Assembly: GCA_030425645.1 (NCBI GenBank)
Contig: JAUHZK010000005.1
Coordinates: forward strand, 124,001 to 188,000
Reading direction: 5' to 3'
Length of the DNA stretch: 64,000 nucleotides
Source: Gammaproteobacteria bacterium
Lineage (GTDB): Bacteria; Pseudomonadota; Gammaproteobacteria; JAPPPA01
Shown: piece by piece, positions 1 through 64,000 of the stretch
How the letters are laid out: every line of letters starts with the position of its first letter
Numbering within the stretch: the first letter of the stretch is position 1
The notes under the pieces: model-generated
What the model saw: the letters and a program-made list of their open reading frames with translations, nothing else
Told to the model about the DNA's origin: nothing
The model's database searches: none
Position numbers and translations under genes: made by a program

Positions 1-1
1 C

Positions 2-622
2 TGCCGCCCTCGCCTACCTTGGGCCCCGGCGCTACCTGCATTCAAGCAAGACCCAGCACCTATTTTCCCCATTCTAGAAAAGCTTAAGCGCGACGATGAA
101 GACTATGTGCGCCGCTCAGTAGCCAATAACCTCAACGACATTAGCAAAGATCATCCCGACCTCGTGCTCAACTGGTGCCGCGATAACATTGGTCAGCATC
201 CGCATACGGACTGGATTATCAAACATGCTTGTCGCGGCCTACTTAAGGCCAGCCACCCATTGGCACTCGCTCTGTTCGGATATCAGGCACCACATGGCCT
301 GAGCGTTGCTAGCTTCGGAACCAATAAAACCGAACTCCGCGAAGGCGATCAATTACAAATCAATGCCTCCCTCTCCGCACCACAACAGCTAGGTAAATTA
401 CGCGTGGAATATTTGGTGCACTACGTCAAAGCCAATGGCAGCCGCGCCGCCAAAGTCTTTATCTTTTCAGAGGGAGAATTTACAGAGTCTCGCAAACTCT
501 TTACCCGGCGGCATAGCTTTGAACGCATGACAACACGCATTCATTATCCCGGCGAACACAAAATTGAATTACGCGTTAACGGCTGGGTGCTTGCCGAAAC
601 GCAAGTTGAACTGCTGGCTTAA
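2..622 (+). CDS. DNA alkylation repair protein, HEAT-repeat type (3' part)
   Basis: The reading frame is open from base 2, so the start lies outside the window and about 206 C-terminal residues remain. The visible segment has alpha-helical HEAT-like sequence with the family-typical stretches RPRLPWAPALPAFK and VRRSVANNLNDISKDHP, followed by a beta-rich tail. By family knowledge these proteins (COG4335, AlkC/AlkD-like) remove or bind alkylated bases. The internal GTG at 107 is not the true start because the conserved sequence continues upstream of it. Its stop codon overlaps the stop of the convergent cyclase gene in a shared TTAA at 619-622. The family is fairly certain; substrate specificity cannot be read from this fragment. 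Confidence 0.85.
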   Translation, partial: CRPRLPWAPALPAFKQDPAPIFPILEKLKRDDEDYVRRSVANNLNDISKDHPDLVLNWCRDNIGQHPHTDWIIKHACRGLLKASHPLALALFGYQAPHGLSVASFGTNKTELREGDQLQINASLSAPQQLGKLRVEYLVHYVKANGSRAAKVFIFSEGEFTESRKLFTRRHSFERMTTRIHYPGEHKIELRVNGWVLAETQVELLA

Positions 623-1899
623 CTTAAGCGAATGGCTTCGGTTTCGCCGCTATAGCCTTTCAAACCCAACCGCAGCTCGGCGGTTTGACCAACGCCAACA
701 TCGGTCAGAATTTCTCCATTAGCGGCTTTGTCACATAAACGTGCTGCCATATTCACCGCCGAACCAACAGCAACATACTCTAAGCGGCGCGAGCCGCCTA
801 CAGCTCCAGTGGTCACCGTACCTGAGGCAACACCAACACCCAAGCCAACTTGCCCAGCTGTGCGTTGCTCAATCAACACGCAACCTTTTTCACGAATCTC
901 CTTAGCCATCGTTTCTGCTCGCGCGCGGTGATCTTCTAAGGGAACCGGTGCACCTACTAAGGTCAGCACGCCATCACCGGCATGATCTTTCACCGTACCA
1001 CCCACCGCTTGCGCAGCCTCATGCACCACTGCGTAATAGTCATGTAGCAAACTCAAAACCTGCTTACTGTCATTTTCAGCGGCGTATTTGGTAAATCCGC
1101 GCAGGTCGCAGGCAACCACAGAAATCTCTAACTCATCTGGTTGAATGGCAGACTTAAAGCCCTTCTCTCGCACCATATGCGCCACCTCTTTAGGCATAAA
1201 GCGGCGCATAAAGGTGGCACGTTGCCCCTGCACAATCAGATAGCGAATATTGCCAGCGAAGTAGATGAGTAACCCCACACCCAGCACGATCGGAATTAAA
1301 TAAGCCGTACTCTGTTGCGACCACCAAGTAGCCGCCATAAAGAACGGCACCGACACCACCATATAGACCAGTCGATCTTTCTCTGCGCGGTCGATCGGTC
1401 GCATATAGGTAATCAGAACCGACAGGCCCGTTAGCCACAAAGCGATCTGTTGCGGTAAGAAGTGAATCCAAAAGGCCAAGTGAAATACTTCGCCGGGGTT
1501 AGAGAACAACACAGGAAACTGAATCGGCCGCAGATGCGGAAAGATAATCACCAGTATCCAGTAGGCGACGATGAGCAGCTGCGCAACGCGTTCAATGATG
1601 CCGCCAAACCAACGACGCCCTTCCTCTTGCGCCAGCATTTTGCCCACGCGCCGCACCCACTCAATGCCGGCGAGCGTGGCAAAAGCCTCATAACTGCGCC
1701 CCACAATGGCGGAAAAGGTCGGCCATTGGTTCATCGGGTAAGTCACCGCCGCCACCGTCCATAAGGCGGCCAAGCCTACCAACGCCAGAAACAACGACGA
1801 CGCTCGGGTGGTAGGTGAATTCTTGTCGGCGCGATAAAAGATACCGGCCATGCCGATCGCAATCATCGACACCAGAATAGTGGCTATATGCTTCTCCAT
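619..1899 (-). CDS. Membrane-bound class III adenylate/guanylate cyclase
   Basis: The protein has 426 residues. Roughly the first 225 form six or seven hydrophobic segments, and residues 245-426 form a class III nucleotide cyclase domain. The metal-binding Asp lies in VVACDLRGF (about residue 265), the second in DHAGDGVL, and the transition-state Asn and Arg in GSAVNMAARLC. The Lys in VKDHAGDG fits adenine recognition, so cAMP is the more likely product, but this is inference. The enzyme should sit in the inner membrane with a cytoplasmic catalytic domain; dimerisation is usual for the class. It converges on the alkylation-repair gene with overlapping stop codons. Confidence 0.9.
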   Translation of the reverse strand: MEKHIATILVSMIAIGMAGIFYRADKNSPTTRASSLFLALVGLAALWTVAAVTYPMNQWPTFSAIVGRSYEAFATLAGIEWVRRVGKMLAQEEGRRWFGGIIERVAQLLIVAYWILVIIFPHLRPIQFPVLFSNPGEVFHLAFWIHFLPQQIALWLTGLSVLITYMRPIDRAEKDRLVYMVVSVPFFMAATWWSQQSTAYLIPIVLGVGLLIYFAGNIRYLIVQGQRATFMRRFMPKEVAHMVREKGFKSAIQPDELEISVVACDLRGFTKYAAENDSKQVLSLLHDYYAVVHEAAQAVGGTVKDHAGDGVLTLVGAPVPLEDHRARAETMAKEIREKGCVLIEQRTAGQVGLGVGVASGTVTTGAVGGSRRLEYVAVGSAVNMAARLCDKAANGEILTDVGVGQTAELRLGLKGYSGETEAIRLS

Positions 1900-1932
1900 C
1901 GCTGCAGTTTATGTTTTTCCTGTGCGTTAAAC

Positions 1933-1963
1933 AAAAAAAGCCAGCGGTAACCCGCTGGCTTTT
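1933..1963 (-). terminator. Rho-independent terminator of the beta-helix lipoprotein gene
   Basis: GCCAGCGG (1940-1947) pairs perfectly with CCGCTGGC (1952-1959) around a 4-base loop. On the minus strand the stem is followed by a run of seven T (bases 1933-1939 as A). It lies between the stop of the beta-helix gene and the start of the cyclase gene, so it should end the former's transcript. Confidence 0.85.
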
Positions 1964-1984
1964 CAAAGCGTAGCTAACTCGCCG

Positions 1985-4900
1985 CTAGTTGCTGGTACAA
2001 GCGGTTGAGTTAGGGTACTTACTCTCGTCAGCCACCACTACGTTGTTGATCCAATTAGTGATCAACTGGTGCGCTTCAAAGTCAGTACGACTGCGAGCAA
2101 TCGGCGGCATACGAGCAGCCGCAGAGTCTTGCGCAGCTTGACTAATCCGATACTCCAATACCGAATCAGCCGCACTGCCGGGATGAATATCAACGGTGCG
2201 TCCGTTGGTACCTTCGGCACCCGCCGCGGTTACGCCTTTACAAATACCGTAACTGGTATCGACCACACGCAAGCTGTCTAGATAGAAGCCGGTGTTTTCA
2301 GCAAAACCACGGTCATTGTGACAATGCGCACAGTTCACTTCTAACCAAGCACGTGCACGATCCTCAATATCTTCATCACTACCAGCGGCATGGCCAGAGT
2401 CACCCGGAACATTGAACTTAGGTACGCGCGGCAAGTTAGTCGCAACGCCGTCGGCATCTACTTCAATGGTTGGACAGCCGGCTAAGAGACCATTGTCACA
2501 CCAGTATTTAATCTGGTTCTGACCGGCAACCTCGTGCTGGCTTTGGGCGGTAATCTGGGTAGATTCAGAGCGATAAGCACGGTTCATATTTCGTACTTTC
2601 GGTCCAATCGGTGCCGAACCACCATCAAGGTCTTTGTTGGAGTGGCAGCTCAAGCACTGAGACGCCGTTGGAATGCTGTAACCCGCGGTACTACCAGCAT
2701 GCAGCGTGCCGGTTTCTGGGTCAGTAAAGTTCCAACTAACGTTGGCGCTACCACCGGTTTTTTGCAAGGTTGCAACACGCTCGCCGGTTTCAGCGTCGGT
2801 TTCCCAGATATAAGGCAAACCGGCCCAGAAAATAGCGCCCAAATGGGTACGACGCTTAATTAACAAACGGGTTTCAATAACTTCTTCTTCGTCTGCATCT
2901 AAGAAGGCGAAGGTTTTAGCCAAAATGGTTCCCACTGGGAATTCCAACGTCACATTAGGTGCGGTGGTACTAGCACGGTAGGTTGCTTGCTCGCCTGGGG
3001 GCAGATAAGCCACACGGTATTTAACCGCATAGTCTGAGAACAGCTTACTGTTCATTACAAACGGCACACCGCTGCTATTAGGCGCACTGCGCGGGTCTTC
3101 GGCATCAGCAAACAGGTGATACTGATCCAAACGTGGGCAATCAACGGTGTAGGCATCAAAGTTCACTGCGCCGTCGGCTACCTCGGCATTACATAGCACC
3201 TCAGGGTCGCCCGAAATACCCTGGTCAAATTCACCAGTAGCCTCAAATTCAGGAATCACTACCTCAGGTAAAAACTCTAAATTACGACCGTATTCCTGCT
3301 CGCATTTATGCGGCGTGATATCTAGGTCAGCTGGGAAATCAAACAGATCCAGCACCACATCTGGATTCAGCAGCGCGTTTAATACGGTTTGTACAAACGC
3401 AATCGGGTCCAAGCTAGTCGGGTCTGCTGCCGGGATCGCAATTGCCAAAGCCGCGTCCAAACCCTTAGTGCCGTGGAAGTTCGAGAACGTCAAACTGTCA
3501 CTCGAAAAGTCGTTGTCGTCGTCAATACAAGAAGCCCACCACTCAGGGCGAATGCGTGTACCAGTGTCGTCAAACTTATACTGGTTGTAGCGGCATTCTG
3601 GCTCTGGATCATGCGCACGATAGTTTGGCTTACCGGCAGTCAACTCGCTGACCGGCACATCGTCCTCGCCGTTAGCTTGCTTCGGATAGTCACAGCCACG
3701 GTCAACGTCATCCAAAAGACCGTCCCAAATGATGTGGCCACCACGGTACTGGTCGCCAGCTGCCAAGTTTTTCAAACCCACAATAGCCGGCAGCAATTGC
3801 GCCACACGACCAGACTGCAAGTCCTCAGAGTTCGCAACCGGCAAACCGTTACCGTTGTTGATAAAGGTGTTATCGGAAATACGCATGCCCTCAGTGTAGA
3901 AATCAATTTTCTTATCTGAAGGACGGCCAGCGCCCTCTGGGAACAACTCATAACTAGCGTGAATAATGCCGCCGGTGTTGTTGTCTTGGAAGGTGTTGCC
4001 GTAAACGTCGATACGATCGTACGACAGGGTAATCATGCCGCTACCCGGAGGCACGTTGCCTACAAAGCCACCTTCGGTGAAGTTATAGGTGTTGTTCATG
4101 CGCGCAACGTTATTACGCATGATGGTATTGCTACCGTACTGAGTCAGGTTATCCAAATCGTAGATTAGGAAGCCGCCAGTATTACATTCAGCTAGGTTGT
4201 CCTCATACATACCTACCTGAACGTTTTCAATTTCAAAACCAAATACGTTATAGGCCGCGCGGCTGCGACGAATAATGATATTGGAAGACTGACCTACATA
4301 AATACCTGCATCGGAAGCACCGATAGACTCGGAATCCTCAACCAATACGTTCTTAGATTTCACTGGGTAAATACCGTAACGGCCAGCGCCATCATCAGGC
4401 GTGTAGTCAGGCGACGTTGTGTCACCTAAGCCGTTCTCAAACGCGTTAGGGTTTTGCGTAGGCGGATCAGTGCAGGGAATGTCCATTACCGCCGCGTAGT
4501 CATCACCTTCCGCAATCGTATCGGCGCTATGACGGCCGCCACCGGAAGACCAGAAGGCGCGTACGCGCTGCAAAGTCACATGATCAGCCGAGCGAATCTC
4601 AAAGCCATTACCCGCGGTATCAGCTACGGTTAAATCGCTATAGCGAATACCGCGAGCCGTATCGACCAACATGCCTTCTGGGGCGTTATTGTTCTTAAAT
4701 GACAAAACGGTTTTGTCGATGCCACAACCTTTAACGGTAATGTCTTCAACGTGCGTCAGTAGTAGTGTTGACTGAATATCGAAGAAGCCGCAGTCGAACT
4801 CGATGATATCGCCGGTGCCAGCGCTAACAAACGCAGCAATCGCTTCTTCGCTGGCGTTAGGGCCAGGTTTAATGATGGTATGACGCGCTTCTGGTGTCTC

Positions 4901-5119
4901 GCCGCCGGTATCGCCACCACCGGTGTCACCACCACCAGTATCGCCGCCGCCAGTGTCTCCGCCGCCTGTATCGCCACCGCCGGTATCTCCGCCGCCGTTC
5001 TCGCCACTGTTATTGCCGTTGCCAGCGCCGCCATTGGCGCCACCACTGCTGTCAGTACAGGCTGAGATAGCCGTAAAGGCCAAAACCAGCACTAAGGCTG
5101 GCCAAAAACGCGTCTTCAT
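1985..5119 (-). CDS. Lipoprotein: parallel beta-helix fused to a diheme cytochrome-like module
   Basis: The 1044-residue protein starts with a lipoprotein signal ending in AISAC (Cys21). A Gly-Asp-Thr linker of six GGGDT units follows (residues 42-71). About residues 80-450 carry repeated right-handed beta-helix rungs. The C-terminal part carries two CXXCH haem-c motifs, CLSCH (about 822-826) and CAHCH (about 930-934). From memory, the two halves match families usually encoded as separate neighbouring genes (TIGR03805 beta-helix and TIGR03806/SO2930-type diheme cytochrome); here they are one reading frame. A surface-anchored or periplasmic electron-transfer or binding role is inferred; no substrate is known. 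The start ATG is preceded by GGAG nine bases upstream. Confidence 0.85.
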   Translation of the reverse strand: MKTRFWPALVLVLAFTAISACTDSSGGANGGAGNGNNSGENGGGDTGGGDTGGGDTGGGDTGGGDTGGGDTGGETPEARHTIIKPGPNASEEAIAAFVSAGTGDIIEFDCGFFDIQSTLLLTHVEDITVKGCGIDKTVLSFKNNNAPEGMLVDTARGIRYSDLTVADTAGNGFEIRSADHVTLQRVRAFWSSGGGRHSADTIAEGDDYAAVMDIPCTDPPTQNPNAFENGLGDTTSPDYTPDDGAGRYGIYPVKSKNVLVEDSESIGASDAGIYVGQSSNIIIRRSRAAYNVFGFEIENVQVGMYEDNLAECNTGGFLIYDLDNLTQYGSNTIMRNNVARMNNTYNFTEGGFVGNVPPGSGMITLSYDRIDVYGNTFQDNNTGGIIHASYELFPEGAGRPSDKKIDFYTEGMRISDNTFINNGNGLPVANSEDLQSGRVAQLLPAIVGLKNLAAGDQYRGGHIIWDGLLDDVDRGCDYPKQANGEDDVPVSELTAGKPNYRAHDPEPECRYNQYKFDDTGTRIRPEWWASCIDDDNDFSSDSLTFSNFHGTKGLDAALAIAIPAADPTSLDPIAFVQTVLNALLNPDVVLDLFDFPADLDITPHKCEQEYGRNLEFLPEVVIPEFEATGEFDQGISGDPEVLCNAEVADGAVNFDAYTVDCPRLDQYHLFADAEDPRSAPNSSGVPFVMNSKLFSDYAVKYRVAYLPPGEQATYRASTTAPNVTLEFPVGTILAKTFAFLDADEEEVIETRLLIKRRTHLGAIFWAGLPYIWETDAETGERVATLQKTGGSANVSWNFTDPETGTLHAGSTAGYSIPTASQCLSCHSNKDLDGGSAPIGPKVRNMNRAYRSESTQITAQSQHEVAGQNQIKYWCDNGLLAGCPTIEVDADGVATNLPRVPKFNVPGDSGHAAGSDEDIEDRARAWLEVNCAHCHNDRGFAENTGFYLDSLRVVDTSYGICKGVTAAGAEGTNGRTVDIHPGSAADSVLEYRISQAAQDSAAARMPPIARSRTDFEAHQLITNWINNVVVADESKYPNSTACTSN
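4907..4996 (-). repeat. Six tandem 15-bp units encoding GGGDT linker
   Basis: Six consecutive degenerate 15-bp units encode GGGDT at residues 42-71 of the beta-helix lipoprotein, just after the lipidated Cys. They form a flexible stalk between membrane anchor and folded domain. Copy number is expected to vary by slippage. Confidence 0.9.
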
Positions 5120-5266
5120 TTTGTCTTACTCCAATATTCTAATAAGACCGATTTGAGGCTTCGGTCCAGATCGGCTTTAGTTCCGATTCGGGAGGATATT
5201 AACAGAATTAGGCAAAAGAAGACTTGTATGTGACTGCTATGTCAGCGCGACAGAAATAGTCCTAAT

Positions 5267-6466
5267 TTATGGCCCCGATCCACCCAGTACGGACAGATCG
5301 TCTAACCAGGCATTGATTTCGTCGTAGACCTCGCAAGACCACAACAAACGCAGGTGATCAGTGGCGGCCAGCGCCACGCGGTTAATATTGTCGCCTTGGA
5401 GTACAAAATCTGGGTTATCCCCTAGCGCCCAAGCGCTTTCAACCGTCACCAACATATCGTGCTTAGCATCTAGCGGGTTGTCGGTCATCAGTTCAGAGCG
5501 CGTACCCGCTACAAACAGATATTCCGTGTTGGTATTCAACGGCACCGGCGTACGGAGGTCTTGGTAATGATCTGGATCTTCAATGGCTTGCCAGTCGCTG
5601 TGCTGCAAATTGCTAAAACGCAGATCACGAATACCGGCGGAACGAATATTGCCCAAACGCGACAAGGGGTGGGTGTAAGGGGATGCCATTAACACAGTAT
5701 TGGCCATATTGCCCAAACGCTCGGCTGGCGCACCGTTATGCGGCGTACCCAAGGCAACCACATGGCTTAACTTACTTAGCCAGTCGTAGCCATGCTGTTC
5801 AGCATAGAAACTCGCGCTGCGCGCCAACAAACCACCCATGCTATGGCCGACAATCACAATGCGTTGATCATTTGTCGCATAGTCTTCCAGCAAGCGCGCC
5901 AAGCTCTCACCGTTTTCTGAAATATGCAGACCACTGTTATAGCGCAAGTAGGCCACACGGGCATTTAGGCGCCCAGCCATACTGGTAGCTGCCGCCTTAT
6001 GCACACCATCAAACCAACCCAGTTCACTCATGCACAGACCATGAATAAATAGCAGCAGCGTTTCCGGCTCCTCACTATCCAACTCCGGCGCCGGCGCTTC
6101 ATTAACAAACACCATCGGCTGCGCGAGCGGGTTGCCACGCGCAAGCAACGCATCGCCGCAGACGCCATTAGTCGCCGCACGAACCTGCAGCCAACGCGGA
6201 TCGTTATCATCGGCGTCTTGCCATTGTTCGGCTAGCTTACGCAAACCGATATGGCCGGCCTCAAAGCCGCCCTTCACGCAGCGATATACAAAACCAGAAA
6301 TACCGCGTGCGCTGTCATCTTCCAGCTTACCCAACGGCATTGGCGAACGACTAATGCTGCCGTGCATACGCTCAACCACGTCGACTACTTCAGCACCTAA
6401 GCTAGCACCAAGCTGTGCAATAGAGGCACCTCGACCCGCCCAGGTTTTTAGTTTGTTGTCACTCAT
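5267..6466 (-). CDS. Lipase-like alpha/beta hydrolase
   Basis: A 399-residue protein with an alpha/beta-hydrolase fold in its C-terminal two thirds. The oxyanion-side motif LLLFIHGLCMSE is followed by the nucleophile elbow GHSMGG with Ser209, and LGTPHNGAP follows as in PGAP1/lipase-class enzymes. No signal peptide is evident. The N-terminal 100 residues are helical and of unknown function. I choose ATG at 6466: GGAG lies eight bases before it, and that GGAG abuts the alternative GTG at 6475. It follows the desaturase gene in the same direction but a hairpin separates them. An esterase acting on lipids or polyhydroxyalkanoates is inferred; substrate unknown. Confidence 0.8.
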   Translation of the reverse strand: MSDNKLKTWAGRGASIAQLGASLGAEVVDVVERMHGSISRSPMPLGKLEDDSARGISGFVYRCVKGGFEAGHIGLRKLAEQWQDADDNDPRWLQVRAATNGVCGDALLARGNPLAQPMVFVNEAPAPELDSEEPETLLLFIHGLCMSELGWFDGVHKAAATSMAGRLNARVAYLRYNSGLHISENGESLARLLEDYATNDQRIVIVGHSMGGLLARSASFYAEQHGYDWLSKLSHVVALGTPHNGAPAERLGNMANTVLMASPYTHPLSRLGNIRSAGIRDLRFSNLQHSDWQAIEDPDHYQDLRTPVPLNTNTEYLFVAGTRSELMTDNPLDAKHDMLVTVESAWALGDNPDFVLQGDNINRVALAATDHLRLLWSCEVYDEINAWLDDLSVLGGSGP

Positions 6467-6486
6467 TGATCTCACTCCAGATACAG

Positions 6487-6518
6487 GAAAAGGAGCGACG
6501 GGCCAAGCCGCCGCTCCT
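6487..6518 (-). terminator. Probable terminator after the desaturase gene
   Basis: On the minus strand GGAGCG pairs with CGCTCC (6492-6497 with 6512-6517), with inner CGG/CCG pairing, followed by TTTTCC. It sits between the stop of the desaturase gene and the start of the lipase-like gene. The T tract is short, so attenuation is also possible. Confidence 0.55.
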
Positions 6519-6539
6519 GGGTCACTAGTGTTGTTTAAA

Positions 6540-7631
6540 CTATGCCGCCGCTAGCTGCTGCTTACGTGTAGGCAAAGCGTACTTGAAGATCTTGCCTAAG
6601 AAGCTGCCGTACTGTTTCAAAAACGGTCCAGTTTCATAATGCTGGCCATACTTTTCACAAATCTCACGCACGGCTGGTGCCATATCTGGATAACGATGCG
6701 CCGGCACATCTGGGAACAAGTGGTGCTCAATTTGATGGCTCAAATGGCCACTCAAAATATGAAACACCTTGCCACCTTCAATATTGGCCGAACCATTCAT
6801 TTGGCGCACATACCATTGGCCACGGGTTTCGGTTTCTAGTACCGACTCGTCGTATTCATAAGTCTGTGCCTCACCCGGGAAGTGACCACACATAATGATC
6901 ATGTTCGACCATACGTTACGGATCATATTGGCGGCAAAGTTACCGGCAATTACGCCTAAAAAGTTAGGGCCAGATAGCAGCGGGAACAACACATAGTCCT
7001 TACCCCACAAACGGGTAGCCTTACGGGCAAAACGCTTTAAGGCTTCCCAAGAACGTTTGGCGGACACCTTACCCTTCAAGAACTCGTCTACCTGCACATC
7101 ATGTAAGCCCACACCCGCATCAAAACCAGCCGCCAACAGTACGTTGCTTACTGGGTTCAGCAGGTGATGTGGCTCCCAAGGCTGATCCTTGCTTACGCGT
7201 AACACGCCGTAACCCACGTCACGGTCTTTTCCAATAATATTGGTATAGGTGTGATGCTCGTAGTTATGGGTATAACGCCAGCCGTCAGAGTCACTCACGG
7301 TGTCCCAGTCATAGGTCTGCGAGTTCAGCTTAGGGTCATTCATCCAGTCGTATTGGCCGTGCATTACGTTGTGGCCAATTTCCATGTTTTCCATAATTTT
7401 GGCGATACCTAGGCACAACACGCCCAGCGGCCAAGTCACCACAAACATCGGTGGCATAAAACCAAACCAAAGCAAGAGTCGGCCTGCCAAGGCTAGGCTT
7501 TTCTGAATCTTAATCATGCGGCGGATGTGTTTTGCATCGCGCTCGCCTAGGTTATTCATCTGCTGCTCGCGTACTGCGTCCAGCTCAGCACCAAACGCGT
7601 TCGCTTGCTCTACCGTTAAAACTTTAGTCAT
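6540..7631 (-). CDS. desB: Membrane acyl-CoA/acyl-lipid desaturase
   Basis: The 363-residue protein has the three histidine boxes of membrane di-iron desaturases: HNVMH (residues 87-91), HNYEHH (122-127) and HQIEHH (299-304), with hydrophobic segments at about 50-80 and 205-240. It should introduce a double bond into acyl chains in the inner membrane, using electrons from the reductase encoded just upstream (7773-8897). The pair plus a divergent TetR regulator matches the desT-desC-desB arrangement of Pseudomonas aeruginosa, from which the symbol is borrowed. Regiospecificity cannot be read from the sequence. A REP-like repeat fills the 140-bp gap to the reductase gene. Confidence 0.9.
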   Translation of the reverse strand: MTKVLTVEQANAFGAELDAVREQQMNNLGERDAKHIRRMIKIQKSLALAGRLLLWFGFMPPMFVVTWPLGVLCLGIAKIMENMEIGHNVMHGQYDWMNDPKLNSQTYDWDTVSDSDGWRYTHNYEHHTYTNIIGKDRDVGYGVLRVSKDQPWEPHHLLNPVSNVLLAAGFDAGVGLHDVQVDEFLKGKVSAKRSWEALKRFARKATRLWGKDYVLFPLLSGPNFLGVIAGNFAANMIRNVWSNMIIMCGHFPGEAQTYEYDESVLETETRGQWYVRQMNGSANIEGGKVFHILSGHLSHQIEHHLFPDVPAHRYPDMAPAVREICEKYGQHYETGPFLKQYGSFLGKIFKYALPTRKQQLAAA

Positions 7632-7653
7632 TTTAAATCTCTCTCTTTAACCT

Positions 7654-7758
7654 GCCCTTCGACAAGCTCAGGGCGAACGGCTAATGTCCGTTCGGGCTGA
7701 GCCTGAACGGGCCAAGTCAATTAACAAGGCACCGTTAGCCCTGAGCCTGTCGAAGGGC
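7654..7758. repeat. Compound REP-like inverted repeat (CTTCGACAAGCTCAGG family)
   Basis: Two 27-base arms (7654-7680 and 7732-7758), inverted and differing at two positions, share the core CTTCGACAAGCTCAGG. Between them a third related hairpin has arms CCGTTC and GAACGG (7688-7710). The element fills most of the desC-desB gap. The second copy in the window is at 10307-10376. It should form a stem-loop in the desC-desB mRNA and could uncouple expression of the two genes. Confidence 0.85.
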
Positions 7759-7772
7759 GCGCAATAAGTTAC

Positions 7773-8897
7773 TTAACCCAAGGTCACATCAGACACAGGG
7801 GCTGAAATACAAAGTTGGATATCTTCTTCACCGGCGGTAACTTTGCCGGTTAATAAATTCTTCACCGCGCCGCTGGTTTTACGGCATTTGCACTCGTGAC
7901 AAACGCCACGCTTACAGCCGTATTTAGGCAACTCGTCCGCGGTTAAATTGGGGCCATTTTCCAGCAGGCTGTCTAATAAGGTTTCGCCGGCATTGAGCTG
8001 AATCTGCTTACCGGTTTTTAGGGTGATATTGGCGTCAATCGCATCGGTGGCATCCACGGGCGGCGCACCAAAGTATTCAAAAGCCAAGGCATCGCTACGG
8101 CCAATATCGGCCCAATGCTCGCGCACCGCTTCCATAAAGCCGGCCGGGCCACACAACATAGCGTTACGCTCTTGATAGTCCGCCACACGCTTAGCAAGCT
8201 GCTTGGCAGAAAAACGCTCAGGCTTTGATTGGCCCTCGGCCGCCTCAAAACACCACTGCACCGATAGGTTGCTGTATTGCTGAGCCAAGGCTTCTAGCTG
8301 CTCGCCAAAAATTCGATCAGCCGGCGAGCGCACATAGTGCAAAAACTCAATGCTGCCTTGGTAACCTTCATTTAATAAGGTCGCCACTTGCGAAAACACT
8401 GGCGTAATACCACTGCCCGCCGTTAGCACCAATAAGCTATTCGGTAGTTCTGCTGGCAACACAAAGTCACCATCGGCAGCTTCCAAGCCAATCACATCGC
8501 CAGCTTGAATATGGTCATGCAGATGGTTAGATACCAAACCACCCTCAACACGTTTCACCGTAATCTGAATGGTTTTGGACTCATCAGCATTGACCGCTTC
8601 AGCGCGGCTTAGCGAGTAGCGGCGTTTATGCGTTACGCCATTAATTTCTACATTCACACCTACATGTTGGCCGGCACTAATGCCCTGCCAGTGCATATTG
8701 GGCTGCAACTCAAAGCTCTTAGTGTCGTGCGTTTCTTCACGCACATTAACAACGGTGGCGCGTAGGTTGAGTAAAGACCAAACCGGGTTTAGCTTTTCTA
8801 CAAAGTAGTCCACGTTCGCCGGCTCAAATCCAATGCGTTGTGCCATCCGAACCAACGGGCGTTGTGTCCAAGTGGCGGTATTTGATAACTGTGTCAT
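7773..8897 (-). CDS. desC: Ferredoxin-type reductase partner of the desaturase
   Basis: A 374-residue flavodoxin/ferredoxin-reductase-like electron carrier. The FAD-binding motif RRYSLSRA is followed by a NAD(P)-binding region beginning LLVLTAGSGITPVFS. A C-terminal plant-type 2Fe-2S domain has Cys328, Cys333, Cys336 and Cys363. Family knowledge: such proteins pass electrons from NAD(P)H through FAD and the Fe-S centre to a membrane desaturase. It is transcribed with the desaturase downstream. Strong palindromic operator sequences lie 30-58 bases upstream of its start, so it is the first gene of the regulated operon. Confidence 0.9.
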   Translation of the reverse strand: MTQLSNTATWTQRPLVRMAQRIGFEPANVDYFVEKLNPVWSLLNLRATVVNVREETHDTKSFELQPNMHWQGISAGQHVGVNVEINGVTHKRRYSLSRAEAVNADESKTIQITVKRVEGGLVSNHLHDHIQAGDVIGLEAADGDFVLPAELPNSLLVLTAGSGITPVFSQVATLLNEGYQGSIEFLHYVRSPADRIFGEQLEALAQQYSNLSVQWCFEAAEGQSKPERFSAKQLAKRVADYQERNAMLCGPAGFMEAVREHWADIGRSDALAFEYFGAPPVDATDAIDANITLKTGKQIQLNAGETLLDSLLENGPNLTADELPKYGCKRGVCHECKCRKTSGAVKNLLTGKVTAGEEDIQLCISAPVSDVTLG

Positions 8898-8926
8898 GTC
8901 TCTTTTCTCATCATTAGTGACAGTTC

Positions 8927-8955
8927 ATGTTTACAAACGTAAACATAATGTTTAC
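8927..8955. promoter_or_regulatory. Palindromic operator upstream of the desaturase operon
   Basis: Three 8-base half-sites alternate in direction: ATGTTTAC (8927-8934), GTAAACAT (8939-8946) and ATGTTTAC (8948-8955). The first pair is a perfect inverted repeat with a 4-base spacer, and the second pair one with a 1-base spacer. The position just upstream of desC and facing a TetR gene makes this the likely DesT/FabR-type operator. Binding is inferred. Confidence 0.75.
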
Positions 8956-9182
8956 ACCCGTCAACTTAATTATTGAAAAAAAACCAAAACCGAGCCATGT
9001 TTTATATATAAATTGTTGTTTTATAACAATTTAAATGACTAACACTTAGTTACATAAATATACTTATAGCAATTACATATTCGCAAAATACGCGCTATTA
9101 ACGCACCAAAAAAGCGATAAAGTTTAGTTTTTGGTTACATGTGTTAACATAACTGCAACATTAACCCCGAATGGGATCAGTC
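8956..9182. promoter_or_regulatory. AT-rich divergent promoter region desC / tetR
   Basis: Together with the operator above, about 285 bases separate desC from the regulator gene. The stretch is strongly AT-rich and contains a perfect TGTTAACA palindrome at 9142-9149, about 35 bases before the regulator's start, possibly an autoregulatory site related to the desC operator. No small gene or RNA is recognisable. Confidence 0.5.
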
Positions 9183-9890
9183 ATGAGTCGAGACAAAAGC
9201 GAAAAGTCGCGCCGCCGTAGCAAAGACGCCAAGCTGGAAACAGCGCCAAGCGGCGCCACGCCGGAAGCAGCCGGCAAGTCCAGCCGCAGCCGCGGCGACA
9301 CGCGCCAGCACTTAATTGATGCTGCCTTACGCCGCGTCGAGGCCGACCAAAACGGCATGGCTGGCATTAGCCTGCGCGAAGTAACCAAAGCCGCTGGCGT
9401 TAGCCCCACCGCTTTCTATCGACACTTCTCCGACTTAGAAGAACTGGGCATGGCCGTACTGGAAGAGTCCAGTGACATGCTACGCCGCATGCTGCGCGAC
9501 GTCCGCAAAGCCCCTAACCCGGCGGAGATGATCAATAAGTCCACCGATATCTTTATTCGCTACGTATTAGAAAATCGCGCCATTTGGTTGCTACTGTCGC
9601 GTGAACGCGTTGGCGGATCAGCCCGTATTCGCGCCGCCATTCGCAATCAAATCAGCTACTTCACTACCGAGCTCGCGTCTGACCTACGGCTAATGAACGT
9701 ACTGCCGCAAATGACTCAAACCGATTTACAGCGGCTAGCGAACATGGTGATTTCACTGGCGATTAATCTAGTACCCGATATTCTTGACCTACCGAGCGAA
9801 CAACCACGCGAAGTAGAAGAACTAATGGCCGATATGAATAGCCAACTACAAATTTTAATTTTGGGTGCGGTTAACTGGAAACCGTCCTAA
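9183..9890 (+). CDS. desT: TetR-family regulator of unsaturated fatty acid synthesis (DesT/FabR-like)
   Basis: The regulator has 235 residues. Its N-terminal TetR helix-turn-helix (SLREVTKAAGVSPTAFYRHF) is very close to FabR/DesT, as is the continuation SDLEELGMAVLEESSDMLRRM. Family knowledge: these repressors sense the unsaturated/saturated acyl-CoA ratio and control desaturase or fabAB genes. It is divergent from desC-desB and a good palindrome lies between them. The ATG at 9183 has GGGA about seven bases upstream; an in-frame ATG at 9171 has no visible ribosome site. The first 40 residues are a basic, Ser/Arg-rich extension. Confidence 0.85.
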   Translation: MSRDKSEKSRRRSKDAKLETAPSGATPEAAGKSSRSRGDTRQHLIDAALRRVEADQNGMAGISLREVTKAAGVSPTAFYRHFSDLEELGMAVLEESSDMLRRMLRDVRKAPNPAEMINKSTDIFIRYVLENRAIWLLLSRERVGGSARIRAAIRNQISYFTTELASDLRLMNVLPQMTQTDLQRLANMVISLAINLVPDILDLPSEQPREVEELMADMNSQLQILILGAVNWKPS

Positions 9891-9918
9891 GGCCAGCACG
9901 GCAACGCCGGAGACTCTT

Positions 9919-10287
9919 ATGAATACCCTCACTATCAGCCTACTCGCAGGCAACTTGGTACTTAGCTTTGTGCTATTCCTGCTTTGGCAACGCAGCGCCA
10001 AACAAACTAAAGCACTGACCGCTGAAACCGAAGCACTGCAACAAGCCAGCAACGCCATTCCCGCCGACCTTGACGCACTACTCGGCGAACAAGGCAAAAA
10101 ACTGATTACGGTCGAGATCCTCAACCCCATCGAACTCGCCACTGCTAAAACCGTATTCGCCAAACCGCTAGCCGGTATGTCGCCCGGTGCCATTAACGTG
10201 CTCGTCTACAAAGAAGCCCGCGACATCATCGCCCAACAACTCCCGGAGTTCGGCGTAAAAGCAGAAGTGAATATTCATAACGGCTAG
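9919..10287 (+). CDS. Small membrane-anchored conserved-type hypothetical protein
   Basis: I do not recognise a named family. The 122-residue product has one N-terminal transmembrane segment (about residues 5-22), a short coiled-coil-like helix, then a soluble domain with the sequences LITVEILNPIELA and GAINVLVYKEARDII. The ATG at 9919 has GGAG at 9909-9912; upstream in-frame starts would overlap the tetR gene. It follows tetR by 28 bases and may be co-transcribed with it. Confidence 0.7.
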   Translation: MNTLTISLLAGNLVLSFVLFLLWQRSAKQTKALTAETEALQQASNAIPADLDALLGEQGKKLITVEILNPIELATAKTVFAKPLAGMSPGAINVLVYKEARDIIAQQLPEFGVKAEVNIHNG

Positions 10288-10306
10288 CAGAACACTAATG
10301 CCCCGC

Positions 10307-10376
10307 CCTTCGACAAGCTCAGGACTAACGTTGTACGTATCGAACAATTCCCCGCTAGTCCTGAGCCTGTCGAAGG
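10307..10376. repeat. REP-like inverted repeat, second copy of the CTTCGACAAGCTCAGG family
   Basis: Arms at 10307-10327 and 10356-10376 are inverted copies with a single mismatch, sharing CTTCGACAAGCTCAGG, around a 28-base centre. The same core is in the element at 7654-7758. It lies between two small genes of the same direction and is AT-balanced, with no coding content. Confidence 0.85.
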
Positions 10377-10398
10377 ACCAATTAGCAGAGGCAATCCC

Positions 10399-10830
10399 AT
10401 GATAGAAATCGCACTCACCAGCACCGCATTACTAATAAGCACGACAGCGTTTATAGCCGTTTGGCAACAACGCCAAAGCCGCCTGCAAGCCGAACGCAAT
10501 CTACGTTACATAGCAGGCCGCCAAGCCGAACTCGTGCTGCTAGCAGAAAACCATCAGTTACTACTCGACACCCAAGAAATCCTAGAAGGCAGCATCGAAG
10601 GCACCACCGCCACCGTCCGCGCCATCCATAAAGGCATCGCCTCTATCCCCTTCGGCATACTCGAAGCCATCCCCGTTACCCGCGACACCACCCGCGTTGT
10701 CCGCGGCACCCACGACATCATCTCCGACGTGGTCTACAGCGGCATCAGCGCCGCCAATAAAACTAGCGGCAAAGTGATTCGAAAAGGGATCGGCAATATT
10801 GACCCAGAAAATCAGTCTGATGGCCCATAA
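10399..10830 (+). CDS. Hypothetical protein with one N-terminal membrane segment
   Basis: The 143-residue product is not recognised. Residues 5-22 are hydrophobic, residues about 30-70 look like an amphipathic helix or coiled coil, and the C-terminal half is rich in Thr, Val and Ile with alternating charged residues. The ATG is preceded by GAGGCAATCCC, a plausible ribosome site. It is separated from the preceding small membrane protein by a REP-like element. The two proteins share the same architecture (membrane anchor plus coil), suggesting a related envelope role, but this is inference. Confidence 0.65.
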   Translation: MIEIALTSTALLISTTAFIAVWQQRQSRLQAERNLRYIAGRQAELVLLAENHQLLLDTQEILEGSIEGTTATVRAIHKGIASIPFGILEAIPVTRDTTRVVRGTHDIISDVVYSGISAANKTSGKVIRKGIGNIDPENQSDGP

Positions 10831-10857
10831 AGAGTTCAGCTTCGTGGCCTAAACACT

Positions 10858-11700
10858 ATGGGAAAGTACTCCAAATCTCTATCCCAGCGAGTTTCCGTTC
10901 GTGGACCTAAGGTCGGCTATTGCGTTATATGTGGGGCGCATGGAGCGCTTACCCGAGATCACGTCCCTCCAAAGGGCTGCAACAACTTTAAAGACACTGA
11001 ACTAAGATTTATCGTAAATGAGAGTACAAGCAAGGCCTCTCACTCACAACGCGGCACTGCATTTAGAAGTATTTGTTCTCAGTGCAACAACGAACGCTTA
11101 GGGGCCAAATACGACCCAGCTCTTATCAAGTGGGTTAACGAGATTAGCGCTCAAGTTACAGCGGCGCAGTCAAGCAACCTTGTGTTGCCTAGTCATATTC
11201 ATTCATGGATAAAGCCTCAACGTGTAGGCCGAGCCATTGTGGGACACCTGTTGGCGGCAAATTCCACAGAGCAAACAAACGCCCCAGCACAAACCAATCA
11301 CATGGACGAACCATTAAGAGAGTATTTTCTCAATCCATCCGCTCCATTTCCTGAATGTTATGAGCTTCACTACTGGCCCTACCCTTACAGGGCACAGGTT
11401 GTAGTCAAATACTTTTCAAAATTAAATATTTCAAACCGCCAAAAAATAATCGGGCACACAATTAAGTTTCCTCCTCTTGGGTTTATGCTCACCTACACTC
11501 AGTCAGACAACAAACAACACAATGGCCAGTTAAACGCTCCCAAGCTGATAACTCAAAAAGATATGGAAATAGACGAACTCAGCCTAAGCAGCTTGAACCT
11601 ATTCCAAATCCCTAGCGGGGATTTCCCAGAGTTTCCTTATGACAACGAAGTTGTTGCTCACAACCGAAACCAAGGCTACAAAGCAACACCACATGGTTAA
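10858..11700 (+). CDS. HNH-like zinc-finger protein, putative nuclease
   Basis: The 280-residue protein has an N-terminal HNH/Cys4 module: Cys22-x2-Cys25, then TRDHVPPKG with Asp34-His35, then Cys73-x2-Cys76-Asn-Asn. This order fits HNH endonucleases in which two Cys pairs hold a zinc ion and DH supplies the metal-binding catalytic His. The remaining 200 residues match nothing I know. Codon use is AT-richer than in neighbours (many AAA, ATT, TTT codons), suggesting recent transfer. It stands alone, without a methylase or restriction partner, so a defence role is only a possibility. Confidence 0.65.
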   Translation: MGKYSKSLSQRVSVRGPKVGYCVICGAHGALTRDHVPPKGCNNFKDTELRFIVNESTSKASHSQRGTAFRSICSQCNNERLGAKYDPALIKWVNEISAQVTAAQSSNLVLPSHIHSWIKPQRVGRAIVGHLLAANSTEQTNAPAQTNHMDEPLREYFLNPSAPFPECYELHYWPYPYRAQVVVKYFSKLNISNRQKIIGHTIKFPPLGFMLTYTQSDNKQHNGQLNAPKLITQKDMEIDELSLSSLNLFQIPSGDFPEFPYDNEVVAHNRNQGYKATPHG

Positions 11701-11735
11701 AGGGGTCCGGTTAAAGGGGGCTGAGTCCTTTAACC
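11695..11735. terminator. Hairpin between convergent HNH and oxygenase genes
   Basis: GGTTAAAGG (11709-11717) pairs with CCTTTAACC (11727-11735). A direct copy, GGTTAAAGGGG, begins at 11695 and overlaps the HNH gene's stop codon. The hairpin lies between two convergent genes and may stop transcription in both directions, although no long T tract follows. Confidence 0.45.
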
Positions 11736-11747
11736 CTACTCGCATAG

Positions 11748-12803
11748 CTAAACGTACTCGCCTTTATAGCGTCCAACTTGGCCCTGGTTGTCACTATGGA
11801 ACGGGCAACCTTCCCACGGCAAATCCAAGTCATCCTTAGTTTCTTGATAACGCTTGCTGGCTTGGCTGGTGCCGGCGCCAACGTATTCCACTTCGGCTTT
11901 GGGGCAGCCTTGGTATTCACTTACGTAATGGTCTTTTAGCAAGTTACCAACGCGGTTGAAGCTGGGCAGGTAGATGGCCCTGAGCGATACCACTCGTAGC
12001 AAGGTTCGCAACAAGCCAGCGAATAACCACTCGCCTTTCATGCTTTGCTCGCCCACCGATTCACGGGTTGTTTTGGGCATAGACAGAACCAAGAATCGAC
12101 GGCCTAGCGGCGCGAAGATTCGCTTCCAGCCAGAGAAGTTTTTTTCTAAAAAGTTCTGCTCGAAGGTTTGGTAGTAATGCCGTACGTCTGGGTTACCAGC
12201 GGGAATATAGTCGTGGGGAATTGGGCCTTGTTCTTTGTCGTAGATAAAGTCGATCATGTCTTGGTAGCTGTTGGGCATACCTTTGATTTTCATGTCGCTG
12301 AAAATCTCGCTCCACAGCAGGTGCATGGATTGCTCGAACTTGTCTGAGTATTGTCGCAGCACTTTGAATTGGCTGTATTCGCCGTAAATGGTTTTCTCGG
12401 CCACGGTAAGGAAGGAGGCGAATTTAATACCGGCTCTAAATAGCGAGCGCTGGTTAATGTAGTCCGGGTACATGGCGTGCATGTAGTTCATCTTGCGGAT
12501 GGCTTCTTCATACTCTTCGCGGTTTTGGTGATTGAAGAAGGTAGAAAAGATGATGTTTTGGTCACACATGCGTTTTTCGGTTTTCTTCATAAACGTGCCT
12601 TTGCCCTTGCGGTACAGCACGGGGAAATCTTCTGGCGGCACGCTAGATTGCAGAACGGTGGAATAGATCAGCAAATCAAAGATGACGCGATAGCTGGGAA
12701 TAATGCGGTTAACGCAGAGGTAGACGATTTCGCGGTAGTCGGTTTCTGGGTTTAGCTCATCCAAACGGCGATGGGTTTGGTAAAACGGTTCAATCTTTCG
12801 CAT
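11748..12803 (-). CDS. MpaB/rubber-oxygenase-like (DUF2236-type) putative oxygenase
   Basis: The 351-residue protein is largely helical. By eye its central part (MNYMHAMYPDYI, then FLTVAEKTIYGEY and the LWSEIFSDMKIKGMPNSY stretch) resembles the haem-dependent MpaB/latex-clearing-protein domain, in which a conserved Arg and His bind haem b and a following motif reads W-x-G-x-x-MGI-x-IP-x-S. I could not verify the haem His. The C-terminal 60 residues carry two Cys (GCPKAEVEYV, WEGCPFHS). It is divergent from an AraC gene with an operator-like repeat between, so it is probably the target of that regulator. Family assignment is tentative. Confidence 0.55.
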   Translation of the reverse strand: MRKIEPFYQTHRRLDELNPETDYREIVYLCVNRIIPSYRVIFDLLIYSTVLQSSVPPEDFPVLYRKGKGTFMKKTEKRMCDQNIIFSTFFNHQNREEYEEAIRKMNYMHAMYPDYINQRSLFRAGIKFASFLTVAEKTIYGEYSQFKVLRQYSDKFEQSMHLLWSEIFSDMKIKGMPNSYQDMIDFIYDKEQGPIPHDYIPAGNPDVRHYYQTFEQNFLEKNFSGWKRIFAPLGRRFLVLSMPKTTRESVGEQSMKGEWLFAGLLRTLLRVVSLRAIYLPSFNRVGNLLKDHYVSEYQGCPKAEVEYVGAGTSQASKRYQETKDDLDLPWEGCPFHSDNQGQVGRYKGEYV

Positions 12804-12869
12804 GGCTACATTCCTGCCGCGGCTAATTTCTGATGAATACAGATTGCCGCGAAGACCCTATGCAAAACA

Positions 12870-12906
12870 GGACATTTTTTGACACAAAGGGGACATTTAA
12901 AGACAC
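12870..12906. promoter_or_regulatory. AraC-type operator: two direct repeats 21 bp apart
   Basis: GGACATTTTTTGACAC (12870-12885) and GGACATTTAAAGACAC (12891-12906) are direct repeats starting exactly 21 bases apart, two helical turns, the usual geometry of AraC/XylS binding sites. They lie between the putative oxygenase gene and the AraC gene, supporting coordinated control. They also argue that the AraC start is downstream at 12914. Confidence 0.7.
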
Positions 12907-12913
12907 TAGGCAA

Positions 12914-13957
12914 ATGGCCGTTACCCCAAGCAGCGCTTTAGACGAACCGAACATTCCCACTACCTACACGCAGCTGGTAGCGCGGGAGCTGGGCTTGCAG
13001 TTGAAGGATATTCCACAACTATTGGCCAATACCTCGCTCTCTGCCGAAGCACTGTTGGCAGACAACACCCAACTAAGCACGACCCAGCAGTTACGCATTA
13101 TTGATAACGCTTTAGCGCTAACCGACGACCCAATCTTCGGCCTAACGCTAGGCCAGCAAATGGGGCCGTCTACACACGGTGCCTTGGGTTTTCTGGCCAA
13201 TACCAGCGCCACCTTAATGCAGGCATTTCAGGCGCTCACGGCCTACTCACCTACGCGCATGAACTTTGTGCGTTTGGAGTTTAATCCCCAACCTGAAGAA
13301 ACCATATTCAAATGCCACTTTGATATTGAGCTAAGTCCAGAGGCACTGCGTTGCCTGTCTGAAATGTGCGCGATGGTGATGTTTGCATGCGCCGAAACCA
13401 TTTTGGGCCGCCCTGCGCATGAGATAGAAATTGGCTTTTCCTACCCCAAGCCAAGGCACGGCGACCGCTATTCCGAATTTTTGCCCGGCGAAGTGAAATT
13501 TGGCATGGGCGAGTTAGTGGCACGCCTACCCACCGCGCTAATGGAAGCAGAAAATGCGGCTGCGAACCGCGAAGCCTATTTAATGGCAAAAGCGCAATGC
13601 GACCGCATGCTCTCGCAACTCAATAGCAGCGCCAACAGCTACCAATTCAAGATTGAGAAGTTAATGCTTTCCAACCCGGCGGGCGTGCCTTCGGAAGAAG
13701 AAGTCGCCGCTGCGTTGTTTATGAGCAAACGCACACTGGCACGGCACCTAAAAACCGAAGGCAGCAGCTTTCGCCAAATTAGAGACAGCATTCTGGCGCG
13801 CCAAGCAGCAAGTTATTTGCGCGATAACCGCCTGCCGGTAGAAACTGTAGCAACGCTGCTCAACTACCACGACAGCGCCAGCTTTCGCCGTGCCTTCAAA
13901 CGCTGGTACGGTGTTACACCAAAGACCTACAAACAACAATCCAACTCGCCCGACTAA
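12914..13957 (+). CDS. AraC-family transcriptional regulator (Arabinose_bd-type sensor domain)
   Basis: The 347-residue regulator has an N-terminal domain of the type seen in OruR-like AraC regulators (IPTTYTQLVARELGL, GPSTHGALGFLANTSATL) and a C-terminal double helix-turn-helix ending SASFRRAFKRWYGVTPKTYK. The start at 12914 is chosen because upstream ATGs at 12833 and 12860 would make the operator-like repeats coding and because family members begin near this point; the ribosome site (AGG) is weak, so 12860 remains possible. It probably activates the divergent putative oxygenase gene, and perhaps the ABA4-like gene 12 bases downstream. The inducer is unknown. Confidence 0.85.
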   Translation: MAVTPSSALDEPNIPTTYTQLVARELGLQLKDIPQLLANTSLSAEALLADNTQLSTTQQLRIIDNALALTDDPIFGLTLGQQMGPSTHGALGFLANTSATLMQAFQALTAYSPTRMNFVRLEFNPQPEETIFKCHFDIELSPEALRCLSEMCAMVMFACAETILGRPAHEIEIGFSYPKPRHGDRYSEFLPGEVKFGMGELVARLPTALMEAENAAANREAYLMAKAQCDRMLSQLNSSANSYQFKIEKLMLSNPAGVPSEEEVAAALFMSKRTLARHLKTEGSSFRQIRDSILARQAASYLRDNRLPVETVATLLNYHDSASFRRAFKRWYGVTPKTYKQQSNSPD

Positions 13958-13969
13958 GACATCCTCGCC

Positions 13970-14407
13970 ATGAAATCATCAAGCTTCCTAAATATAACTT
14001 TTCAGTTCGCTAGTTTTTTCGCCATGGCAGCATGGCTGGCGATTTTTGTATTTCCTAGCTGGACGGTCGCCAATCTAAACCTCATGGTCATACCGGTAGC
14101 CATGCTCTGCTTGATCTATGTGCTAACACTATTTATCGGTGGGCGCTTTGACGAACCCGGCAGCAAACCACGCGGCCATTTTTTCAGCATGGGCGGCGTA
14201 TTAAAATTATTCCAACACCCGCGCGCGGTGTTAGTGGGCTGGGTACACTTTTTGGCCTTTGACCTTGTCGTCGGTCTGGGTATTTTGGTCGATGCCTCGC
14301 AACAGGGCTTTGAACACTGGTGGATATTACCCAGCCTATTTTTAACTCTTATGCTCGGTCCAGCGGGTTTGCTGAGCTATTTAGGGCTCCGTTTCCTACT
14401 TATCTAA
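13970..14407 (+). CDS. ABA4-like (DUF4281) integral membrane protein
   Basis: The 145-residue protein has four predicted membrane segments. The sequences GGVLKLFQHPRAVLVGWVHFLAFDLVVGLGI and LMLGPAGLLSYLGLR match the ABA4-like family, named after a plant protein required for neoxanthin formation; the bacterial role is not established. It starts 12 bases after the AraC gene and is likely co-transcribed. The conserved His and Asp residues lie within membrane segments, which is consistent with an enzyme but does not prove it. Confidence 0.75.
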   Translation: MKSSSFLNITFQFASFFAMAAWLAIFVFPSWTVANLNLMVIPVAMLCLIYVLTLFIGGRFDEPGSKPRGHFFSMGGVLKLFQHPRAVLVGWVHFLAFDLVVGLGILVDASQQGFEHWWILPSLFLTLMLGPAGLLSYLGLRFLLI

Positions 14408-14425
14408 ACGCGTCATAATTTATTC

Positions 14426-14440
14426 GCAATAACTTATTGC
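14426..14440. promoter_or_regulatory. Perfect 7-1-7 palindrome beside the Fur box
   Basis: GCAATAACTTATTGC is a perfect inverted repeat with a one-base centre, placed 18 bases before the Fur-like box. It could be a second, degenerate Fur site or another regulator's operator; similarity to the Fur consensus is poor. Confidence 0.35.
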
Positions 14441-14443
14441 AAA

Positions 14444-14458
14444 TAAGAATCATTATCA
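14444..14458 (+). promoter_or_regulatory. Fur box upstream of the hemP unit
   Basis: TAAGAATCATTATCA matches the 7-1-7 Fur consensus TGATAATNATTATCA at 12 of 14 defined positions. It lies about 90 bases upstream of the first gene of the small HemP unit, the expected place for iron-dependent repression of haem uptake. Confidence 0.8.
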
Positions 14459-14545
14459 TTTAAGCTATTGTGCAACACGATAGCTAGCTAACCGCGACGC
14501 CCGTTTACTTACCTTGTTTTCTTACCTGCCAACGGAGGAAACCTT

Positions 14546-14788
14546 ATGGCATGCACGATACAAGCGCGGCCCCACTTCACTCACCCAGTCGACGGAGAGC
14601 CACGGTTACAAGTTTTAGATAATCATTCTGGCCATTTACGGATGGCCTGGAAACCCAGCAAAAAACAGAGCGAGCTAGATGCCGGTGATGTGAAATCACT
14701 GTTCCGCTCCTTGCTGGGCGTCAGCACTATCGAACCCAAAGCCCATAAACAAGACGCGAACAACCCAAGCTCAAGAGGCAACTTATGA
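14546..14788 (+). CDS. Small hypothetical protein upstream of HemP
   Basis: The 80-residue product has no recognised domain. It has a short predicted beta segment (RLQVLDNHSGHLRMAWKP) and a charged C-terminus. ATG at 14546 follows GGAGGAAACCTT, a good ribosome site, so it is probably real. Its stop overlaps the hemP start in ATGA (14785-14788), implying translational coupling, and the shared Fur box suggests an iron- or haem-related role. Confidence 0.6.
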   Translation: MACTIQARPHFTHPVDGEPRLQVLDNHSGHLRMAWKPSKKQSELDAGDVKSLFRSLLGVSTIEPKAHKQDANNPSSRGNL

Positions 14789-14952
14789 ACAACACATCGC
14801 CACAATCCAACCCCACTCGCGGCACCGACAACAGTCGCCGCATTAACAGCCAAAGCTTGCTCGCAGGCGCAAAGGAAATTTTGATCCAACACGCAGACCA
14901 GATATACCGCCTACGCGAAACACGCAGTGGCAAATTGATTATGCATAAGTAA
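14785..14952 (+). CDS. hemP: Hemin uptake protein HemP
   Basis: The 55-residue product contains the HemP core RRINSQSLLAGAKEILI followed by YRLRETRSGKLIMHK, the short sequence typical of this family. Family knowledge: HemP/HmuP is a small protein that accompanies haem-uptake loci and in Burkholderia/Bradyrhizobium relatives acts as an activator of the haem receptor gene. It overlaps the preceding gene by four bases and lies under a Fur-like box. No haem receptor or transporter gene is next to it; bd-oxidase genes follow instead. Confidence 0.85.
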   Translation: MNNTSPQSNPTRGTDNSRRINSQSLLAGAKEILIQHADQIYRLRETRSGKLIMHK

Positions 14953-15108
14953 ACTCCACGACAAGCACTCCCGGGGCCAGCCAACCGCCAAGCCCATTCA
15001 ATCAATGACCTTTGCTGCAACGCAGCATTGTCAGTAAAACCAAGGACATAAACCCCGCTGCGCCCTATTCTGGTGCACACTATTCCACTACAAACAAAGG
15101 GGTTTGCT

Positions 15109-16494
15109 ATGGAACTCGATGCGCTACTTCTCTCGCGTATTCAATTTGCCTTCACTATTGGCTATCACATTATTTTCCCGTCGCTCAGTATTGGTCTCGC
15201 CTTCTTTTTGGCGATCTTAGAGGGCCTTGAACTGCGGGCTAAATCACCCGAACGTAAACAAACCTACCGCCGTGCCTACGACTTCTGGCTGCGCTTTTTC
15301 GCGCTGAGTTTTGGTATGGGCGTAGTGTCTGGCGTGGTGCTGTCTTACGAGATTGGTACTAACTGGGGCCGCTTCTCGGAAATCGCCGGCCCAGTGGTGG
15401 GCCCGCTCATGAGTTTTGAAGTCCTAAGCGCCTTTTTCTTAGAGGCAGGCTTCCTTGGCATTATGTTGTTGGGCCGCAATCGCGTTGGCCCCAAGGTGCA
15501 TTACTTCTCTACCTGCATGGTCAGCCTTGGCACCATGATCTCGGCCTTCTGGATTCTGTCGGCCAACAGCTTTATGCATACCCCTGCCGGCTTTGAAATT
15601 GTGGACGGCATCGTCATGCCAGTGGACTGGTGGGCGATTGTGTTCAACCCCAGCTTCCCTTATCGCTATTTCCATATGGTGGTCGCCGCACTGTTGTCGA
15701 CCAGCTTTGTGATTGCCGCGGTGGGCGCTTGGTATGTCATTCATAACCGCCAGGTCGACTTTGGCAAAGACTTAATGAAAACCGGCCTCCTAGCAGCCGC
15801 CGTGTTAGCGCCAACCCAAGTGGTAATTGGCGATTTACACGGCCTTAACACCTTGGAGCATCAGCCGATTAAAGTCGCAGCGATGGAAGGCCACTGGCAA
15901 ACCGGCGGCGAAGTACCCTTGCTGCTATTCGCATGGCCGGATGAAGCAGCCGAAGAAAACCATTTTGAAATCGGCATTCCTAAACTCGCCAGCCTAATTC
16001 TTACGCATGACCCGGCTGGTGAACTAGAAGGCTTAACCAGCGTGCCGGCTGAAGACCGCCCGCCGGTAGCGCCGGTATTCTTTAGCTTCCGCCTCATGGT
16101 GGGCTTGGGCATGTTAATGCTGGGGCTAGCATGGCTAGGCATGTTTAAGTGGTGGCGCGGCACCCTAGGTAATAACGATTGGTTTGCCACCGTTATTCGC
16201 TTCTGCTCACCGATTGGCTTTGTCGCCATTTTGGCGGGCTGGGTGGTGACTGAAGTTGGCCGCCAGCCTTGGACCGTGACTGGTCTACTACGCACTAGTG
16301 GCGCATCGTCCTTAGTGCCCGGGCAGGAGGTCGCCTTTACCTTGTTAGCATTTGTGGTGGTTTATTCGGTGCTATTTGTGGCCTTTGTGCTGTTCTTCCG
16401 CCACTTGTTACGCAAAGGGCCGGGCAGTTTGACCACCGAATCTTTACCGCATCAAGGTAACGCTCGCCCTGCCTTCTTGGCTGGTCGAGACTAA
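15109..16494 (+). CDS. cydA: Cytochrome bd-type quinol oxidase subunit I (CIO type)
   Basis: The 461-residue membrane subunit oxidises quinol and reduces O2. The haem-ligand His20 lies in FTIGYHIIFP, and GRQPW is at residues 384-388. The length (461 against about 520 in E. coli CydA) and short Q loop fit the cyanide-insensitive CioA subgroup. The start is ATG at 15109, with AGGGG about seven bases upstream; the longer frame from 15073 adds residues absent from the family. CydB follows after 14 bases. The preceding 150 bases hold only a small GCTGC/GCAGC hairpin. Confidence 0.95.
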   Translation: MELDALLLSRIQFAFTIGYHIIFPSLSIGLAFFLAILEGLELRAKSPERKQTYRRAYDFWLRFFALSFGMGVVSGVVLSYEIGTNWGRFSEIAGPVVGPLMSFEVLSAFFLEAGFLGIMLLGRNRVGPKVHYFSTCMVSLGTMISAFWILSANSFMHTPAGFEIVDGIVMPVDWWAIVFNPSFPYRYFHMVVAALLSTSFVIAAVGAWYVIHNRQVDFGKDLMKTGLLAAAVLAPTQVVIGDLHGLNTLEHQPIKVAAMEGHWQTGGEVPLLLFAWPDEAAEENHFEIGIPKLASLILTHDPAGELEGLTSVPAEDRPPVAPVFFSFRLMVGLGMLMLGLAWLGMFKWWRGTLGNNDWFATVIRFCSPIGFVAILAGWVVTEVGRQPWTVTGLLRTSGASSLVPGQEVAFTLLAFVVVYSVLFVAFVLFFRHLLRKGPGSLTTESLPHQGNARPAFLAGRD

Positions 16495-16508
16495 GGGAGG
16501 CCGTTGCA

Positions 16509-17534
16509 ATGAATATGGAATTATTACCCCTCGTGTGGGCCGCCATTCTTGGCTTGTCTGTCACCCTATACGTATTGCTAGACGGCTTTTCACTAGGTGC
16601 CGGCATTTTGTTCCCATTTGCCAAAACCGAACAACGCCGCGACATGATTATGGCCTCGGTAGCACCGGTTTGGGACGGCAACCAAACTTGGCTAGTAGGC
16701 GGTGGCATGGCCCTGCTCACGGCCTTTCCAAAAGCCTTTAACTTGTTGCTTTCGACCTTTTATTTACCGCTCAGCATCATGTTGCTGGCGCTGGTATTCC
16801 GTGGCGTGGCCTTTGAATTCCGCTTTAAAGCCAAACAAAAAACCTTCTGGGATCGTTCCTTTATTGGCGGCAGCACCGTGGCGGCGTTTTGCCAAGGCTT
16901 GGTATTAGGTGGTTACATCCAAGGCTTTGATTTAGTCACTCATGCTAACGGCGCTGAAAGCTTAGCCTTGCATGCTGGCAGCGTGTTTTCACCGTTCGCT
17001 ATCGCTACCGGTATCGCCGTCTGTTTGGCCTATGCCCTACTGGGCGCTTGCTGGTTGATTGTAAAAACCGAAGGCGCCGAGCAAGCTTGGGCGCGCCGCG
17101 CTGCTAAACGCTTGGTGCCACTGATTGGTGTCGCGGTATTAATGGTGAGCTTATGGACGCCTTATGTCGAAGCACCCATTGCCGAGCGCTGGTTCACCAT
17201 GCCGAACCTACTGTTTTTATCGCCAGTACCAATCTGGACCGCAGCGCTATTTGGCACCCTGCTATGGAGCCTGCGCCAAGAGCAACGCTGGGATGGCCTG
17301 CCATTTCTTAGCTGTATTGGCCTCTATCTACTAACGATGGTTGGTCTAGCTATTAGCGTATGGCCGTGGATTGTGCCGCGTGTATTCTCTATTTGGGATA
17401 TTGCCGCGCCAGAACCGTCGCTGATGTTCGCGTTAGTTGGCGTGCTATTTATTGTGCCGGTGATTTTGGTTTACACCGCTCACGCCTACTACGTGTTCCG
17501 CGGCAAAACCGATATTCACGACGTTTATCACTAG
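16509..17534 (+). CDS. cydB: Cytochrome bd-type quinol oxidase subunit II
   Basis: The 341-residue subunit has about eight membrane segments and the conserved APVWDGNQTWLVGGGMALLTAFP region near residue 60. It partners with the subunit encoded 14 bases upstream to form the bd oxidase, which conserves energy without proton pumping and works at low oxygen or in the presence of respiratory inhibitors. GGAGG lies before the ATG. No CydX-like small ORF is visible downstream; a strong hairpin follows. Confidence 0.95.
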   Translation: MNMELLPLVWAAILGLSVTLYVLLDGFSLGAGILFPFAKTEQRRDMIMASVAPVWDGNQTWLVGGGMALLTAFPKAFNLLLSTFYLPLSIMLLALVFRGVAFEFRFKAKQKTFWDRSFIGGSTVAAFCQGLVLGGYIQGFDLVTHANGAESLALHAGSVFSPFAIATGIAVCLAYALLGACWLIVKTEGAEQAWARRAAKRLVPLIGVAVLMVSLWTPYVEAPIAERWFTMPNLLFLSPVPIWTAALFGTLLWSLRQEQRWDGLPFLSCIGLYLLTMVGLAISVWPWIVPRVFSIWDIAAPEPSLMFALVGVLFIVPVILVYTAHAYYVFRGKTDIHDVYH

Positions 17535-17551
17535 CGCCCGCAACAGAAAAA

Positions 17552-17581
17552 CCGGGACAGACCCATTTGGGTCTGTCCCGG
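17552..17581. terminator. Strong 13-bp hairpin after cydB
   Basis: CCGGGACAGACCC (17552-17564) pairs perfectly with GGGTCTGTCCCGG (17569-17581) across ATTT. It lies between convergent cydB and the DUF3127 gene and is a likely bidirectional terminator. Its arm sequence, GGGACAGACCC, is the same core as the larger GGGGACAGACCCC elements at 34642, 61964 and 62997. Confidence 0.75.
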
Positions 17582-17608
17582 CTGTTTTACGGCTGTTTTA
17601 GCTATTGA

Positions 17609-18013
17609 TTAGAACGGTGGCTCGTCGTCATCAATGGTGTTACTCATGGCGGAGTTAAACGCGTTGGCCGAGCCACTCGCTGCTGTAGTCGTTGCTTGTG
17701 CTTCTGGCCAAGCGCTTGCACCTGTATTAGGCGCTTCGGCTGCCGCACCCGCCGCGGTAATTTTCCACGCCGCTAGGTTGTTGAAGTAACGACCGTTGTA
17801 TTCGCGACCGCGAATATTGAATGACACCGTCACCTCTTGCCCAGGCGAAAAGCTGTCCAGTAGTGCAATTTTGTCTTGCAAGAACTCCAGCAAAATATCT
17901 TGTGAATATTTGCCGTCCTCTACCGTGACAACGATCTCCCGCTTACGAAAGCCGCTATTAAATTGCTGCTCGTCTTGGATGAGTTTGATTTTTCCGGTGA
18001 GTTCGTAAGACAT
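17609..18013 (-). CDS. DUF3127-family protein with SSB-like acidic tail
   Basis: The 134-residue protein has an N-terminal OB-fold-like domain of the DUF3127 type (MSYELTGKIKLIQDEQQF, FRKREIVVTVEDG, FNIRGREYNGRYFNNLAAWKI), a low-complexity Ala/Thr linker and an acidic C-terminus DDDEPPF. That end closely resembles the DDDIPF tip of single-stranded DNA-binding protein, which recruits replication and repair partners. A DNA-binding role is inferred. From memory the family is common in Bacteroidetes and less so in gammaproteobacteria, so transfer is possible. ATG at 18013 has AGGAA six bases upstream; a longer frame would run into panE. Confidence 0.8.
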   Translation of the reverse strand: MSYELTGKIKLIQDEQQFNSGFRKREIVVTVEDGKYSQDILLEFLQDKIALLDSFSPGQEVTVSFNIRGREYNGRYFNNLAAWKITAAGAAAEAPNTGASAWPEAQATTTAASGSANAFNSAMSNTIDDDEPPF

Positions 18014-18062
18014 CGAAGTTCCTGTCAATGTGAATGGCATGAAGTGCGGGTATGCTAACGGA

Positions 18063-19085
18063 ATGAACCCTGAAATGAATAAGAAAATTGCGATTATTGG
18101 TGCCGGTAGCATCGGCTGTTATGTCGGCGGACGTTTGGCGGCAGCTGGTGCCAACGTTAATTTAGTTGGCCGCGCCCGTATTGGCGAGGCCATTCGCCAG
18201 CATGGCCTGCATGTGACCGACTATTTAGGTTACGAGCAACAACTGCCGTTGTCAGACACGCTAACGTTCTCAGAGTCGTTAGACAGCACCGCCGATGCAG
18301 ATTTAGTCCTCGTGTGCGTAAAGTCCGCTGCCACCGCCGGCGTCGCGCAAGACCTAGCCAAACACATTACGCCCAGCACCCTAATTATTAGTCTGCAAAA
18401 CGGTTTAAACAATGCTGCCGTATTACGTGAGCATTTGCCAAACAACTACTGCCTAGCAGGCATGGTGCAGTTCAACGTGATTAACCGTGGCGATGGCAAA
18501 TTTCACCAAGGCTCAGAAGGCGGTTTGGAATGCGAAGCCGATAGCGCCACCGCACCATTGTTGCCGTTATTCGAAGCTAGCGGCTTAGGCTTAGAACAGC
18601 CGCAAGACTTTTTAGCGGTGCAATGGGCTAAATTGCTGCTGAACCTTAACAACCCCATTAACGCCCTTTCTGGCGTACCGCTAAAAGAAGAACTATCACA
18701 ACGCGATTTCCGCCGTTGCCTAGCCGCTGCTCAAGCCGAAGCTCTAAGCCTACTTAATCAAGCGGGCATTAAACCCGCCAAGCTGACACCACTGCCACCA
18801 CATTGGATTCCCAAACTACTCACCGTGCCAACGTGGATGTTTAAGCTGCTAGCCAACAAAATGCTAGCGATTGACCCACTGGCCCGTTCATCCATGTGGG
18901 AAGACCTAGAAGCGGGTCGCAAAACCGAGATTGATTACCTCAATGGTGAAGTTATCGCGCTCGCCGAAAGCTTAGACTCACAAGCGCCGGTTAACCAAAG
19001 CCTCATTGAGTTAATCCGAGACGCCGAAAACGGTGGCAGACGCGGCTGGTCCGCTAGTGACTTACGCCAACAGCTGCATGTCTAA
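18063..19085 (+). CDS. panE: 2-dehydropantoate 2-reductase (ApbA/PanE family)
   Basis: The 340-residue protein begins with a Rossmann NADPH-binding motif IGAGSIGCYVGGRLAAAG, followed by the ketopantoate-reductase features VCVKSAAT and the substrate-side helix with LLLNLNNPINAL. Family knowledge: it reduces 2-dehydropantoate to pantoate in pantothenate and coenzyme A synthesis, though related enzymes have other substrates. The start is uncertain: ATG at 18030, 18063 or 18075 are in frame, none with a strong ribosome site. Its stop overlaps that of the convergent AraC gene. Confidence 0.85.
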   Translation: MNPEMNKKIAIIGAGSIGCYVGGRLAAAGANVNLVGRARIGEAIRQHGLHVTDYLGYEQQLPLSDTLTFSESLDSTADADLVLVCVKSAATAGVAQDLAKHITPSTLIISLQNGLNNAAVLREHLPNNYCLAGMVQFNVINRGDGKFHQGSEGGLECEADSATAPLLPLFEASGLGLEQPQDFLAVQWAKLLLNLNNPINALSGVPLKEELSQRDFRRCLAAAQAEALSLLNQAGIKPAKLTPLPPHWIPKLLTVPTWMFKLLANKMLAIDPLARSSMWEDLEAGRKTEIDYLNGEVIALAESLDSQAPVNQSLIELIRDAENGGRRGWSASDLRQQLHV

Positions 19086-20095
19086 GCAGCACGGCTTTGC
19101 CCTGGCGAACGTCCATACCAACGCTGATAGGCACGCTGAAAAGCGCTTTGTTCGGTATAGCCAAGCATCAGCGCTATATCCACTAATGAAAGGTTTCTGT
19201 CTTTCAAATATTGGCTCGCCAACTCACGCCGTACGTCGTCTACCAATTCTCGAAACCCTGTGCCCGCAGCGGCTAAATAACGTCGTAATTGACGGACACT
19301 GAGACTGGCTGCCTTAGAGGCATCAGCTAAAACAGGAGCCCCTAACGGCAAGGTTTGGATAACGTACTTACGTACACTGCGCAGCCACTCTGGCTCCCCC
19401 TGAAACGACAGTTTCTTCAGCTGCTCTTCACATGCTGCATCCAACATGGCTAAGACTTCGGGGTCTGGTTCGCCGCCGATAGCTTCATTTAGGTCAGCAA
19501 TGGAATACCTAATCCAGTCATGTTCTTGGTTAAAACTGATATTGGGCCCAAAGAACGCTTCTAGCTCTCCATCAGAACTAACCGGAGCGTGGCGAAAACC
19601 CACGGCTATGGGCAATAACGGCCTAGACGAGAAGATTGGCGCCAAGGCTTGCGCCATACCAACGTTAAAGACCGCGTGGTGGAAACTTAAACTATCCGGG
19701 TGCCCCTCCGGCAGCCGACAGACTTGCGTTAGCTGGGCGTAATCATTGGTCACTTCTAGTTTGTCCGCAAACACGTTGGCCCATAGGCCGCTATAACGCA
19801 GCACCCGGTCTATGATTTGCTGCCAATTGCCACTGGCCAACTGAGCCAATCCCACTGTACCCAAATGGCTCAGCCGTATTTGTTGCACAAGATGCAAGCC
19901 CAGCAGTTCATCATCTAGGCGGGCAGCGGCATCTTCCATCAGTGCCACATAGAAGGAAAACGGTAACCTAGACCGGTTCAGCACCTCCTCCGACGCCTGA
20001 TGATCAGCCAGCATGGATTCCACGGGTAGCTGATGCTGCGCGCAGTACTCAAGCAGCAGTTGTACGAACTGCCTATCAACCGTATAGCTTTCCAA
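19082..20095 (-). CDS. AraC-family transcriptional regulator beside the M19-like cluster
   Basis: The 337-residue regulator has an Arabinose_bd-type sensor domain (QLLLEYCAQHQLPVES, LSHLGTVGLAQLASGNWQQI) and a C-terminal AraC helix-turn-helix ending YTEQSAFQRAYQRWYGRSP. It is divergent from the seven-gene metallohydrolase cluster starting at 20233, with 137 bases between containing two palindromes, and is the natural candidate regulator of that cluster. It is related to the AraC at 12914 by domain type. The inducer is unknown. Confidence 0.85.
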   Translation of the reverse strand: MESYTVDRQFVQLLLEYCAQHQLPVESMLADHQASEEVLNRSRLPFSFYVALMEDAAARLDDELLGLHLVQQIRLSHLGTVGLAQLASGNWQQIIDRVLRYSGLWANVFADKLEVTNDYAQLTQVCRLPEGHPDSLSFHHAVFNVGMAQALAPIFSSRPLLPIAVGFRHAPVSSDGELEAFFGPNISFNQEHDWIRYSIADLNEAIGGEPDPEVLAMLDAACEEQLKKLSFQGEPEWLRSVRKYVIQTLPLGAPVLADASKAASLSVRQLRRYLAAAGTGFRELVDDVRRELASQYLKDRNLSLVDIALMLGYTEQSAFQRAYQRWYGRSPGQSRAA

Positions 20096-20154
20096 ACGTA
20101 TTTTCCTGTCGGCAGGCTCGGGGGTCAGTCAAGTTAAATCAAGCTTAGCTTAGC

Positions 20155-20199
20155 TGAGGTAAATACCTCAAGCCAAGTCTGATCGTAAAATTTTGCGAT
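20155..20199. promoter_or_regulatory. Two palindromes in the promoter region of the metallohydrolase cluster
   Basis: TGAGGTAAATACCTCA (20155-20170) is a perfect 7-2-7 inverted repeat. ATCGTAAAATTTTGCGAT (20182-20199) is a near-perfect 18-base palindrome with one mismatched pair. Both lie between the AraC gene and the first metallohydrolase gene, 34-78 bases before its GTG start, suitable for an operator. Dyad symmetry is not typical for AraC proteins, so another regulator could be involved. Confidence 0.45.
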
Positions 20200-20232
20200 G
20201 AAAAAACCGCAGAAATAGCGGAGGAGGAACTC

Positions 20233-22443
20233 GTGAAACAACTAATGACTACCCTAGCAACCCTTACATTGCTGAGTGCTTGTGGCGGTAGCCCATCGTC
20301 AACTACCAATGACCTACTCGTTCGCAACAGCCCGTTGCCGACAGATCAATACGATATGGCTAACGGCTGCTATGGGCTTAAATCCGTCGCCAGCAACGCG
20401 TTTGTACGTAACAACGGCAATAACTACGTGGCCGACGGCGAAGCCCCAAGCCAAGGCGAGGCTTTCTTTATGAAAGCGGCTCTGCTGGGTCAACAAATGT
20501 TCTACGGCACCGACACCCAGCTACTCACAGCGACTGGAGGCGGCGTTAACGCCACCACAGAAATCACCAAAGATGCTGTCTGGAATGTGGAATACCACGA
20601 CGATAAAGAAGCCTACAGCTTCGTTTCAGACACGCAAGACCAAAGCTTGATTGTCGCCAACGACGGCAGCCTGCAACTGGGTACGGCCGCCAACGACAAC
20701 CACCTGTTTCAGTTTGCTAAAACCGACAAAGCCTGTGTGCCTTTCCCAGAGATGCCGGTTGCGGCCAGCGGCCAGACTTATAAAGGCCAAGGCATTGATA
20801 AGCCAGTGATCGGATTTGCCGAGACACATTCACACCCCGGCTCCACGCACGAAATGATTTACCCTGATGGCAGCACTGAAGTCGGCGTAGCAGGCGGCTC
20901 GGTTTACGGCGCACCGTTTCACCCGCTAGGCGTGACCCATGCGCTGGGCAACTGCGAGCAATCTCATGGCCCTGACGGTACGCGCGACCCAGGAAACATT
21001 GTTCGAGTGACCCCCGCAGGCAGCCACGACACACAGGGTTGGCCCACCTATATCGACTGGCCGGATATTGACCAATACACGCATAACGCCATCTACTACC
21101 GCTGGATGGAGCGCGCCTACTTGGCCGGCCTACGGATTTTTGTAAGCTATGGCCACAACTACCAGCCACTCTGTGAAGTGGGTGCCATCCACCAGGGTGC
21201 GCCCGACTCTGACTGCAACGACCACACCCTCACCATCAAAATGAATGAGTACACCAAGGTGATGCAGGACTATGTAGACGCACAATCAGGCGGCCCCGGC
21301 AAGGGCTGGTTCCGTATTGTTTACTCGCCAGCTGAAGCCCGCGAAGTCATTAACGACGGCAAGCTTGCTGTAATCCTCGGCATGGAAGGTGGCGAACTGT
21401 TTGAATGTGGTATTGAGTTTTTGCCCGACGGCACCGGCGTGCCAGCTTGCGACGAAGACTTGCTACGAGCGAACATCCAAGAGGCGTACGACATGGGCGT
21501 GCGCCAAGTCGTCCCTATCCACAACATCGACAACGCCTTTAGCGGCGGCAGCATTGTTGGCTCGGCTCACGCCAGTTCGGACGCGCTCAACCTCCTCAAC
21601 TTCTGGGCCACAAATGCGTTTTACAAAACCGTTGATTGCCCAGACGGCGGCACTGAAGGCTATTTAGTGATCGGCGGCGGCACCTTAACCGGCGTACCCA
21701 CCAGCAACGATCCGGCCACACAGATCCTAACCGACGCCCTGCCGCCACAAGTACCGACCTATCCCAACGGGGTACGCCAATGCAACGCGCGTAAAATCAC
21801 ACCACTGGGCGAACTTGCTCTCACCACTTTAATGGACAAGGGCATCATGATCTCGCTTGATCACACGCCCATGCTCAACAAAGAAACCGTACTAGACCTC
21901 GCCGAGCGCTATGACCCACCCTATCCAGTCGTCTCCGGCCACGGCGCTCAGGGAGGCATCCAGATCAAAACCGCTAAACGCCTATTAAAGGCCGGTGGCT
22001 ATTACTACCCTTACAAATGGGACGGTGCCCACCACGTAGAGTTCATGGACATTGTCCGCGACATTTACGACGAAGCCGCCAGCGAAGACGCCAGCAATAT
22101 GGTGCCTTTCGGGTTCGGCTTCGGTATGGATGCCAACGGTTTTGGCGGCCACAACCCACCTCGCCCCAACCCGGAACAACTCGTCGAGTACCCCTTCACC
22201 CTATTTGAAGGCGACGACTGGGGCCCACGTTTTGACCACATTGATCCAATCGTATTCGACCGCATTAGCATTCCCGATGGTCGTACTTGGGATACCGAGA
22301 TTGATGGCAGTGTGCACTACGGCATGGTGGCAGACTTTGTTGAAGAAATAAGGCTGGAAGGCGGCGCGCAGGCGCTTGACGACTTTTACAACTCTGCCGA
22401 AGCCTACCTACAAGTCTGGGAAAAAGCCTACAAGGGCGATTAA
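20233..22443 (+). CDS. Lipoprotein metallohydrolase, M19-dipeptidase-like (paralogue 1)
   Basis: The 736-residue protein has a lipoprotein signal with LLSACGG. Residues about 40-165 are a beta-rich domain rich in Gly/Asn (CYGLKSVASNAF, AEAFFMK-like) that could be a trefoil-type carbohydrate- or lipid-binding unit. The C-terminal domain has metal-site motifs in M19 (renal dipeptidase) order: ETHSH (197-201), LGMEGG, HNIDNAF, ISLDH, SGHG and GFGMDANGFGG (Asp633). The Glu at 197 replaces the Asp of the two paralogues. GTG at 20233 has GGAGGAG upstream. A membrane-anchored periplasmic amidohydrolase or lactonase is inferred; the substrate is unknown. Confidence 0.75.
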   Translation: MKQLMTTLATLTLLSACGGSPSSTTNDLLVRNSPLPTDQYDMANGCYGLKSVASNAFVRNNGNNYVADGEAPSQGEAFFMKAALLGQQMFYGTDTQLLTATGGGVNATTEITKDAVWNVEYHDDKEAYSFVSDTQDQSLIVANDGSLQLGTAANDNHLFQFAKTDKACVPFPEMPVAASGQTYKGQGIDKPVIGFAETHSHPGSTHEMIYPDGSTEVGVAGGSVYGAPFHPLGVTHALGNCEQSHGPDGTRDPGNIVRVTPAGSHDTQGWPTYIDWPDIDQYTHNAIYYRWMERAYLAGLRIFVSYGHNYQPLCEVGAIHQGAPDSDCNDHTLTIKMNEYTKVMQDYVDAQSGGPGKGWFRIVYSPAEAREVINDGKLAVILGMEGGELFECGIEFLPDGTGVPACDEDLLRANIQEAYDMGVRQVVPIHNIDNAFSGGSIVGSAHASSDALNLLNFWATNAFYKTVDCPDGGTEGYLVIGGGTLTGVPTSNDPATQILTDALPPQVPTYPNGVRQCNARKITPLGELALTTLMDKGIMISLDHTPMLNKETVLDLAERYDPPYPVVSGHGAQGGIQIKTAKRLLKAGGYYYPYKWDGAHHVEFMDIVRDIYDEAASEDASNMVPFGFGFGMDANGFGGHNPPRPNPEQLVEYPFTLFEGDDWGPRFDHIDPIVFDRISIPDGRTWDTEIDGSVHYGMVADFVEEIRLEGGAQALDDFYNSAEAYLQVWEKAYKGD

Positions 22444-22455
22444 TAGGGCTATCCA

Positions 22456-23040
22456 ATGAAACACTTACAGCTACAAACCAAGGCCGCCCTAACAATATGG
22501 GCTGCCATGTCGCTGACGCTATCGGGCGGCTACGCAATGGCTAACGACAGTGGCGTGGCCTCTAGCGAACCAACCGCACAACAAGTCGAAACCGTTCGTC
22601 AAAATGCCGATTTGGATGCGCCCTTCGACATGGTGAACCTCATCAAGTATCGGCCACTAGCAGTCTATTCAAGCGACGAAGACAACGCCCTAGGGCGCAC
22701 TGGTCGTGAAGCCTACAAAGCCTATACCGATATCGTGCTGCCCATGATCGCGGAACTGGGCGGCAGCATTGCCTACCGAGCCGCCAACCAAAACCAGTTT
22801 GTAGGCCATGCGGGCCAAGACTATGACGACATTATTATCGTCAGCTATCCTTCCCGGCGCGCTTACTTGGAAATGTTTGATACTGAAACCTACAAAGGCG
22901 CCCTCAAACACCGCAAAGCCGGGCTGGAGTACCGCGTGTTGCATCAAGTAGAAACAAAGTCGACGTTTTCTAATTGGACGCTGCGCATCGCGTTGTGGCT
23001 ACAGAAGGCGGAGCGCTCGCTATTGGGGGCCGGCGACTAA
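22456..23040 (+). CDS. Exported DUF1330-like ferredoxin-fold protein
   Basis: The 194-residue protein has a signal-like N-terminus ending near GGYAMAND. Its core is a DUF1330/dimeric alpha-beta-barrel domain (DMVNLIKYRPLAVY, AYKAYTDIVLPMIAELGG, DDIIIVSYPSRRAYLEMF). Such folds occur in small monooxygenases, decarboxylases and EthD-like proteins acting on aromatic or lipid intermediates; DUF1330 itself has no fixed function. It starts 13 bases after the first metallohydrolase and is followed after one base by the MEST-like hydrolase, so it belongs to the same operon. An exported DUF1330 is unusual. Confidence 0.7.
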   Translation: MKHLQLQTKAALTIWAAMSLTLSGGYAMANDSGVASSEPTAQQVETVRQNADLDAPFDMVNLIKYRPLAVYSSDEDNALGRTGREAYKAYTDIVLPMIAELGGSIAYRAANQNQFVGHAGQDYDDIIIVSYPSRRAYLEMFDTETYKGALKHRKAGLEYRVLHQVETKSTFSNWTLRIALWLQKAERSLLGAGD

Positions 23041-23041
23041 C

Positions 23042-23938
23042 ATGCCTGCGATTGGGGCAACGCCAAACGAATGGCGGCAACAGGGCCGCTATTTCCAGTT
23101 TAGTAAACACCGTATTTTCTATCGCGATAGCGGTGGTGATAAGCCATGCCTGTTACTAATTCATGGTTTTCCCACCGCATCTTGGGACTGGCACACCCTT
23201 TGGGGCGAACTAAGCCAGCACTTTCGCCTCGTCGCGCCGGACATGCTGGGTTTTGGCTTTAGCGATAAGCCAAAGCGCCATCAATACAGCATTCACGAAC
23301 AGGCGGATATTCACCTAGCTCTCTTAAGCCACTTGCAGATTAATCGCTGCCATACGCTGGTTCATGACTACGGTGTTTCAGTCATGCAAGAGCTCTTGGC
23401 ACGCCATAAGGCACAAGAAACAGACTGTGAATTGCAGTCGGCCTGCTTTTTAAATGGCGGACTATTTCCAGTGACCCATCGGCCTCGGCTAATTCAAAAG
23501 CTGCTACTTAGCCCTATTGGTTTCTGCATTGCCAAGCTCGCTAGCCAACGCCAATTCAAGAATAACTTTAAGCAAATTTTTGGTGCCGACACGCAACCGT
23601 CTAACGCAGAGCTAAACGCATTCTGGGAGCTGGTCCAATACAACGACGGCATGAGTAATGCGCACCGGCTTATTCGCTATATGAACGACCGCATCGAACA
23701 TGAAGCCCGCTGGCTGGATGCCACTCAAAAGCCCGGCATTCCAACTCGCCTAATCAACGGCACCGCTGACCCAATATCAGGTCGGCACCTGGCAGATCAT
23801 TACGCCAAGGTCATACCCAACCCAGACATTGTGCTACTGGAGGGCATTGGCCATTACCCTCAGGTAGAAGCGCCAGCAAAAGTACTCCAAGCATTCATGG
23901 CTTTTAACCTTGAACTGAAGCACGCCACACTCACTTAG
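23042..23938 (+). CDS. MEST-like alpha/beta hydrolase with Asp nucleophile
   Basis: The 298-residue hydrolase shows HGFPTASWDW, the MLGFGFSDKP segment, a nucleophile elbow VHDYGVS with Asp109, NGGLFPVTHRP, and catalytic His271 in GIGHYPQVEAP. This series is the same as in the vertebrate MEST/PEG1 family, and bacterial relatives are known but uncharacterised. An Asp nucleophile is typical of haloalkane dehalogenases and epoxide hydrolases; no HGNPTW halide motif is present, so epoxide or ester hydrolysis is more likely than dehalogenation. No signal peptide is seen, so it acts in the cytoplasm. Co-transcription with the flanking cluster genes is likely. Confidence 0.8.
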   Translation: MPAIGATPNEWRQQGRYFQFSKHRIFYRDSGGDKPCLLLIHGFPTASWDWHTLWGELSQHFRLVAPDMLGFGFSDKPKRHQYSIHEQADIHLALLSHLQINRCHTLVHDYGVSVMQELLARHKAQETDCELQSACFLNGGLFPVTHRPRLIQKLLLSPIGFCIAKLASQRQFKNNFKQIFGADTQPSNAELNAFWELVQYNDGMSNAHRLIRYMNDRIEHEARWLDATQKPGIPTRLINGTADPISGRHLADHYAKVIPNPDIVLLEGIGHYPQVEAPAKVLQAFMAFNLELKHATLT

Positions 23939-24082
23939 CCGATAGCACTATCTACCCGGCCCCACAGGCTAATGTTTAGGTGGTCACTGGCGTTAATCAC
24001 GCATTCACTCCTGTTAAGACACAGCCAAGGCGAGGCCATATTGTGGCCGGCTAGAAAAAAGTATCGCTTGGAGGCGAACACG

Positions 24083-26278
24083 ATGAAACAACTCACCATA
24101 ACGGCACTGGCGGCCTTGGGATTAAGCGCCTGCGGCAGCAGCCCCAACATGACTGCACCAACAGGTCCCGTTACACCAAGTGCGATCCCAACCGACAAGC
24201 ACTCAATGGCCAACGGTTGTTATGGTTTAGTATCTTTGAAAAACGGTAATTTCATTGCCAACAACAACGACAGCTACATCGCTAACGCCACCACGCCTGA
24301 TGAAGCCGAAGCCTTCTTTATGAAGCCCGCCATGCTCGGGCAGCAAATTTTTTATGCCACTGATGAAAAAACCATTTCCGCTAACGCTAGCGATGTCGTA
24401 GCCAGCGGCACGGTTAGCAACGACGCCATTTGGCATGTTAGTTACGACATTGAAAACCAAGCCTTCAGTTTTACGTCAGACACGGCCGGCACACAGTTAA
24501 TCGTTAATGCGGAAAACCAACTGACGTTGGGCACCGCTGAAGGCGACAACCACTTATTTGAGTTCGCCCCAACCACCAAGGCCTGTACCCCGTATCCGGA
24601 AATGCCTTTATCACTGACTGGCGAGACCTATAAGGGCCAGGGTGTAGACAAGCCTGCCATTGGCTTTGCTGACGTGCATTCTCACATCGCCATGGGCAAA
24701 GAGCTTTCCCTAGATGGCACTAGAGAAACACCGATGTCATCCCTCTTTCACGGTACCGCGGCCGACCGCCTAGGCGTGATGCACGCCTTAGACGATTGTG
24801 CCGAAACCCATGGTCCCAACGGCATTAGAGACGGCAACAACGTGATTCAGGCCAACCCCGCCGGCACCCACGCCACTGAAGGCTGGCCAACCTTTATTGA
24901 CTGGCCTGCGGGTGAACAGCTAACGCACCAATCAGCTTATTACCGCTGGATCGAGCGCTCATATATGGCTGGCTTACGCATTCTGGTTAACTACGGCACA
25001 AACATTAACGGTTTATGTGAGTTCGGCAATCAAACCTACGGAGCCAACCCAACCGTAGATTGCAATGACCACCGCTTTGCGCACGCCCAGCTAGACTTTA
25101 CCCGCGACCTTGAAAAATATATTGATGCCCAACACGGCGGTCCAGGCAAGGGATGGTTTCGTATTGTTTACTCACCACTTGAGGCGCGAGAGGTTATCAA
25201 CGACGGTAAGTTAGCCGTGATACTGGGGCTGGAAGCGTCACAACTATTCGACTGTGGCGTGACCATCACCGCCACCGGAGAGGATCGCCACTGCACCGCC
25301 GAGTCCTTTGAACAAAAGCTGAATGAGTCCTATGAAGCCGGCGTTAGACAGCTAGTTCCGTTGCATAATATCGACAACGCCTTTGCTGGCGGCAGCGTCC
25401 TAGACGGTGGCGCCGACACGCTTAACTTGCTTAATTTCTACGACACTGGCGCTTTCTATAAAACCGTAGACTGCCCTGATGGCGGCGAAACGGACTATTT
25501 TGTACCCGGCGGCGCCTACTTAGCGGGTGTTCCCACCGACGGCAACCCACTGGCTACCGCCGTATTTGACCAATTGCAGGGCTCGGCTCCTGTTTACGAT
25601 TCCAGCCGACGCCAATGTAACCAACGACCACTGAACGAACTAGGCGAACATGCCTACAGCAAGTTCTTTGAAAAGGGCATGATTATCTCGATTGACCATG
25701 CCCCATTGCTGGTTAAGCGCACCTTGCTCGATATTGCTAGCCAACAAAACCCACCTTATCCAATCATTTCTGGTCACGGTTACCAAGGCGGCGTTCGCAA
25801 CGACGACGTTAAAGACTTATTGAAGCACGGTGGCTACTCTTACCCTTACAAATGGCATGGAGCTGACTGGGCAGAAACGCTACGCAATGCGAAAGTCCAA
25901 TACGATAGAGCCGCCGCAGAAGATGACAGCCACATGCTGCCATTTGCGATGGGCTTAGGTTTCGACATTAATGGTTTTGGTGGCTACAACCCGCCCCGCG
26001 AAAATCCGGAACAACTGGTTCATTACCCCTTCACCCTATTTGAGGGCGACGGCTGGGGGCCTCAGTTTGACCACATCGCACCCATGCAAATCGACAAGCT
26101 CAGCATTCCCGGCGGCCGTACCTGGGACACCGAAATTGACGGCAGCGCCCACTTTGGCCTGATCCCTGACTTCGTTGAAGAAATTCGACTAGAAGGTGGA
26201 GAAGAGGCCGTTACAGCCTTTTATAACTCGGCCGAAGCCTACATCCAACTCTGGGAAAAGGTTTATAAGGAGCAATAG
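24083..26278 (+). CDS. Lipoprotein metallohydrolase, M19-dipeptidase-like (paralogue 2)
   Basis: The 731-residue protein has a lipobox LSACGSS and the same two-domain plan as paralogue 1. Metal motifs are DVHSH (197-201), LGLEASQLF (Glu384), LHNIDNAF, ISIDH, SGHGYQGG and GLGFDINGFGG (Asp628). It is much closer to paralogue 3 than to paralogue 1: long stretches such as SAYYRWIERSYMAGLRILVN and FAGGS are identical. ATG at 24083 follows TTGGAGGCGAACACG; the upstream frame from 23972 is unlikely to be translated. It probably sits at the periplasmic face of a membrane. Substrate unknown. Confidence 0.75.
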   Translation: MKQLTITALAALGLSACGSSPNMTAPTGPVTPSAIPTDKHSMANGCYGLVSLKNGNFIANNNDSYIANATTPDEAEAFFMKPAMLGQQIFYATDEKTISANASDVVASGTVSNDAIWHVSYDIENQAFSFTSDTAGTQLIVNAENQLTLGTAEGDNHLFEFAPTTKACTPYPEMPLSLTGETYKGQGVDKPAIGFADVHSHIAMGKELSLDGTRETPMSSLFHGTAADRLGVMHALDDCAETHGPNGIRDGNNVIQANPAGTHATEGWPTFIDWPAGEQLTHQSAYYRWIERSYMAGLRILVNYGTNINGLCEFGNQTYGANPTVDCNDHRFAHAQLDFTRDLEKYIDAQHGGPGKGWFRIVYSPLEAREVINDGKLAVILGLEASQLFDCGVTITATGEDRHCTAESFEQKLNESYEAGVRQLVPLHNIDNAFAGGSVLDGGADTLNLLNFYDTGAFYKTVDCPDGGETDYFVPGGAYLAGVPTDGNPLATAVFDQLQGSAPVYDSSRRQCNQRPLNELGEHAYSKFFEKGMIISIDHAPLLVKRTLLDIASQQNPPYPIISGHGYQGGVRNDDVKDLLKHGGYSYPYKWHGADWAETLRNAKVQYDRAAAEDDSHMLPFAMGLGFDINGFGGYNPPRENPEQLVHYPFTLFEGDGWGPQFDHIAPMQIDKLSIPGGRTWDTEIDGSAHFGLIPDFVEEIRLEGGEEAVTAFYNSAEAYIQLWEKVYKEQ

Positions 26279-26280
26279 CA

Positions 26281-27147
26281 TTGAGTGCGCCGCAGTTCAC
26301 GCCTAACCCAGTGCTGTACCCATTCGAGTCTAAGTACTTTCAAAGCTCGGCTGGCCGAATGCACTACGTAGATGAGGGCAGCGGCCCCGTGCTACTGATG
26401 TTACACGGGCAGCCGGCATGGAGCTTTTTGTATCGCGATGTTATCAAGGCGCTACGCAGCGACTTCCGCTGTATAGCGCCCGATATGCTTGGTTATGGTT
26501 TGTCAGAACGGCCCGACCGCTACCATTACGGTTACACCCCACAAGCGCACGTAGGTATCATTTGCGAACTCATCAAACACCTCGATCTACGCGATATTAT
26601 TCTGGTGTCACATGACTGGGCCGGCCCCATCGGTATGGGTGTGGCTACCGCCGAACACCCGCGTATTCGTGGGCTAGCATTAGGTAACGTTTGGTATTGG
26701 TCCCCCACGCCTAAGTTCTGGCTATTTAGTGCCTTTATGGCAACGCCGATTGGCCGTTGGTTGCTGCTACAGAAAAACTTTTTTGTGGAGCGCATGCTAC
26801 CTAACTGGACCAATCGAACCCTCAGCGATGAGGAGATGCACCATTATCGAGAGCCACAAAGTTCACCAAAACTACGCTGGGGAGTAGCCGAGTTAGCTCG
26901 TCAAATTCGCTTGGCTAAGCCTTGGCTTACGGAGCTAGAACTTCGCGTTCAAACACTTCTAGCCAATAAGCCCACCTTAATCACTTGGCCCATGCAAGAC
27001 CGCACCTTTGCACCATTGCTGAAGAGGGTTCAAAAGACCTTTCCCGGCCATAAGCTAGTTAAACTAGAAACAGCAAACCATTACTACACTGAAGACGCTC
27101 CCGAAAAAGTCGCTGATGCCATTCGGCAACACTTTCTTGAGCCTTAG
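26281..27147 (+). CDS. Haloalkane-dehalogenase-like hydrolase with altered halide site
   Basis: The 288-residue protein follows the HLD-III-type plan: HGQPAWSFLYR (42-52), SHDWAGPIG with nucleophile Asp112 and Trp113, Asp240 in QDRTFAP and His267 in NHYYTEDAP. Haloalkane dehalogenases carry HGNPTW, where Asn is one of the two halide-stabilising residues; here position 44 is Gln. It may therefore be a weak dehalogenase or a related epoxide/ester hydrolase. The start is TTG at 26281, supported by AAGGAG ten bases upstream inside the end of the preceding gene. It is part of the metallohydrolase cluster. Confidence 0.8.
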   Translation: MSAPQFTPNPVLYPFESKYFQSSAGRMHYVDEGSGPVLLMLHGQPAWSFLYRDVIKALRSDFRCIAPDMLGYGLSERPDRYHYGYTPQAHVGIICELIKHLDLRDIILVSHDWAGPIGMGVATAEHPRIRGLALGNVWYWSPTPKFWLFSAFMATPIGRWLLLQKNFFVERMLPNWTNRTLSDEEMHHYREPQSSPKLRWGVAELARQIRLAKPWLTELELRVQTLLANKPTLITWPMQDRTFAPLLKRVQKTFPGHKLVKLETANHYYTEDAPEKVADAIRQHFLEP

Positions 27148-27158
27148 GACACGCTATT

Positions 27159-28415
27159 ATGAAAGCCGCGATCAAATATTGGTTTTGGGATGCCGACATG
27201 AGCGGCATAGAAGGCAGCCACTGGCGCAAACTCGCAACGACATACATCGTGCTGTTAGCGGTGCTGCACTCACTGTTTTTTCCGCTCTATATGAATCAAG
27301 TCGCCTTCCTAGGATCTGGACTAGGCGATGAAGATGCCACTTCAGCGTGGCAAGAACTGTTCGCACGCATGGATGCATGGGGCGAGGCTTTGAACAGCCC
27401 ACTACCGCTCTGGATTGTTGTCGCACTGGCTGTTGGCGGTGTGTTGTTCCGCATCGTTACGCAGTTTCGCAGCTACTTCAAATTCAAAGCCCTTGAAGGC
27501 CGTGAATTCCCCATCGACATTATTGGCACCATTGCGCTCGCCAACGTCTACAACCTGATTGCTATTCACCTGTTGTTGCTGGCTATCGGCGCAGGCAGCC
27601 TGATATTGTTCGGCGAGTTTTCCATAGGCTGGAGTAGCGTCGAGCGGCTTGCGGCGGTCGCGCGGGACTGGATAGACCAAATTCCAACACTGTTTGATCT
27701 ACACCCAGTACTAACGGTATTCGCGGTGTACATGCTGCACGGTTTCTTCCACTACTGGTTGCATCGTTTTGGTCACAGCTTTCGTGCTTTGTGGTTGTTA
27801 TTTCACCGACAACACCATGTGCCAGAGCAGATGATGAACCAGTCTATTACTGACGTGGTGTTCTCGTTCCCGCTGTTTATTCTCATGGTGGTGCCTTACA
27901 CACTGATTTTTGGCGCCACCAGCAAGCTGTTCTCAGCCGAGCCGCTGTATGTCGAATTTATCCTCATCAACCTGTTTATGGTGATTCCGGAAATTCACGC
28001 TCACAGTACGGCCCTGTATTACGAGGCCTGCAAAAACCCGGTACTGAAGTGGCTCGGATGGTTATTCCTGAATGGCCCTTACCACTATCTGCATCATTCG
28101 TCAGAGCCTGCCGACAGCGGCAAAAATGGTGCTGTGAATATGGTGAATATTGGCGGTGGTTTCTTCGGCTTGTGGGACCGTCTGTTTGGAACCTTTCGAC
28201 CATTACGAGAGAAACGACCCAAAGTTGGCCTAACAGGCAACCCGCGCTTACATATGAACCCCATGCGCGTGGCCATTGGTGGTCTCGTGCAACTGCTTTA
28301 CGAACTCAAACATAACCGCCACTGGCGGCAACGACTAAAAATTCTGTTTGGGCCATCGAACTGGAATCCACCCATCAGCCAAGACTTTTTAGAAGCCAAA
28401 GCGCCGGCGCGCTAG
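27159..28415 (+). CDS. Sterol-desaturase/fatty-acid-hydroxylase family membrane protein
   Basis: The 418-residue protein has several membrane segments and the histidine-rich motifs of the family: HGFFHYWLHRFGH, LFHRQHHVPEQMN and YHYLHHSSEPAD, which bind a di-iron centre. The C-terminal GLWDRLFGTFRP is also family typical. Members hydroxylate or desaturate sterols, fatty acids or other lipids in the inner membrane. It starts 12 bases after the dehalogenase-like gene and ends 88 bases before the third metallohydrolase, so it belongs to the cluster and points to a lipid-like substrate. Confidence 0.85.
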   Translation: MKAAIKYWFWDADMSGIEGSHWRKLATTYIVLLAVLHSLFFPLYMNQVAFLGSGLGDEDATSAWQELFARMDAWGEALNSPLPLWIVVALAVGGVLFRIVTQFRSYFKFKALEGREFPIDIIGTIALANVYNLIAIHLLLLAIGAGSLILFGEFSIGWSSVERLAAVARDWIDQIPTLFDLHPVLTVFAVYMLHGFFHYWLHRFGHSFRALWLLFHRQHHVPEQMMNQSITDVVFSFPLFILMVVPYTLIFGATSKLFSAEPLYVEFILINLFMVIPEIHAHSTALYYEACKNPVLKWLGWLFLNGPYHYLHHSSEPADSGKNGAVNMVNIGGGFFGLWDRLFGTFRPLREKRPKVGLTGNPRLHMNPMRVAIGGLVQLLYELKHNRHWRQRLKILFGPSNWNPPISQDFLEAKAPAR

Positions 28416-28503
28416 CAATCGCTTAGGAAAGTGCGCCGACGACATAAAACTTATATGATTTGGTTACAAAACCATAAAGCGCTCATTTATTGGAGGAGCC
28501 AAA

Positions 28504-30711
28504 ATGACCTTACGAGCTATCGGCGCAGTCGCGTCGACCGTACTGCTACTTGCTTGCGGCGGCAGCCCGAGCACCCAAGGCAGTGGCAATAACAACGAAG
28601 TCCGTACCAACACCTTACCGACTGACGAATACACCATGGCTAACGGCTGCTACGCTTTGCAAGCCGTGGAAAGCGGCCAATATGTTGTTAATACCGGCGG
28701 CGGCTACGCCGCTACGGCAGCCGACAGCAACGCCGCCGAAGCCTTCTTTATGAAAGCCGCCATGCTCGGCCAACAGATTTTTTACGCCACCGACAGCAAC
28801 ACACTCACTGCCTCCGGCACCTCGGTAACCGCTACCACGGCTATTTCCGAGAATGCCATTTGGCATGTCAGCTACGACGACGTCGCGGAAACCTATAGCT
28901 TTACCACCGACGCCACTGGCGAACAGTTGATAGTTAACGACGCCGGGCAGCTAGTAGTAGGCACCATTGACGGTGACAACCATTTATTTAAGTTTGCGCT
29001 AACCGACAAAGCCTGCACGCCTTATCCAGAGATGCCTCTGTCAGTCAGCGGCGAGACCTATAAGGGCCGCGGCGTAGACGAGCCAGTGATTGGCTTTGCC
29101 GATGTGCATTCGCATATCACCATGGGTGGCCAGCTGTCTTTCGACGACAGCCGCGAAGCGCCGTTAGCATCGCTATTCCACGGCAGTGCAGTAGACCGCT
29201 TGGGTGTTGCGCATGCACTGGATGACTGTGAAGAAACCCACGGACCTAATGGTATTACCGACGGCAACAATATTATTGCCACTAACCCTGCCGGCACGCA
29301 TGACACCAGCGGTTGGCCTAGCTTTATTGACTGGCCAGCAGGCGAGCAGCTAACGCACCAATCAGCCTACTATCGCTGGATTGAGCGCTCTTATATGGCG
29401 GGCCTACGCATTCTAGTGAACTACGGCACCAACATTAACGGCCTCTGCGAGGTCGGCAACCTAACCTATGGCGCCAACCCAACCGCAAACTGTAACGACC
29501 ACACTTTCGCAATGAATCAGGTCGAGTTCACGCGCGATATTGAAAGTTATATTGACGCCCAACACGGCGGCCCTGGCAAAGGCTGGTTCCGAATTGTTTA
29601 TTCGCCGGAAGAAGCCCGCGAAGTCATTAACGATGGCAACCTAGCGGTGGTTCTAGGTCTTGAGGCCTCACAGTTATTTGATTGTGGTGTCACCATCACC
29701 CCGCTCGGGGAACAGCCAAACTGCACGCCAGAATCATTCGAGCAAAAACTCAACGAAGCTTATGACGCCGGCGTGCGGCAAATAGTGCCGCTACACAATA
29801 TCGACAATGCCTTTGCTGGCGGTAGCTTGCTGAACGGCGGTGCCGACGTACTCAACCTACTCAATTTGTGGGATACCGGTTCTTTCTACGACACCGTGGA
29901 TTGCCCAGAAGGCGGCGAAGAGGGTTATTTCAAACCCGGCGGCTCTTACATGACCGGCGTGCCGGGTATTGGTAACGACCCAGCCACAGGCGCCATCCTT
30001 GACCTCTTAGGCGGCCCGCTACCTGCTTACAATGCCGATGTGCGCCAATGTAACGCCCGCGCCTTAAATGACCTCGGCCACCACGCTTACAGCAAATTCT
30101 TCGAGAAAGGCTTAGTGATTTCGCTCGACCACGCACCGCTGCTGGTAAAACGCACCTTGCTCGACCTTGCTAGCCAAGAAGATCCGCCGTACCCGATTAT
30201 TTCTGGCCACGGCTATCAAGGTGGCGTTCGCAATGACGACGTTAAAGACCTGTTGAAAAACGGCGGTTATTCTTACCCCTATAAGCCAGATGGTGCCAAC
30301 TGGGTAACAGAGCTTCAGCAAACCAAGGTTCAATACGAGCGTGCCGCAGCGGAAGACAGTAGCAACATGCTGCCGTTTGCCATCGGTTTAGGTTTCGACA
30401 TCAATGGTTTTGGCGGTTACAACCCGCCACGCCCGAACCCGGAGCAGTTGGTTCATTATCCGTTCACGTTGTTTGAAGGCGACGGCTGGGGGCCGCAGTT
30501 CGACCACATCGCACCGATGTCAGTCGACAAGCTCAGCATTCCGGGCGGCCGTACTTGGGATACCGAAATTGACGGTAGCGCCCACTTCGGCTTGATTCCT
30601 GACTTTGTGGAAGAGATCCGGCTCGAAGGCGGCGAAGAAGCAGTGACCGCGTTCTACAACTCTGCCGAAGCCTATATCCAACTGTGGGAAAAGGTTTACA
30701 AAGGCGACTAA
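28504..30711 (+). CDS. Lipoprotein metallohydrolase, M19-dipeptidase-like (paralogue 3)
   Basis: The 735-residue protein has a lipobox LLLACGG and the same architecture as its two paralogues. Metal motifs are DVHSH (200-204), LGLEASQLF, LHNIDNAF, ISLDH, SGHGYQGG and GLGFDINGFGG (Asp632). It ends YIQLWEKVYKGD, nearly identical to paralogue 2, so the two arose by a recent duplication around the dehalogenase-like and hydroxylase genes. GGAGGAG precedes the ATG. An own promoter is possible in the 88-base AT-rich gap. It is the last gene of the cluster; a good terminator follows. Confidence 0.75.
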   Translation: MTLRAIGAVASTVLLLACGGSPSTQGSGNNNEVRTNTLPTDEYTMANGCYALQAVESGQYVVNTGGGYAATAADSNAAEAFFMKAAMLGQQIFYATDSNTLTASGTSVTATTAISENAIWHVSYDDVAETYSFTTDATGEQLIVNDAGQLVVGTIDGDNHLFKFALTDKACTPYPEMPLSVSGETYKGRGVDEPVIGFADVHSHITMGGQLSFDDSREAPLASLFHGSAVDRLGVAHALDDCEETHGPNGITDGNNIIATNPAGTHDTSGWPSFIDWPAGEQLTHQSAYYRWIERSYMAGLRILVNYGTNINGLCEVGNLTYGANPTANCNDHTFAMNQVEFTRDIESYIDAQHGGPGKGWFRIVYSPEEAREVINDGNLAVVLGLEASQLFDCGVTITPLGEQPNCTPESFEQKLNEAYDAGVRQIVPLHNIDNAFAGGSLLNGGADVLNLLNLWDTGSFYDTVDCPEGGEEGYFKPGGSYMTGVPGIGNDPATGAILDLLGGPLPAYNADVRQCNARALNDLGHHAYSKFFEKGLVISLDHAPLLVKRTLLDLASQEDPPYPIISGHGYQGGVRNDDVKDLLKNGGYSYPYKPDGANWVTELQQTKVQYERAAAEDSSNMLPFAIGLGFDINGFGGYNPPRPNPEQLVHYPFTLFEGDGWGPQFDHIAPMSVDKLSIPGGRTWDTEIDGSAHFGLIPDFVEEIRLEGGEEAVTAFYNSAEAYIQLWEKVYKGD

Positions 30712-30736
30712 TACCCGCTTAACAAACCCAACAAAC

Positions 30737-30762
30737 AAAACCCCGCCATGTTGCGGGGTTTT
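30737..30762 (+). terminator. Rho-independent terminator of the metallohydrolase cluster
   Basis: CCCCGC (30741-30746) pairs with GCGGGG (30753-30758), flanked by AAAA and TTTTG. It lies 25 bases after the third metallohydrolase stop and before the convergent GST gene; its near-symmetry lets it act in both directions. Confidence 0.85.
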
Positions 30763-30783
30763 GTTTATCTACGCCTAGCCGAG

Positions 30784-31740
30784 CTAGCTAGGCCCCAACG
30801 GCACAATCCGATAAGGGTTAATACTGGTATGGCTATAGTAGTAATGCGCTTTGATATGCCCGAGATGACAGGTATCGGCGACTCCAGGTTCTGCGGTTAG
30901 CCGTTGCAGATAGGCACTAAGCGCCGGGTAGTCGGCAATGCGTTTTAGGTTGCATTTGAAATGGCCGACATAGACCGGATCAAAGCGATACAGCGTCGTG
31001 AATAAACGCCAATCGACTTCGGTTTGTTGCTCGCCCAATAAATATGGCCCACCCTGCTGCAAGCGTTGCTCTAGCCAATCTAGGGTCTCAAATAGCGGCT
31101 TAACGCCTTCTTCATAAGCCGCTTGGCTAGTGGCGAAACCGGCCTTGTAGACGCCGTTATTAACGCTGTGATAAATCCGCTCATTTAGCTCATCAATTTC
31201 TTGCCGCAGCGGTTCTGGATAAAAATCCACAGGGTTACCGGTGAGGTCATTAAACGCCGAGTTGAACATACGAATGATTTCGGACGACTCATTACTGACG
31301 ATGGTATTACGCTGCTTGTCCCACAGCACCGGCACAGTTACGCGGCCGCTATAGTCTGGCATGGCCCGCGTGTAGATCTGGTGCATGAAATCACTAGCGA
31401 ATAAGGAGTCTCCTAGTGGCAATCCGTCTAGGGCGTCAAAATCGTCGCCAAAGTGCCAGCCATTTTCGAGCATATGCGGATGCACCACCGACAGCGAAAT
31501 ATGTTCCGCCAAGCCTTTCAGCTGACGAAAAATCAACGTTCGATGCGCCCAAGGACAGGCCAAAGACACATAGAGGTGGTAGCGGCCTGTTTCAGCTTTA
31601 AAGCCACCCTCGCCACTGAGCCCAGCCGAGCCGTCCACGGTTACCCAGTTTCTGAACGCCGAAGCTTGACGTTTAAAGCGCCCATCTTTGCTGGTGTCGT
31701 ACCATTTATCCTGCCATTCACCGTTAACTAACAATCCCAT
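30784..31740 (-). CDS. yqjG: Glutathionyl-hydroquinone reductase (Xi-class GST)
   Basis: The 318-residue enzyme has the Xi-class active site SLACPWAHR with Cys62 and the family's N-terminal MGLLVNGEW. It removes glutathione from glutathionyl-hydroquinones to give the hydroquinone, in the cytosol. The pirin gene is 10 bases upstream, and DoxX and a divergent LysR gene complete a unit equivalent to E. coli yqjFG and yhaJK. AGGAA precedes the ATG. Confidence 0.92.
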   Translation of the reverse strand: MGLLVNGEWQDKWYDTSKDGRFKRQASAFRNWVTVDGSAGLSGEGGFKAETGRYHLYVSLACPWAHRTLIFRQLKGLAEHISLSVVHPHMLENGWHFGDDFDALDGLPLGDSLFASDFMHQIYTRAMPDYSGRVTVPVLWDKQRNTIVSNESSEIIRMFNSAFNDLTGNPVDFYPEPLRQEIDELNERIYHSVNNGVYKAGFATSQAAYEEGVKPLFETLDWLEQRLQQGGPYLLGEQQTEVDWRLFTTLYRFDPVYVGHFKCNLKRIADYPALSAYLQRLTAEPGVADTCHLGHIKAHYYYSHTSINPYRIVPLGPS

Positions 31741-31750
31741 TTTTCTATTC

Positions 31751-32608
31751 CTATTCTGTCAGCGTGCCACGGCCATAATCTTTCATGGCTTGGTACAGCT
31801 CTTCTTGTGTGTTCATTACAAAAGGCCCGCGTTGCGCCACGGGTTCATTTAACGGTTTGCCAGCGAACAACAATAAGCGCGCCCCAGCCTTGCTCAAAAA
31901 ACGCACGCTATCACCGTCCGATAATTTCAAGGCCGATGGTGCACTGGCTCGTTGGCTGGCGACTTCCAGCTCACCCTCAAACAAATATGCAAAGGCGTTA
32001 TACCCCGCTTGAATAGGCAAGCTAATTTCGACACCCGCGGCTAGCTGAATATCTACCATTAGCGGATCAGTTGTCACCGGATAGCCATTGCCGTTAATTG
32101 GGCCGCTCAATGATTGCCCAGCCAACGCTAACTGGCCGGCAATCAGCCTGACCGCGGCTCCTTGCAGGGTAGTTTCCGGTATCTGCGCAGGCTCAATATC
32201 GCGGTAATCCGCTGGCTTCATCTTTTCCGCTGCTGGCAGGTTTAACCAAAGCTGAAACCCATGCAGGCGGCCTTCATCTTGCTGTGGCATTTCTTCATGG
32301 ATCACCCCACGCCCAGCAGTCATCCACTGCGCGCCACCGGGTTTTAACAAACCGACATTGCCCATATGGTCTTTGTGCTGCATCTGGCCTTCGAGCATAT
32401 AGGTGACGGTTTCAAAACCGCGGTGTGGGTGCGCTGGAAAACCGCCGATATAGTCGGCAGCATCGTCTGCCAAAATTTCATCCAGCATTAAGAATGGATC
32501 ATGACGAAGCCCCTCTGCCGCGCCAATGCTACGGCGTAGTTTTACGCCGTCACCGTCAGCCGTATCTAAGGCTGGAATCACTTGGGTAATATTGCGTTGC
32601 TGAGTCAT
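31751..32608 (-). CDS. Pirin-family bicupin protein
   Basis: The 285-residue cupin has the pirin N-terminal signature PHRGFETVTYMLEG, HKDHMGN, then GRGVIHEE, containing the metal-binding His and Glu. Pirins may act as quercetin-type dioxygenases or redox sensors; the exact role here is unknown. ATG at 32608 is chosen because AAGGAG lies seven bases before it, while it directly abuts the alternative ATG at 32614. It is in the operon between DoxX and the hydroquinone reductase. Confidence 0.88.
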   Translation of the reverse strand: MTQQRNITQVIPALDTADGDGVKLRRSIGAAEGLRHDPFLMLDEILADDAADYIGGFPAHPHRGFETVTYMLEGQMQHKDHMGNVGLLKPGGAQWMTAGRGVIHEEMPQQDEGRLHGFQLWLNLPAAEKMKPADYRDIEPAQIPETTLQGAAVRLIAGQLALAGQSLSGPINGNGYPVTTDPLMVDIQLAAGVEISLPIQAGYNAFAYLFEGELEVASQRASAPSALKLSDGDSVRFLSKAGARLLLFAGKPLNEPVAQRGPFVMNTQEELYQAMKDYGRGTLTE

Positions 32609-32635
32609 CGTCATACTCCTTTCTAGGTAGTCAGC

Positions 32636-33013
32636 TTAGGCGCGTTTGGCATCCACCGAATAAGCACCCGGTCCATTCGCGGCCAATAGTAGAAAGCCGC
32701 CAGCAAGACCGATGTTTTTCATAAACATAATCATTTGTAATTGATCCGCAGTGTTGCCATGGAATAGCACCGCTGCCGCCACCGAAAACGCCGCCAAGGC
32801 TAGCGCGATAGGCTTTGTAAAGAAGCCCGCAATAATGGCTAAACCACCGCCCAGCTCCAACAAAATCACTAACGGCAACACTAAGCTGGGTACGCCCATA
32901 CTCTCCATATAACCAGCGGTGGCTTCATAACCGGTGATTTTGCTAAAACCAGCGGTAACAAAAATCAGGGCCAAACCAACTCGGCCAACTAAATTCAAAA
33001 CATTTGCATTCAT
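32636..33013 (-). CDS. yqjF: DoxX-family membrane protein (YqjF-like)
   Basis: The 125-residue protein has four membrane segments with the DoxX pattern (VGRVGLALIFVTAGFSKITGY, LLELGGGLAIIAGF). In E. coli, YqjF is induced through the LysR protein YhaJ by nitroaromatic breakdown products; its activity is unknown. ATG at 33013 has AGGAGT seven bases upstream; the longer frame to 33070 runs into the promoter. It is the first gene of the operon divergent from the LysR gene. Confidence 0.85.
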   Translation of the reverse strand: MNANVLNLVGRVGLALIFVTAGFSKITGYEATAGYMESMGVPSLVLPLVILLELGGGLAIIAGFFTKPIALALAAFSVAAAVLFHGNTADQLQMIMFMKNIGLAGGFLLLAANGPGAYSVDAKRA

Positions 33014-33068
33014 CGTATTTACTCCTGGGGTTAACGCGTTCTTTAGCGTGTGACCATTAAACACCTGC

Positions 33069-33108
33069 ATAAAAAAGATATAAACAGCAATAAATAACGC
33101 TTTTTTAT
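33069..33108. promoter_or_regulatory. AT-rich divergent promoter with inverted repeat, DoxX / LysR
   Basis: ATAAAAAAG (33069-33077) and CTTTTTTAT (33100-33108) are a perfect inverted repeat with 22 bases between. They lie in the 119-base gap between divergent DoxX and LysR genes, a place where LysR proteins usually bind. AT-richness makes a chance repeat possible. Confidence 0.4.
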
Positions 33109-33132
33109 CTATTTTTTGGATATATTTGCTTT

Positions 33133-34014
33133 ATGAATAACCAGCCCAACAAAGCCAAAATCACGCTTGAACAATGGCAAGCCTTAATCGCCGTGGTCGA
33201 TGCCGGTGGTTATGCGCAAGCGGCAGAAGCGCTAAACAAAAGCCAAAGTGCGGTTAGCTACGCGATTCAGAAGCTGGAAACGCAGCTTTCTTTGCGCGCC
33301 TTTAAACTAGAAGGCCGCAAAGCCGTGCTGACCCCCGTTGGCAAAACGCTTTATAAGCGCGCCAAACACCTGCTTGAAGATGCCCTGCTACTAGAAGACG
33401 CTGGTGAAAAGTTGGCGGCTGGCGTGGAAGCACAAGTCTCGTTAGCGGTTGATACTTTATTTCCCACTGACCGTTTACTGGCTGCCATCGAAGCCGTCAG
33501 CACAGAATTCCCAAGCACCCAATTTGAATGTTTGGAAACCACTCTCAGCGGCCCCAATGAAGACCTACTCAGTGGCAAGGCCAATCTAGCGATTACCGCT
33601 TACCCCCCGCCCGGCCTATTGGGTGAAACCATTGCTGATATTGAGCTAAGGGCAGTCGCCGCCACGCGACACCCTTTGCACCAACTCAAACGCCCCCTAA
33701 GTTGGGATGACCTCCGCAAACACCGGCAAATAGTCGTTAGGGATACCGGCATCCGCGACAACCGCGATGCTGGCTGGTTAGGCGCCGAGCAACGACTCAC
33801 CGTAACCTTGGGCAGCACAGCGATAAGGGCTTTGGAGCAGGGTTTAGGCTTTGCTTGGGCGCCGTGTTACTACTATCAGCAAGCACAAGGCTTAAAGCCG
33901 CTTAACTTGCGCGAAGGCAGCAGCCGAAAGGTATTTTTACAATTGGTATACGCCGACCGCGACTACGCGGGGCCGGCCACACGGGCGCTAGCTAGCGCGC
34001 TTATGCTTTCTTAA
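33133..34014 (+). CDS. LysR-family regulator (YhaJ-like)
   Basis: The 293-residue regulator has an N-terminal winged helix (GGYAQAAEALNKSQSAVSYAIQKLE) and a LysR substrate-binding domain. It is divergent from DoxX, pirin and the hydroquinone reductase. In E. coli the LysR protein YhaJ controls yqjF in response to dinitrotoluene metabolites and methylhydroquinone. The gene content here suggests the same function, but orthology is inferred from context. Its last 14 bases overlap the msrA gene convergently. Confidence 0.85.
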   Translation: MNNQPNKAKITLEQWQALIAVVDAGGYAQAAEALNKSQSAVSYAIQKLETQLSLRAFKLEGRKAVLTPVGKTLYKRAKHLLEDALLLEDAGEKLAAGVEAQVSLAVDTLFPTDRLLAAIEAVSTEFPSTQFECLETTLSGPNEDLLSGKANLAITAYPPPGLLGETIADIELRAVAATRHPLHQLKRPLSWDDLRKHRQIVVRDTGIRDNRDAGWLGAEQRLTVTLGSTAIRALEQGLGFAWAPCYYYQQAQGLKPLNLREGSSRKVFLQLVYADRDYAGPATRALASALMLS

Positions 34015-34618
34015 CATTGGCGGCAAAGTTATCTAGCAAATCCCGAACCTTAGGCGCTGCCACGCCCTGTATATAGGGCTGATAAGGATTCTGCGAGGCA
34101 TAATTTTGGTGGTAGTCCTCGGCGCGATAGAAGGTCGTCAATGGTTCTAGGGTGGTGACGATAGGGTCACTAAATAACTGCGCTGCTTCTAGCTGTTCGA
34201 TATATCGCAGCGCGATATCACGCTGCTGCACATCAGCGTAGAACACCGCCGAGCGGTATTGGCGACCACTGTCGTTGCCTTGGCGATTCAGTTGCGTGGG
34301 GTTGTGTGCCACCGAGAAAAATAGCTGCAACAGCTTGCCCAAACTCACCACTTGCGGGTTGTAGTCGAGTTTTACAACCTCAGCGTGATCGGTACTGCCG
34401 GAGCACACCGAACGGTAGTCGGCCGTTTCAGCGGTACCACCGGCATAACCAGAGGTAACATCAGCAACCCCTTCTACCGCTTGAAAAACCGCCTCAACAC
34501 ACCAGAAGCAGCCACCAGCCAGCACAATGCTGGCCGTGTCGGCCTCATTAACTGGATCAAAAGTTGGCGCAGGAAAATCTCGTATCGAGCGCCCAGGCGC
34601 TAAGTCACAACTTGCCAT
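34001..34618 (-). CDS. msrA: Peptide methionine sulfoxide reductase A
   Basis: The 205-residue enzyme contains LAGGCFWCVEAVFQ with Cys37 as the catalytic nucleophile and Cys40 in the conserved GCFWC. It reduces the S-sulfoxide of methionine in proteins using thioredoxin. The long N-terminal region and the domain DHAEVVKLDYNPQ are typical. CGGAGAG lies upstream of the ATG. It overlaps the LysR gene by 14 bases and is next to a redox-response unit, consistent with oxidative stress defence. Confidence 0.95.
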   Translation of the reverse strand: MASCDLAPGRSIRDFPAPTFDPVNEADTASIVLAGGCFWCVEAVFQAVEGVADVTSGYAGGTAETADYRSVCSGSTDHAEVVKLDYNPQVVSLGKLLQLFFSVAHNPTQLNRQGNDSGRQYRSAVFYADVQQRDIALRYIEQLEAAQLFSDPIVTTLEPLTTFYRAEDYHQNYASQNPYQPYIQGVAAPKVRDLLDNFAANVKKA

Positions 34619-34641
34619 GCTTTATCTCTCCGGAAAGAAAA

Positions 34642-34716
34642 GGGGACAGACCCCACTTCGAAAAACATCGTGCACTACAGCAGTACACAAAGACCAAACA
34701 GGAGGGGTCTGTCCCC
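34642..34716. repeat. GGGGACAGACCCC inverted-repeat element (copy A)
   Basis: GGGGACAGACCCC (34642-34654) and GGGGTCTGTCCCC (34704-34716) are perfect 13-base inverted arms, 49 bases apart. The element lies in the intergenic region upstream of msrA. Two elements of the same size are at 61964 and 62997. The interior sequences differ, so the arms are the conserved part. Confidence 0.9.
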
Positions 34717-34768
34717 TACCAGACTCGTCTAGTGGACTTTAGAGCTGAGCGGATAATTTTCGTTCCCG

Positions 34769-35188
34769 CTACTTTTCTAAGCGATGCCAATCAACCGTTT
34801 TCTTAAAGAAACCCAGATAGCCGGTTACCTTCAGCACTCCATCCTCACCGAGGCGAATTTTGGCTCGGTAAGTTTTACCCTTAGTGCTGCGGTATAACTC
34901 GCCGTCTACCCAAGCGTCTTGCTTGGCGTCGTAAACCATATCTTTAATAATCACCAAGCCCAACAGCTCACGATTTCTTAATTCGGGATCAGGATTATTA
35001 ACATCAGTGGTTGCTTTGGCTTCGTCCGGATCACCGCCAACTATTTTGCCGCGCAGCTCATCACCCACTTGGTAAAGCTCAACGTGGCCGCCGCCTTCAT
35101 TGGTTTTCCACAGCCCTAAGACATCCTCAGGTGCCGCCGTTGCCGCGCTTGCCCATAACAGGCCCAGCAGCAGTACTAGCTTATTCAT
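34769..35188 (-). CDS. Exported DUF2147-family protein
   Basis: The 139-residue protein has a signal peptide (LVLLLGLLWASAATAAPED) followed by the DUF2147 pattern VLGLWKTNEGGGHVELY, KIVGG, GLVIIKDM and a beta-barrel-like C-terminus (YRAKIRLGEDGVLKVTGYLG). Family members are periplasmic or secreted proteins of unknown function. AGGAGGGG lies just before the ATG. It is 30 bases downstream of purT in the same direction and may be part of its transcript. Confidence 0.85.
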   Translation of the reverse strand: MNKLVLLLGLLWASAATAAPEDVLGLWKTNEGGGHVELYQVGDELRGKIVGGDPDEAKATTDVNNPDPELRNRELLGLVIIKDMVYDAKQDAWVDGELYRSTKGKTYRAKIRLGEDGVLKVTGYLGFFKKTVDWHRLEK

Positions 35189-35218
35189 TATCCCCTCCTA
35201 CCCCGTAGGGTTCGCTTT

Positions 35219-36403
35219 TTACATCTTCACTGTTACACCCGCCGCGGTCTTTTCTGCCACGTCACGGGCGGTGCGTAAATCTTCTCCGCGTGCCAAGGCT
35301 ACGCCTAAACGACGGCGGCCGGCAATTTCTGGCTTGCCAAACAAACGGAGTTGGGTGTTTGGCGTGGTGAGTGCCTGGCTATCCACTTGGTATTCCATCT
35401 CGGTGCTATGCCCTTCCGGCAGAACCACATGTGACGCCGATGGGCCATGTTGCACGATATTCGGAATTGGAAACCCAAGGATGGCGCGAACGTGTAAGGC
35501 AAACTCAGACAAGTCTTGCGAGATTAAGGTCACCATGCCGGTGTCATGTGGGCGCGGTGAAACCTCACTAAAGATTACCTCGTCGCCTTTCACAAACAAC
35601 TCAACCCCAAACAGACCACGGCCACCTAGGGCCTCGGTCACTTTGGCACCAATATGTTGTGCCTTTGCTAGGGCAGCGTCGCTCATTGGCTGCGGTTGCC
35701 AGCTTTCGCGGTAATCGCCATCGACCTGACGGTGCCCAATTGGATCACAGAAAGATGTACCACCGACATGACGCACAGTCAGCAGGGTAATTTCGTAGTC
35801 GAAATCGACAAAGCCCTCAACAATCACACGGCCTTCACCCGCACGACCGCCTGACTGCGCATATTCCCAAGCCGGCGTCACATCCGCTTCCGACTTAATA
35901 GTACTTTGGCCTTTACCCGATGAGCTCATGACCGGCTTGATCACACAAGGAATACCAACCTCCGCTACCGCCGCGCGATATTCTTCCTCGGTGTCAGCAA
36001 AGCGGTAGTTCGAGGTCGGCAACTGCAAATCTTCGGCGGCGAGACAGCGAATACCTTCGCGGTCCATCGTCAAACGCGCGGCCTCAGCTGTGGGCACTAC
36101 GGTAAAGCCTTCGGCTTCCAATTTGACTAGCTCCGGCGTCGCAATCGCCTCAATTTCAGGAACAATGTAATCAGGCTTTTCTAGCTCAACTACACGACGT
36201 AACTCTTCTGCATCAAGCATATTGATAGTATGGCTACGATGAGCGACCTGCATTGCCGGTGCGTTTTCGTAACGATCTACCGCAATCACTTCTACACCTA
36301 AGCGCTGAGCCTCAATGACCACTTCCTTACCTAACTCACCACAGCCCAACATCATCATGCGGGTGGCGGTTGCTGATAGCGGGGTACCCAAGGAAACTGT
36401 CAT
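35219..36403 (-). CDS. purT: Formate-dependent phosphoribosylglycinamide formyltransferase
   Basis: The 394-residue ATP-grasp enzyme makes formyl-GAR from GAR, formate and ATP in purine synthesis. The N-terminal [20 protein letters not shown] is the PurT hallmark; SSGKGQS is the ATP-binding loop and the C-terminal [29 protein letters not shown] carries metal and ATP ligands. Its length equals the E. coli enzyme's. GGAG precedes the ATG at 36403. The neighbour genes are unrelated to purines. Confidence 0.95.
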
Positions 36404-36502
36404 AAAAACTCCGACTCTTTAGTGCAATATTAGGAAAAGGGAGATAATACCCGTAATAGCCCACCCGCGACCACGGACTCCGTTAGATTTTAGGACACTG
36501 TC

Positions 36503-37318
36503 ATGAATAATTTGCCACCCATCATTTCCCCCGCAGCCCTAGCAGAGGCACTGGCTGGCACCGCTAACATCTTGGTGATTGACCTAGGCAATCCGGAGCG
36601 GTTCGCAGAAGCCCACATTAGCGGCTCGGTCTATTTGGATTACGCCAGCATCACACGTAGCGACGCCCCTGCTGCGGGATTAGTTGCCAGCGAAGACACA
36701 CTTAGCGAAGTATTTTCCGCCTTGGGGCTGACCAACGATACCCACGTAGTTGCTTGTGACGATGCCGGTAACGGCAAGGCCGCCCGCCTTTGCTACACCT
36801 TAGATTGCATTGGCCACCAGAACTGGTCGTTGCTAGACGGTGGTATCCCAGCGTGGCAAGCCGATGGCTTTGAACTCAGCGACCAAGCTAGCCCACTACT
36901 ACCATCGAACTACCAAGCGACATACGCAGAAGGCCCGATGTGGACTGCTGAGCAAATTTTGCAGCACATTCACAACGACGACTTCATCACCTTAGATGCG
37001 CGCTCAGCGGATGAATACAGCGGTCTGGATGTGAAAGCCGCTAACGGTGGCCATATTCCCAACGCCGCTCATTATGAGTGGACACGCGCCATGGATATCG
37101 GTCGGCAAAAACGCTTGCGTAGCGTGGATGAACTCCGCGACGAACTAGAAGCAGCCGGACTAAACCCCAACAAACAAATTGTGGCCTACTGCCAAACCCA
37201 TCACCGTTCAGCTTATAGCTATGTGATGCTGAAATATCTGGGCTACAAGCGCGTCGCTGGCTACCCAGGCGCGTGGTCGGACTGGGGCAATAACGACAAC
37301 CTACCGGTTGAAGTTTAG
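36503..37318 (+). CDS. Two-domain sulfurtransferase (rhodanese)
   Basis: The 271-residue protein has two rhodanese domains. The C-terminal active loop is YCQTHHRSAYS, placing the catalytic Cys in a CQTHHR loop instead of the CGSG-type loop of mercaptopyruvate sulfurtransferase, so thiosulfate is the more likely donor. The N-terminal domain is inactive (Asp replaces Cys in VVACDDAGNGKA). It should transfer sulfur from thiosulfate or a persulfide to an acceptor. It starts 100 bases from the divergent purT. Confidence 0.88.
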   Translation: MNNLPPIISPAALAEALAGTANILVIDLGNPERFAEAHISGSVYLDYASITRSDAPAAGLVASEDTLSEVFSALGLTNDTHVVACDDAGNGKAARLCYTLDCIGHQNWSLLDGGIPAWQADGFELSDQASPLLPSNYQATYAEGPMWTAEQILQHIHNDDFITLDARSADEYSGLDVKAANGGHIPNAAHYEWTRAMDIGRQKRLRSVDELRDELEAAGLNPNKQIVAYCQTHHRSAYSYVMLKYLGYKRVAGYPGAWSDWGNNDNLPVEV

Positions 37319-37504
37319 ACGCGCAATTACCAGCAGCACCCGGCAGCTGACGCCAGCTGTTAGCTATCTTCACCCAGTGGAAAAGCTATCAAACAAGGTC
37401 ATTTTGCCAACCACGAAAATAAAATACTAAACAACTGGTTTTTATTCTTTATTTGTCTTCAAGGCTGAGTAGAATGACACCCAAGTACTTGGGAATATCA
37501 GCGC

Positions 37505-38230
37505 ATGCAACACATTGCAGTTAAGGCCACTGGGGGATTCAGCGGCTTATTTTTGTTAACTTACGCAACCGTTTTAATGCTGATATTTTCCAGCCCTACG
37601 CTAGCCAACGGCAGCTGCAATACCGAGGTGGAATTCTCAACGCCACTCAGTAGCGAACTTAAAACCACGCTACTAAGCGCGTTTAATTTGGAAGTTAGCA
37701 GCGAACTGGATTCCAACCGCGTGCAGTTAAAAGACCAAAGCAATAATACGGCGCTAAAAGGCCAGCTGGCTGCGCTGGCCAACATCCCCGAAGTCCGCTT
37801 GGCTGAATTTCGCTGTGAAAATACTGAACGCGCATTACAAGAATCCATCAGCCAACTCACGTTGGCCGCCACTCCCCAACCTAAAACCGAAGACGTTTTA
37901 GCGCATGACGATATCAGCGATGTTGGTGAGAGCATCCCGGCTGCATTAGTCGATAAAACCGTGCCGGTAGCGCCTGCGATTATTGGCGGTCTAAGCATCG
38001 ACACCCCAGTGACCGAATGTCAGGCCAGCATTCTATTCAGCGCGTTAGCCACGGCCGATCAGCGGGCTCGAGTTTATGAAGACCTCAATGTGATTCCTAG
38101 CGGCCAGCAAGCCAATGGCTCGCAGCTGGTGAAGCCATTTTTTAGCTTAGATACCCCGTCGCCATACAAGATTGCCGGAGACGCGCAAGCGCAAGCACTG
38201 GTGGTAGAAGCTGGCGTAGTCTGTCCCTAA
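37505..38230 (+). CDS. Exported hypothetical protein
   Basis: I do not recognise this 241-residue protein. It has an N-terminal signal (LTYATVLMLIFSSPTLANG), then a mixed domain with three conserved-looking Cys residues (GSCNTEVEF, FRCENTE, TECQASI) and a C-terminal VVCP. The four Cys suggest disulfides formed in the periplasm. It is followed by the convergent Rieske gene of the suf operon. The gap before it (37319-37504) contains only AT-rich promoter-like sequence. Confidence 0.7.
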   Translation: MQHIAVKATGGFSGLFLLTYATVLMLIFSSPTLANGSCNTEVEFSTPLSSELKTTLLSAFNLEVSSELDSNRVQLKDQSNNTALKGQLAALANIPEVRLAEFRCENTERALQESISQLTLAATPQPKTEDVLAHDDISDVGESIPAALVDKTVPVAPAIIGGLSIDTPVTECQASILFSALATADQRARVYEDLNVIPSGQQANGSQLVKPFFSLDTPSPYKIAGDAQAQALVVEAGVVCP

Positions 38231-38272
38231 GCGAGCAAACAAACCGGCGCTGTAGTTCAGAGACTGCGGCGA

Positions 38273-38593
38273 CTAATCCCAGCGCGCGTCGCGCACAAAA
38301 ATGATGCCGTTTTCAATTTTGACCGGCATCGTCGGCAGATCCCCAAACGCTGGTGGCGCGGTGTTTTTACCCGTTTTTAAGCAGAAACGCGCGCCGTGGA
38401 ACGGACACACAATCTCGCCATCTTCAACACTGCCATCATGTAACGGCAATGAATCATGAGTACAGAAGTCCTCTACCGCATAAATCTCGCCGTCTACGTT
38501 AAGCACCAATACCGGCACGCCATCCACATCAATCGTAGTACGTGAACCGGGACCAAATTCTGCTTCTGGCGCTACGCCAAACCAGTCAGCCAT
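38273..38593 (-). CDS. Rieske-type ferredoxin
   Basis: The 106-residue protein has the Rieske cluster motif: CTH at residues 44-46 and CPFHG at 63-67, spacing as in oxygenase-type Rieske ferredoxins. The two Cys and two His bind a 2Fe-2S cluster. It could donate electrons to an oxygenase or take part in Fe-S assembly. It is the last gene of the suf operon direction, separated from sufT by the DUF559 gene, and suf operons of many gammaproteobacteria end with such a ferredoxin. Confidence 0.88.
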   Translation of the reverse strand: MADWFGVAPEAEFGPGSRTTIDVDGVPVLVLNVDGEIYAVEDFCTHDSLPLHDGSVEDGEIVCPFHGARFCLKTGKNTAPPAFGDLPTMPVKIENGIIFVRDARWD

Positions 38594-38596
38594 TTT

Positions 38597-38977
38597 CTAA
38601 ACCTTTCCTGTATTTCTTCCCTCTCCCTTTGAGGGAGAGGGACCGAGGGAGAGGGTGTCGAGTATTTTCTCTAACACCCCATCCATTTCATTCAAAACTT
38701 CATTGTTCCAAAACCGCAACACAGTAAAGCCTTGCTGCTTTAAAAACTGCGTACGCGTTTTGTCATAACTTTTTTGTTGTTGATGTTGACTGCCATCAAC
38801 CTCAACAATCACTTTTGATTTCTTACAAACGAAATCAACAATGTAATTACCAATCGGCACTTGCCGCCGAAATTTAAAACCCGAAAAACGCTTCGCTCTT
38901 AATTGGTACCAAAGCTTTTGCTCAGCATCCGTCATGTTTTGACGGAGTGACTTGGCGTTTTCTAGCGTGGTTGGCAT
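38597..38977 (-). CDS. DUF559 (Vsr-like nuclease-fold) protein
   Basis: The 126-residue protein has the DUF559 pattern LRQNMTDAEQKLWYQLRAKRF, FRRQVPIGNYIVDFVC and VEVDGSQH, matching PD-(D/E)XK-type endonucleases related to Vsr. The C-terminal LGPSPSKGEGR is encoded by a hairpin repeat. It interrupts the suf operon between sufT and the ferredoxin and is flanked on both sides by repeats of one family, suggesting insertion of the gene with its repeats as a cassette. Confidence 0.85.
   Translation of the reverse strand: MPTTLENAKSLRQNMTDAEQKLWYQLRAKRFSGFKFRRQVPIGNYIVDFVCKKSKVIVEVDGSQHQQQKSYDKTRTQFLKQQGFTVLRFWNNEVLNEMDGVLEKILDTLSLGPSPSKGEGRNTGKV
38619..38655. repeat. Purine/pyrimidine hairpin repeat at the 3' end of the DUF559 gene
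   Basis: CCCTCTCCC (38619-38627) pairs with GGGAGAGGG (38633-38641), followed by a second GAGGGAGAGGG. It encodes the GPSPSKGEG tail of the DUF559 protein. A related, longer copy is at 38994-39080 on the other side of the gene. Confidence 0.85.
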
Positions 38978-38993
38978 AACTGAGATTGCCGCC

Positions 38994-39080
38994 CCCTCCC
39001 CTAGCCCCTCCCCCTAACCGGTGGAGGGGAACATTCGCTCCCCTCTCCCTTGAGGGAGAGGGGCTGGGGGAGAGGGTGTA
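38994..39080. repeat. Purine/pyrimidine hairpin repeat upstream of the DUF559 gene
   Basis: CCCCTCTCCCT (39040-39050) pairs with AGGGAGAGGGG (39053-39063) across a 2-base loop, and another pair (CCCCTCC.../GGAGGGG) precedes it at 38994-39029. The element lies between the DUF559 gene and sufT and resembles the copy at 38619. Confidence 0.85.
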
Positions 39081-39085
39081 AACAG

Positions 39086-39475
39086 TTATAGCAAACCTAA
39101 TTGCAGCTTCGCTGCTTCAGACATATTGTCTTGTGTCCAAGGTGGATCCCAAATAATTTCCACCTGCGCTTCCACCACACCGTCTACCGACTCAATGGCC
39201 GCGCCGACGGTGTCTGGAAAAGTTTGCGCCACTGGGCAACCAGGCGCAGTCAGCGTCATTTTGCAGTCAACATTACCGAGGTCATCGATATCAATGGCGT
39301 AGATCAAACCCAAATCAAAAATATTGACCGGAATCTCTGGGTCATACACCAGCTTCAATGCCGCGATGATGGCATCAAGCATTTCTTCTTTGTTTTCATA
39401 CAGCGGGTTAATGCTGTCTTGGCCTTCTGTCACATTGGTGGACAGAAGTTGATCTGATGGTTTTGGCTCTGACAT
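39086..39475 (-). CDS. sufT: SUF system Fe-S assembly protein, DUF59/MIP18 type
   Basis: The 129-residue protein has the MIP18/DUF59 domain (ALKLVYDPEIPVNIFDLGLIY, then MTLTAPGCPVAQTFP with the conserved Cys). SufT-like proteins help mature or transfer Fe-S clusters. It starts three bases after sufS in the same operon. No sufE or sufU gene is seen beside sufS. Confidence 0.9.
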   Translation of the reverse strand: MSEPKPSDQLLSTNVTEGQDSINPLYENKEEMLDAIIAALKLVYDPEIPVNIFDLGLIYAIDIDDLGNVDCKMTLTAPGCPVAQTFPDTVGAAIESVDGVVEAQVEIIWDPPWTQDNMSEAAKLQLGLL

Positions 39476-39478
39476 TCG

Positions 39479-40720
39479 CTATACCAACATATTTCTTGTT
39501 TTTTCTAAGGCTTCAATAAAGGCGTCGATATCGGCTTTGGTGTTGTAAACGGCTAGCGACGCACGCGCTGTAGCACCCACACCAAAACGCTCCATCGCTG
39601 GCATGGCACAGTGATGGCCAGCACGAATAGCGATACCAAAGCGGTCAATTAAGCTACCAACATCGGCAGCATGGGCATCGTCGAACACAAAGGACAGAAT
39701 GCTGGCTTTGCGTGCCGCAGTACCAATAATGCGAACGCCATCAAATTCAGACAGACGCTCAGTACCGTAAGCCAGCAGCTCGTTTTCCCAAGCCGCTACG
39801 TTGTCTAGGCCGATGTTTTGCACCCATTTCAGGGCCTCACCTAGGCCAACAGCGCCGGCGATATTTGGCGTACCGGCTTCAAACTTATGCGGAATGCTGT
39901 TGTAGGTAGAACCATCTAGGCTCACCACTTTGATCATCTCTCCACCACCTTGGTAAGGCGACATCGCTTCTAACAACTCTGCTTTAGCCCACAGGGCGCC
40001 AATACCAGTTGGGCCGTAAACTTTATGACCAGAGAAGGCGTAAAAATCCACGCCCAAATCCTGCACATCTACTTTGGTGTGCGGCGTCGCTTGCGCGCCA
40101 TCTGAGATAACAACGGCACCAACGGCATGGGCCATTTCCGCAATCTGTTTGATTGGATTAATAGTGCCTAGCGCGTTAGAAACGTGACCAACAGAAACAA
40201 TCTTGGTTTTGTCGCTCAGCAGCTTCTGATACTCGTCTAATTGCAGCTCAGCATCGTCATTCACGGGAATAACTTTTAGCTCAGCGCCGGTTTGCTCGCA
40301 AAGCATTTGCCAAGGCACGATATTGGAGTGGTGCTCGATATGGCCAATAATAATTTCATCGCCTGCTTTTAAACGCGGGCGGCCATAACCTTGAGCAATC
40401 AGGTTGATCGCTTCGGTGGTGCCACGTACAAAAACGATTTCTTTGCTGCTATTGGCGTTAAGGAACTGCGCAGTAATCTCGCGCGCGCCTTCATAACCTT
40501 GGGTTGCCCGCTCACTTAAGGCGTGTACGCCACGATGCACATTGCTGTTATCTAGCGAGTAGTAGTGATCAATTGCATCGATCACACACTGTGGTTTTTG
40601 GCTGGTAGCTGCATTGTCTAGATACACAAGCGGTTTGCCGTGCACTTGTTGTTGCAGTGCCGGAAACTGACTACGGATAGCATCGACATCAAATGGCGTT
40701 GTAATAGCCGGTGCATTCAT
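39479..40720 (-). CDS. sufS: Cysteine desulfurase SufS
   Basis: The 413-residue PLP enzyme removes sulfur from cysteine for cluster building. It contains the PLP Lys in FSGHKVYGPTGIG (about residue 230) and the active-site Cys in RAGHHCAMP (about residue 370), as in group II SufS/CsdA enzymes. It lies two bases after sufD and three before sufT. The SufBCD scaffold genes are immediately upstream. Confidence 0.95.
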   Translation of the reverse strand: MNAPAITTPFDVDAIRSQFPALQQQVHGKPLVYLDNAATSQKPQCVIDAIDHYYSLDNSNVHRGVHALSERATQGYEGAREITAQFLNANSSKEIVFVRGTTEAINLIAQGYGRPRLKAGDEIIIGHIEHHSNIVPWQMLCEQTGAELKVIPVNDDAELQLDEYQKLLSDKTKIVSVGHVSNALGTINPIKQIAEMAHAVGAVVISDGAQATPHTKVDVQDLGVDFYAFSGHKVYGPTGIGALWAKAELLEAMSPYQGGGEMIKVVSLDGSTYNSIPHKFEAGTPNIAGAVGLGEALKWVQNIGLDNVAAWENELLAYGTERLSEFDGVRIIGTAARKASILSFVFDDAHAADVGSLIDRFGIAIRAGHHCAMPAMERFGVGATARASLAVYNTKADIDAFIEALEKTRNMLV

Positions 40721-40722
40721 GG

Positions 40723-42102
40723 CTATTCTCCCGCTTCCAAGTCGCTATCCAAGCTGCGAATTTTGTCGCCGCCAGGTAGGCGTTGGGCCAAGGCATCTAA
40801 CAGGTAACTACGGACGATATCGTGATCGGTGGTTTCCACCACTTCTGCCGCAAAAGCCCACGTCAAAATCGCCTCGGCTTGTTCTTTCGCTAGACCACGC
40901 GAGCGCAGATAAAACATAGCCGTTTGATCTAACTGGCCAATGGTCGAGCCATGCGCACAAGACACGTCGTCAGCGTAAATTTCTAGCTCGGGTTTAGCGT
41001 CAATCTCGGCGAACTTAGACAGCAAAATATTGCGGTTCTGCATTTCCGAATCAGTACGCTGGGCGTCTCTCGCCACTTCTACTCGACCATTGAATACACC
41101 ACGGCCGCGCTTATCGGCCACACCTTTGTAAAGCTGGCGACTAATGCAGTCAGCGGCCTGGTGACGAATGCGGGTATGACAATCAATATGCTGGGTGCCG
41201 AATGGCAGGTACATGCCATTTAAATGCGTTTCCGAACCCGGCGCTTTGAGATCAACCAAGGTATCAACACGTGCCAGCTTGCTGCCTAAGGCGTACTCGT
41301 TGCCGAAATAGCGCGCGTGCTTATGGATGTCGGTACAAACGGTTTCAATAAACCAAGATTGGTTATTAAAATTTTGTACGCGCTCATGTTTTAGCTGCGC
41401 GTTTTCGCCCAAGCCAATCTCAGTAATGGCATTGGCAAATACTGGCTCATCACTCAAGCTAATCTGCCATTCCACCACCTTGGCTTCAGCCGATTGCCCA
41501 AGCAAGAAGAGATTACGCGGCATGCTGCCTGCATCGGTATACATATGCACGATGTGCAGCGGCGCCTCAAGTGCGGCATTAGGGTCTAAAACCACTGCCG
41601 CACCGTCAATCGCACAAGCGCTATTTAACGCGGCAAACGGTTCGCCACGTAGATTATTACGGTCTGGGTTTTCAACATGGTGGTTGCGTTTGATAGCACC
41701 CAGAAAAGCGCGCACACGATCTGGGTCGTTACGCAGCAAGTCAGCAAAACTACCGACATAACCCTTAACGCTAGGCAGCTGCGAAAGCTCATCTCGCACC
41801 ACGCCATTAACCAACACGATGCGGTCTTCTGCTGCCAAACCCAACTGTTCTACTTGGGCCTGCGCAGTAGCAATATCAATGCTCAAATCAGCCGGCGCAA
41901 AAACGCTAGTCTCTAACGCAGAAACACGGGTGTATTTCCAATGCTCAGCGCGCTGATTGGGAAAGCCAAACATCTCGAAGCGGCCCCAACCAAACTCGCG
42001 TAGCTCGGTTAGCCACGTTGGCGCGTCTGGATGCACAACGCGTTCGCGCCATGTCTCCAGCCACGCTTGGTGCGGCAGTGTATTTTCAGCTATGGCGTTC
42101 AT
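40723..42102 (-). CDS. sufD: Fe-S cluster scaffold complex subunit SufD
   Basis: The 459-residue protein has the SufD C-terminal signature CAHGSTIGQLDQTAMFYLRSRG and a beta-helix core. With SufB and SufC it forms the scaffold for cluster assembly. It overlaps sufC by four bases (42099-42102) and is followed directly by sufS, typical of a tightly coupled operon. The N-terminal part carries the QAWLETWRERV and MFGFPNQRAEHWKYT features of SufD. Confidence 0.93.
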   Translation of the reverse strand: MNAIAENTLPHQAWLETWRERVVHPDAPTWLTELREFGWGRFEMFGFPNQRAEHWKYTRVSALETSVFAPADLSIDIATAQAQVEQLGLAAEDRIVLVNGVVRDELSQLPSVKGYVGSFADLLRNDPDRVRAFLGAIKRNHHVENPDRNNLRGEPFAALNSACAIDGAAVVLDPNAALEAPLHIVHMYTDAGSMPRNLFLLGQSAEAKVVEWQISLSDEPVFANAITEIGLGENAQLKHERVQNFNNQSWFIETVCTDIHKHARYFGNEYALGSKLARVDTLVDLKAPGSETHLNGMYLPFGTQHIDCHTRIRHQAADCISRQLYKGVADKRGRGVFNGRVEVARDAQRTDSEMQNRNILLSKFAEIDAKPELEIYADDVSCAHGSTIGQLDQTAMFYLRSRGLAKEQAEAILTWAFAAEVVETTDHDIVRSYLLDALAQRLPGGDKIRSLDSDLEAGE

Positions 42103-42842
42103 GCGGCGACTAGATCTCCGTAGCCTTCAGCTTCAAGCTGCTTAGCCAAGTCTTTATCGCCAGACTTCACAATCTTGCCGCCAGACAATACATGCACTTG
42201 ATCAGGCACGATGTAGTCCAACAGGCGTTGGTAGTGGGTTACCACAATCATGGCGCGATCCGGGCTACGCAGGCTGTTGACACCGTTAGCCACTGTTTTA
42301 AGGGCATCGATATCTAGGCCAGAGTCAGTTTCGTCTAGCAAACATAGCTGCGGCTCAAGCACGGCCATGTGGAAGATTTCATTACGCTTTTTCTCGCCAC
42401 CAGAGAAGCCCACATTCACCGGACGATGCATCAGGTTGTCTGGCAGTTCCAGCAATTTGGCTTTTTCACGTGCAAGCTTAAGAAAGCCCATTGCGTCTAG
42501 CTCATCTTCACCGCGATGCTTGCGCTGTGCGTTTACCGCTGCGCGCAAGAAGTAGCTGTTAGATACGCCCGGAATTTCTACCGGATATTGGAAGGCCAAG
42601 TAAATGCCGTCACATGCACGCTCGTCGGCATCTTTCTCGATTAGGTCTTCACCGTTGTAAGTCACGCTGCCGTCGGTGACTTCGTAGCCATCACGGCCTG
42701 CTAACACATAGCTCAGGGTGCTTTTACCAGAGCCATTCGGGCCCATAATTGCATGCACTTCACCCGGCTTAACTTCTAGGTTAATGCCTTTCAAAATGGC
42801 TTTGTCGCCGACACTGGCGTGGAGGTTTTCAATCTTTAACAT
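42099..42842 (-). CDS. sufC: SUF system ATPase SufC
   Basis: The 247-residue ABC-type ATPase has Walker A GPNGSGKS, the FSGGEKKR signature and Walker B CLLDETDSGLD, where SufC has Asp-Glu. It energises the SufBD scaffold. The start is two bases after the sufB stop, and the end overlaps the start of sufD by four bases. Confidence 0.96.
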   Translation of the reverse strand: MLKIENLHASVGDKAILKGINLEVKPGEVHAIMGPNGSGKSTLSYVLAGRDGYEVTDGSVTYNGEDLIEKDADERACDGIYLAFQYPVEIPGVSNSYFLRAAVNAQRKHRGEDELDAMGFLKLAREKAKLLELPDNLMHRPVNVGFSGGEKKRNEIFHMAVLEPQLCLLDETDSGLDIDALKTVANGVNSLRSPDRAMIVVTHYQRLLDYIVPDQVHVLSGGKIVKSGDKDLAKQLEAEGYGDLVAA

Positions 42843-42844
42843 GA

Positions 42845-44332
42845 TTAGCCCACTGAACCTTCTAGTGAGATGCCAAGTAGTTTCTGCGCTTCAACAGCAA
42901 ACTCCATTGGCAGGTTTTTCATTACTTCTTTACAGAATCCATTCACGATCAAACCGACCGCATCTTCTTCGCTTAAGCCGCGTTGCAAGCAGTAAAACAG
43001 CTGGTCTTCACTGATCTTGCTGGTAGTCGCTTCGTGTTCGACCTGCGCACTGGGGTTTTTGCCTTCGATATACGGGAAGGTATGCGCGCCACACTGGTCA
43101 CCCATCAACAATGAGTCACATTGGGTGTAGTTACGTGCGCCTTCAGCGTTCGGCAGGATTTTGATCAAACCGCGATAACTATTGTTACTGCGACCGGCCG
43201 AGATACCTTTACTGATCACGGTACTGCGGGTGTTTTTCCCCACGTGGATCATCTTGGTGCCGGTGTCCGCTTCTTGGCGCTTATTGGTAACGGCAACTGA
43301 GTAGAACTCACCCACTGAGTTATCGCCGGTCAAGATGCAGCTTGGGTATTTCCAAGTAATCGCCGAGCCGGTTTCTACCTGTGTCCAGCTCACCTTGCTG
43401 TTTACGCCACGGCAATCGGCACGTTTGGTTACAAAGTTGTAGATACCGCCTTTGCCGTTCTCGTCACCGGGATACCAGTTCTGAACGGTGCTGTATTTAA
43501 TCTCAGCGTCGTCTAGCGCTACCAGTTCAACGACCGCTGCATGCAACTGGTTTTCATCACGCATCGGCGCGGTGCAACCTTCTAGGTAGCTGACATAGCT
43601 ACCTTTGTCGGCAATGATGATGGTGCGCTCAAATTGGCCGGTATTGGCAGCGTTAATACGGAAGTAGGTCGACAACTCCATTGGGCAACGCACGCCTTCA
43701 GGGATATAAACGAAAGAACCGTCTGAAAATACCGCTGAGTTCAAAGCCGCGAAAAAGTTATCGCCGGTTGGCACTACGGTACCGAGGTACTTCTGCACCA
43801 GCTCTGGGTGCTCACGGCAGGCTTCAGAAATCGGGCAGAAAATTACGCCCGCCTCGTTCAGCGTTTCTTTAAAAGTAGTAGCGACTGAAACGGAATCGAA
43901 TACCGCGTCTACCGCCACTTTAGGTGCGCCTTGTACGCCAGCCAGCACTTCCTGCTCTTTTAAAGAAATGCCTAACTTTTCATAGGTCGCCAGTAGTTCC
44001 GGGTCGACTTCGTCTAATGACTTAGGGCCGTCATTCAACTTTGGTGCCGAGTAATAAGAAATCGACTGATAATCGACTTTCTCATAATTCACATGCGCCC
44101 ATTCAGGCTCTTGCATCTTTTGCCATTCGCGGAAAGCGTTTAAACGGAATTCCAGCATAAATTCTGGCTCTTCCTTACGCTTTGAAATCTCGCGAATAAC
44201 ACCTTCGTCCAAGCCCGGCGGCAGGCTCTCGCTTTCAATGTCAGTAACAAAACCCGCTTCGTAGTCGCGGTTCAGCAACTCGTCTACGTGATCGTCATCA
44301 CTGGTTTTTGGTTTGCGGTCTAATTCTTCCAT
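42845..44332 (-). CDS. sufB: Fe-S cluster scaffold subunit SufB
   Basis: The 495-residue scaffold protein has the SufB stretches [32 protein letters not shown] and [13 protein letters not shown], containing conserved Cys, and the C-terminal [18 protein letters not shown]. It binds the nascent cluster with SufC and SufD. It is the first enzyme gene, starting 18 bases after the sufR stop. Confidence 0.96.
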
Positions 44333-44350
44333 TTTTCACCTACCCCGCAG

Positions 44351-44815
44351 TTATGCGCGGCTCAATCCGCCCACGGCTGTGAGGGGAATATGTTGTTCTT
44401 GGGGCATCGCTGACGCGGGTTTGACCAAGTCGGCCAAGGTCACGTTATTCAAGGCCGTGTGCACGGCGTTATTAATCACCTGCCAGTGGGTACGGACACC
44501 GCAGTCAGATTCAATCGAACAGTTACCGTCGTGCACGCTGCACTCGGTTAACGCAATGGGGCCTTCTAAAGCAGCAATAATGTCCGACATCCTAATTGCC
44601 GACGCTTCGCAACAGAGGCGATAACCACCACCACTGCCTCGCACGGTTTCTAATAACTGTGCTTTAGATAGCAATTTGAGTACCTTGGCCACCGTTGCAC
44701 CACCCAAATGGTGCTTTTCTGCCAACTCCGTCGCAGAACGCAACTCACCCGGTGCAGCCGCCATATCGGTCAGCAGCAGAACGCCGTAATCAGTTAGTTT
44801 GCCTATACGAAGCAT
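44351..44815 (-). CDS. sufR: Rrf2-family SUF operon regulator
   Basis: The 154-residue regulator has an Rrf2 winged helix (HLGGATVAKVLKLLSKAQLL, RGSGGGYRL) and three Cys (92, 99, 105) in the cluster-binding arrangement of IscR/SufR. It senses Fe-S status and represses the suf operon it heads. An IscR-type box lies 40-56 bases upstream of its start. Symbol sufR is used for its role; it is an Rrf2-type, not the cyanobacterial DeoR-type SufR. Confidence 0.92.
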   Translation of the reverse strand: MLRIGKLTDYGVLLLTDMAAAPGELRSATELAEKHHLGGATVAKVLKLLSKAQLLETVRGSGGGYRLCCEASAIRMSDIIAALEGPIALTECSVHDGNCSIESDCGVRTHWQVINNAVHTALNNVTLADLVKPASAMPQEQHIPLTAVGGLSRA

Positions 44816-44854
44816 TGGATAAATAGCTACCGTTTGGGTTCAGAAAGGTTTAAG

Positions 44855-44871
44855 AGGACTATTTTAGTCCT
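44855..44871 (-). promoter_or_regulatory. IscR-type-1 operator upstream of the suf operon
   Basis: The perfect inverted repeat AGGACTA-AAA-TAGTCCT (minus strand) contains GACTAAAATAGTC, an exact match to the IscR type 1 core GACTRWWWYAGTC. It sits 40 bases before the sufR start, where the Rrf2 regulator should repress its own operon. Confidence 0.8.
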
Positions 44872-45029
44872 ATTTTGCTGCAACCGCAAAATAACAGCTG
44901 ATCACAGCAGCCTAACCAGCGGTCGCTTAGTTGTTTACATTGCAGGCTATTTGCCCTAATTTCTCTGCCGTCAATCAGCCCCCAAACGGATAACGGGCCT
45001 GACAATATAATTAGCAAGGGACAATCATT

Positions 45030-46823
45030 ATGCGCATTATTTCTTTGGCAGCACTTTGCCTATTGGCTGCCGGCTGCGGTTCACCTGGAGGCGACAACGG
45101 CCAAAACGGCGGTAGCACTGGTAACCCAGCAGTCAACACGCCAGCCCAAAACGCCAGTTTCTCAAACCATGTGGTGGCCTCTAAAGCAGACGGCACCGAA
45201 ATTGCGTTTACCGCTTTTCGCCCCGCACTGGAGGCAGGCCAAACCGCACCGCTGTTAATTCATGGCCATGGCTGGGCCTTATCGCGCGTGCAAGACTTCA
45301 ATACCAACAACCCTGTTAGCGGCTTTGTACAAACCGAAATATCTGCCGTGATTGCCAAGCGTGCTTGGGAAGAGGGTTATTTTGTTATCAGCTTCGACCA
45401 ACGTGGCTGGGGCGAATCAGGCGGCACTGTACAGCTGATGGATCCTGACCTCGAAGGCCAAGACGTCTCTAGCCTTATCGACTGGGCCGAGGAAAACTTT
45501 GGTAATCACTTCGCAAAAGAAGGCGACGACCCCGTAGTTGGCTCGATCGGTCTGTCCTATGGCGGCGGCTTTCAAACCATTGGCTCTGCTGTTGATGCAC
45601 GCTTCGACGCCATCGTGCCCATCATCACCTGGCACGACCTACGCTACAGCCTATTTCCAAACACGGTACCCAAATCGGTATGGGCAGCGTTCTTAGTTTT
45701 AGCCGGCACCCCTACTTCGCAGCTGGCATTGCCGGCCGATATTTACCAAGCCTTCTTAACGGGTGCCACCACCATGGAAGTCAGCGACGAGTTTACGGCC
45801 ATGCTGAAAAACAACAGCTTGGTGTCCTTCTGCGAAGGCCGCGAAGACGGCCGTGGAACACCTCAGGTTGACGCCTTATTTGTTCAAGGCGCCCATGACG
45901 TGCTGTTTAACGCTACTGAAGCGGCACTGAATCAGGCCTGCCTAAGAGCAGCCGGCAATGACGCACGCCTAGTAGTACAGCGCGACGGCCACATTGTTCC
46001 AGTGCTTCAGCAGAGCGGCGAATTGATCCTATTCGGCATGCAAGACCAAGTACATTGCGGCAGCCAAAGTTTCGATACGGCTGAGATGATGTATGGATTC
46101 TTAGAGGAAAAGCTCCGCAATGGAGCAGCCAGCACCATCCCCAACGTCTGCATCTCACAGGCCGACACTGGCCAAGCCTTTGACACCATTCCTGTTGGCG
46201 GCGAGAGCGCTAGCGTGCAGCTCGACAATATTGTTACCGGTGTCGCTGTAGAAACCGTTCTCGGCTTATTACTGGACCTGGACCCAGGCACCTTGCTTGA
46301 TGTACTGAGCCAGCTACCCGCCGATGTAGCGACCTTAGTAACTACCCTAGTAACCGGCCTAGGCAATCCCGCACAAGACCTGCCAGCGGTTTTACCGGCT
46401 TTGCTCAACGTGTTGCCGGAAAATCTGATTGAGGAGTTGTTGAGCTATCAACACTTTGCGCCGATATACACCGCCGAAGCCAGCCAAGCGTTGGCAGGCA
46501 TACCTACGGCCATCCTTGATTTAAACGCTAGCTTGTCGGCCACTCCGGCATCCGACCCTATCGTGTTTGTGGGTGTTGCTATTGATCCTGCAGACGGCGG
46601 CGGGCGCTACTTAGTGAATGACCAAGTCACGCCAATCCGTGGTTTTGGTAGCCACTCGCTTAGCTTGGCCGGGGTAACCGCCAACTTGGCAGAAGGCGAC
46701 CAAGTGGGTTTGGTCGTTATGCCATTTCACAGCCAGTACCTGAGCAGCTTTTCACGTCTGCCAGAAGTCGTATCAGTAAGCGGCGTTGCCGCGGTGCCGA
46801 TCGTCGACGACCAGCAGCCATAA
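45030..46823 (+). CDS. Lipoprotein serine hydrolase, S15/CocE-like (paralogue A)
   Basis: The 597-residue protein starts with a lipobox LLAAGCGSP. The hydrolase domain has LLIHGHGWALSR, DQRGWGESGG, nucleophile elbow GLSYGGGFQT (Ser176), and a His in RDGHIVPV. The acid is probably Asp in FVQGAHDVLFN. A C-terminal beta-rich domain (about residues 480-597) resembles the jelly-roll of CocE/X-Pro peptidases. It should be anchored to a membrane in the envelope. It is related to the gene at 55541 in domain plan. The substrate is unknown. The promoter lies in the 214-base gap to sufR. Confidence 0.8.
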   Translation: MRIISLAALCLLAAGCGSPGGDNGQNGGSTGNPAVNTPAQNASFSNHVVASKADGTEIAFTAFRPALEAGQTAPLLIHGHGWALSRVQDFNTNNPVSGFVQTEISAVIAKRAWEEGYFVISFDQRGWGESGGTVQLMDPDLEGQDVSSLIDWAEENFGNHFAKEGDDPVVGSIGLSYGGGFQTIGSAVDARFDAIVPIITWHDLRYSLFPNTVPKSVWAAFLVLAGTPTSQLALPADIYQAFLTGATTMEVSDEFTAMLKNNSLVSFCEGREDGRGTPQVDALFVQGAHDVLFNATEAALNQACLRAAGNDARLVVQRDGHIVPVLQQSGELILFGMQDQVHCGSQSFDTAEMMYGFLEEKLRNGAASTIPNVCISQADTGQAFDTIPVGGESASVQLDNIVTGVAVETVLGLLLDLDPGTLLDVLSQLPADVATLVTTLVTGLGNPAQDLPAVLPALLNVLPENLIEELLSYQHFAPIYTAEASQALAGIPTAILDLNASLSATPASDPIVFVGVAIDPADGGGRYLVNDQVTPIRGFGSHSLSLAGVTANLAEGDQVGLVVMPFHSQYLSSFSRLPEVVSVSGVAAVPIVDDQQP

Positions 46824-46839
46824 GCAGCTACAAAAAGAA

Positions 46840-46863
46840 AAGGCCGCGAAAGCGGCCTTTTTT
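46840..46863. terminator. Rho-independent terminator between hydrolase and transaldolase genes
   Basis: GGCCGC (46842-46847) pairs with GCGGCC (46852-46857) over GAAA, with AA before and TTTTTT after. It lies between two convergent genes and overlaps the tal stop by two bases, so it can serve both. Confidence 0.9.
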
Positions 46864-47824
46864 ATGTCAGCTGACGGCGTACCGTACTTTCTAGTATTTC
46901 CGTATCCGCCGCAAAAGCACGAATGCCTTCAGCAAGTTTTTCGGTCGCCATCGCACTTTGATTTAAACGCCAACGAAATTCGGCTTCAGTCAGCTGCTCA
47001 GCAGGGTCATCACAGTTGGCAACGGCCCACTCCGGGGTCAACTTGGCTTGCAGCGGCTTTTTGCAAAGCGCCAGCGCGTCTAAAAACTTCGGCGCAATGG
47101 TTAATAAGTCGCAACCAGCCAAGGCCTTAATTTCATCCACGTTACGGAAGCTAGCTCCCATCACCTGAGTGTCAATGCCGTATTTCTTGTAATAGGCATA
47201 AATCCGTCGCACCGAGCAAACACCGGGGTCGGCATCCGGCAGATAGCCGTCAACGCCGTCAGCCTTTTTATGCCAGTCTAAAATTCGTCCCACAAACGGC
47301 GAAATCAATGTGACTTGGTTTTGCGCTGCAACTTGCGCCTGCGCAAAGCTAAACATCAAAGTCATATTGCAGTGAATGCCATCACGCTCTAGCTCGCCGC
47401 CCGCCTGCAGCCCTTCCCAAGTGGAGGCAATTTTTATCAGCACGCGATCTTTGCCAAAACCCTCGGCTTCGTACATATCAATAATGCGACGAGCCCTCGC
47501 GACCGTGGCCTCTGTATCGAACGACAAACGCGCATCAACCTCTGTCGAAACACGGCCGTCAATCACCTTAAGAATCTCGCAACCGAACAGCACGAATAAG
47601 CGATCCATCGCCCATTCCAATTGTTCCTGTTGCTCGCTGCCATGCTGCCGCCCATAAGCCACGGCATCGTCAATCAAATGCTGATAACGCTCATCCGTTG
47701 CGGCGGCCAAAATTAAACTGGGATTAGTGGTCGCGTCTTGCGGTTTATAAGCCGCCACTGCTTCAATGTCGCCAGTGTCGGCAACTACGGTGGTCAACGT
47801 TTGTAAGCTCTGCAGGCCATTCAT
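46862..47824 (-). CDS. tal: Transaldolase
   Basis: The 320-residue enzyme of the pentose phosphate pathway transfers a dihydroxyacetone unit between sugar phosphates. The Schiff-base Lys131 is in RVLIKIASTWEG, and the N-terminal KPQDATTNPSLIL is the family signature. Length and motifs fit type 1 (TalA/TalB). AGGAAGAC lies before the ATG. It is followed by the btuCD genes on the same strand but upstream of it, separated by 22 bases. Confidence 0.96.
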   Translation of the reverse strand: MNGLQSLQTLTTVVADTGDIEAVAAYKPQDATTNPSLILAAATDERYQHLIDDAVAYGRQHGSEQQEQLEWAMDRLFVLFGCEILKVIDGRVSTEVDARLSFDTEATVARARRIIDMYEAEGFGKDRVLIKIASTWEGLQAGGELERDGIHCNMTLMFSFAQAQVAAQNQVTLISPFVGRILDWHKKADGVDGYLPDADPGVCSVRRIYAYYKKYGIDTQVMGASFRNVDEIKALAGCDLLTIAPKFLDALALCKKPLQAKLTPEWAVANCDDPAEQLTEAEFRWRLNQSAMATEKLAEGIRAFAADTEILESTVRRQLT

Positions 47825-47846
47825 GGCGTTTTGTCTTCCTAAATCG

Positions 47847-48608
47847 TTACTTTGGATAGACCAAAGTACGGTAATTATTGTCGGCGTTGCCGCGCTGTAT
47901 TGTTAACGGGTACTGCCAGACTTTCTCTAACAGTTCTTCGCTGAGAGCCTCGGGCGCACCCATGAATTCAATCATACCCTCATTTAGCACTAGCACTTGG
48001 TCACAACGGCTGGCGGCCAACCCCAAATCGTGCAGGGCCATCACCACATACCGCTGCGGCCTTTCTGCCAGCCATTCTCTTGCTTCTGCTAAACAGCGCT
48101 GCTGCCAGCGAATATCTAAACCGTTTAAGGGCTCGTCTAACAGCAAACATTGCACGGCGGCTAGCGAACTATTCAACTGTGAGAATACCCGCGCTAGATG
48201 AACTCTTTGTTGCTGCCCGCCAGATAGCTCAGCAATACTTCTATCTGCATACTCGAGCACACCGAAGGCGCGCATCGCTGCCTGCATTACCTCTATGTGA
48301 GCCTGCTGCGGCCCCAGCGCCACCACTTGCGCCACCGTAAAATCGAAGGCCACTTGGCTCTGCTGAGGTAACCAAGCCAACTGACCGGCACGTTCAGTCA
48401 AAGACAAACTGGTGATTTCCATATCCGCTAGAGACACGGTGCCGCTGGTGCTTGGCCACAGGCCAGCCAAACATTTCAATAAGCTCGATTTGCCGGCCCC
48501 GTTAGGCCCCACCACCGCTAATATTTGGCCGCTAGACAACTGCCAGTCGAGTCCGTCTAGCAATACGCGTTGCGACTTTTTCAGGCCTAATCCAGTAACA
48601 GACAGCAT
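47847..48608 (-). CDS. btuD: Cobalamin ABC transporter ATPase BtuD
   Basis: The 253-residue ATPase has Walker A GPNGAGKS (34-41), signature LSGGQQQRV and Walker B LLLDEPLNGLD. It powers the BtuC permease. The ATG at 48608 overlaps the btuC stop codon (TAATG), which decides against the longer frame from 48644. No substrate-binding protein BtuF is in the window. FecCD-type transporters also carry siderophores or haem; cobalamin is inferred from metH being close by. Confidence 0.85.
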   Translation of the reverse strand: MLSVTGLGLKKSQRVLLDGLDWQLSSGQILAVVGPNGAGKSSLLKCLAGLWPSTSGTVSLADMEITSLSLTERAGQLAWLPQQSQVAFDFTVAQVVALGPQQAHIEVMQAAMRAFGVLEYADRSIAELSGGQQQRVHLARVFSQLNSSLAAVQCLLLDEPLNGLDIRWQQRCLAEAREWLAERPQRYVVMALHDLGLAASRCDQVLVLNEGMIEFMGAPEALSEELLEKVWQYPLTIQRGNADNNYRTLVYPK

Positions 48609-49567
48609 TACGATAGGCCTCGCTGTCGCCAACCAATTAACCAAAGAAAGAACGGCGCACCAACTAACGCGGTAATCACACCAATCGGCAATTCAGCGGG
48701 CGCAATGGCTACCCTCGCCACGGTATCCGCCAATAGCAGAAATCCAGCACCGCAAGGCAGCGCCAGAGCTAACAGCGACGTATGCGCAGGCCCCTTCCAT
48801 AGGCGTAACATATGCGGCACCACCAAGCCAACAAAACCAATCATACCGGTTAATGCAACCGCCACACCGGCCACTAAGGAGACGCTAATCAGCAACTGAC
48901 GCCTGACTCGCTGGGTATCGACACCGGCGCTTTCAGCGGCTTCATTACCGAGCGATAACAAATCCAACTGACGCGCCAAACGCCACCAGAGACAAACCGC
49001 GGGCGCTAATACCGCCAACAGCAATAGCAAGTCGGCTTGGCTGGCTCTGGCAAGGCTACCCAAATTCCAGAACAGCAACTCTCGCGTGGCTAAAGGATCA
49101 GCCAAGACCAACAGTGCACCAACCACCGCCATCGCCAAAGCATTTAAGGCGAGGCCACATAAGATAACGGCGACATTGTCCTGCCAACCAAAGCGCTCAC
49201 TCAGCAGCAAAATAATGCTGGCGAAAACCAAGGCCCCTAGCGCCGCACCCAACGGCAGCAACCAATGAACAATATCTAGTTCTGGGAACCAGAGGCGCAG
49301 CGGCAAGACCACAAATGCGGCACCGGCGGCAGCGCCGGCACTAATCCCCAATAGCCCAGGTTCCGCCAATGGATTACGCAATAAACCTTGCAGCATCACT
49401 CCTGCGCTAGCCAATGCGGCGCCAACCAGCACCGCCATTAGCACGCGCGGCAATCTAATTTGCCATAGCACCGCTGACTGGCTGTCAAAACCAATCAGAC
49501 CCGCCGACCCAATAGACAACGCTAGGGCCACCAACAGCAACAAGAACAACCAGGGGAGAATTCGCAT
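48608..49567 (-). CDS. btuC: Cobalamin-type ABC permease BtuC
   Basis: The 319-residue permease of the FecCD family has about nine to ten membrane segments and the family motifs LRLPRVLMAVLVGAALASAGVMLQGLLRNPLAEP and TGMIGFVGLVVPHMLR. It should form the membrane channel with BtuD. It is divergent from the ArsR-methyltransferase/metH operon with 167 bases between, a grouping that supports vitamin B12 as substrate. Confidence 0.85.
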   Translation of the reverse strand: MRILPWLFLLLLVALALSIGSAGLIGFDSQSAVLWQIRLPRVLMAVLVGAALASAGVMLQGLLRNPLAEPGLLGISAGAAAGAAFVVLPLRLWFPELDIVHWLLPLGAALGALVFASIILLLSERFGWQDNVAVILCGLALNALAMAVVGALLVLADPLATRELLFWNLGSLARASQADLLLLLAVLAPAVCLWWRLARQLDLLSLGNEAAESAGVDTQRVRRQLLISVSLVAGVAVALTGMIGFVGLVVPHMLRLWKGPAHTSLLALALPCGAGFLLLADTVARVAIAPAELPIGVITALVGAPFFLWLIGWRQRGLS

Positions 49568-49700
49568 GCGTGCAGTGTGCCTAATTCACGCAAAAATAAA
49601 AGGCCCCATATAAGGCTAACGCCATTTATTCCAGCGGTGCGAAGCCGGGGCATTCGGGTTATCATTAGCGTCCGTGCCGCGCTTTGCGCTTCCCTAGCAT

Positions 49701-49738
49701 TCATTTAATCAATAAATCCATATATAATGATTAAATGA
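49701..49738. promoter_or_regulatory. Perfect 11-bp inverted repeat at the ArsR-methyltransferase start
   Basis: TCATTTAATCA (49701-49711) and TGATTAAATGA (49728-49738) are perfect inverted arms. The right arm overlaps the ATG at 49735. The position fits an autoregulatory operator of the ArsR-type protein that also faces the btuC promoter. Confidence 0.75.
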
Positions 49739-50667
49739 TTTCTCTAGACCAATCTGCTGCACTATTAAAAACGCTCGCTGATCCAACGCGGGTACGTTTG
49801 CTGCACTTGCTGAACGACCAAGAACTCACCGTTGCGGAGTTAACGGAGATAACCGGTTTGGCACAGTCTCGAGTGTCCACCCATTTGGCTAAGCTAAAAG
49901 AGCTACAGCTAATCCACGATCGCCGCGCCGGCGTTTCAGCCTTTTACAGCTTTGCCGTCAAGCAGCTCCCAAGCCGCGAACAAGCATTGTGGCAAGTCAC
50001 CAATGACGGGCTAGAGGATTCCCTGCTAGAACAAGACCAAGAGACCTTGAAGCTTGTTTTAGCCCGGCGGAACCAAGACGAAAGCTGGGCCGACTCAGTA
50101 GCCGGTGAAATGCGCCGCCACTATTCTCCTGGTCGTACCTTTGAAGCAACCTCTCGGGCCATGCTTGAACTGTTACAGCTGGGAGATGTGATTGACATTG
50201 CTTCCGGCGACGGCAGCTTGGCCGAAATTCTCGCGCCACGGGTTAAATCACTACTGTGTTTAGACATTAGTGAAAAGGTGATTGCTGCCGGTCAGCAACG
50301 CTTAGCGGATTACCCGCACGTTAGCCTCGCTTTAGGCGATATGCATCAACTGCCCTGTGCTGACCATTCTGCCGACCAGGTTCTGCTATTACATGCGCTG
50401 ACCTATACCCAAGACGCAGCCGCGGTTGTCGCTGAGGCTGCCCGCGTTTTACGCCCCCAAGGTCAAATCTTGGTGGCTACGTTAAAATCGCATTCGCACA
50501 AACAGATGGTCGAACCGTTCGGCCACCTAAACACCGGCTTCACAGAAGCTGAGCTTAGCCAGCTAGTTGAAGCAGCCAGCCTGACTGTGAAGCTTTGCGA
50601 GGTGACCTCTCGTGAAGCCCGCAGCCCGCAATTTGAAGTTATTACCCTACTCGCCACCAAACCTTAG
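49735..50667 (+). CDS. ArsR-family regulator fused to SAM methyltransferase domain
   Basis: The 310-residue protein joins an N-terminal ArsR winged helix (residues 1-95: LKTLADPTRVRLLHLLND, AQSRVSTHLAKLKELQ) with a class I methyltransferase domain (about 145-300: DVIDIASGDGSLAEILA, LALGDMHQLP). It lies directly before metH, so it probably senses S-adenosylmethionine or S-adenosylhomocysteine. From memory this kind of context is described for SahR regulators of methionine genes. Seven bases separate it from metH. It has no good ribosome site other than an AT-rich leader. Confidence 0.85.
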   Translation: MISLDQSAALLKTLADPTRVRLLHLLNDQELTVAELTEITGLAQSRVSTHLAKLKELQLIHDRRAGVSAFYSFAVKQLPSREQALWQVTNDGLEDSLLEQDQETLKLVLARRNQDESWADSVAGEMRRHYSPGRTFEATSRAMLELLQLGDVIDIASGDGSLAEILAPRVKSLLCLDISEKVIAAGQQRLADYPHVSLALGDMHQLPCADHSADQVLLLHALTYTQDAAAVVAEAARVLRPQGQILVATLKSHSHKQMVEPFGHLNTGFTEAELSQLVEAASLTVKLCEVTSREARSPQFEVITLLATKP

Positions 50668-50673
50668 AAAACT

Positions 50674-53600
50674 ATGTCTCGACTCGCATCATTCAAACAG
50701 TCACTAACAGAACGCGTCCTTGTGTTGGACGGCGCTATGGGTACTCAAATCCAAGGCTTTGGGCTGGAAGAAGCCGATTATCGCGGCGAACGCTTTGCTG
50801 ACTGGCCGAGCGATATTAAGGGTAATAACGATCTGTTAGCGCTAACCCAGCCGGACATCATTCGCAGCATCCATAAAGCCTACCTGGATGCCGGTGCCGA
50901 CATTGTCGAAACCAACAGCTTTAACGCCACCCAGATCTCGATGGCCGAATACGGCATGGAAGATTTGGCACATGAAATTAACGTTGCTGCAGCGCGCTTG
51001 GCACGCGAAGCTTGCGATGCCGTTGCCGCTGAAACCGGCGTGCCACGTTATGTCGCTGGCGTACTCGGGCCCACTAGCCGCACCTGCTCAATCTCACCCG
51101 ACGTAAATGACCCAGGCTTTCGTAATGTGAGTTACGAAGAGCTCGTAGACAACTACGTACAAGCCACCGATGGCCTAGTGAAAGGCGGCGCTGACTTTAT
51201 TCTGATCGAAACCATTTTCGACACCCTCAACGCTAAAGCCGCGGTTTACGCGGTGAAAAAGTATTTTGATGAATACAATGGCGAAGAGTTGCCAATCATG
51301 TTGTCAGGCACCATTACGGACGCTTCTGGCCGTACGCTATCTGGCCAGGTCACGGAAGCTTTCTGGTATTCGCTACGTCACGCCAAGCCAATTAGCGTTG
51401 GTCTTAACTGCGCACTCGGCCCTGACCTGCTACGCCAATACGTAGAAGCGCTATCAAATTGCGCCGACACCTACGTCTCGGCGCACCCCAACGCGGGCCT
51501 ACCTAACGAATTCGGCGAATATGATCTCGACGCCGAAAATATGGCCGTCTACATCAAAGAGTGGGCCGAATCTGGCTTAGTGAATATTGTTGGCGGCTGC
51601 TGCGGCACCTCGCCACTGCATATTGAACATATCGCCAAAGCCGTTAAAGGTATTAAGCCACGCCAAATTCCTGAGTTGGAAGTTGCCTGCCGTCTATCTG
51701 GTTTAGAGCCGGAGGTGATTAAAGCTGACAGCATGTTTGTGAACGTCGGCGAGCGTACCAACGTCACCGGCTCGGCCAAATTCAAGCGCCTAATTAAAGA
51801 TGAGCTTTACGACGAGGCCCTTGCGGTTGCCCGTGAGCAAGTAGAAAACGGCGCCCAAGTGATCGACATCAATATGGATGAAGGCATGTTGGATTCGAAG
51901 GCGGCGATGGAGCGTTTCTTGCGCCTAATTGCCTCCGAGCCCGACATTAGCCGCGTGCCGATTATGGTCGACTCGTCGAAATGGGAAGTGATTGAAGTTG
52001 GCCTGAAGAATATTCAGGGCAAAGGTATTGTGAACTCGATTTCTATGAAAGAAGGCGAGGACCAATTCCGTTATCAAGCGCGTGAAATTATGCGCTACGG
52101 CGCCGCTGCCGTGGTCATGGCTTTCGACGAAGACGGCCAAGCCGACACGCTAGAACGCCGTAAAGAAATCTGTAGCCGCGCCTACAAAATCTTGGTTGAA
52201 GAAATCGGCTTCCCGCCAGAAGACATTATCTTTGACCCGAATATCTTTGCCGTCGCCACCGGTATTGAAGAACACAATAACTACGGTGTCGACTTTATCG
52301 AAGGCACCCGTTACATCAAAGAAAACCTCCCGCATGCGATGGTTAGCGGCGGCGTTTCAAACGTGTCCTTCTCCTTCCGTGGCAACAACCCGGTGCGTGA
52401 AGCCATTCACAGCGTATTCCTCTACCACGCTGGCAAAGTCGGCATGGATATGGGCATTGTGAATGCCGGTCAGCTAGAGATTTACGACAACATCGATCCC
52501 GAGCTACGTGAGCGTGTGGAAGACGTGGTGCTTAACCGCCGCGACGACAGCACGGAGCGCCTGCTAGAAATCGCTGATAAGTTCAAAGGCGAAGTTGGCG
52601 AGAAGAAAAAAGAAGACCTCGCTTGGCGTGAATGGCCGGTCGAGAAACGTCTTGAGCACGCACTCGTAAAAGGTATTGATACCTTTGTTGAAGAAGACAC
52701 CGAAGAAGCTCGTGTTAAGAATCTAGAAGCTGGCGGCCGCCCAATCCAAGTGATTGAAGGCCCGCTAATGGACGGCATGAACGTGGTTGGCGACCTCTTC
52801 GGCGCCGGCAAAATGTTCCTGCCGCAGGTGGTGAAATCAGCCCGCGTGATGAAAAAAGCCGTGGCTTGGCTGATTCCATTTATTGAAGAAGAAAAGGCCA
52901 AATCCGGCACCGCGGGCCAGTCCAACGGCAAGATGGTGATTGCCACCGTAAAAGGTGACGTACACGACATCGGCAAAAACATTGTTGGCGTGGTGCTGCA
53001 ATGTAATAACTTTGAGGTCATCGACCTTGGCGTGATGGTGCCTGCGCAAAAAATTCTCGACGCAGCCAAAGAACATAACGCCGACATTATTGGCCTCTCT
53101 GGTCTGATTACCCCGTCGCTAGACGAAATGGTGCACATGGCCAAAGAAATGGAACGTCAGAGTTTTGATATTCCATTGCTAATTGGCGGCGCCACAACCT
53201 CGCGTGCACACACCGCGGTAAAAATCGACAAGAACTACCATGCGCCTGTGGTTTGGGTAAAAGACGCCAGCCGCTCGGTGCCCGTCATGTCTACCCTGCT
53301 CTCCAAAGAGCCGGGCACCCGTGAAAAGTTTGTTGACGACATTAACCGCGAATACGACACCATTCGCGAGCGCCACAAAAACAAGGGCGAGAAAGTCACT
53401 TACCTGACCATCGCCCAAGCACGTGCCAATAAACAAAAGATCGACTGGGATGCCTACCAGCCGACCACGCCAGCGAATCTTGGCGTCACCGTGCTGAATG
53501 ATTACCCGATTGAAGAACTACGCCAATATATTGATTGGGGCCCGTTCTTTAATACTTGGGAAATGAAAGGCCGTTTCCCCGATATTTTGAACAGCCCATC

Positions 53601-54381
53601 CTGCGGCAAAGAAGCCCGTGAGTTATTCGACAACGCCAACAAAATGTTGGATCAAATCGTTAACGAAAAATGGATTACCGCCAGCGGTGTGTTTGGCCTA
53701 TTCCCGGCTAATAGCGACGGCGATGATGTGCTGGTTCAGCACGATGCCGAAGCCATGCGCGTCATCCAGCTACGCCAGCAGAACCAAAAACGCGACGGCG
53801 TGCCAAACAAATGCCTGAGTGATTTTGTCGCGCCAGCAGATAGTGGCAAGCAAGATTACGTCGGTGCCTTCGCCGTGACTGCCGGCATTGGCTGTCACGA
53901 GCGCGTGCAAGCCTATAAAGACAACCTAGATGACTACAACGCCATCTTGTTAGAAGCATTAGCAGACCGCCTAGCCGAAGCCTTTGCCGAACGTTTACAT
54001 GAACGCGTGCGTAAAGAGTTCTGGGGCTATGCATCGGCTGAGAGCCTGAAAAATGAAGAGCTGATTGCCGAAGCCTACAAAGGCATTCGCCCAGCGCCGG
54101 GCTATCCTGCTTGCCCAGACCATTTAGGCAAAGACCAGATTTGGGAGCTGCTCGAAGTCGATAAACATATCGAACTAGAACTAACCGAAAGCAAAGCCAT
54201 GTGGCCTGCAGCGGCCGTTAGCGGCTGGTACCTCGGCCATCCAGAGTCTGACTATTATTCACTGGGTCGTATTCAAAAAGACCAAGTAGAAGATTATGCT
54301 TCGCGTAAAGGCATTAGCCTTGAGGAAGCCGAAAAATGGCTTGCACCTAACCTAGCCTACGACCCGGAGAGTGACCAATAG
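50674..54381 (+). CDS. metH: Cobalamin-dependent methionine synthase
   Basis: The 1235-residue enzyme transfers methyl from methyltetrahydrofolate to homocysteine through cobalamin. Domains in order: homocysteine/Zn domain (about 1-330, LNCALG and GGCCGTSP Zn Cys), pterin domain (about 360-620, [13 protein letters not shown]), cap and cobalamin domain (about 650-890, DVHDIG with His764 as the lower axial ligand) and activation domain (about 910-1235, YDAILLEAL-like ending). Its length is that of E. coli MetH. It forms an operon with the ArsR fusion before it and the acyltransferase after it, and its stop overlaps the putative start of the latter. Confidence 0.97.
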
Positions 54382-55043
54382 CTGCCAAGAGATCCAGTGC
54401 CCTTATCGGCTTCGCAACCGTTTTAACGATTGCGCTGTTTACGCTATTAAAAGCCAGTTTGCGGGTGCGCGAGCACGGTCGGGAAAACCTCGACATTGCG
54501 CGCCAAGAGCATGGCGGCTTTATTTTTAGTGTTTGGCACCAAAACCTAATTGCAGCGGCCTTTGGTCAGAAGGCAGGCAAGCTGGTATTGCTAGGCTCTA
54601 AGTCTCGTACCGCCGACCCGATCGTACGCTTTACAGAAACACTCGGGCATGAAGTGGTGCGCGGTAGCTCAGCTGGGGGCAACCGCGACAAAGGTGGCAA
54701 AGCCGCCAAACAAGCCATGATTATCAAGCTGGCAGAGCATAAACAAGGCGCGGTGACACCTGATGGCCCGCGCGGGCCCGCCTTTAAGGCCAAGCCCGGC
54801 ATTGTCGCCATGGCCTCAGAAACCGGCCTAGCGATTGTGCCGCTATGCGTTAAAGCTACACGCTACTGGCAGTTCAAAAGCTGGGACAAAATTCAGATGC
54901 CTAAGCCATTTGCCACGCTGGATGTCTATTACGGCCCGCCGATTGCCGTTGCCGCCGACTTAAGCGAAGAACAGCGCGCAGCCTTGCTAGATCAAGTTGC
55001 TGAAGCCACCAACGCACTAACTCCAGCGTCACACGCTGACTAA
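54378..55043 (+). CDS. DUF374 lysophospholipid-acyltransferase-like protein, probable ATA start
   Basis: The protein family is seen from [40 protein letters not shown], the DUF374 motifs of lysophospholipid-acyltransferase-like proteins (possible lipid A or phospholipid acylation). The first standard start codon is TTG at 54459, but the in-frame sequence before it codes a typical membrane segment ([19 protein letters not shown]). GGAG at 54366-54369 lies eight bases before an ATA at 54378 that overlaps the metH TAG in ATAG. I therefore call a 221-residue protein with ATA start; TTG at 54459 is the alternative. Confidence 0.75.
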
Positions 55044-55197
55044 TGCCAGCCGACGGCTAAATGCCGCCAATTATCGGAATCCGACTCAGAGCCGGCCGTT
55101 AATCAGCGTTACCGTACTTTCCGGTTAATTCCGCGTAGCAAGCAGCCCTCTTGGCTCCTACCCTTAACACTCGGGTAACGGAGACAAGGTGGTCATC

Positions 55198-55500
55198 ATG
55201 AATTCCATCCAAGGAAAATGGTTGGCGCTGGGCATTGGCCTCGGCTGCTTCGCCATAGAGCTAGCGTTGCTGGTTTTAGCACCTAAAGTGCTAGCCACGC
55301 CGCTGCCGCATCAACAGCACTCAAGCAACGAAGTGAGCGAAAGCTTAAGTTGGTACGAGGCGCAACAACGCAAATATCAACGCCTGTTAGACAATACTAC
55401 TAACCCTTCTGCTGAGCCTAACGTTCAGGCGCCAGTACTTAGCGCGGAGCAGGAAAACAAGCTAGTAACGATGGTGAAATTGCTAACCTTAGAACTCTAG
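55198..55500 (+). CDS. Small membrane-anchored hypothetical protein
   Basis: The 100-residue product is not recognised. It has one N-terminal hydrophobic segment (about residues 8-28, LALGIGLGCFAIELALLVLA), a helix with YEAQQRKYQRLLDN, a Pro/Asn-rich spacer, and a C-terminal helix. ATG at 55198 has AAGG eight bases upstream; GTG at 55189 is the alternative. It precedes the lipoprotein hydrolase by 40 bases. Confidence 0.6.
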   Translation: MNSIQGKWLALGIGLGCFAIELALLVLAPKVLATPLPHQQHSSNEVSESLSWYEAQQRKYQRLLDNTTNPSAEPNVQAPVLSAEQENKLVTMVKLLTLEL

Positions 55501-55540
55501 GGTTCCGCTTGCGCTATATTGTGCGCCGGAGGAACTTAAG

Positions 55541-57253
55541 ATGATTCGTTTAATGCAGAAACTGCTTATCAGCGCGAGCCTAGCGTTACTGGCAGCATGC
55601 TCAACTAGCCCCGGCACTGACAACAACCAACGCGACCCTGCGGCTCCTGTGCCACCACCAGAGCCCGGTGAACTGCGCAATGGCCAAGCCTATCGCGTTG
55701 CCATTGCCGGCGCTGACCCCGGCGTCGAGATCGTCTTCCAAGTGCTTGAACCGCAACTGTTCGACGGCAACCAGCGCTACCCTCTTATCATTCACAGTCA
55801 TGGCTTCGGCAACGCTCGCGCACCTAGCCATAATTTTAGCGACGAAGTCGGCAACCTTGAGCGCCTAACGGCCAACGGCTACGGCGCCATCAGCATTGAT
55901 ATGCGCGCCCACGGCGAGAGCAGCGGCCAAATTCGCGTGCATGACCCAGACGCTGAAATTCAAGACGTACTGTTAATTCTCGACTGGGCAGAAGAAAACC
56001 TGCCTTGGGTAGCAACCCACTTTGATACCAAAGCTGGTGCCGTTAACCAACTAATTGGCACCGTGGGTGCCAGCTATGGTGGTCAATGGCAGCTGTTAAC
56101 CCATGTCTTAGACCCTAAAAAACGCATTGATGCCATGGTGCCATCCAACACCTGGAGCGACCTTAGCGACGCGCTCAATACCAATGGTGTGCTTAAGTCT
56201 GGCTGGGTCGGCTTACTTTTTGCCGGTGGCAATAATGCCGGCGACCGTATCAACAACTTCGATCCCTACGTAACGCAACTGCTGGCGACTAGCGCCGTTA
56301 GCAACCAAATGCCAGCCGATGGCGTCGAGTTCCTCCGCTACCACAGCTTTGATTACTTTTGCGATGCTGGGCCAGCGGTAACCACCAACGGCGGCCCCGG
56401 TACCGCTCCGCTATCGCCACCCGTACCGCCACTCGGCATTCCCGCCTTGTTTAGCCAAGGCATGCGCGACAGCTTATTTACCTTTAACCACGCGCTAAAT
56501 AACTTCAACTGTCTGCGTAACGTTGGCAGCAGCGATGTGCGCCTGATGACCTACCAAAGCGGCCACAACACCATCTTCCCTGGCCCCGGTGTGATCTTTC
56601 AAAACCCGCAGCCGACAGCGGCGGATCGAAACTGCGCCGCACTGACGCTAGACGATGCCACTCATGCGTTTTTCGACGAGCATTTACTGGGTATTCCCGG
56701 CCGCCTGGACGCAGTAATGGGATCAGCTGACGACATCTGCCTGTCACTGGATGTGAATAACGGTGTGGTTGTAGATATTAACGAGCTAATTATTGGCGGC
56801 ACTGAGTTTAGCTTCCCGCCATCGCGCGTTGTCGCTGGCAACCTATTGCCGGTGACCGTTGCTAATGGCCAGTACACGGCACCTGCAGAGGGCGCCGTAT
56901 TAGCAGGAATTCCTACCGCCGAAATCACCGTTAATAGCCTTAGCGGCTTAGACGCTGACACCATTGTGTTTGTTGGCATTGCTCACAACCGCGCCAGCGG
57001 CAATGGGCAAGGTGTGTGGGACACGGTAGAAGACTTTGTCATCCCGCTACGCGGCACCGGCACCCATAGCGTGGAACTCTCAGCGGTCGCTGAATTACTA
57101 CAACCGGGCGACCAAATAGCGGTCAATCTACACGGCAGTTACAGCACCCACGCCGCCTCGTTTAGCCGCGACCCACTTGGTGCTGTAGCGGTAGTTTCTG
57201 GCACAGTGAATATCCCGATTATGCCTGCGAATACCTTGGTGCTAAGTAAGTAG
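55541..57253 (+). CDS. Lipoprotein serine hydrolase, S15/CocE-like (paralogue B)
   Basis: The 570-residue protein has a lipobox LLAACST. Its alpha/beta hydrolase domain carries HSHGFGNAR, DMRAHGESSG, nucleophile GASYGGQW (Ser178) and His in QSGHNTIF. A beta-rich C-terminal domain follows (about residues 450-570). It shares plan and motifs with the protein at 45030 but its sequence has drifted a lot. An envelope-anchored esterase or peptidase is inferred; the substrate is unknown. AGGAAC lies before the ATG. Confidence 0.8.
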   Translation: MIRLMQKLLISASLALLAACSTSPGTDNNQRDPAAPVPPPEPGELRNGQAYRVAIAGADPGVEIVFQVLEPQLFDGNQRYPLIIHSHGFGNARAPSHNFSDEVGNLERLTANGYGAISIDMRAHGESSGQIRVHDPDAEIQDVLLILDWAEENLPWVATHFDTKAGAVNQLIGTVGASYGGQWQLLTHVLDPKKRIDAMVPSNTWSDLSDALNTNGVLKSGWVGLLFAGGNNAGDRINNFDPYVTQLLATSAVSNQMPADGVEFLRYHSFDYFCDAGPAVTTNGGPGTAPLSPPVPPLGIPALFSQGMRDSLFTFNHALNNFNCLRNVGSSDVRLMTYQSGHNTIFPGPGVIFQNPQPTAADRNCAALTLDDATHAFFDEHLLGIPGRLDAVMGSADDICLSLDVNNGVVVDINELIIGGTEFSFPPSRVVAGNLLPVTVANGQYTAPAEGAVLAGIPTAEITVNSLSGLDADTIVFVGIAHNRASGNGQGVWDTVEDFVIPLRGTGTHSVELSAVAELLQPGDQIAVNLHGSYSTHAASFSRDPLGAVAVVSGTVNIPIMPANTLVLSK

Positions 57254-57570
57254 CAGACAAACCAGCTACGAATCACAGAGATAAGCCAGATAGTAGTACT
57301 CGCCCTCTGTGCGGCTGAGGAGCGGAACAAAATCAAGATTGAGCCGGCGGCCTGTTTGAGCGAAGCGAGTTCCGCAGGCGCTTGATTTTGTGAGCACCGC
57401 AAGGGACCGCGAAGCGGCCGCACGGTGGGTAAGGCATTTTTTCGTCTATTTTTGATGCCTCAAAAATAGACTCGGCCCTCGGCACTATGCCAACACAATC
57501 GTGTGAACGCTCTAAGGCCGAAACCCGAACCATAACCTCATCTAGCAATGTCAGTGCTAAATGTATCGAG
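57254..57570. other. 317-base structured intergenic region without a gene
   Basis: No convincing coding frame is present. Two hairpins stand out: CAAAATCAAG (57328-57337) with CTTGATTTTG (57381-57390), and the perfect 12-bp stem GTCTATTTTTGA (57444-57455) with TCAAAAATAGAC (57460-57471) over TGCC. Between lie GAGCGAAGCGAG and CCGCGAAGCGG motifs. It separates the lipoprotein hydrolase gene from the convergent rlmJ gene. It could be a degraded repeat element or a structured RNA. Confidence 0.6.
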
Positions 57571-58446
57571 CTATTCCGGCACCAAAACTTCAGCCTTCCA
57601 ACGCCCCTGCGGACCAGCCAACGTGTTGGCTAGCCAAGGCAGGGTTTCCTGCATTTGCGCAGGCAAGGTCCACGGCGGGTTAATCACAATCATGCCGCTG
57701 GCGGTCATACCTTCACCGGCGGCGGCATTGGCGGCATCTGAGCGCACCGCCAATTCAAACTGATGGATATTGGGAATGCCGCTATCCACCAAGGCGCGTT
57801 CCATTTGCTGAATACGGCGGCGTTCCACTACCGGATACCACAAGGCGTAGCTACCGCTGGCAAAGCGTTTATGCGCCTGCTTAAGCACCTCAACCACGCG
57901 TTGGTAGTCGTCTTTTACTTCATAGGAAGGGTCGATCAAGACAGCGCCGCGTTTTTCCTGCGGTGGCAACTTCGCAACCAACTCAACAAAACCGTTTGCC
58001 CGCAGAGCCTTAACCTTACGCCGATGCACTTCAGCGGTTTCTAAGGTCTGTGTCAGTAGCGGAAAGTCTTTTGGGTGCAACTCACAAAACCAAGCGCGGT
58101 CTTGCCAACGTAATGCCTGCGTAGTGAACCACGGCGAACCCGGATATTGCTCCAAGGTTTCAGATGCATTAGCTGCTTGCACCGCGGCGAGATAGTCCAC
58201 CACTACCTCTGGCATCTGACTGTCTTCAGGGTCCAACACCACTAGCTTGGCAACGCCATCAATATACTCGGCGGTTTTCTGCGCCTCGGCCGACTGCAGG
58301 CGATACATGCCCGCCCCCGCGTGGGTATCAATCACACAATAAGGTTTGTCTTTGCGGTTTAAATGCAGCAATACCTGCTGCCACACAATGTGCTTTAAAA
58401 CGTCGGCGTGGTTGCCTGCATGAAAGGCGTGTCTATAACTCAGCAT
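57571..58446 (-). CDS. rlmJ: 23S rRNA (adenine-2030-N6)-methyltransferase
   Basis: The 291-residue enzyme starts with MLSYRHAFHAGNHADVLKHI, the RlmJ signature. It has a SAM-binding loop DTHAGAGMY and the catalytic motif IDPSYE in place of DPPY. It methylates the N6 of A2030 in 23S rRNA. The start at 58446 fits family members. No operon partner is visible; a YgjP gene on the same strand is 39 bases upstream. Confidence 0.95.
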   Translation of the reverse strand: MLSYRHAFHAGNHADVLKHIVWQQVLLHLNRKDKPYCVIDTHAGAGMYRLQSAEAQKTAEYIDGVAKLVVLDPEDSQMPEVVVDYLAAVQAANASETLEQYPGSPWFTTQALRWQDRAWFCELHPKDFPLLTQTLETAEVHRRKVKALRANGFVELVAKLPPQEKRGAVLIDPSYEVKDDYQRVVEVLKQAHKRFASGSYALWYPVVERRRIQQMERALVDSGIPNIHQFELAVRSDAANAAAGEGMTASGMIVINPPWTLPAQMQETLPWLANTLAGPQGRWKAEVLVPE

Positions 58447-58484
58447 GGGCGCATTCTAGCCGACCTAGCCAGCAAACTTTGGGC

Positions 58485-59174
58485 TTAGCGGCGCTGCACC
58501 ATCATTAAGGCACTGCCCTGTTGTTTTATCCAGCGCTCTGCCGCCCGGTAGTTTGGACAAAGCCGCTCCACCTCAGCCCAAAACCGCGGGCTGTGATTCA
58601 TATGCCGTAAATGGGCAAACTCATGCGCAATAATGTAGTTACCCACATCCAGCGGCATTAACGCCACTCGCCAATTGAGCGAGATATTGCCCTTACTCGA
58701 ACAACTGCCCCAGCGAGTTTTCTGGTCTCGAATGCTGACCTTATTCACCGTTACCGCCAAACGCTCAGCTTCGCTTTCTAAACGCTGACGTAAATCCAAA
58801 GCCGCCAAATTACGCCACACCCGCAAACGTGCAGCAGCACTTCGCGGTGCACGCACCGTAATCATCTGTAATGAGTGATCGATGGCATCGCGAGGCGCGT
58901 TATACGCAACTTGATAAGACTCGCCATAAAACAAAGCCGAATCTAAATCGTCATAAGCATCCGCCGCTTGCTGCTGCGCCAATACCAAACGCCGCTTGCT
59001 ATCCACCCACGCCTGCCGTTCGCCATAAAACGCCAATGCACTACGCATACTCGCCCGCTTTGGCAGCACCAAACGCACCGACGCATCGCGATTAATCACT
59101 AAACGTAAATGTTTAACGGCTTTACGCTCAACCAACACATAGTTGGGAAGCGCGCCGTGGCCAATGGGCATCAT
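58485..59174 (-). CDS. YgjP/SprT-type metallopeptidase
   Basis: The 229-residue protein ends with the zinc-peptidase motif HEFAHLRHMNHSPRFW (HExxH plus a third His), followed by the C-terminal conserved WIKQQG. This is the YgjP-like (DUF45) family of proteases, whose substrate is unknown. The N-terminal half carries a beta-rich region (LVERKAVKHLRLVINRDASVRLVLP). It is in tandem with rlmJ and may be co-transcribed with it. Confidence 0.9.
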   Translation of the reverse strand: MMPIGHGALPNYVLVERKAVKHLRLVINRDASVRLVLPKRASMRSALAFYGERQAWVDSKRRLVLAQQQAADAYDDLDSALFYGESYQVAYNAPRDAIDHSLQMITVRAPRSAAARLRVWRNLAALDLRQRLESEAERLAVTVNKVSIRDQKTRWGSCSSKGNISLNWRVALMPLDVGNYIIAHEFAHLRHMNHSPRFWAEVERLCPNYRAAERWIKQQGSALMMVQRR

Positions 59175-59206
59175 GCGTAACCTCTGAGCTCAGCTATTTG
59201 TTAGCT

Positions 59207-60541
59207 TTAAGGCGCAGAAAATTTATATTTTTCAGCAACATACTTTGCCGAGCTTTCAATGTGTGGAAATACAGTACTTTCGTTTATGTTAAGGCGGTCA
59301 AGTTCATCGAGAATTTTTTTCTTATTACTAACAACTATTCGAGTCACCTTAATTTCATCGCTTCCTTTCTCATCAAGCACTGCATCTAATCCGAACAACA
59401 GAAATGCGCCAGACTGGGAATGGATACGAGCATTGTTCTTTTTGCTTTTCACACAAACAACCCTTTTCAGATCGTCCGAAATAATCTTCGGCTCAAAGAA
59501 AGGCTTTTCCTCTCGAATAAAGTGCGTTAGCCGCTTGAGCTCAAACTGGTCGTTAAACTCATCCCTATCCTCACGGGTGAAGTCTATGGATTCTTTCTCT
59601 TGTTTGGGAAGCCGAGCTAAATTTGCAATGCAACTGGCCGTATCCGAGTCAAAGTACTTTACGTCTATTCGCGCCAGAGAAAAGATAATTACTTCACCTT
59701 CCTCCTCGTCCTTATACCCCCCAATGTGAGAACCGAACTTGGATTTGCAGGCAAAGTACAATGCAATAAGCGGATTGGATGTGATGTCCAGAAGTCTCGT
59801 TGGCAGTGAGTAATGCTGCATTCGAACGAGCCGGTCGAGGGTGTAATGGTCTGACTCGAAGTCACCTGCATTCGCAACGATCAGCTCTCGATACAAGGTA
59901 TCTTCATTGTCTAGATGCGTGTAATTGCCACGACCATCCTTACGAAAAATTGAAGGTTCCAGTTTGTACTTTTTTCTATCCGAATGACCACGATAGAACA
60001 TTTCATATTCATCGGTTCCAAGGTCAGATAACACTTTTGCGACAAAGCCGCCAACAGTTGTAACTCGCGACTGATTTTGTCGAATTTCAGCTGGCTGCTT
60101 TTTGCCTCTTACAGATTGAGGCCAGTCTCGCACATTGCCGCGAACTATGGAGGCTGACCTTAAGCAATGAAACAGATCTTCGTCTTTAATTGCCCAGTGA
60201 GTTCGATTCATCTCCCAGTCACGAATATCTAGAAGGGAGCTAATTTTCTCTATTTCGGAGGCCTGAATAGGGTTAAGTCGCGGGTGGAAATCGTACCCGA
60301 CAACAATCTTCTTCCCTCTTTCTTTAATCGTCGTCAAGCGGCCAACTCTCACTGGCTGCCGAAACCCCTCATACGCAAACAAGCACGGAAGGGACATCAA
60401 ATACTCAATAGCATCGGAACTCAAGGATTCGAAACGTTCAGCGATTGTTTCATTCGTGTACTCGAGGAACCTGCTTCGATCGTACTCGTAACTATGGCTA
60501 TCCCAAGCGCCTTCAAGTGCTGTGACTAAGAGGTTGTACAT
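59207..60541 (-). CDS. FRG-domain protein
   Basis: The 444-residue protein has an FRG domain (Phe-Arg-Gly) in its middle: FYRGHSDRKKYKLEPSIFR and VRMQHYSLPTRLLDITSNPLIALYFA. The N-terminal 140 residues are an unrecognised region. FRG domains occur in phage-related and stress genes with unknown chemistry. Codon use is AT-rich compared with neighbours, with many AAA and ATT codons, so it may be acquired. ATG at 60541 is chosen over the TTG at 60559. It is a single gene without clear partners. Confidence 0.75.
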   Translation of the reverse strand: MYNLLVTALEGAWDSHSYEYDRSRFLEYTNETIAERFESLSSDAIEYLMSLPCLFAYEGFRQPVRVGRLTTIKERGKKIVVGYDFHPRLNPIQASEIEKISSLLDIRDWEMNRTHWAIKDEDLFHCLRSASIVRGNVRDWPQSVRGKKQPAEIRQNQSRVTTVGGFVAKVLSDLGTDEYEMFYRGHSDRKKYKLEPSIFRKDGRGNYTHLDNEDTLYRELIVANAGDFESDHYTLDRLVRMQHYSLPTRLLDITSNPLIALYFACKSKFGSHIGGYKDEEEGEVIIFSLARIDVKYFDSDTASCIANLARLPKQEKESIDFTREDRDEFNDQFELKRLTHFIREEKPFFEPKIISDDLKRVVCVKSKKNNARIHSQSGAFLLFGLDAVLDEKGSDEIKVTRIVVSNKKKILDELDRLNINESTVFPHIESSAKYVAEKYKFSAP

Positions 60542-60757
60542 GCTCTTATCTTTCCCCAAGATTTAACGCTAATTAGATGCCATGTTAGTGCATAAGAATC
60601 CACATGGGCGACTTAGGCAGCAGTTCGCCTTTGGGAGTTTTAAGGTTGATCGCATCGTGACCTTCACCTTTGTCGGATTTTTTTATCTTTGCGGTTAAGC
60701 CTAACGCAAAACCGTTTCGGCTACACTTAAGGTCTTTGTAAATACGGATGATTAAAA

Positions 60758-61063
60758 ATGACTCTTCCGATTAAAGCAGCCCTCTTTTTATTCTGTTGTT
60801 TAGCGCTGGCGGCCTGCGCCACGCCCTCTACTCAGGGTGACAGCGCCGACGCTCGGCGCACTTATGAGAATGAAAAATACTTCCATCCAAATTGCAGCCA
60901 TTTGCCGGAAGGCAGCGCCACTCAAAAGCAATGCTGGGCGGATGAAAAATATAAAGAACGCAAAGCCCGCGAGCGCCAACACAATCGCGAATTATTGAAA
61001 CAACAACAAGAACAACTTGAAGATATCCCAGCATTGGGAACCGACAAGAAATTAGGCCTATGA
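60758..61063 (+). CDS. Small lipoprotein upstream of a haloalkane dehalogenase
   Basis: The 101-residue protein has a lipobox LAACA, two Cys residues within NCSHLPEGSATQKQCW, and a long charged helix. The family is not recognised. Its last four bases overlap the start of the haloalkane dehalogenase gene (ATGA at 61060-61063), so translation is coupled. Confidence 0.75.
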   Translation: MTLPIKAALFLFCCLALAACATPSTQGDSADARRTYENEKYFHPNCSHLPEGSATQKQCWADEKYKERKARERQHNRELLKQQQEQLEDIPALGTDKKLGL

Positions 61064-61944
61064 AAGTATTACGCACCCCCGATAGCTGTTTTGAAAACCT
61101 ACCCGGTTACCCGTTTGAGCCAAATTATGTAGAAGTTGACGGCATGCGCATGCATTACGTTGACGAGGGTCCGAAAGACGGACAAATCGTTCTGATGCTG
61201 CACGGCGAGCCGTCTTGGTCTTACCTGTATCGCAAAATGATTCCGCCCGTTGCCGAAGCCGGTTATCGCGTGATTGCGCCGGATCTAATTGGTTTTGGTA
61301 AATCAGACAAACCCAACAAAATTAGCGACTACAGCTACCAACGCCATATGGATTGGCTCGGGGCATTTTTAGACGCCTTGGCGATGGATAACATTATTCT
61401 GTTTTGCCAAGACTGGGGTTCGTTACTGGGCTTACGTTTAGTAGGCGAACAACCGGATCGTTTTGCCCGGGTAATGTTATCTAATGGCGCCATCACCACC
61501 GGCGAGCAGAAGATGCCGCGGGCATTCACCATTTGGAAAAACTTTGCCAAGTACTCGCCTATTTTTCCGATTGGCAAAATTATCGACAGCGCCACGGTAA
61601 CGGATTTACCCAAAGACGTGATTGCGGCTTATAACGCACCATTTCCGGCAACCAAGTACAAAGCCGGAACCCGCGCCTTCCCGCTGCTGGTACCGAACTC
61701 TACTAACGACCCTGCCTCTGCAGCCTGCATTGCCGCTAAAGAAAGCTTGTCGAAGTTTGAGAAGCCGTTTTTAACCGTATTCGGCAAAGCCGATCCGGTG
61801 CTTGGTAAAGCCGACAAACCGATGCGCGAGTTAGTGCCCGGTTCTAAGGGCCAGCCGCATGACCGCATTTATGGCGGCCATTTTGTGCAAGAAGACTGCG
61901 GCGAAGAACTGGCGCAGCGCTTAATTGATTGGTGTAAAGCCTAA
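61060..61944 (+). CDS. Haloalkane dehalogenase, HLD-I subfamily
   Basis: The 294-residue enzyme matches HLD-I dehalogenases such as DmbB/DhmA. It has HGEPSWSYLYR (48-58), nucleophile Asp118 and Trp119 in CQDWGS, cap-domain Trp159 in TIWKNF (second halide-stabilising Trp), Asp245 in GKADPVLG, and His274 in GGHFVQED. The full catalytic triad and both halide Trp are present, so hydrolytic dehalogenation of haloalkanes is likely. It is translationally coupled to a small lipoprotein gene. Confidence 0.93.
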   Translation: MKVLRTPDSCFENLPGYPFEPNYVEVDGMRMHYVDEGPKDGQIVLMLHGEPSWSYLYRKMIPPVAEAGYRVIAPDLIGFGKSDKPNKISDYSYQRHMDWLGAFLDALAMDNIILFCQDWGSLLGLRLVGEQPDRFARVMLSNGAITTGEQKMPRAFTIWKNFAKYSPIFPIGKIIDSATVTDLPKDVIAAYNAPFPATKYKAGTRAFPLLVPNSTNDPASAACIAAKESLSKFEKPFLTVFGKADPVLGKADKPMRELVPGSKGQPHDRIYGGHFVQEDCGEELAQRLIDWCKA

Positions 61945-61963
61945 ACCCAACAAGCAAACTCTC

Positions 61964-62037
61964 GGGGACAGACCCCACCGTCCAAGCACATCGCTACTCA
62001 ATCGTTTGTGGCGAGTTTGGAAGCGGGGTCTGTCCCC
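61964..62037. repeat. GGGGACAGACCCC inverted-repeat element (copy B)
   Basis: Perfect 13-base inverted arms GGGGACAGACCCC (61964-61976) and GGGGTCTGTCCCC (62025-62037) lie 48 bases apart, between the dehalogenase and EamA genes. The right arm is followed by TTTTCCC. Spacing is almost the same as in the other copies. Confidence 0.9.
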
Positions 62038-62059
62038 TTTTCCCTTTTCTTCTTAAGCT

Positions 62060-62971
62060 TTAGGCATCCGCACCAGCCGTATTAACCGGTGCCGTTGCCA
62101 CCACTTTTTGTTTCCCACGGCGCTGGCCGAGTTCCGCAAATATCACCGCGGCAACAATACAGCCGGCACCTAATAAGGTGCTGGTACCCAGTACCTCATT
62201 GTTAAATACCGCTCCTACTAGCACCGCTAACACCGGCGTAATGACGGGTATTACCGCAACCTGCGCCGCGCTCACGCGCTGCACTAAGTAAAAGAACGCT
62301 CCAAAACCAATCACCGAACCAAATGCGGCCAAATAGGCCACCGCAGCAATGGAGCGATTGGAAACGTTTTGCGGCAGCTCACCATCAATTAACGCCCACG
62401 CCAAAACATAGGCAACAGACGCCACTAACAACGTACCGGTGGTTTGCTGCATAGGGCTGACCGGCGCATTAATACGCCTAACCATAATGCTGCTAAACGG
62501 GAACAACACCGCCGCAATGCTAACGCCAATGACGCCTTTGTAGCCTTCAGCGCCCAGCACCAACTCGTCTTGGAACACTAGCAACAAGCCGCAGACTGAC
62601 AGCACCAAGCCGATTAGTTGCAGGCCGCTGACACGCTCTTTGAGTAACAACGCCGCCATCACTGCCGACGCCACTGGCGCCAAGCCATAGAGCACGGCAA
62701 TTAAACCGCTCGGAATAAACTGCGCCGACCAGTAGGTAATCAACATGGCGCCAAATACGCCAATGCTGCCCGCCAGATAGCTATGCCATGCCTTTCGCAG
62801 CGCCAGCCCTTGGCGCAACCACAGCAACACACAGCCAGCCAGCACCACGCCACCCAACATACGTAAGGTTGCGGCAGCACTAAAGCTCAAACTCTCGTTG
62901 CTAATGTGAATACCCAGCGGTGTGGTTGTCCACACCAGCACTACGGTAGCGAAGGCGATTGGCACGCCCAT
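62060..62971 (-). CDS. EamA/DMT-family membrane transporter
   Basis: The 303-residue protein has ten hydrophobic segments in two EamA repeats (for example LYGLAPVASAVMAALLLKERVSG and ITPVLAVLVGAVFNNEVLGTS). Drug/metabolite transporters of this type export amino acids, metabolites or toxic compounds; the substrate is unknown. AAGGAG lies upstream of ATG 62971, which decides against 63034, a frame that would include one repeat arm. It is flanked on both sides by GGGGACAGACCCC elements. Confidence 0.9.
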   Translation of the reverse strand: MGVPIAFATVVLVWTTTPLGIHISNESLSFSAAATLRMLGGVVLAGCVLLWLRQGLALRKAWHSYLAGSIGVFGAMLITYWSAQFIPSGLIAVLYGLAPVASAVMAALLLKERVSGLQLIGLVLSVCGLLLVFQDELVLGAEGYKGVIGVSIAAVLFPFSSIMVRRINAPVSPMQQTTGTLLVASVAYVLAWALIDGELPQNVSNRSIAAVAYLAAFGSVIGFGAFFYLVQRVSAAQVAVIPVITPVLAVLVGAVFNNEVLGTSTLLGAGCIVAAVIFAELGQRRGKQKVVATAPVNTAGADA

Positions 62972-62996
62972 TGTTCTTCTCCTTAAAACTATTGAT

Positions 62997-63071
62997 GGGG
63001 ACAGACCCCACCGGCTTAACATTGCCAAACTCAAACGTTCAACACGATTTTTAAAAACGGGGTCTGTCCCC
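62997..63071. repeat. GGGGACAGACCCC inverted-repeat element (copy C)
   Basis: Perfect 13-base inverted arms at 62997-63009 and 63059-63071, with 49 bases in between, located just upstream of the EamA start. With copy B it brackets the EamA gene, about 1.03 kb apart. Confidence 0.9.
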
Positions 63072-63093
63072 CACTCGGGCAGGCATCAGGCAT

Positions 63094-63128
63094 AAAAAAA
63101 GCCGCAGGGGTGAAACCGCTGCGGCTTT
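63094..63128 (-). terminator. Rho-independent terminator for the SRPBCC gene transcript
   Basis: GCCGCAG (63101-63107) pairs with CTGCGGC (63119-63125). On the minus strand, the stem is followed by a run of T (63094-63100 as A). It lies about 150 bases past the SRPBCC stop, a normal distance. Confidence 0.8.
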
Positions 63129-63273
63129 CTGAATGCTGTTACCAAGCTCAATAAGTCAGAAAGACGCAGCCACCTCGTGCCAGTGCAGTTTGCGCACGCA
63201 CAGTAAGTAAACGGGTTTTGCCATAATCTGATTCATGCAGTTACTTTGCGCTTCTGATTCGTGTGGGTCAACA

Positions 63274-63717
63274 CTAGGCGGCACATTTCTTTTCAATGGT
63301 GCGCAAGATGCTGTCGAAACCTTTATGGCCATCAGCCGCTAAACGCTTGCCTATAAAACCGCCGATTAGCGGGATTCGGACATTAGAATCTGAGACCCAA
63401 CGCACATCGGTTTTGCCATTGTTGTCGGTGAGTTCAACCCGCCCTAAAAGATGCTCGAGCAACGGCGGTGTCATTTTCACAATGCGATATTCAAATAGGG
63501 TTGGACGTTCAAACGCCACCACGTCTTCAAAGAAGGTGACCGGCCCTGCCTTAATACGGCGCTGCGCCCCTAGGCCATTGGTTTCGCTGTTACCTTCACG
63601 AATCAACTCGGAGTCATCAAGGCCGCGAAACTGTTTGTAGTTGGCATGATCGGTGAGCATCTCAAACACTTTCTCGATGGGTGCGTTTAGGGTGCGCGTG
63701 ACTTCAATATTTACCAT
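63274..63717 (-). CDS. SRPBCC (polyketide cyclase/START-like) protein
   Basis: The 147-residue protein has the SRPBCC pattern VTRTLNAPIEKVFEMLTDH followed by an antiparallel sheet (VTFFEDVVAFERPTLFEYRIV) and a C-terminal helix. These proteins bind hydrophobic ligands in a helix-grip fold; the ligand is unknown. ATG at 63717 has AGGAA upstream; the frame from 63768 is less likely. The DsbA-like gene on its 5' side runs in the same direction. Confidence 0.85.
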   Translation of the reverse strand: MVNIEVTRTLNAPIEKVFEMLTDHANYKQFRGLDDSELIREGNSETNGLGAQRRIKAGPVTFFEDVVAFERPTLFEYRIVKMTPPLLEHLLGRVELTDNNGKTDVRWVSDSNVRIPLIGGFIGKRLAADGHKGFDSILRTIEKKCAA

Positions 63718-63778
63718 GATTATTCCTGTATTCTCTGTTCCACGATGCCCACTTGAAAGCGGGCTCAACTTAGCCTGC

Positions 63779-64000
63779 TTAGGCTTCCGCCGCCGTTATC
63801 GCCGCTATTTTTTCTTCCACCATATTCAGCGGCTCGTAACCCATGCCCAAAGAACGCCAACGGTCGCCCCGCTTAATCAGCAAGGTTGGATAGCCGCCCA
63901 CCGCGTATTGTTGGGCGCGCTCAAATTGTGCCGCAGTGGCTGCAATCATTTCATCACTTTCAAAATTCAGCAAAAACATCGGATGTGCAATGCCAAATTC
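63779..64000 (-). CDS. DsbA-like/thioredoxin-fold protein (C-terminal part)
   Basis: The reading frame is open to the window edge, so only about 73 C-terminal residues are seen. The FERAQQYAVGGYPTLLIKRGDRW sequence includes the cis-Pro (GYPTL) of DsbA-family thioredoxin-fold proteins. The active-site CXXC should lie outside the window. A DsbA-family oxidoreductase or 2-hydroxychromene-isomerase-like enzyme is inferred. Confidence 0.6.
   Translation of the reverse strand, partial: EFGIAHPMFLLNFESDEMIAATAAQFERAQQYAVGGYPTLLIKRGDRWRSLGMGYEPLNMVEEKIAAITAAEA

Follow-up and report, generated by a model that had tools for sequence, protein, structure and literature searches.

A DUF559 nuclease-fold gene between inverted triplex-forming repeats as a candidate minimal mobile element

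A DUF559 gene in a suf operon is flanked by repeats with the layout of intrastrand DNA triplexes, and the same pairing of gene and repeat is found at DUF559 loci elsewhere. We consider it somewhat probable that the gene makes up one minimal mobile element together with its inverted, triplex-forming ends, and that gene-free doublets of such ends are its non-autonomous derivatives. DUF559 genes are, to our knowledge, widespread and have no agreed function. With the element reading, this function and the origin of the boxC/PIT/TM repeats would be joined, and both become testable in E. coli K-12, which carries the DUF559 gene ycjD and 23 copies of the repeat. If the reading is true, a bacterial protein family would be tied to DNA triple-helix structure, and the rearrangement of such loci between strains would be accounted for.

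The locus between sufT and the Rieske ferredoxin gene

In the window, which here means the whole stretch of 64,000 nucleotides analysed, sufT, the DUF559 gene and a Rieske ferredoxin gene all lie on the minus strand, and the DUF559 gene parts the other two (Table 1), as the preliminary description had said. The span given there, 38619-39080, includes the repeats and all of the gene except its last 22 bases. The claim that a repeat codes for the C-terminus of the protein was correct: the tail of the downstream element points toward the gene, the element overlaps the 3' end of the gene, and its outer part encodes GPSPSKGEG, with the translated protein ending in ...GPSPSKGEGRNTGKV. Hairpins do flank the gene on both sides, but each is a stem-loop with a mirror-image purine tail, and two of them stand upstream, where the outer and inner elements form an outward pair. 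All three elements have a perfect stem and a mirror-image third strand with no third-strand mismatch, and the stem pattern had no chance match in 100 shuffles of the window. Two of the three make a 33-nt direct repeat with 88% identity. Three further places in the same genome carry gene-free elements or pairs.

Table 1. Positions of the DUF559 gene, its neighbours and the triplex elements in the window.
Feature	Position	Strand	Remarks
Rieske [2Fe-2S] ferredoxin gene	38273..38593	-	neighbour, context only
DUF559 (PF04480) single-domain nuclease gene	38597..38977	-	126 aa; profile match and predicted fold
Whole cassette, repeat to repeat	38617..39080	.	same gap in same-genus genome G001 without cassette
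Downstream triplex element	38618..38656	+	stem 11, loop 3, spacer 3, mirror tail 11, 0 mismatch
Upstream inner triplex element	38995..39029	-	stem 7, loop 11, spacer 3, mirror tail 7; tail toward gene
Upstream outer triplex element	39040..39077	+	stem 11, loop 2, spacer 3, mirror tail 11; tail away from gene
sufT (SUF-associated Fe-S assembly protein)	39086..39475	-	neighbour, context only

The same-genus genome G001 has neither the DUF559 gene nor a triplex repeat between sufT and the Rieske gene, but the gap is no clean empty site because it holds a different insert. Thus, relative to G001, the presence of the cassette at this site is variable, without a clean empty site. Among 27 SufT loci in 24 genomes, only the window's own carried a DUF559 gene or a triplex repeat, and a repeat-less DUF559 gene conserved in suf operons, which would have spoken against a mobile cassette, was found at none of them. 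The insert that stands in the sufT-Rieske gap of G001 is a long palindrome of a different kind (L097:1372-1494).

The protein matches PF04480 over nearly the whole profile (E 7e-49, 164.6 bits against a curated cut-off of 20.6), and PF18741 was the only other family matched in the profile search. An AlphaFold2 model (mean pLDDT 82.9) supports the proposed Vsr-like nuclease fold, with the N. gonorrhoeae DUF559 protein 3HRL as the best match (Z 17.4, rmsd 1.3, 94 aligned), followed by I-Bth0305I (3R3P, Z 12.3) and Vsr (1CW0, Z 10.0). Holliday-junction-resolvase-type proteins are also among the fold relatives. The residues E19, D48, E59, H65, D72 and others are invariant among 66 aligned proteins, which is consistent with a nuclease site. 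An HMM match to I-Bth0305I was obtained as well (E 7e-5); in the HMM alignment to the 3R3P chain, however, A and W stand in the D48 and H65 columns, which calls for caution in equating the residues one to one with the EDxHD site. A weak similarity over a short stretch to a cholera-type toxin B subunit was attributed to chance.

The predicted fold is thus shared with the catalytic domain of the EDxHD homing endonuclease I-Bth0305I. In contrast to the latter, neither an intron nor an additional DNA-binding region was seen at the DUF559 locus, and repeats take the place of a fixed homing site. The modelled likeness is treated as one of fold, and the element is not classed among the homing endonucleases. 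Vsr likewise has the fold in common but differs in genomic context; an HMM match between YcjD and Vsr has been reported (PMC1189080).

Repeat architecture and association with DUF559 genes

The repeats in the flanks of 80 named DUF559 relatives have a common layout of pyrimidine arm, loop, purine arm, a turn of 2-3 nt and, last, a tail of purines. With asymmetric arms, this tail mirrors the 3' arm, as in GGGGAAAGG-CAA-GGATAGGGG and, at the locus L075, GGGGAAGA-TTG-AGAAGGGG. Of 128 hairpins that have asymmetric arms and are G-rich on the 3' side, 90 end in a perfect mirror tail, related copies among them being non-independent, compared to a mean of 14.4 and a maximum of 26 in 1000 trials of tail swapping. 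The rule was obeyed by 36 different arm sequences (mirror match of at least 0.85). Since the finder used for near and far elements gives similar counts for both forms, its counts alone do not separate a mirror tail from a direct copy of the arm. In the 128 asymmetric arms, a direct copy was ruled out, with 8 perfect direct against 90 perfect mirror tails. A G-quadruplex was also considered as the structure that is conserved. The pattern G3N3G3N3G3N3G3 fits many elements, yet the L075 element lacks four G-runs and keeps its mirror tail, and the mirror rule therefore fits better. An antiparallel purine triplex requires a mirror third strand, which duplicated or inverted DNA is not expected to give.

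In a long-turn variant, the spacer itself can form a stem of at least 5 pairs in 23 of 55 cases, whereas exchanging spacer halves gives 1.8 (max 6); this figure uses the stricter of two spacer-hairpin rules, the looser one having given 31/304. We take the hairpin in the turn as a sign that selection acts on the single strand in its folded form. Judged by its sequence, the element is a predicted intrastrand triplex motif of the boxC/PIT/TM repeat class; a search against Rfam gave no match above the gathering score.

DUF559 genes elsewhere carry the same repeats at their ends, which was a check suggested in the preliminary description. Loci were picked by protein score with the flanks ignored, namely the best-scoring 29 of a class search in 274 genomes and the best-scoring 27 of a phylum search in 200 genomes, and the window's own locus was excluded. 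At 49 of these 56 best-scoring loci, a triplex element lies within 400 bp of the gene, upstream at 39, downstream at 38 and on both sides at 28. The arrangement is inverted: the tail of the nearest element points toward the gene in 69 cases and away from it in 8. Reversed sequences (0/56) and Markov simulations (0) gave no such elements. The loci of the 80 named relatives, which according to the submitter titles come from at least 13 phyla, agree with this, with any element at 68, elements on both sides at 40, and 90 tails toward the gene against 18 away (Markov simulation, 0.2/80). At the same loci, 122 elements were found in 88.9 kb near the gene and 24 in 266 kb far from it, which is about 15 times fewer per kb. 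The inner gap between elements had medians of 356 and 376 bp, leaving room for only one gene. The stop codon of the ORF lies inside or beyond the downstream element at 38 of 48 and 28 of 36 loci (66/84 together), and the overlap of element and ORF end seen in the window is thus typical of DUF559 loci. Selection bias from a repeat-coded peptide pattern was dismissed, as KGEGRN is encoded in a forward frame at 0 of the 80 loci.

The association also holds at the level of genomes. A fixed repeat pattern was present in 39 of 59 class genomes with a strong DUF559 hit, at a cut of E 1.7e-17 set after the list was seen, compared to 26 of 190 genomes without a hit (OR 12, p 3e-14; 274 genomes in total). 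Genomes with weak hits only had the pattern in 4 of 25 cases, and a backward control pattern matched 2/274. Outside the class, the result was replicated with 22/35 against 9/99 (OR 17, p 1e-9), weak-only genomes giving 2/13 and 2 intermediate genomes being put aside. Within 26 families that contain both a carrier and a non-carrier of DUF559, the carrier had more copies in 16, fewer in 4 and as many in 6 (p 0.012). The 20 of 59 DUF559 genomes lacking the one pattern searched include the window's own, which carries elements of a slightly different form, and some that carry the hairpin-turn variant missed by the pattern. There are also repeat-rich genomes without a DUF559 match, such as G048 (44 copies), G272 (60), G411 (15) and G400 (123).

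Matches were obtained in 3 of 50,697 phage records and in 49 of 72,556 plasmid records, some of the latter being of chromosome size. PADLOC returned weak matches alone, mostly to parts of large proteins. The protein is too short for its tree to be resolved, with 19 label changes for 13 groups against 12 possible. At one DUF559 locus (L024), a tandem array of CCATCAAGGGAGTAAAGAGAAG units lies downstream of the gene and is perhaps a decayed element array.

Gene-free doublets and the repeats of Escherichia coli

Doublets of elements without a gene are dispersed in genomes and vary in their presence between relatives. In G295 and the same-genus genome G411, gene-free doublets of fixed spacing have common ends and different outside sequence. 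The doublet at 435.8 kb in G295, together with a second element, is absent at the aligned G411 site (gap 124 vs 436 bp). Among E. coli strains, EM10-18-28 lacks the hrpB-mrcB doublet, and 94_0962 has it in a form shortened by a deletion from arm to arm. Strain 536 carries a reduced alx-sstT pair, and 98201 lacks the fepB-entC pair. No duplication of a target site was identified. From their sequences, the gene-free inward doublets appear to behave like miniature mobile elements.

A second doublet family, of the hairpin-turn triplex type, is represented by L198:522-621 and many matches in G427, and this doublet type also flanks a DUF559 gene in G295 (L207). The genome G231 has 44 pattern matches, most of the listed copies being identical, and its genus-mate G116 has 1; by sequence, the G231 copies are probably a recent burst.

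The boxC/PIT/TM repeats were described by Holder et al. (2015) with a stem-loop-tail layout and 23 copies in E. coli K-12 (PMC4666352). The same source reports triplex formation by the E. coli motif in vitro by CD and NMR, and in vivo DMS probing that gave no support for a stable triplex. The triplex element 168 bp past the end of ycjD, the DUF559 gene of K-12, is TM_ECO copy no. 9 of that description (1351239-1351204, PMC4666352). A good element was found on one side of ycjD only. The gene is present in 3365 of 5426 E. coli genomes, and in the ycjD-less strain followed, an efflux operon stands at the site, as reported in PMC12817139; this is an operon replacement and no clean empty site.

The window elements share the stem-loop-tail layout with boxC/PIT/TM (ITxF) repeats, among which inverted pairs also occur. 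In PMC4666352, however, these are described as orphan repeats without a linked mobility gene, with no mobility functions found near the copies, whereas they are tied here to DUF559; the words 'nuclease' and 'DUF' have zero occurrences in its text. The tie to DUF559, the hairpin-in-turn variant and the inward cassette add to this description. A paper joining DUF559 to triplex repeats was not found in the open-access literature, and since the search covered this literature only, its absence is not proof.

Proposed mechanism and alternative explanations

In its autonomous form, the mobile element would consist of one DUF559 nuclease gene with an inward-facing triplex element at each end; the non-autonomous form would be a gene-free doublet of two inward elements, about 90-120 bp in all. 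When the element strand is exposed as single-stranded DNA, on the lagging strand or during repair, it may fold into the stem-loop with its third strand. Having a nuclease fold of the Vsr/EDxHD type, the DUF559 protein would recognize the folded element and cut at or near it, and repair of the break would copy or insert the cassette or doublet elsewhere, either by homing-like break repair or by single-strand excision and insertion. In this way, the nuclease would move the cassette and drive the spread of the repeats. As far as we know, a hydrolytic nuclease alone cannot rejoin DNA, so that host repair or an unseen partner would have to complete the move.

In RAYT/REPIN systems, one gene is flanked by inverted palindromic repeats, and gene-free doublets are dispersed in the chromosome. 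The DUF559 gene between inverted copies, with gene-free doublets elsewhere, resembles this arrangement. In contrast to RAYTs, the flanked gene encodes no HUH/Y1 transposase, as PF04480 and PF18741 are its only matches, and the end is a mirror-tailed triplex motif instead of a tagged REP hairpin. With its unrelated enzyme, the system is RAYT/REPIN-like without belonging to that group. The recurrence of the gene-repeat pairing in many phyla suggests the DUF559 family as the spreader of the repeat class. Tentatively, and with slightly less than even confidence, we propose a separate class of bacterial mobile elements, present in many phyla, whose small hydrolytic nuclease of the Vsr fold reads a DNA triple helix and spreads its own gene and the doublets. 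This class would be the missing source of the boxC/PIT/TM repeats.

The main rival to the mobile-element reading is a repair-type nuclease located near its substrate. Here, DUF559 would be a structure-specific repair or anti-repeat enzyme, the repeats would be spread by something else, and the gene would lie beside its substrate by autoregulation or chance. Such a role agrees with the Vsr and Holliday-junction-resolvase-type fold relatives, with the existence of repeats without a DUF559 gene, and with the Caulobacter DUF559 protein VsrA, reported to be a Vsr-like repair enzyme (PMC12907096). It would, however, leave unexplained the inward copies at both ends of one gene at many unrelated loci, the overlap of element and ORF end (66/84) and the patchy distribution, and we regard it as unlikely.

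Passive trapping, with DUF559 hitch-hiking by homologous recombination between repeats that act as recombination hot spots, is more improbable still. All five inward pairs with an inner gap of 150-1500 bp, assessed by eye among the first places listed for each genome, hold DUF559, which counts against trapping, since other genes should be caught too. This stands against the arm-to-arm deletions in the E. coli doublets and the Legionella segments with a transposase and DUF559 that are reported to have been hot spots of mutation and recombination during experimental evolution (PMC12308824), both of which would fit trapping.

Spread of the repeats by REP-associated (Y1/HUH) transposases, with DUF559 incidental, is very doubtful. 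The crude association of Y1_Tnp with the repeats (58/186 vs 11/88, OR 3.2) decreases to a weak MH OR of 2.6 once DUF559 is fixed (strata p 0.16 and 0.06), while DUF559 keeps an MH OR of 11 across transposase-positive and transposase-negative strata, and G048 carries its 44 copies with neither gene. A role of the repeats in terminating or regulating the DUF559 gene, instead of one as mobile ends, would suit their closeness on both sides of it but hardly their dispersal without the gene, or the lack of promoter and terminator activity of E. coli copies in earlier work cited by Holder et al. (PMC4666352), and is just as doubtful.

Several other repeats were observed in the window, apart from the triplex elements. 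A second palindromic repeat family (GGGGACAGACCCC / GGGTCTGTCCCC) has direct and inverted copies at 34637-34665, 61964-62042, 62997-63071 and 17569-17592; it may be linked to a Y1 transposase, and the genome has one Y1 transposase match (E 8e-11). Doublet-like inverted pairs on CCTTCGACAAGCTCAGG / CCTGAGCCTGTCGAAGG lie at 7651-7769 and 10294-10376. Between about 20455 and 30711, three tandem paralogous stretches follow each other 3.8-4.4 kb apart, with 72-76% identity over 300-nt blocks.
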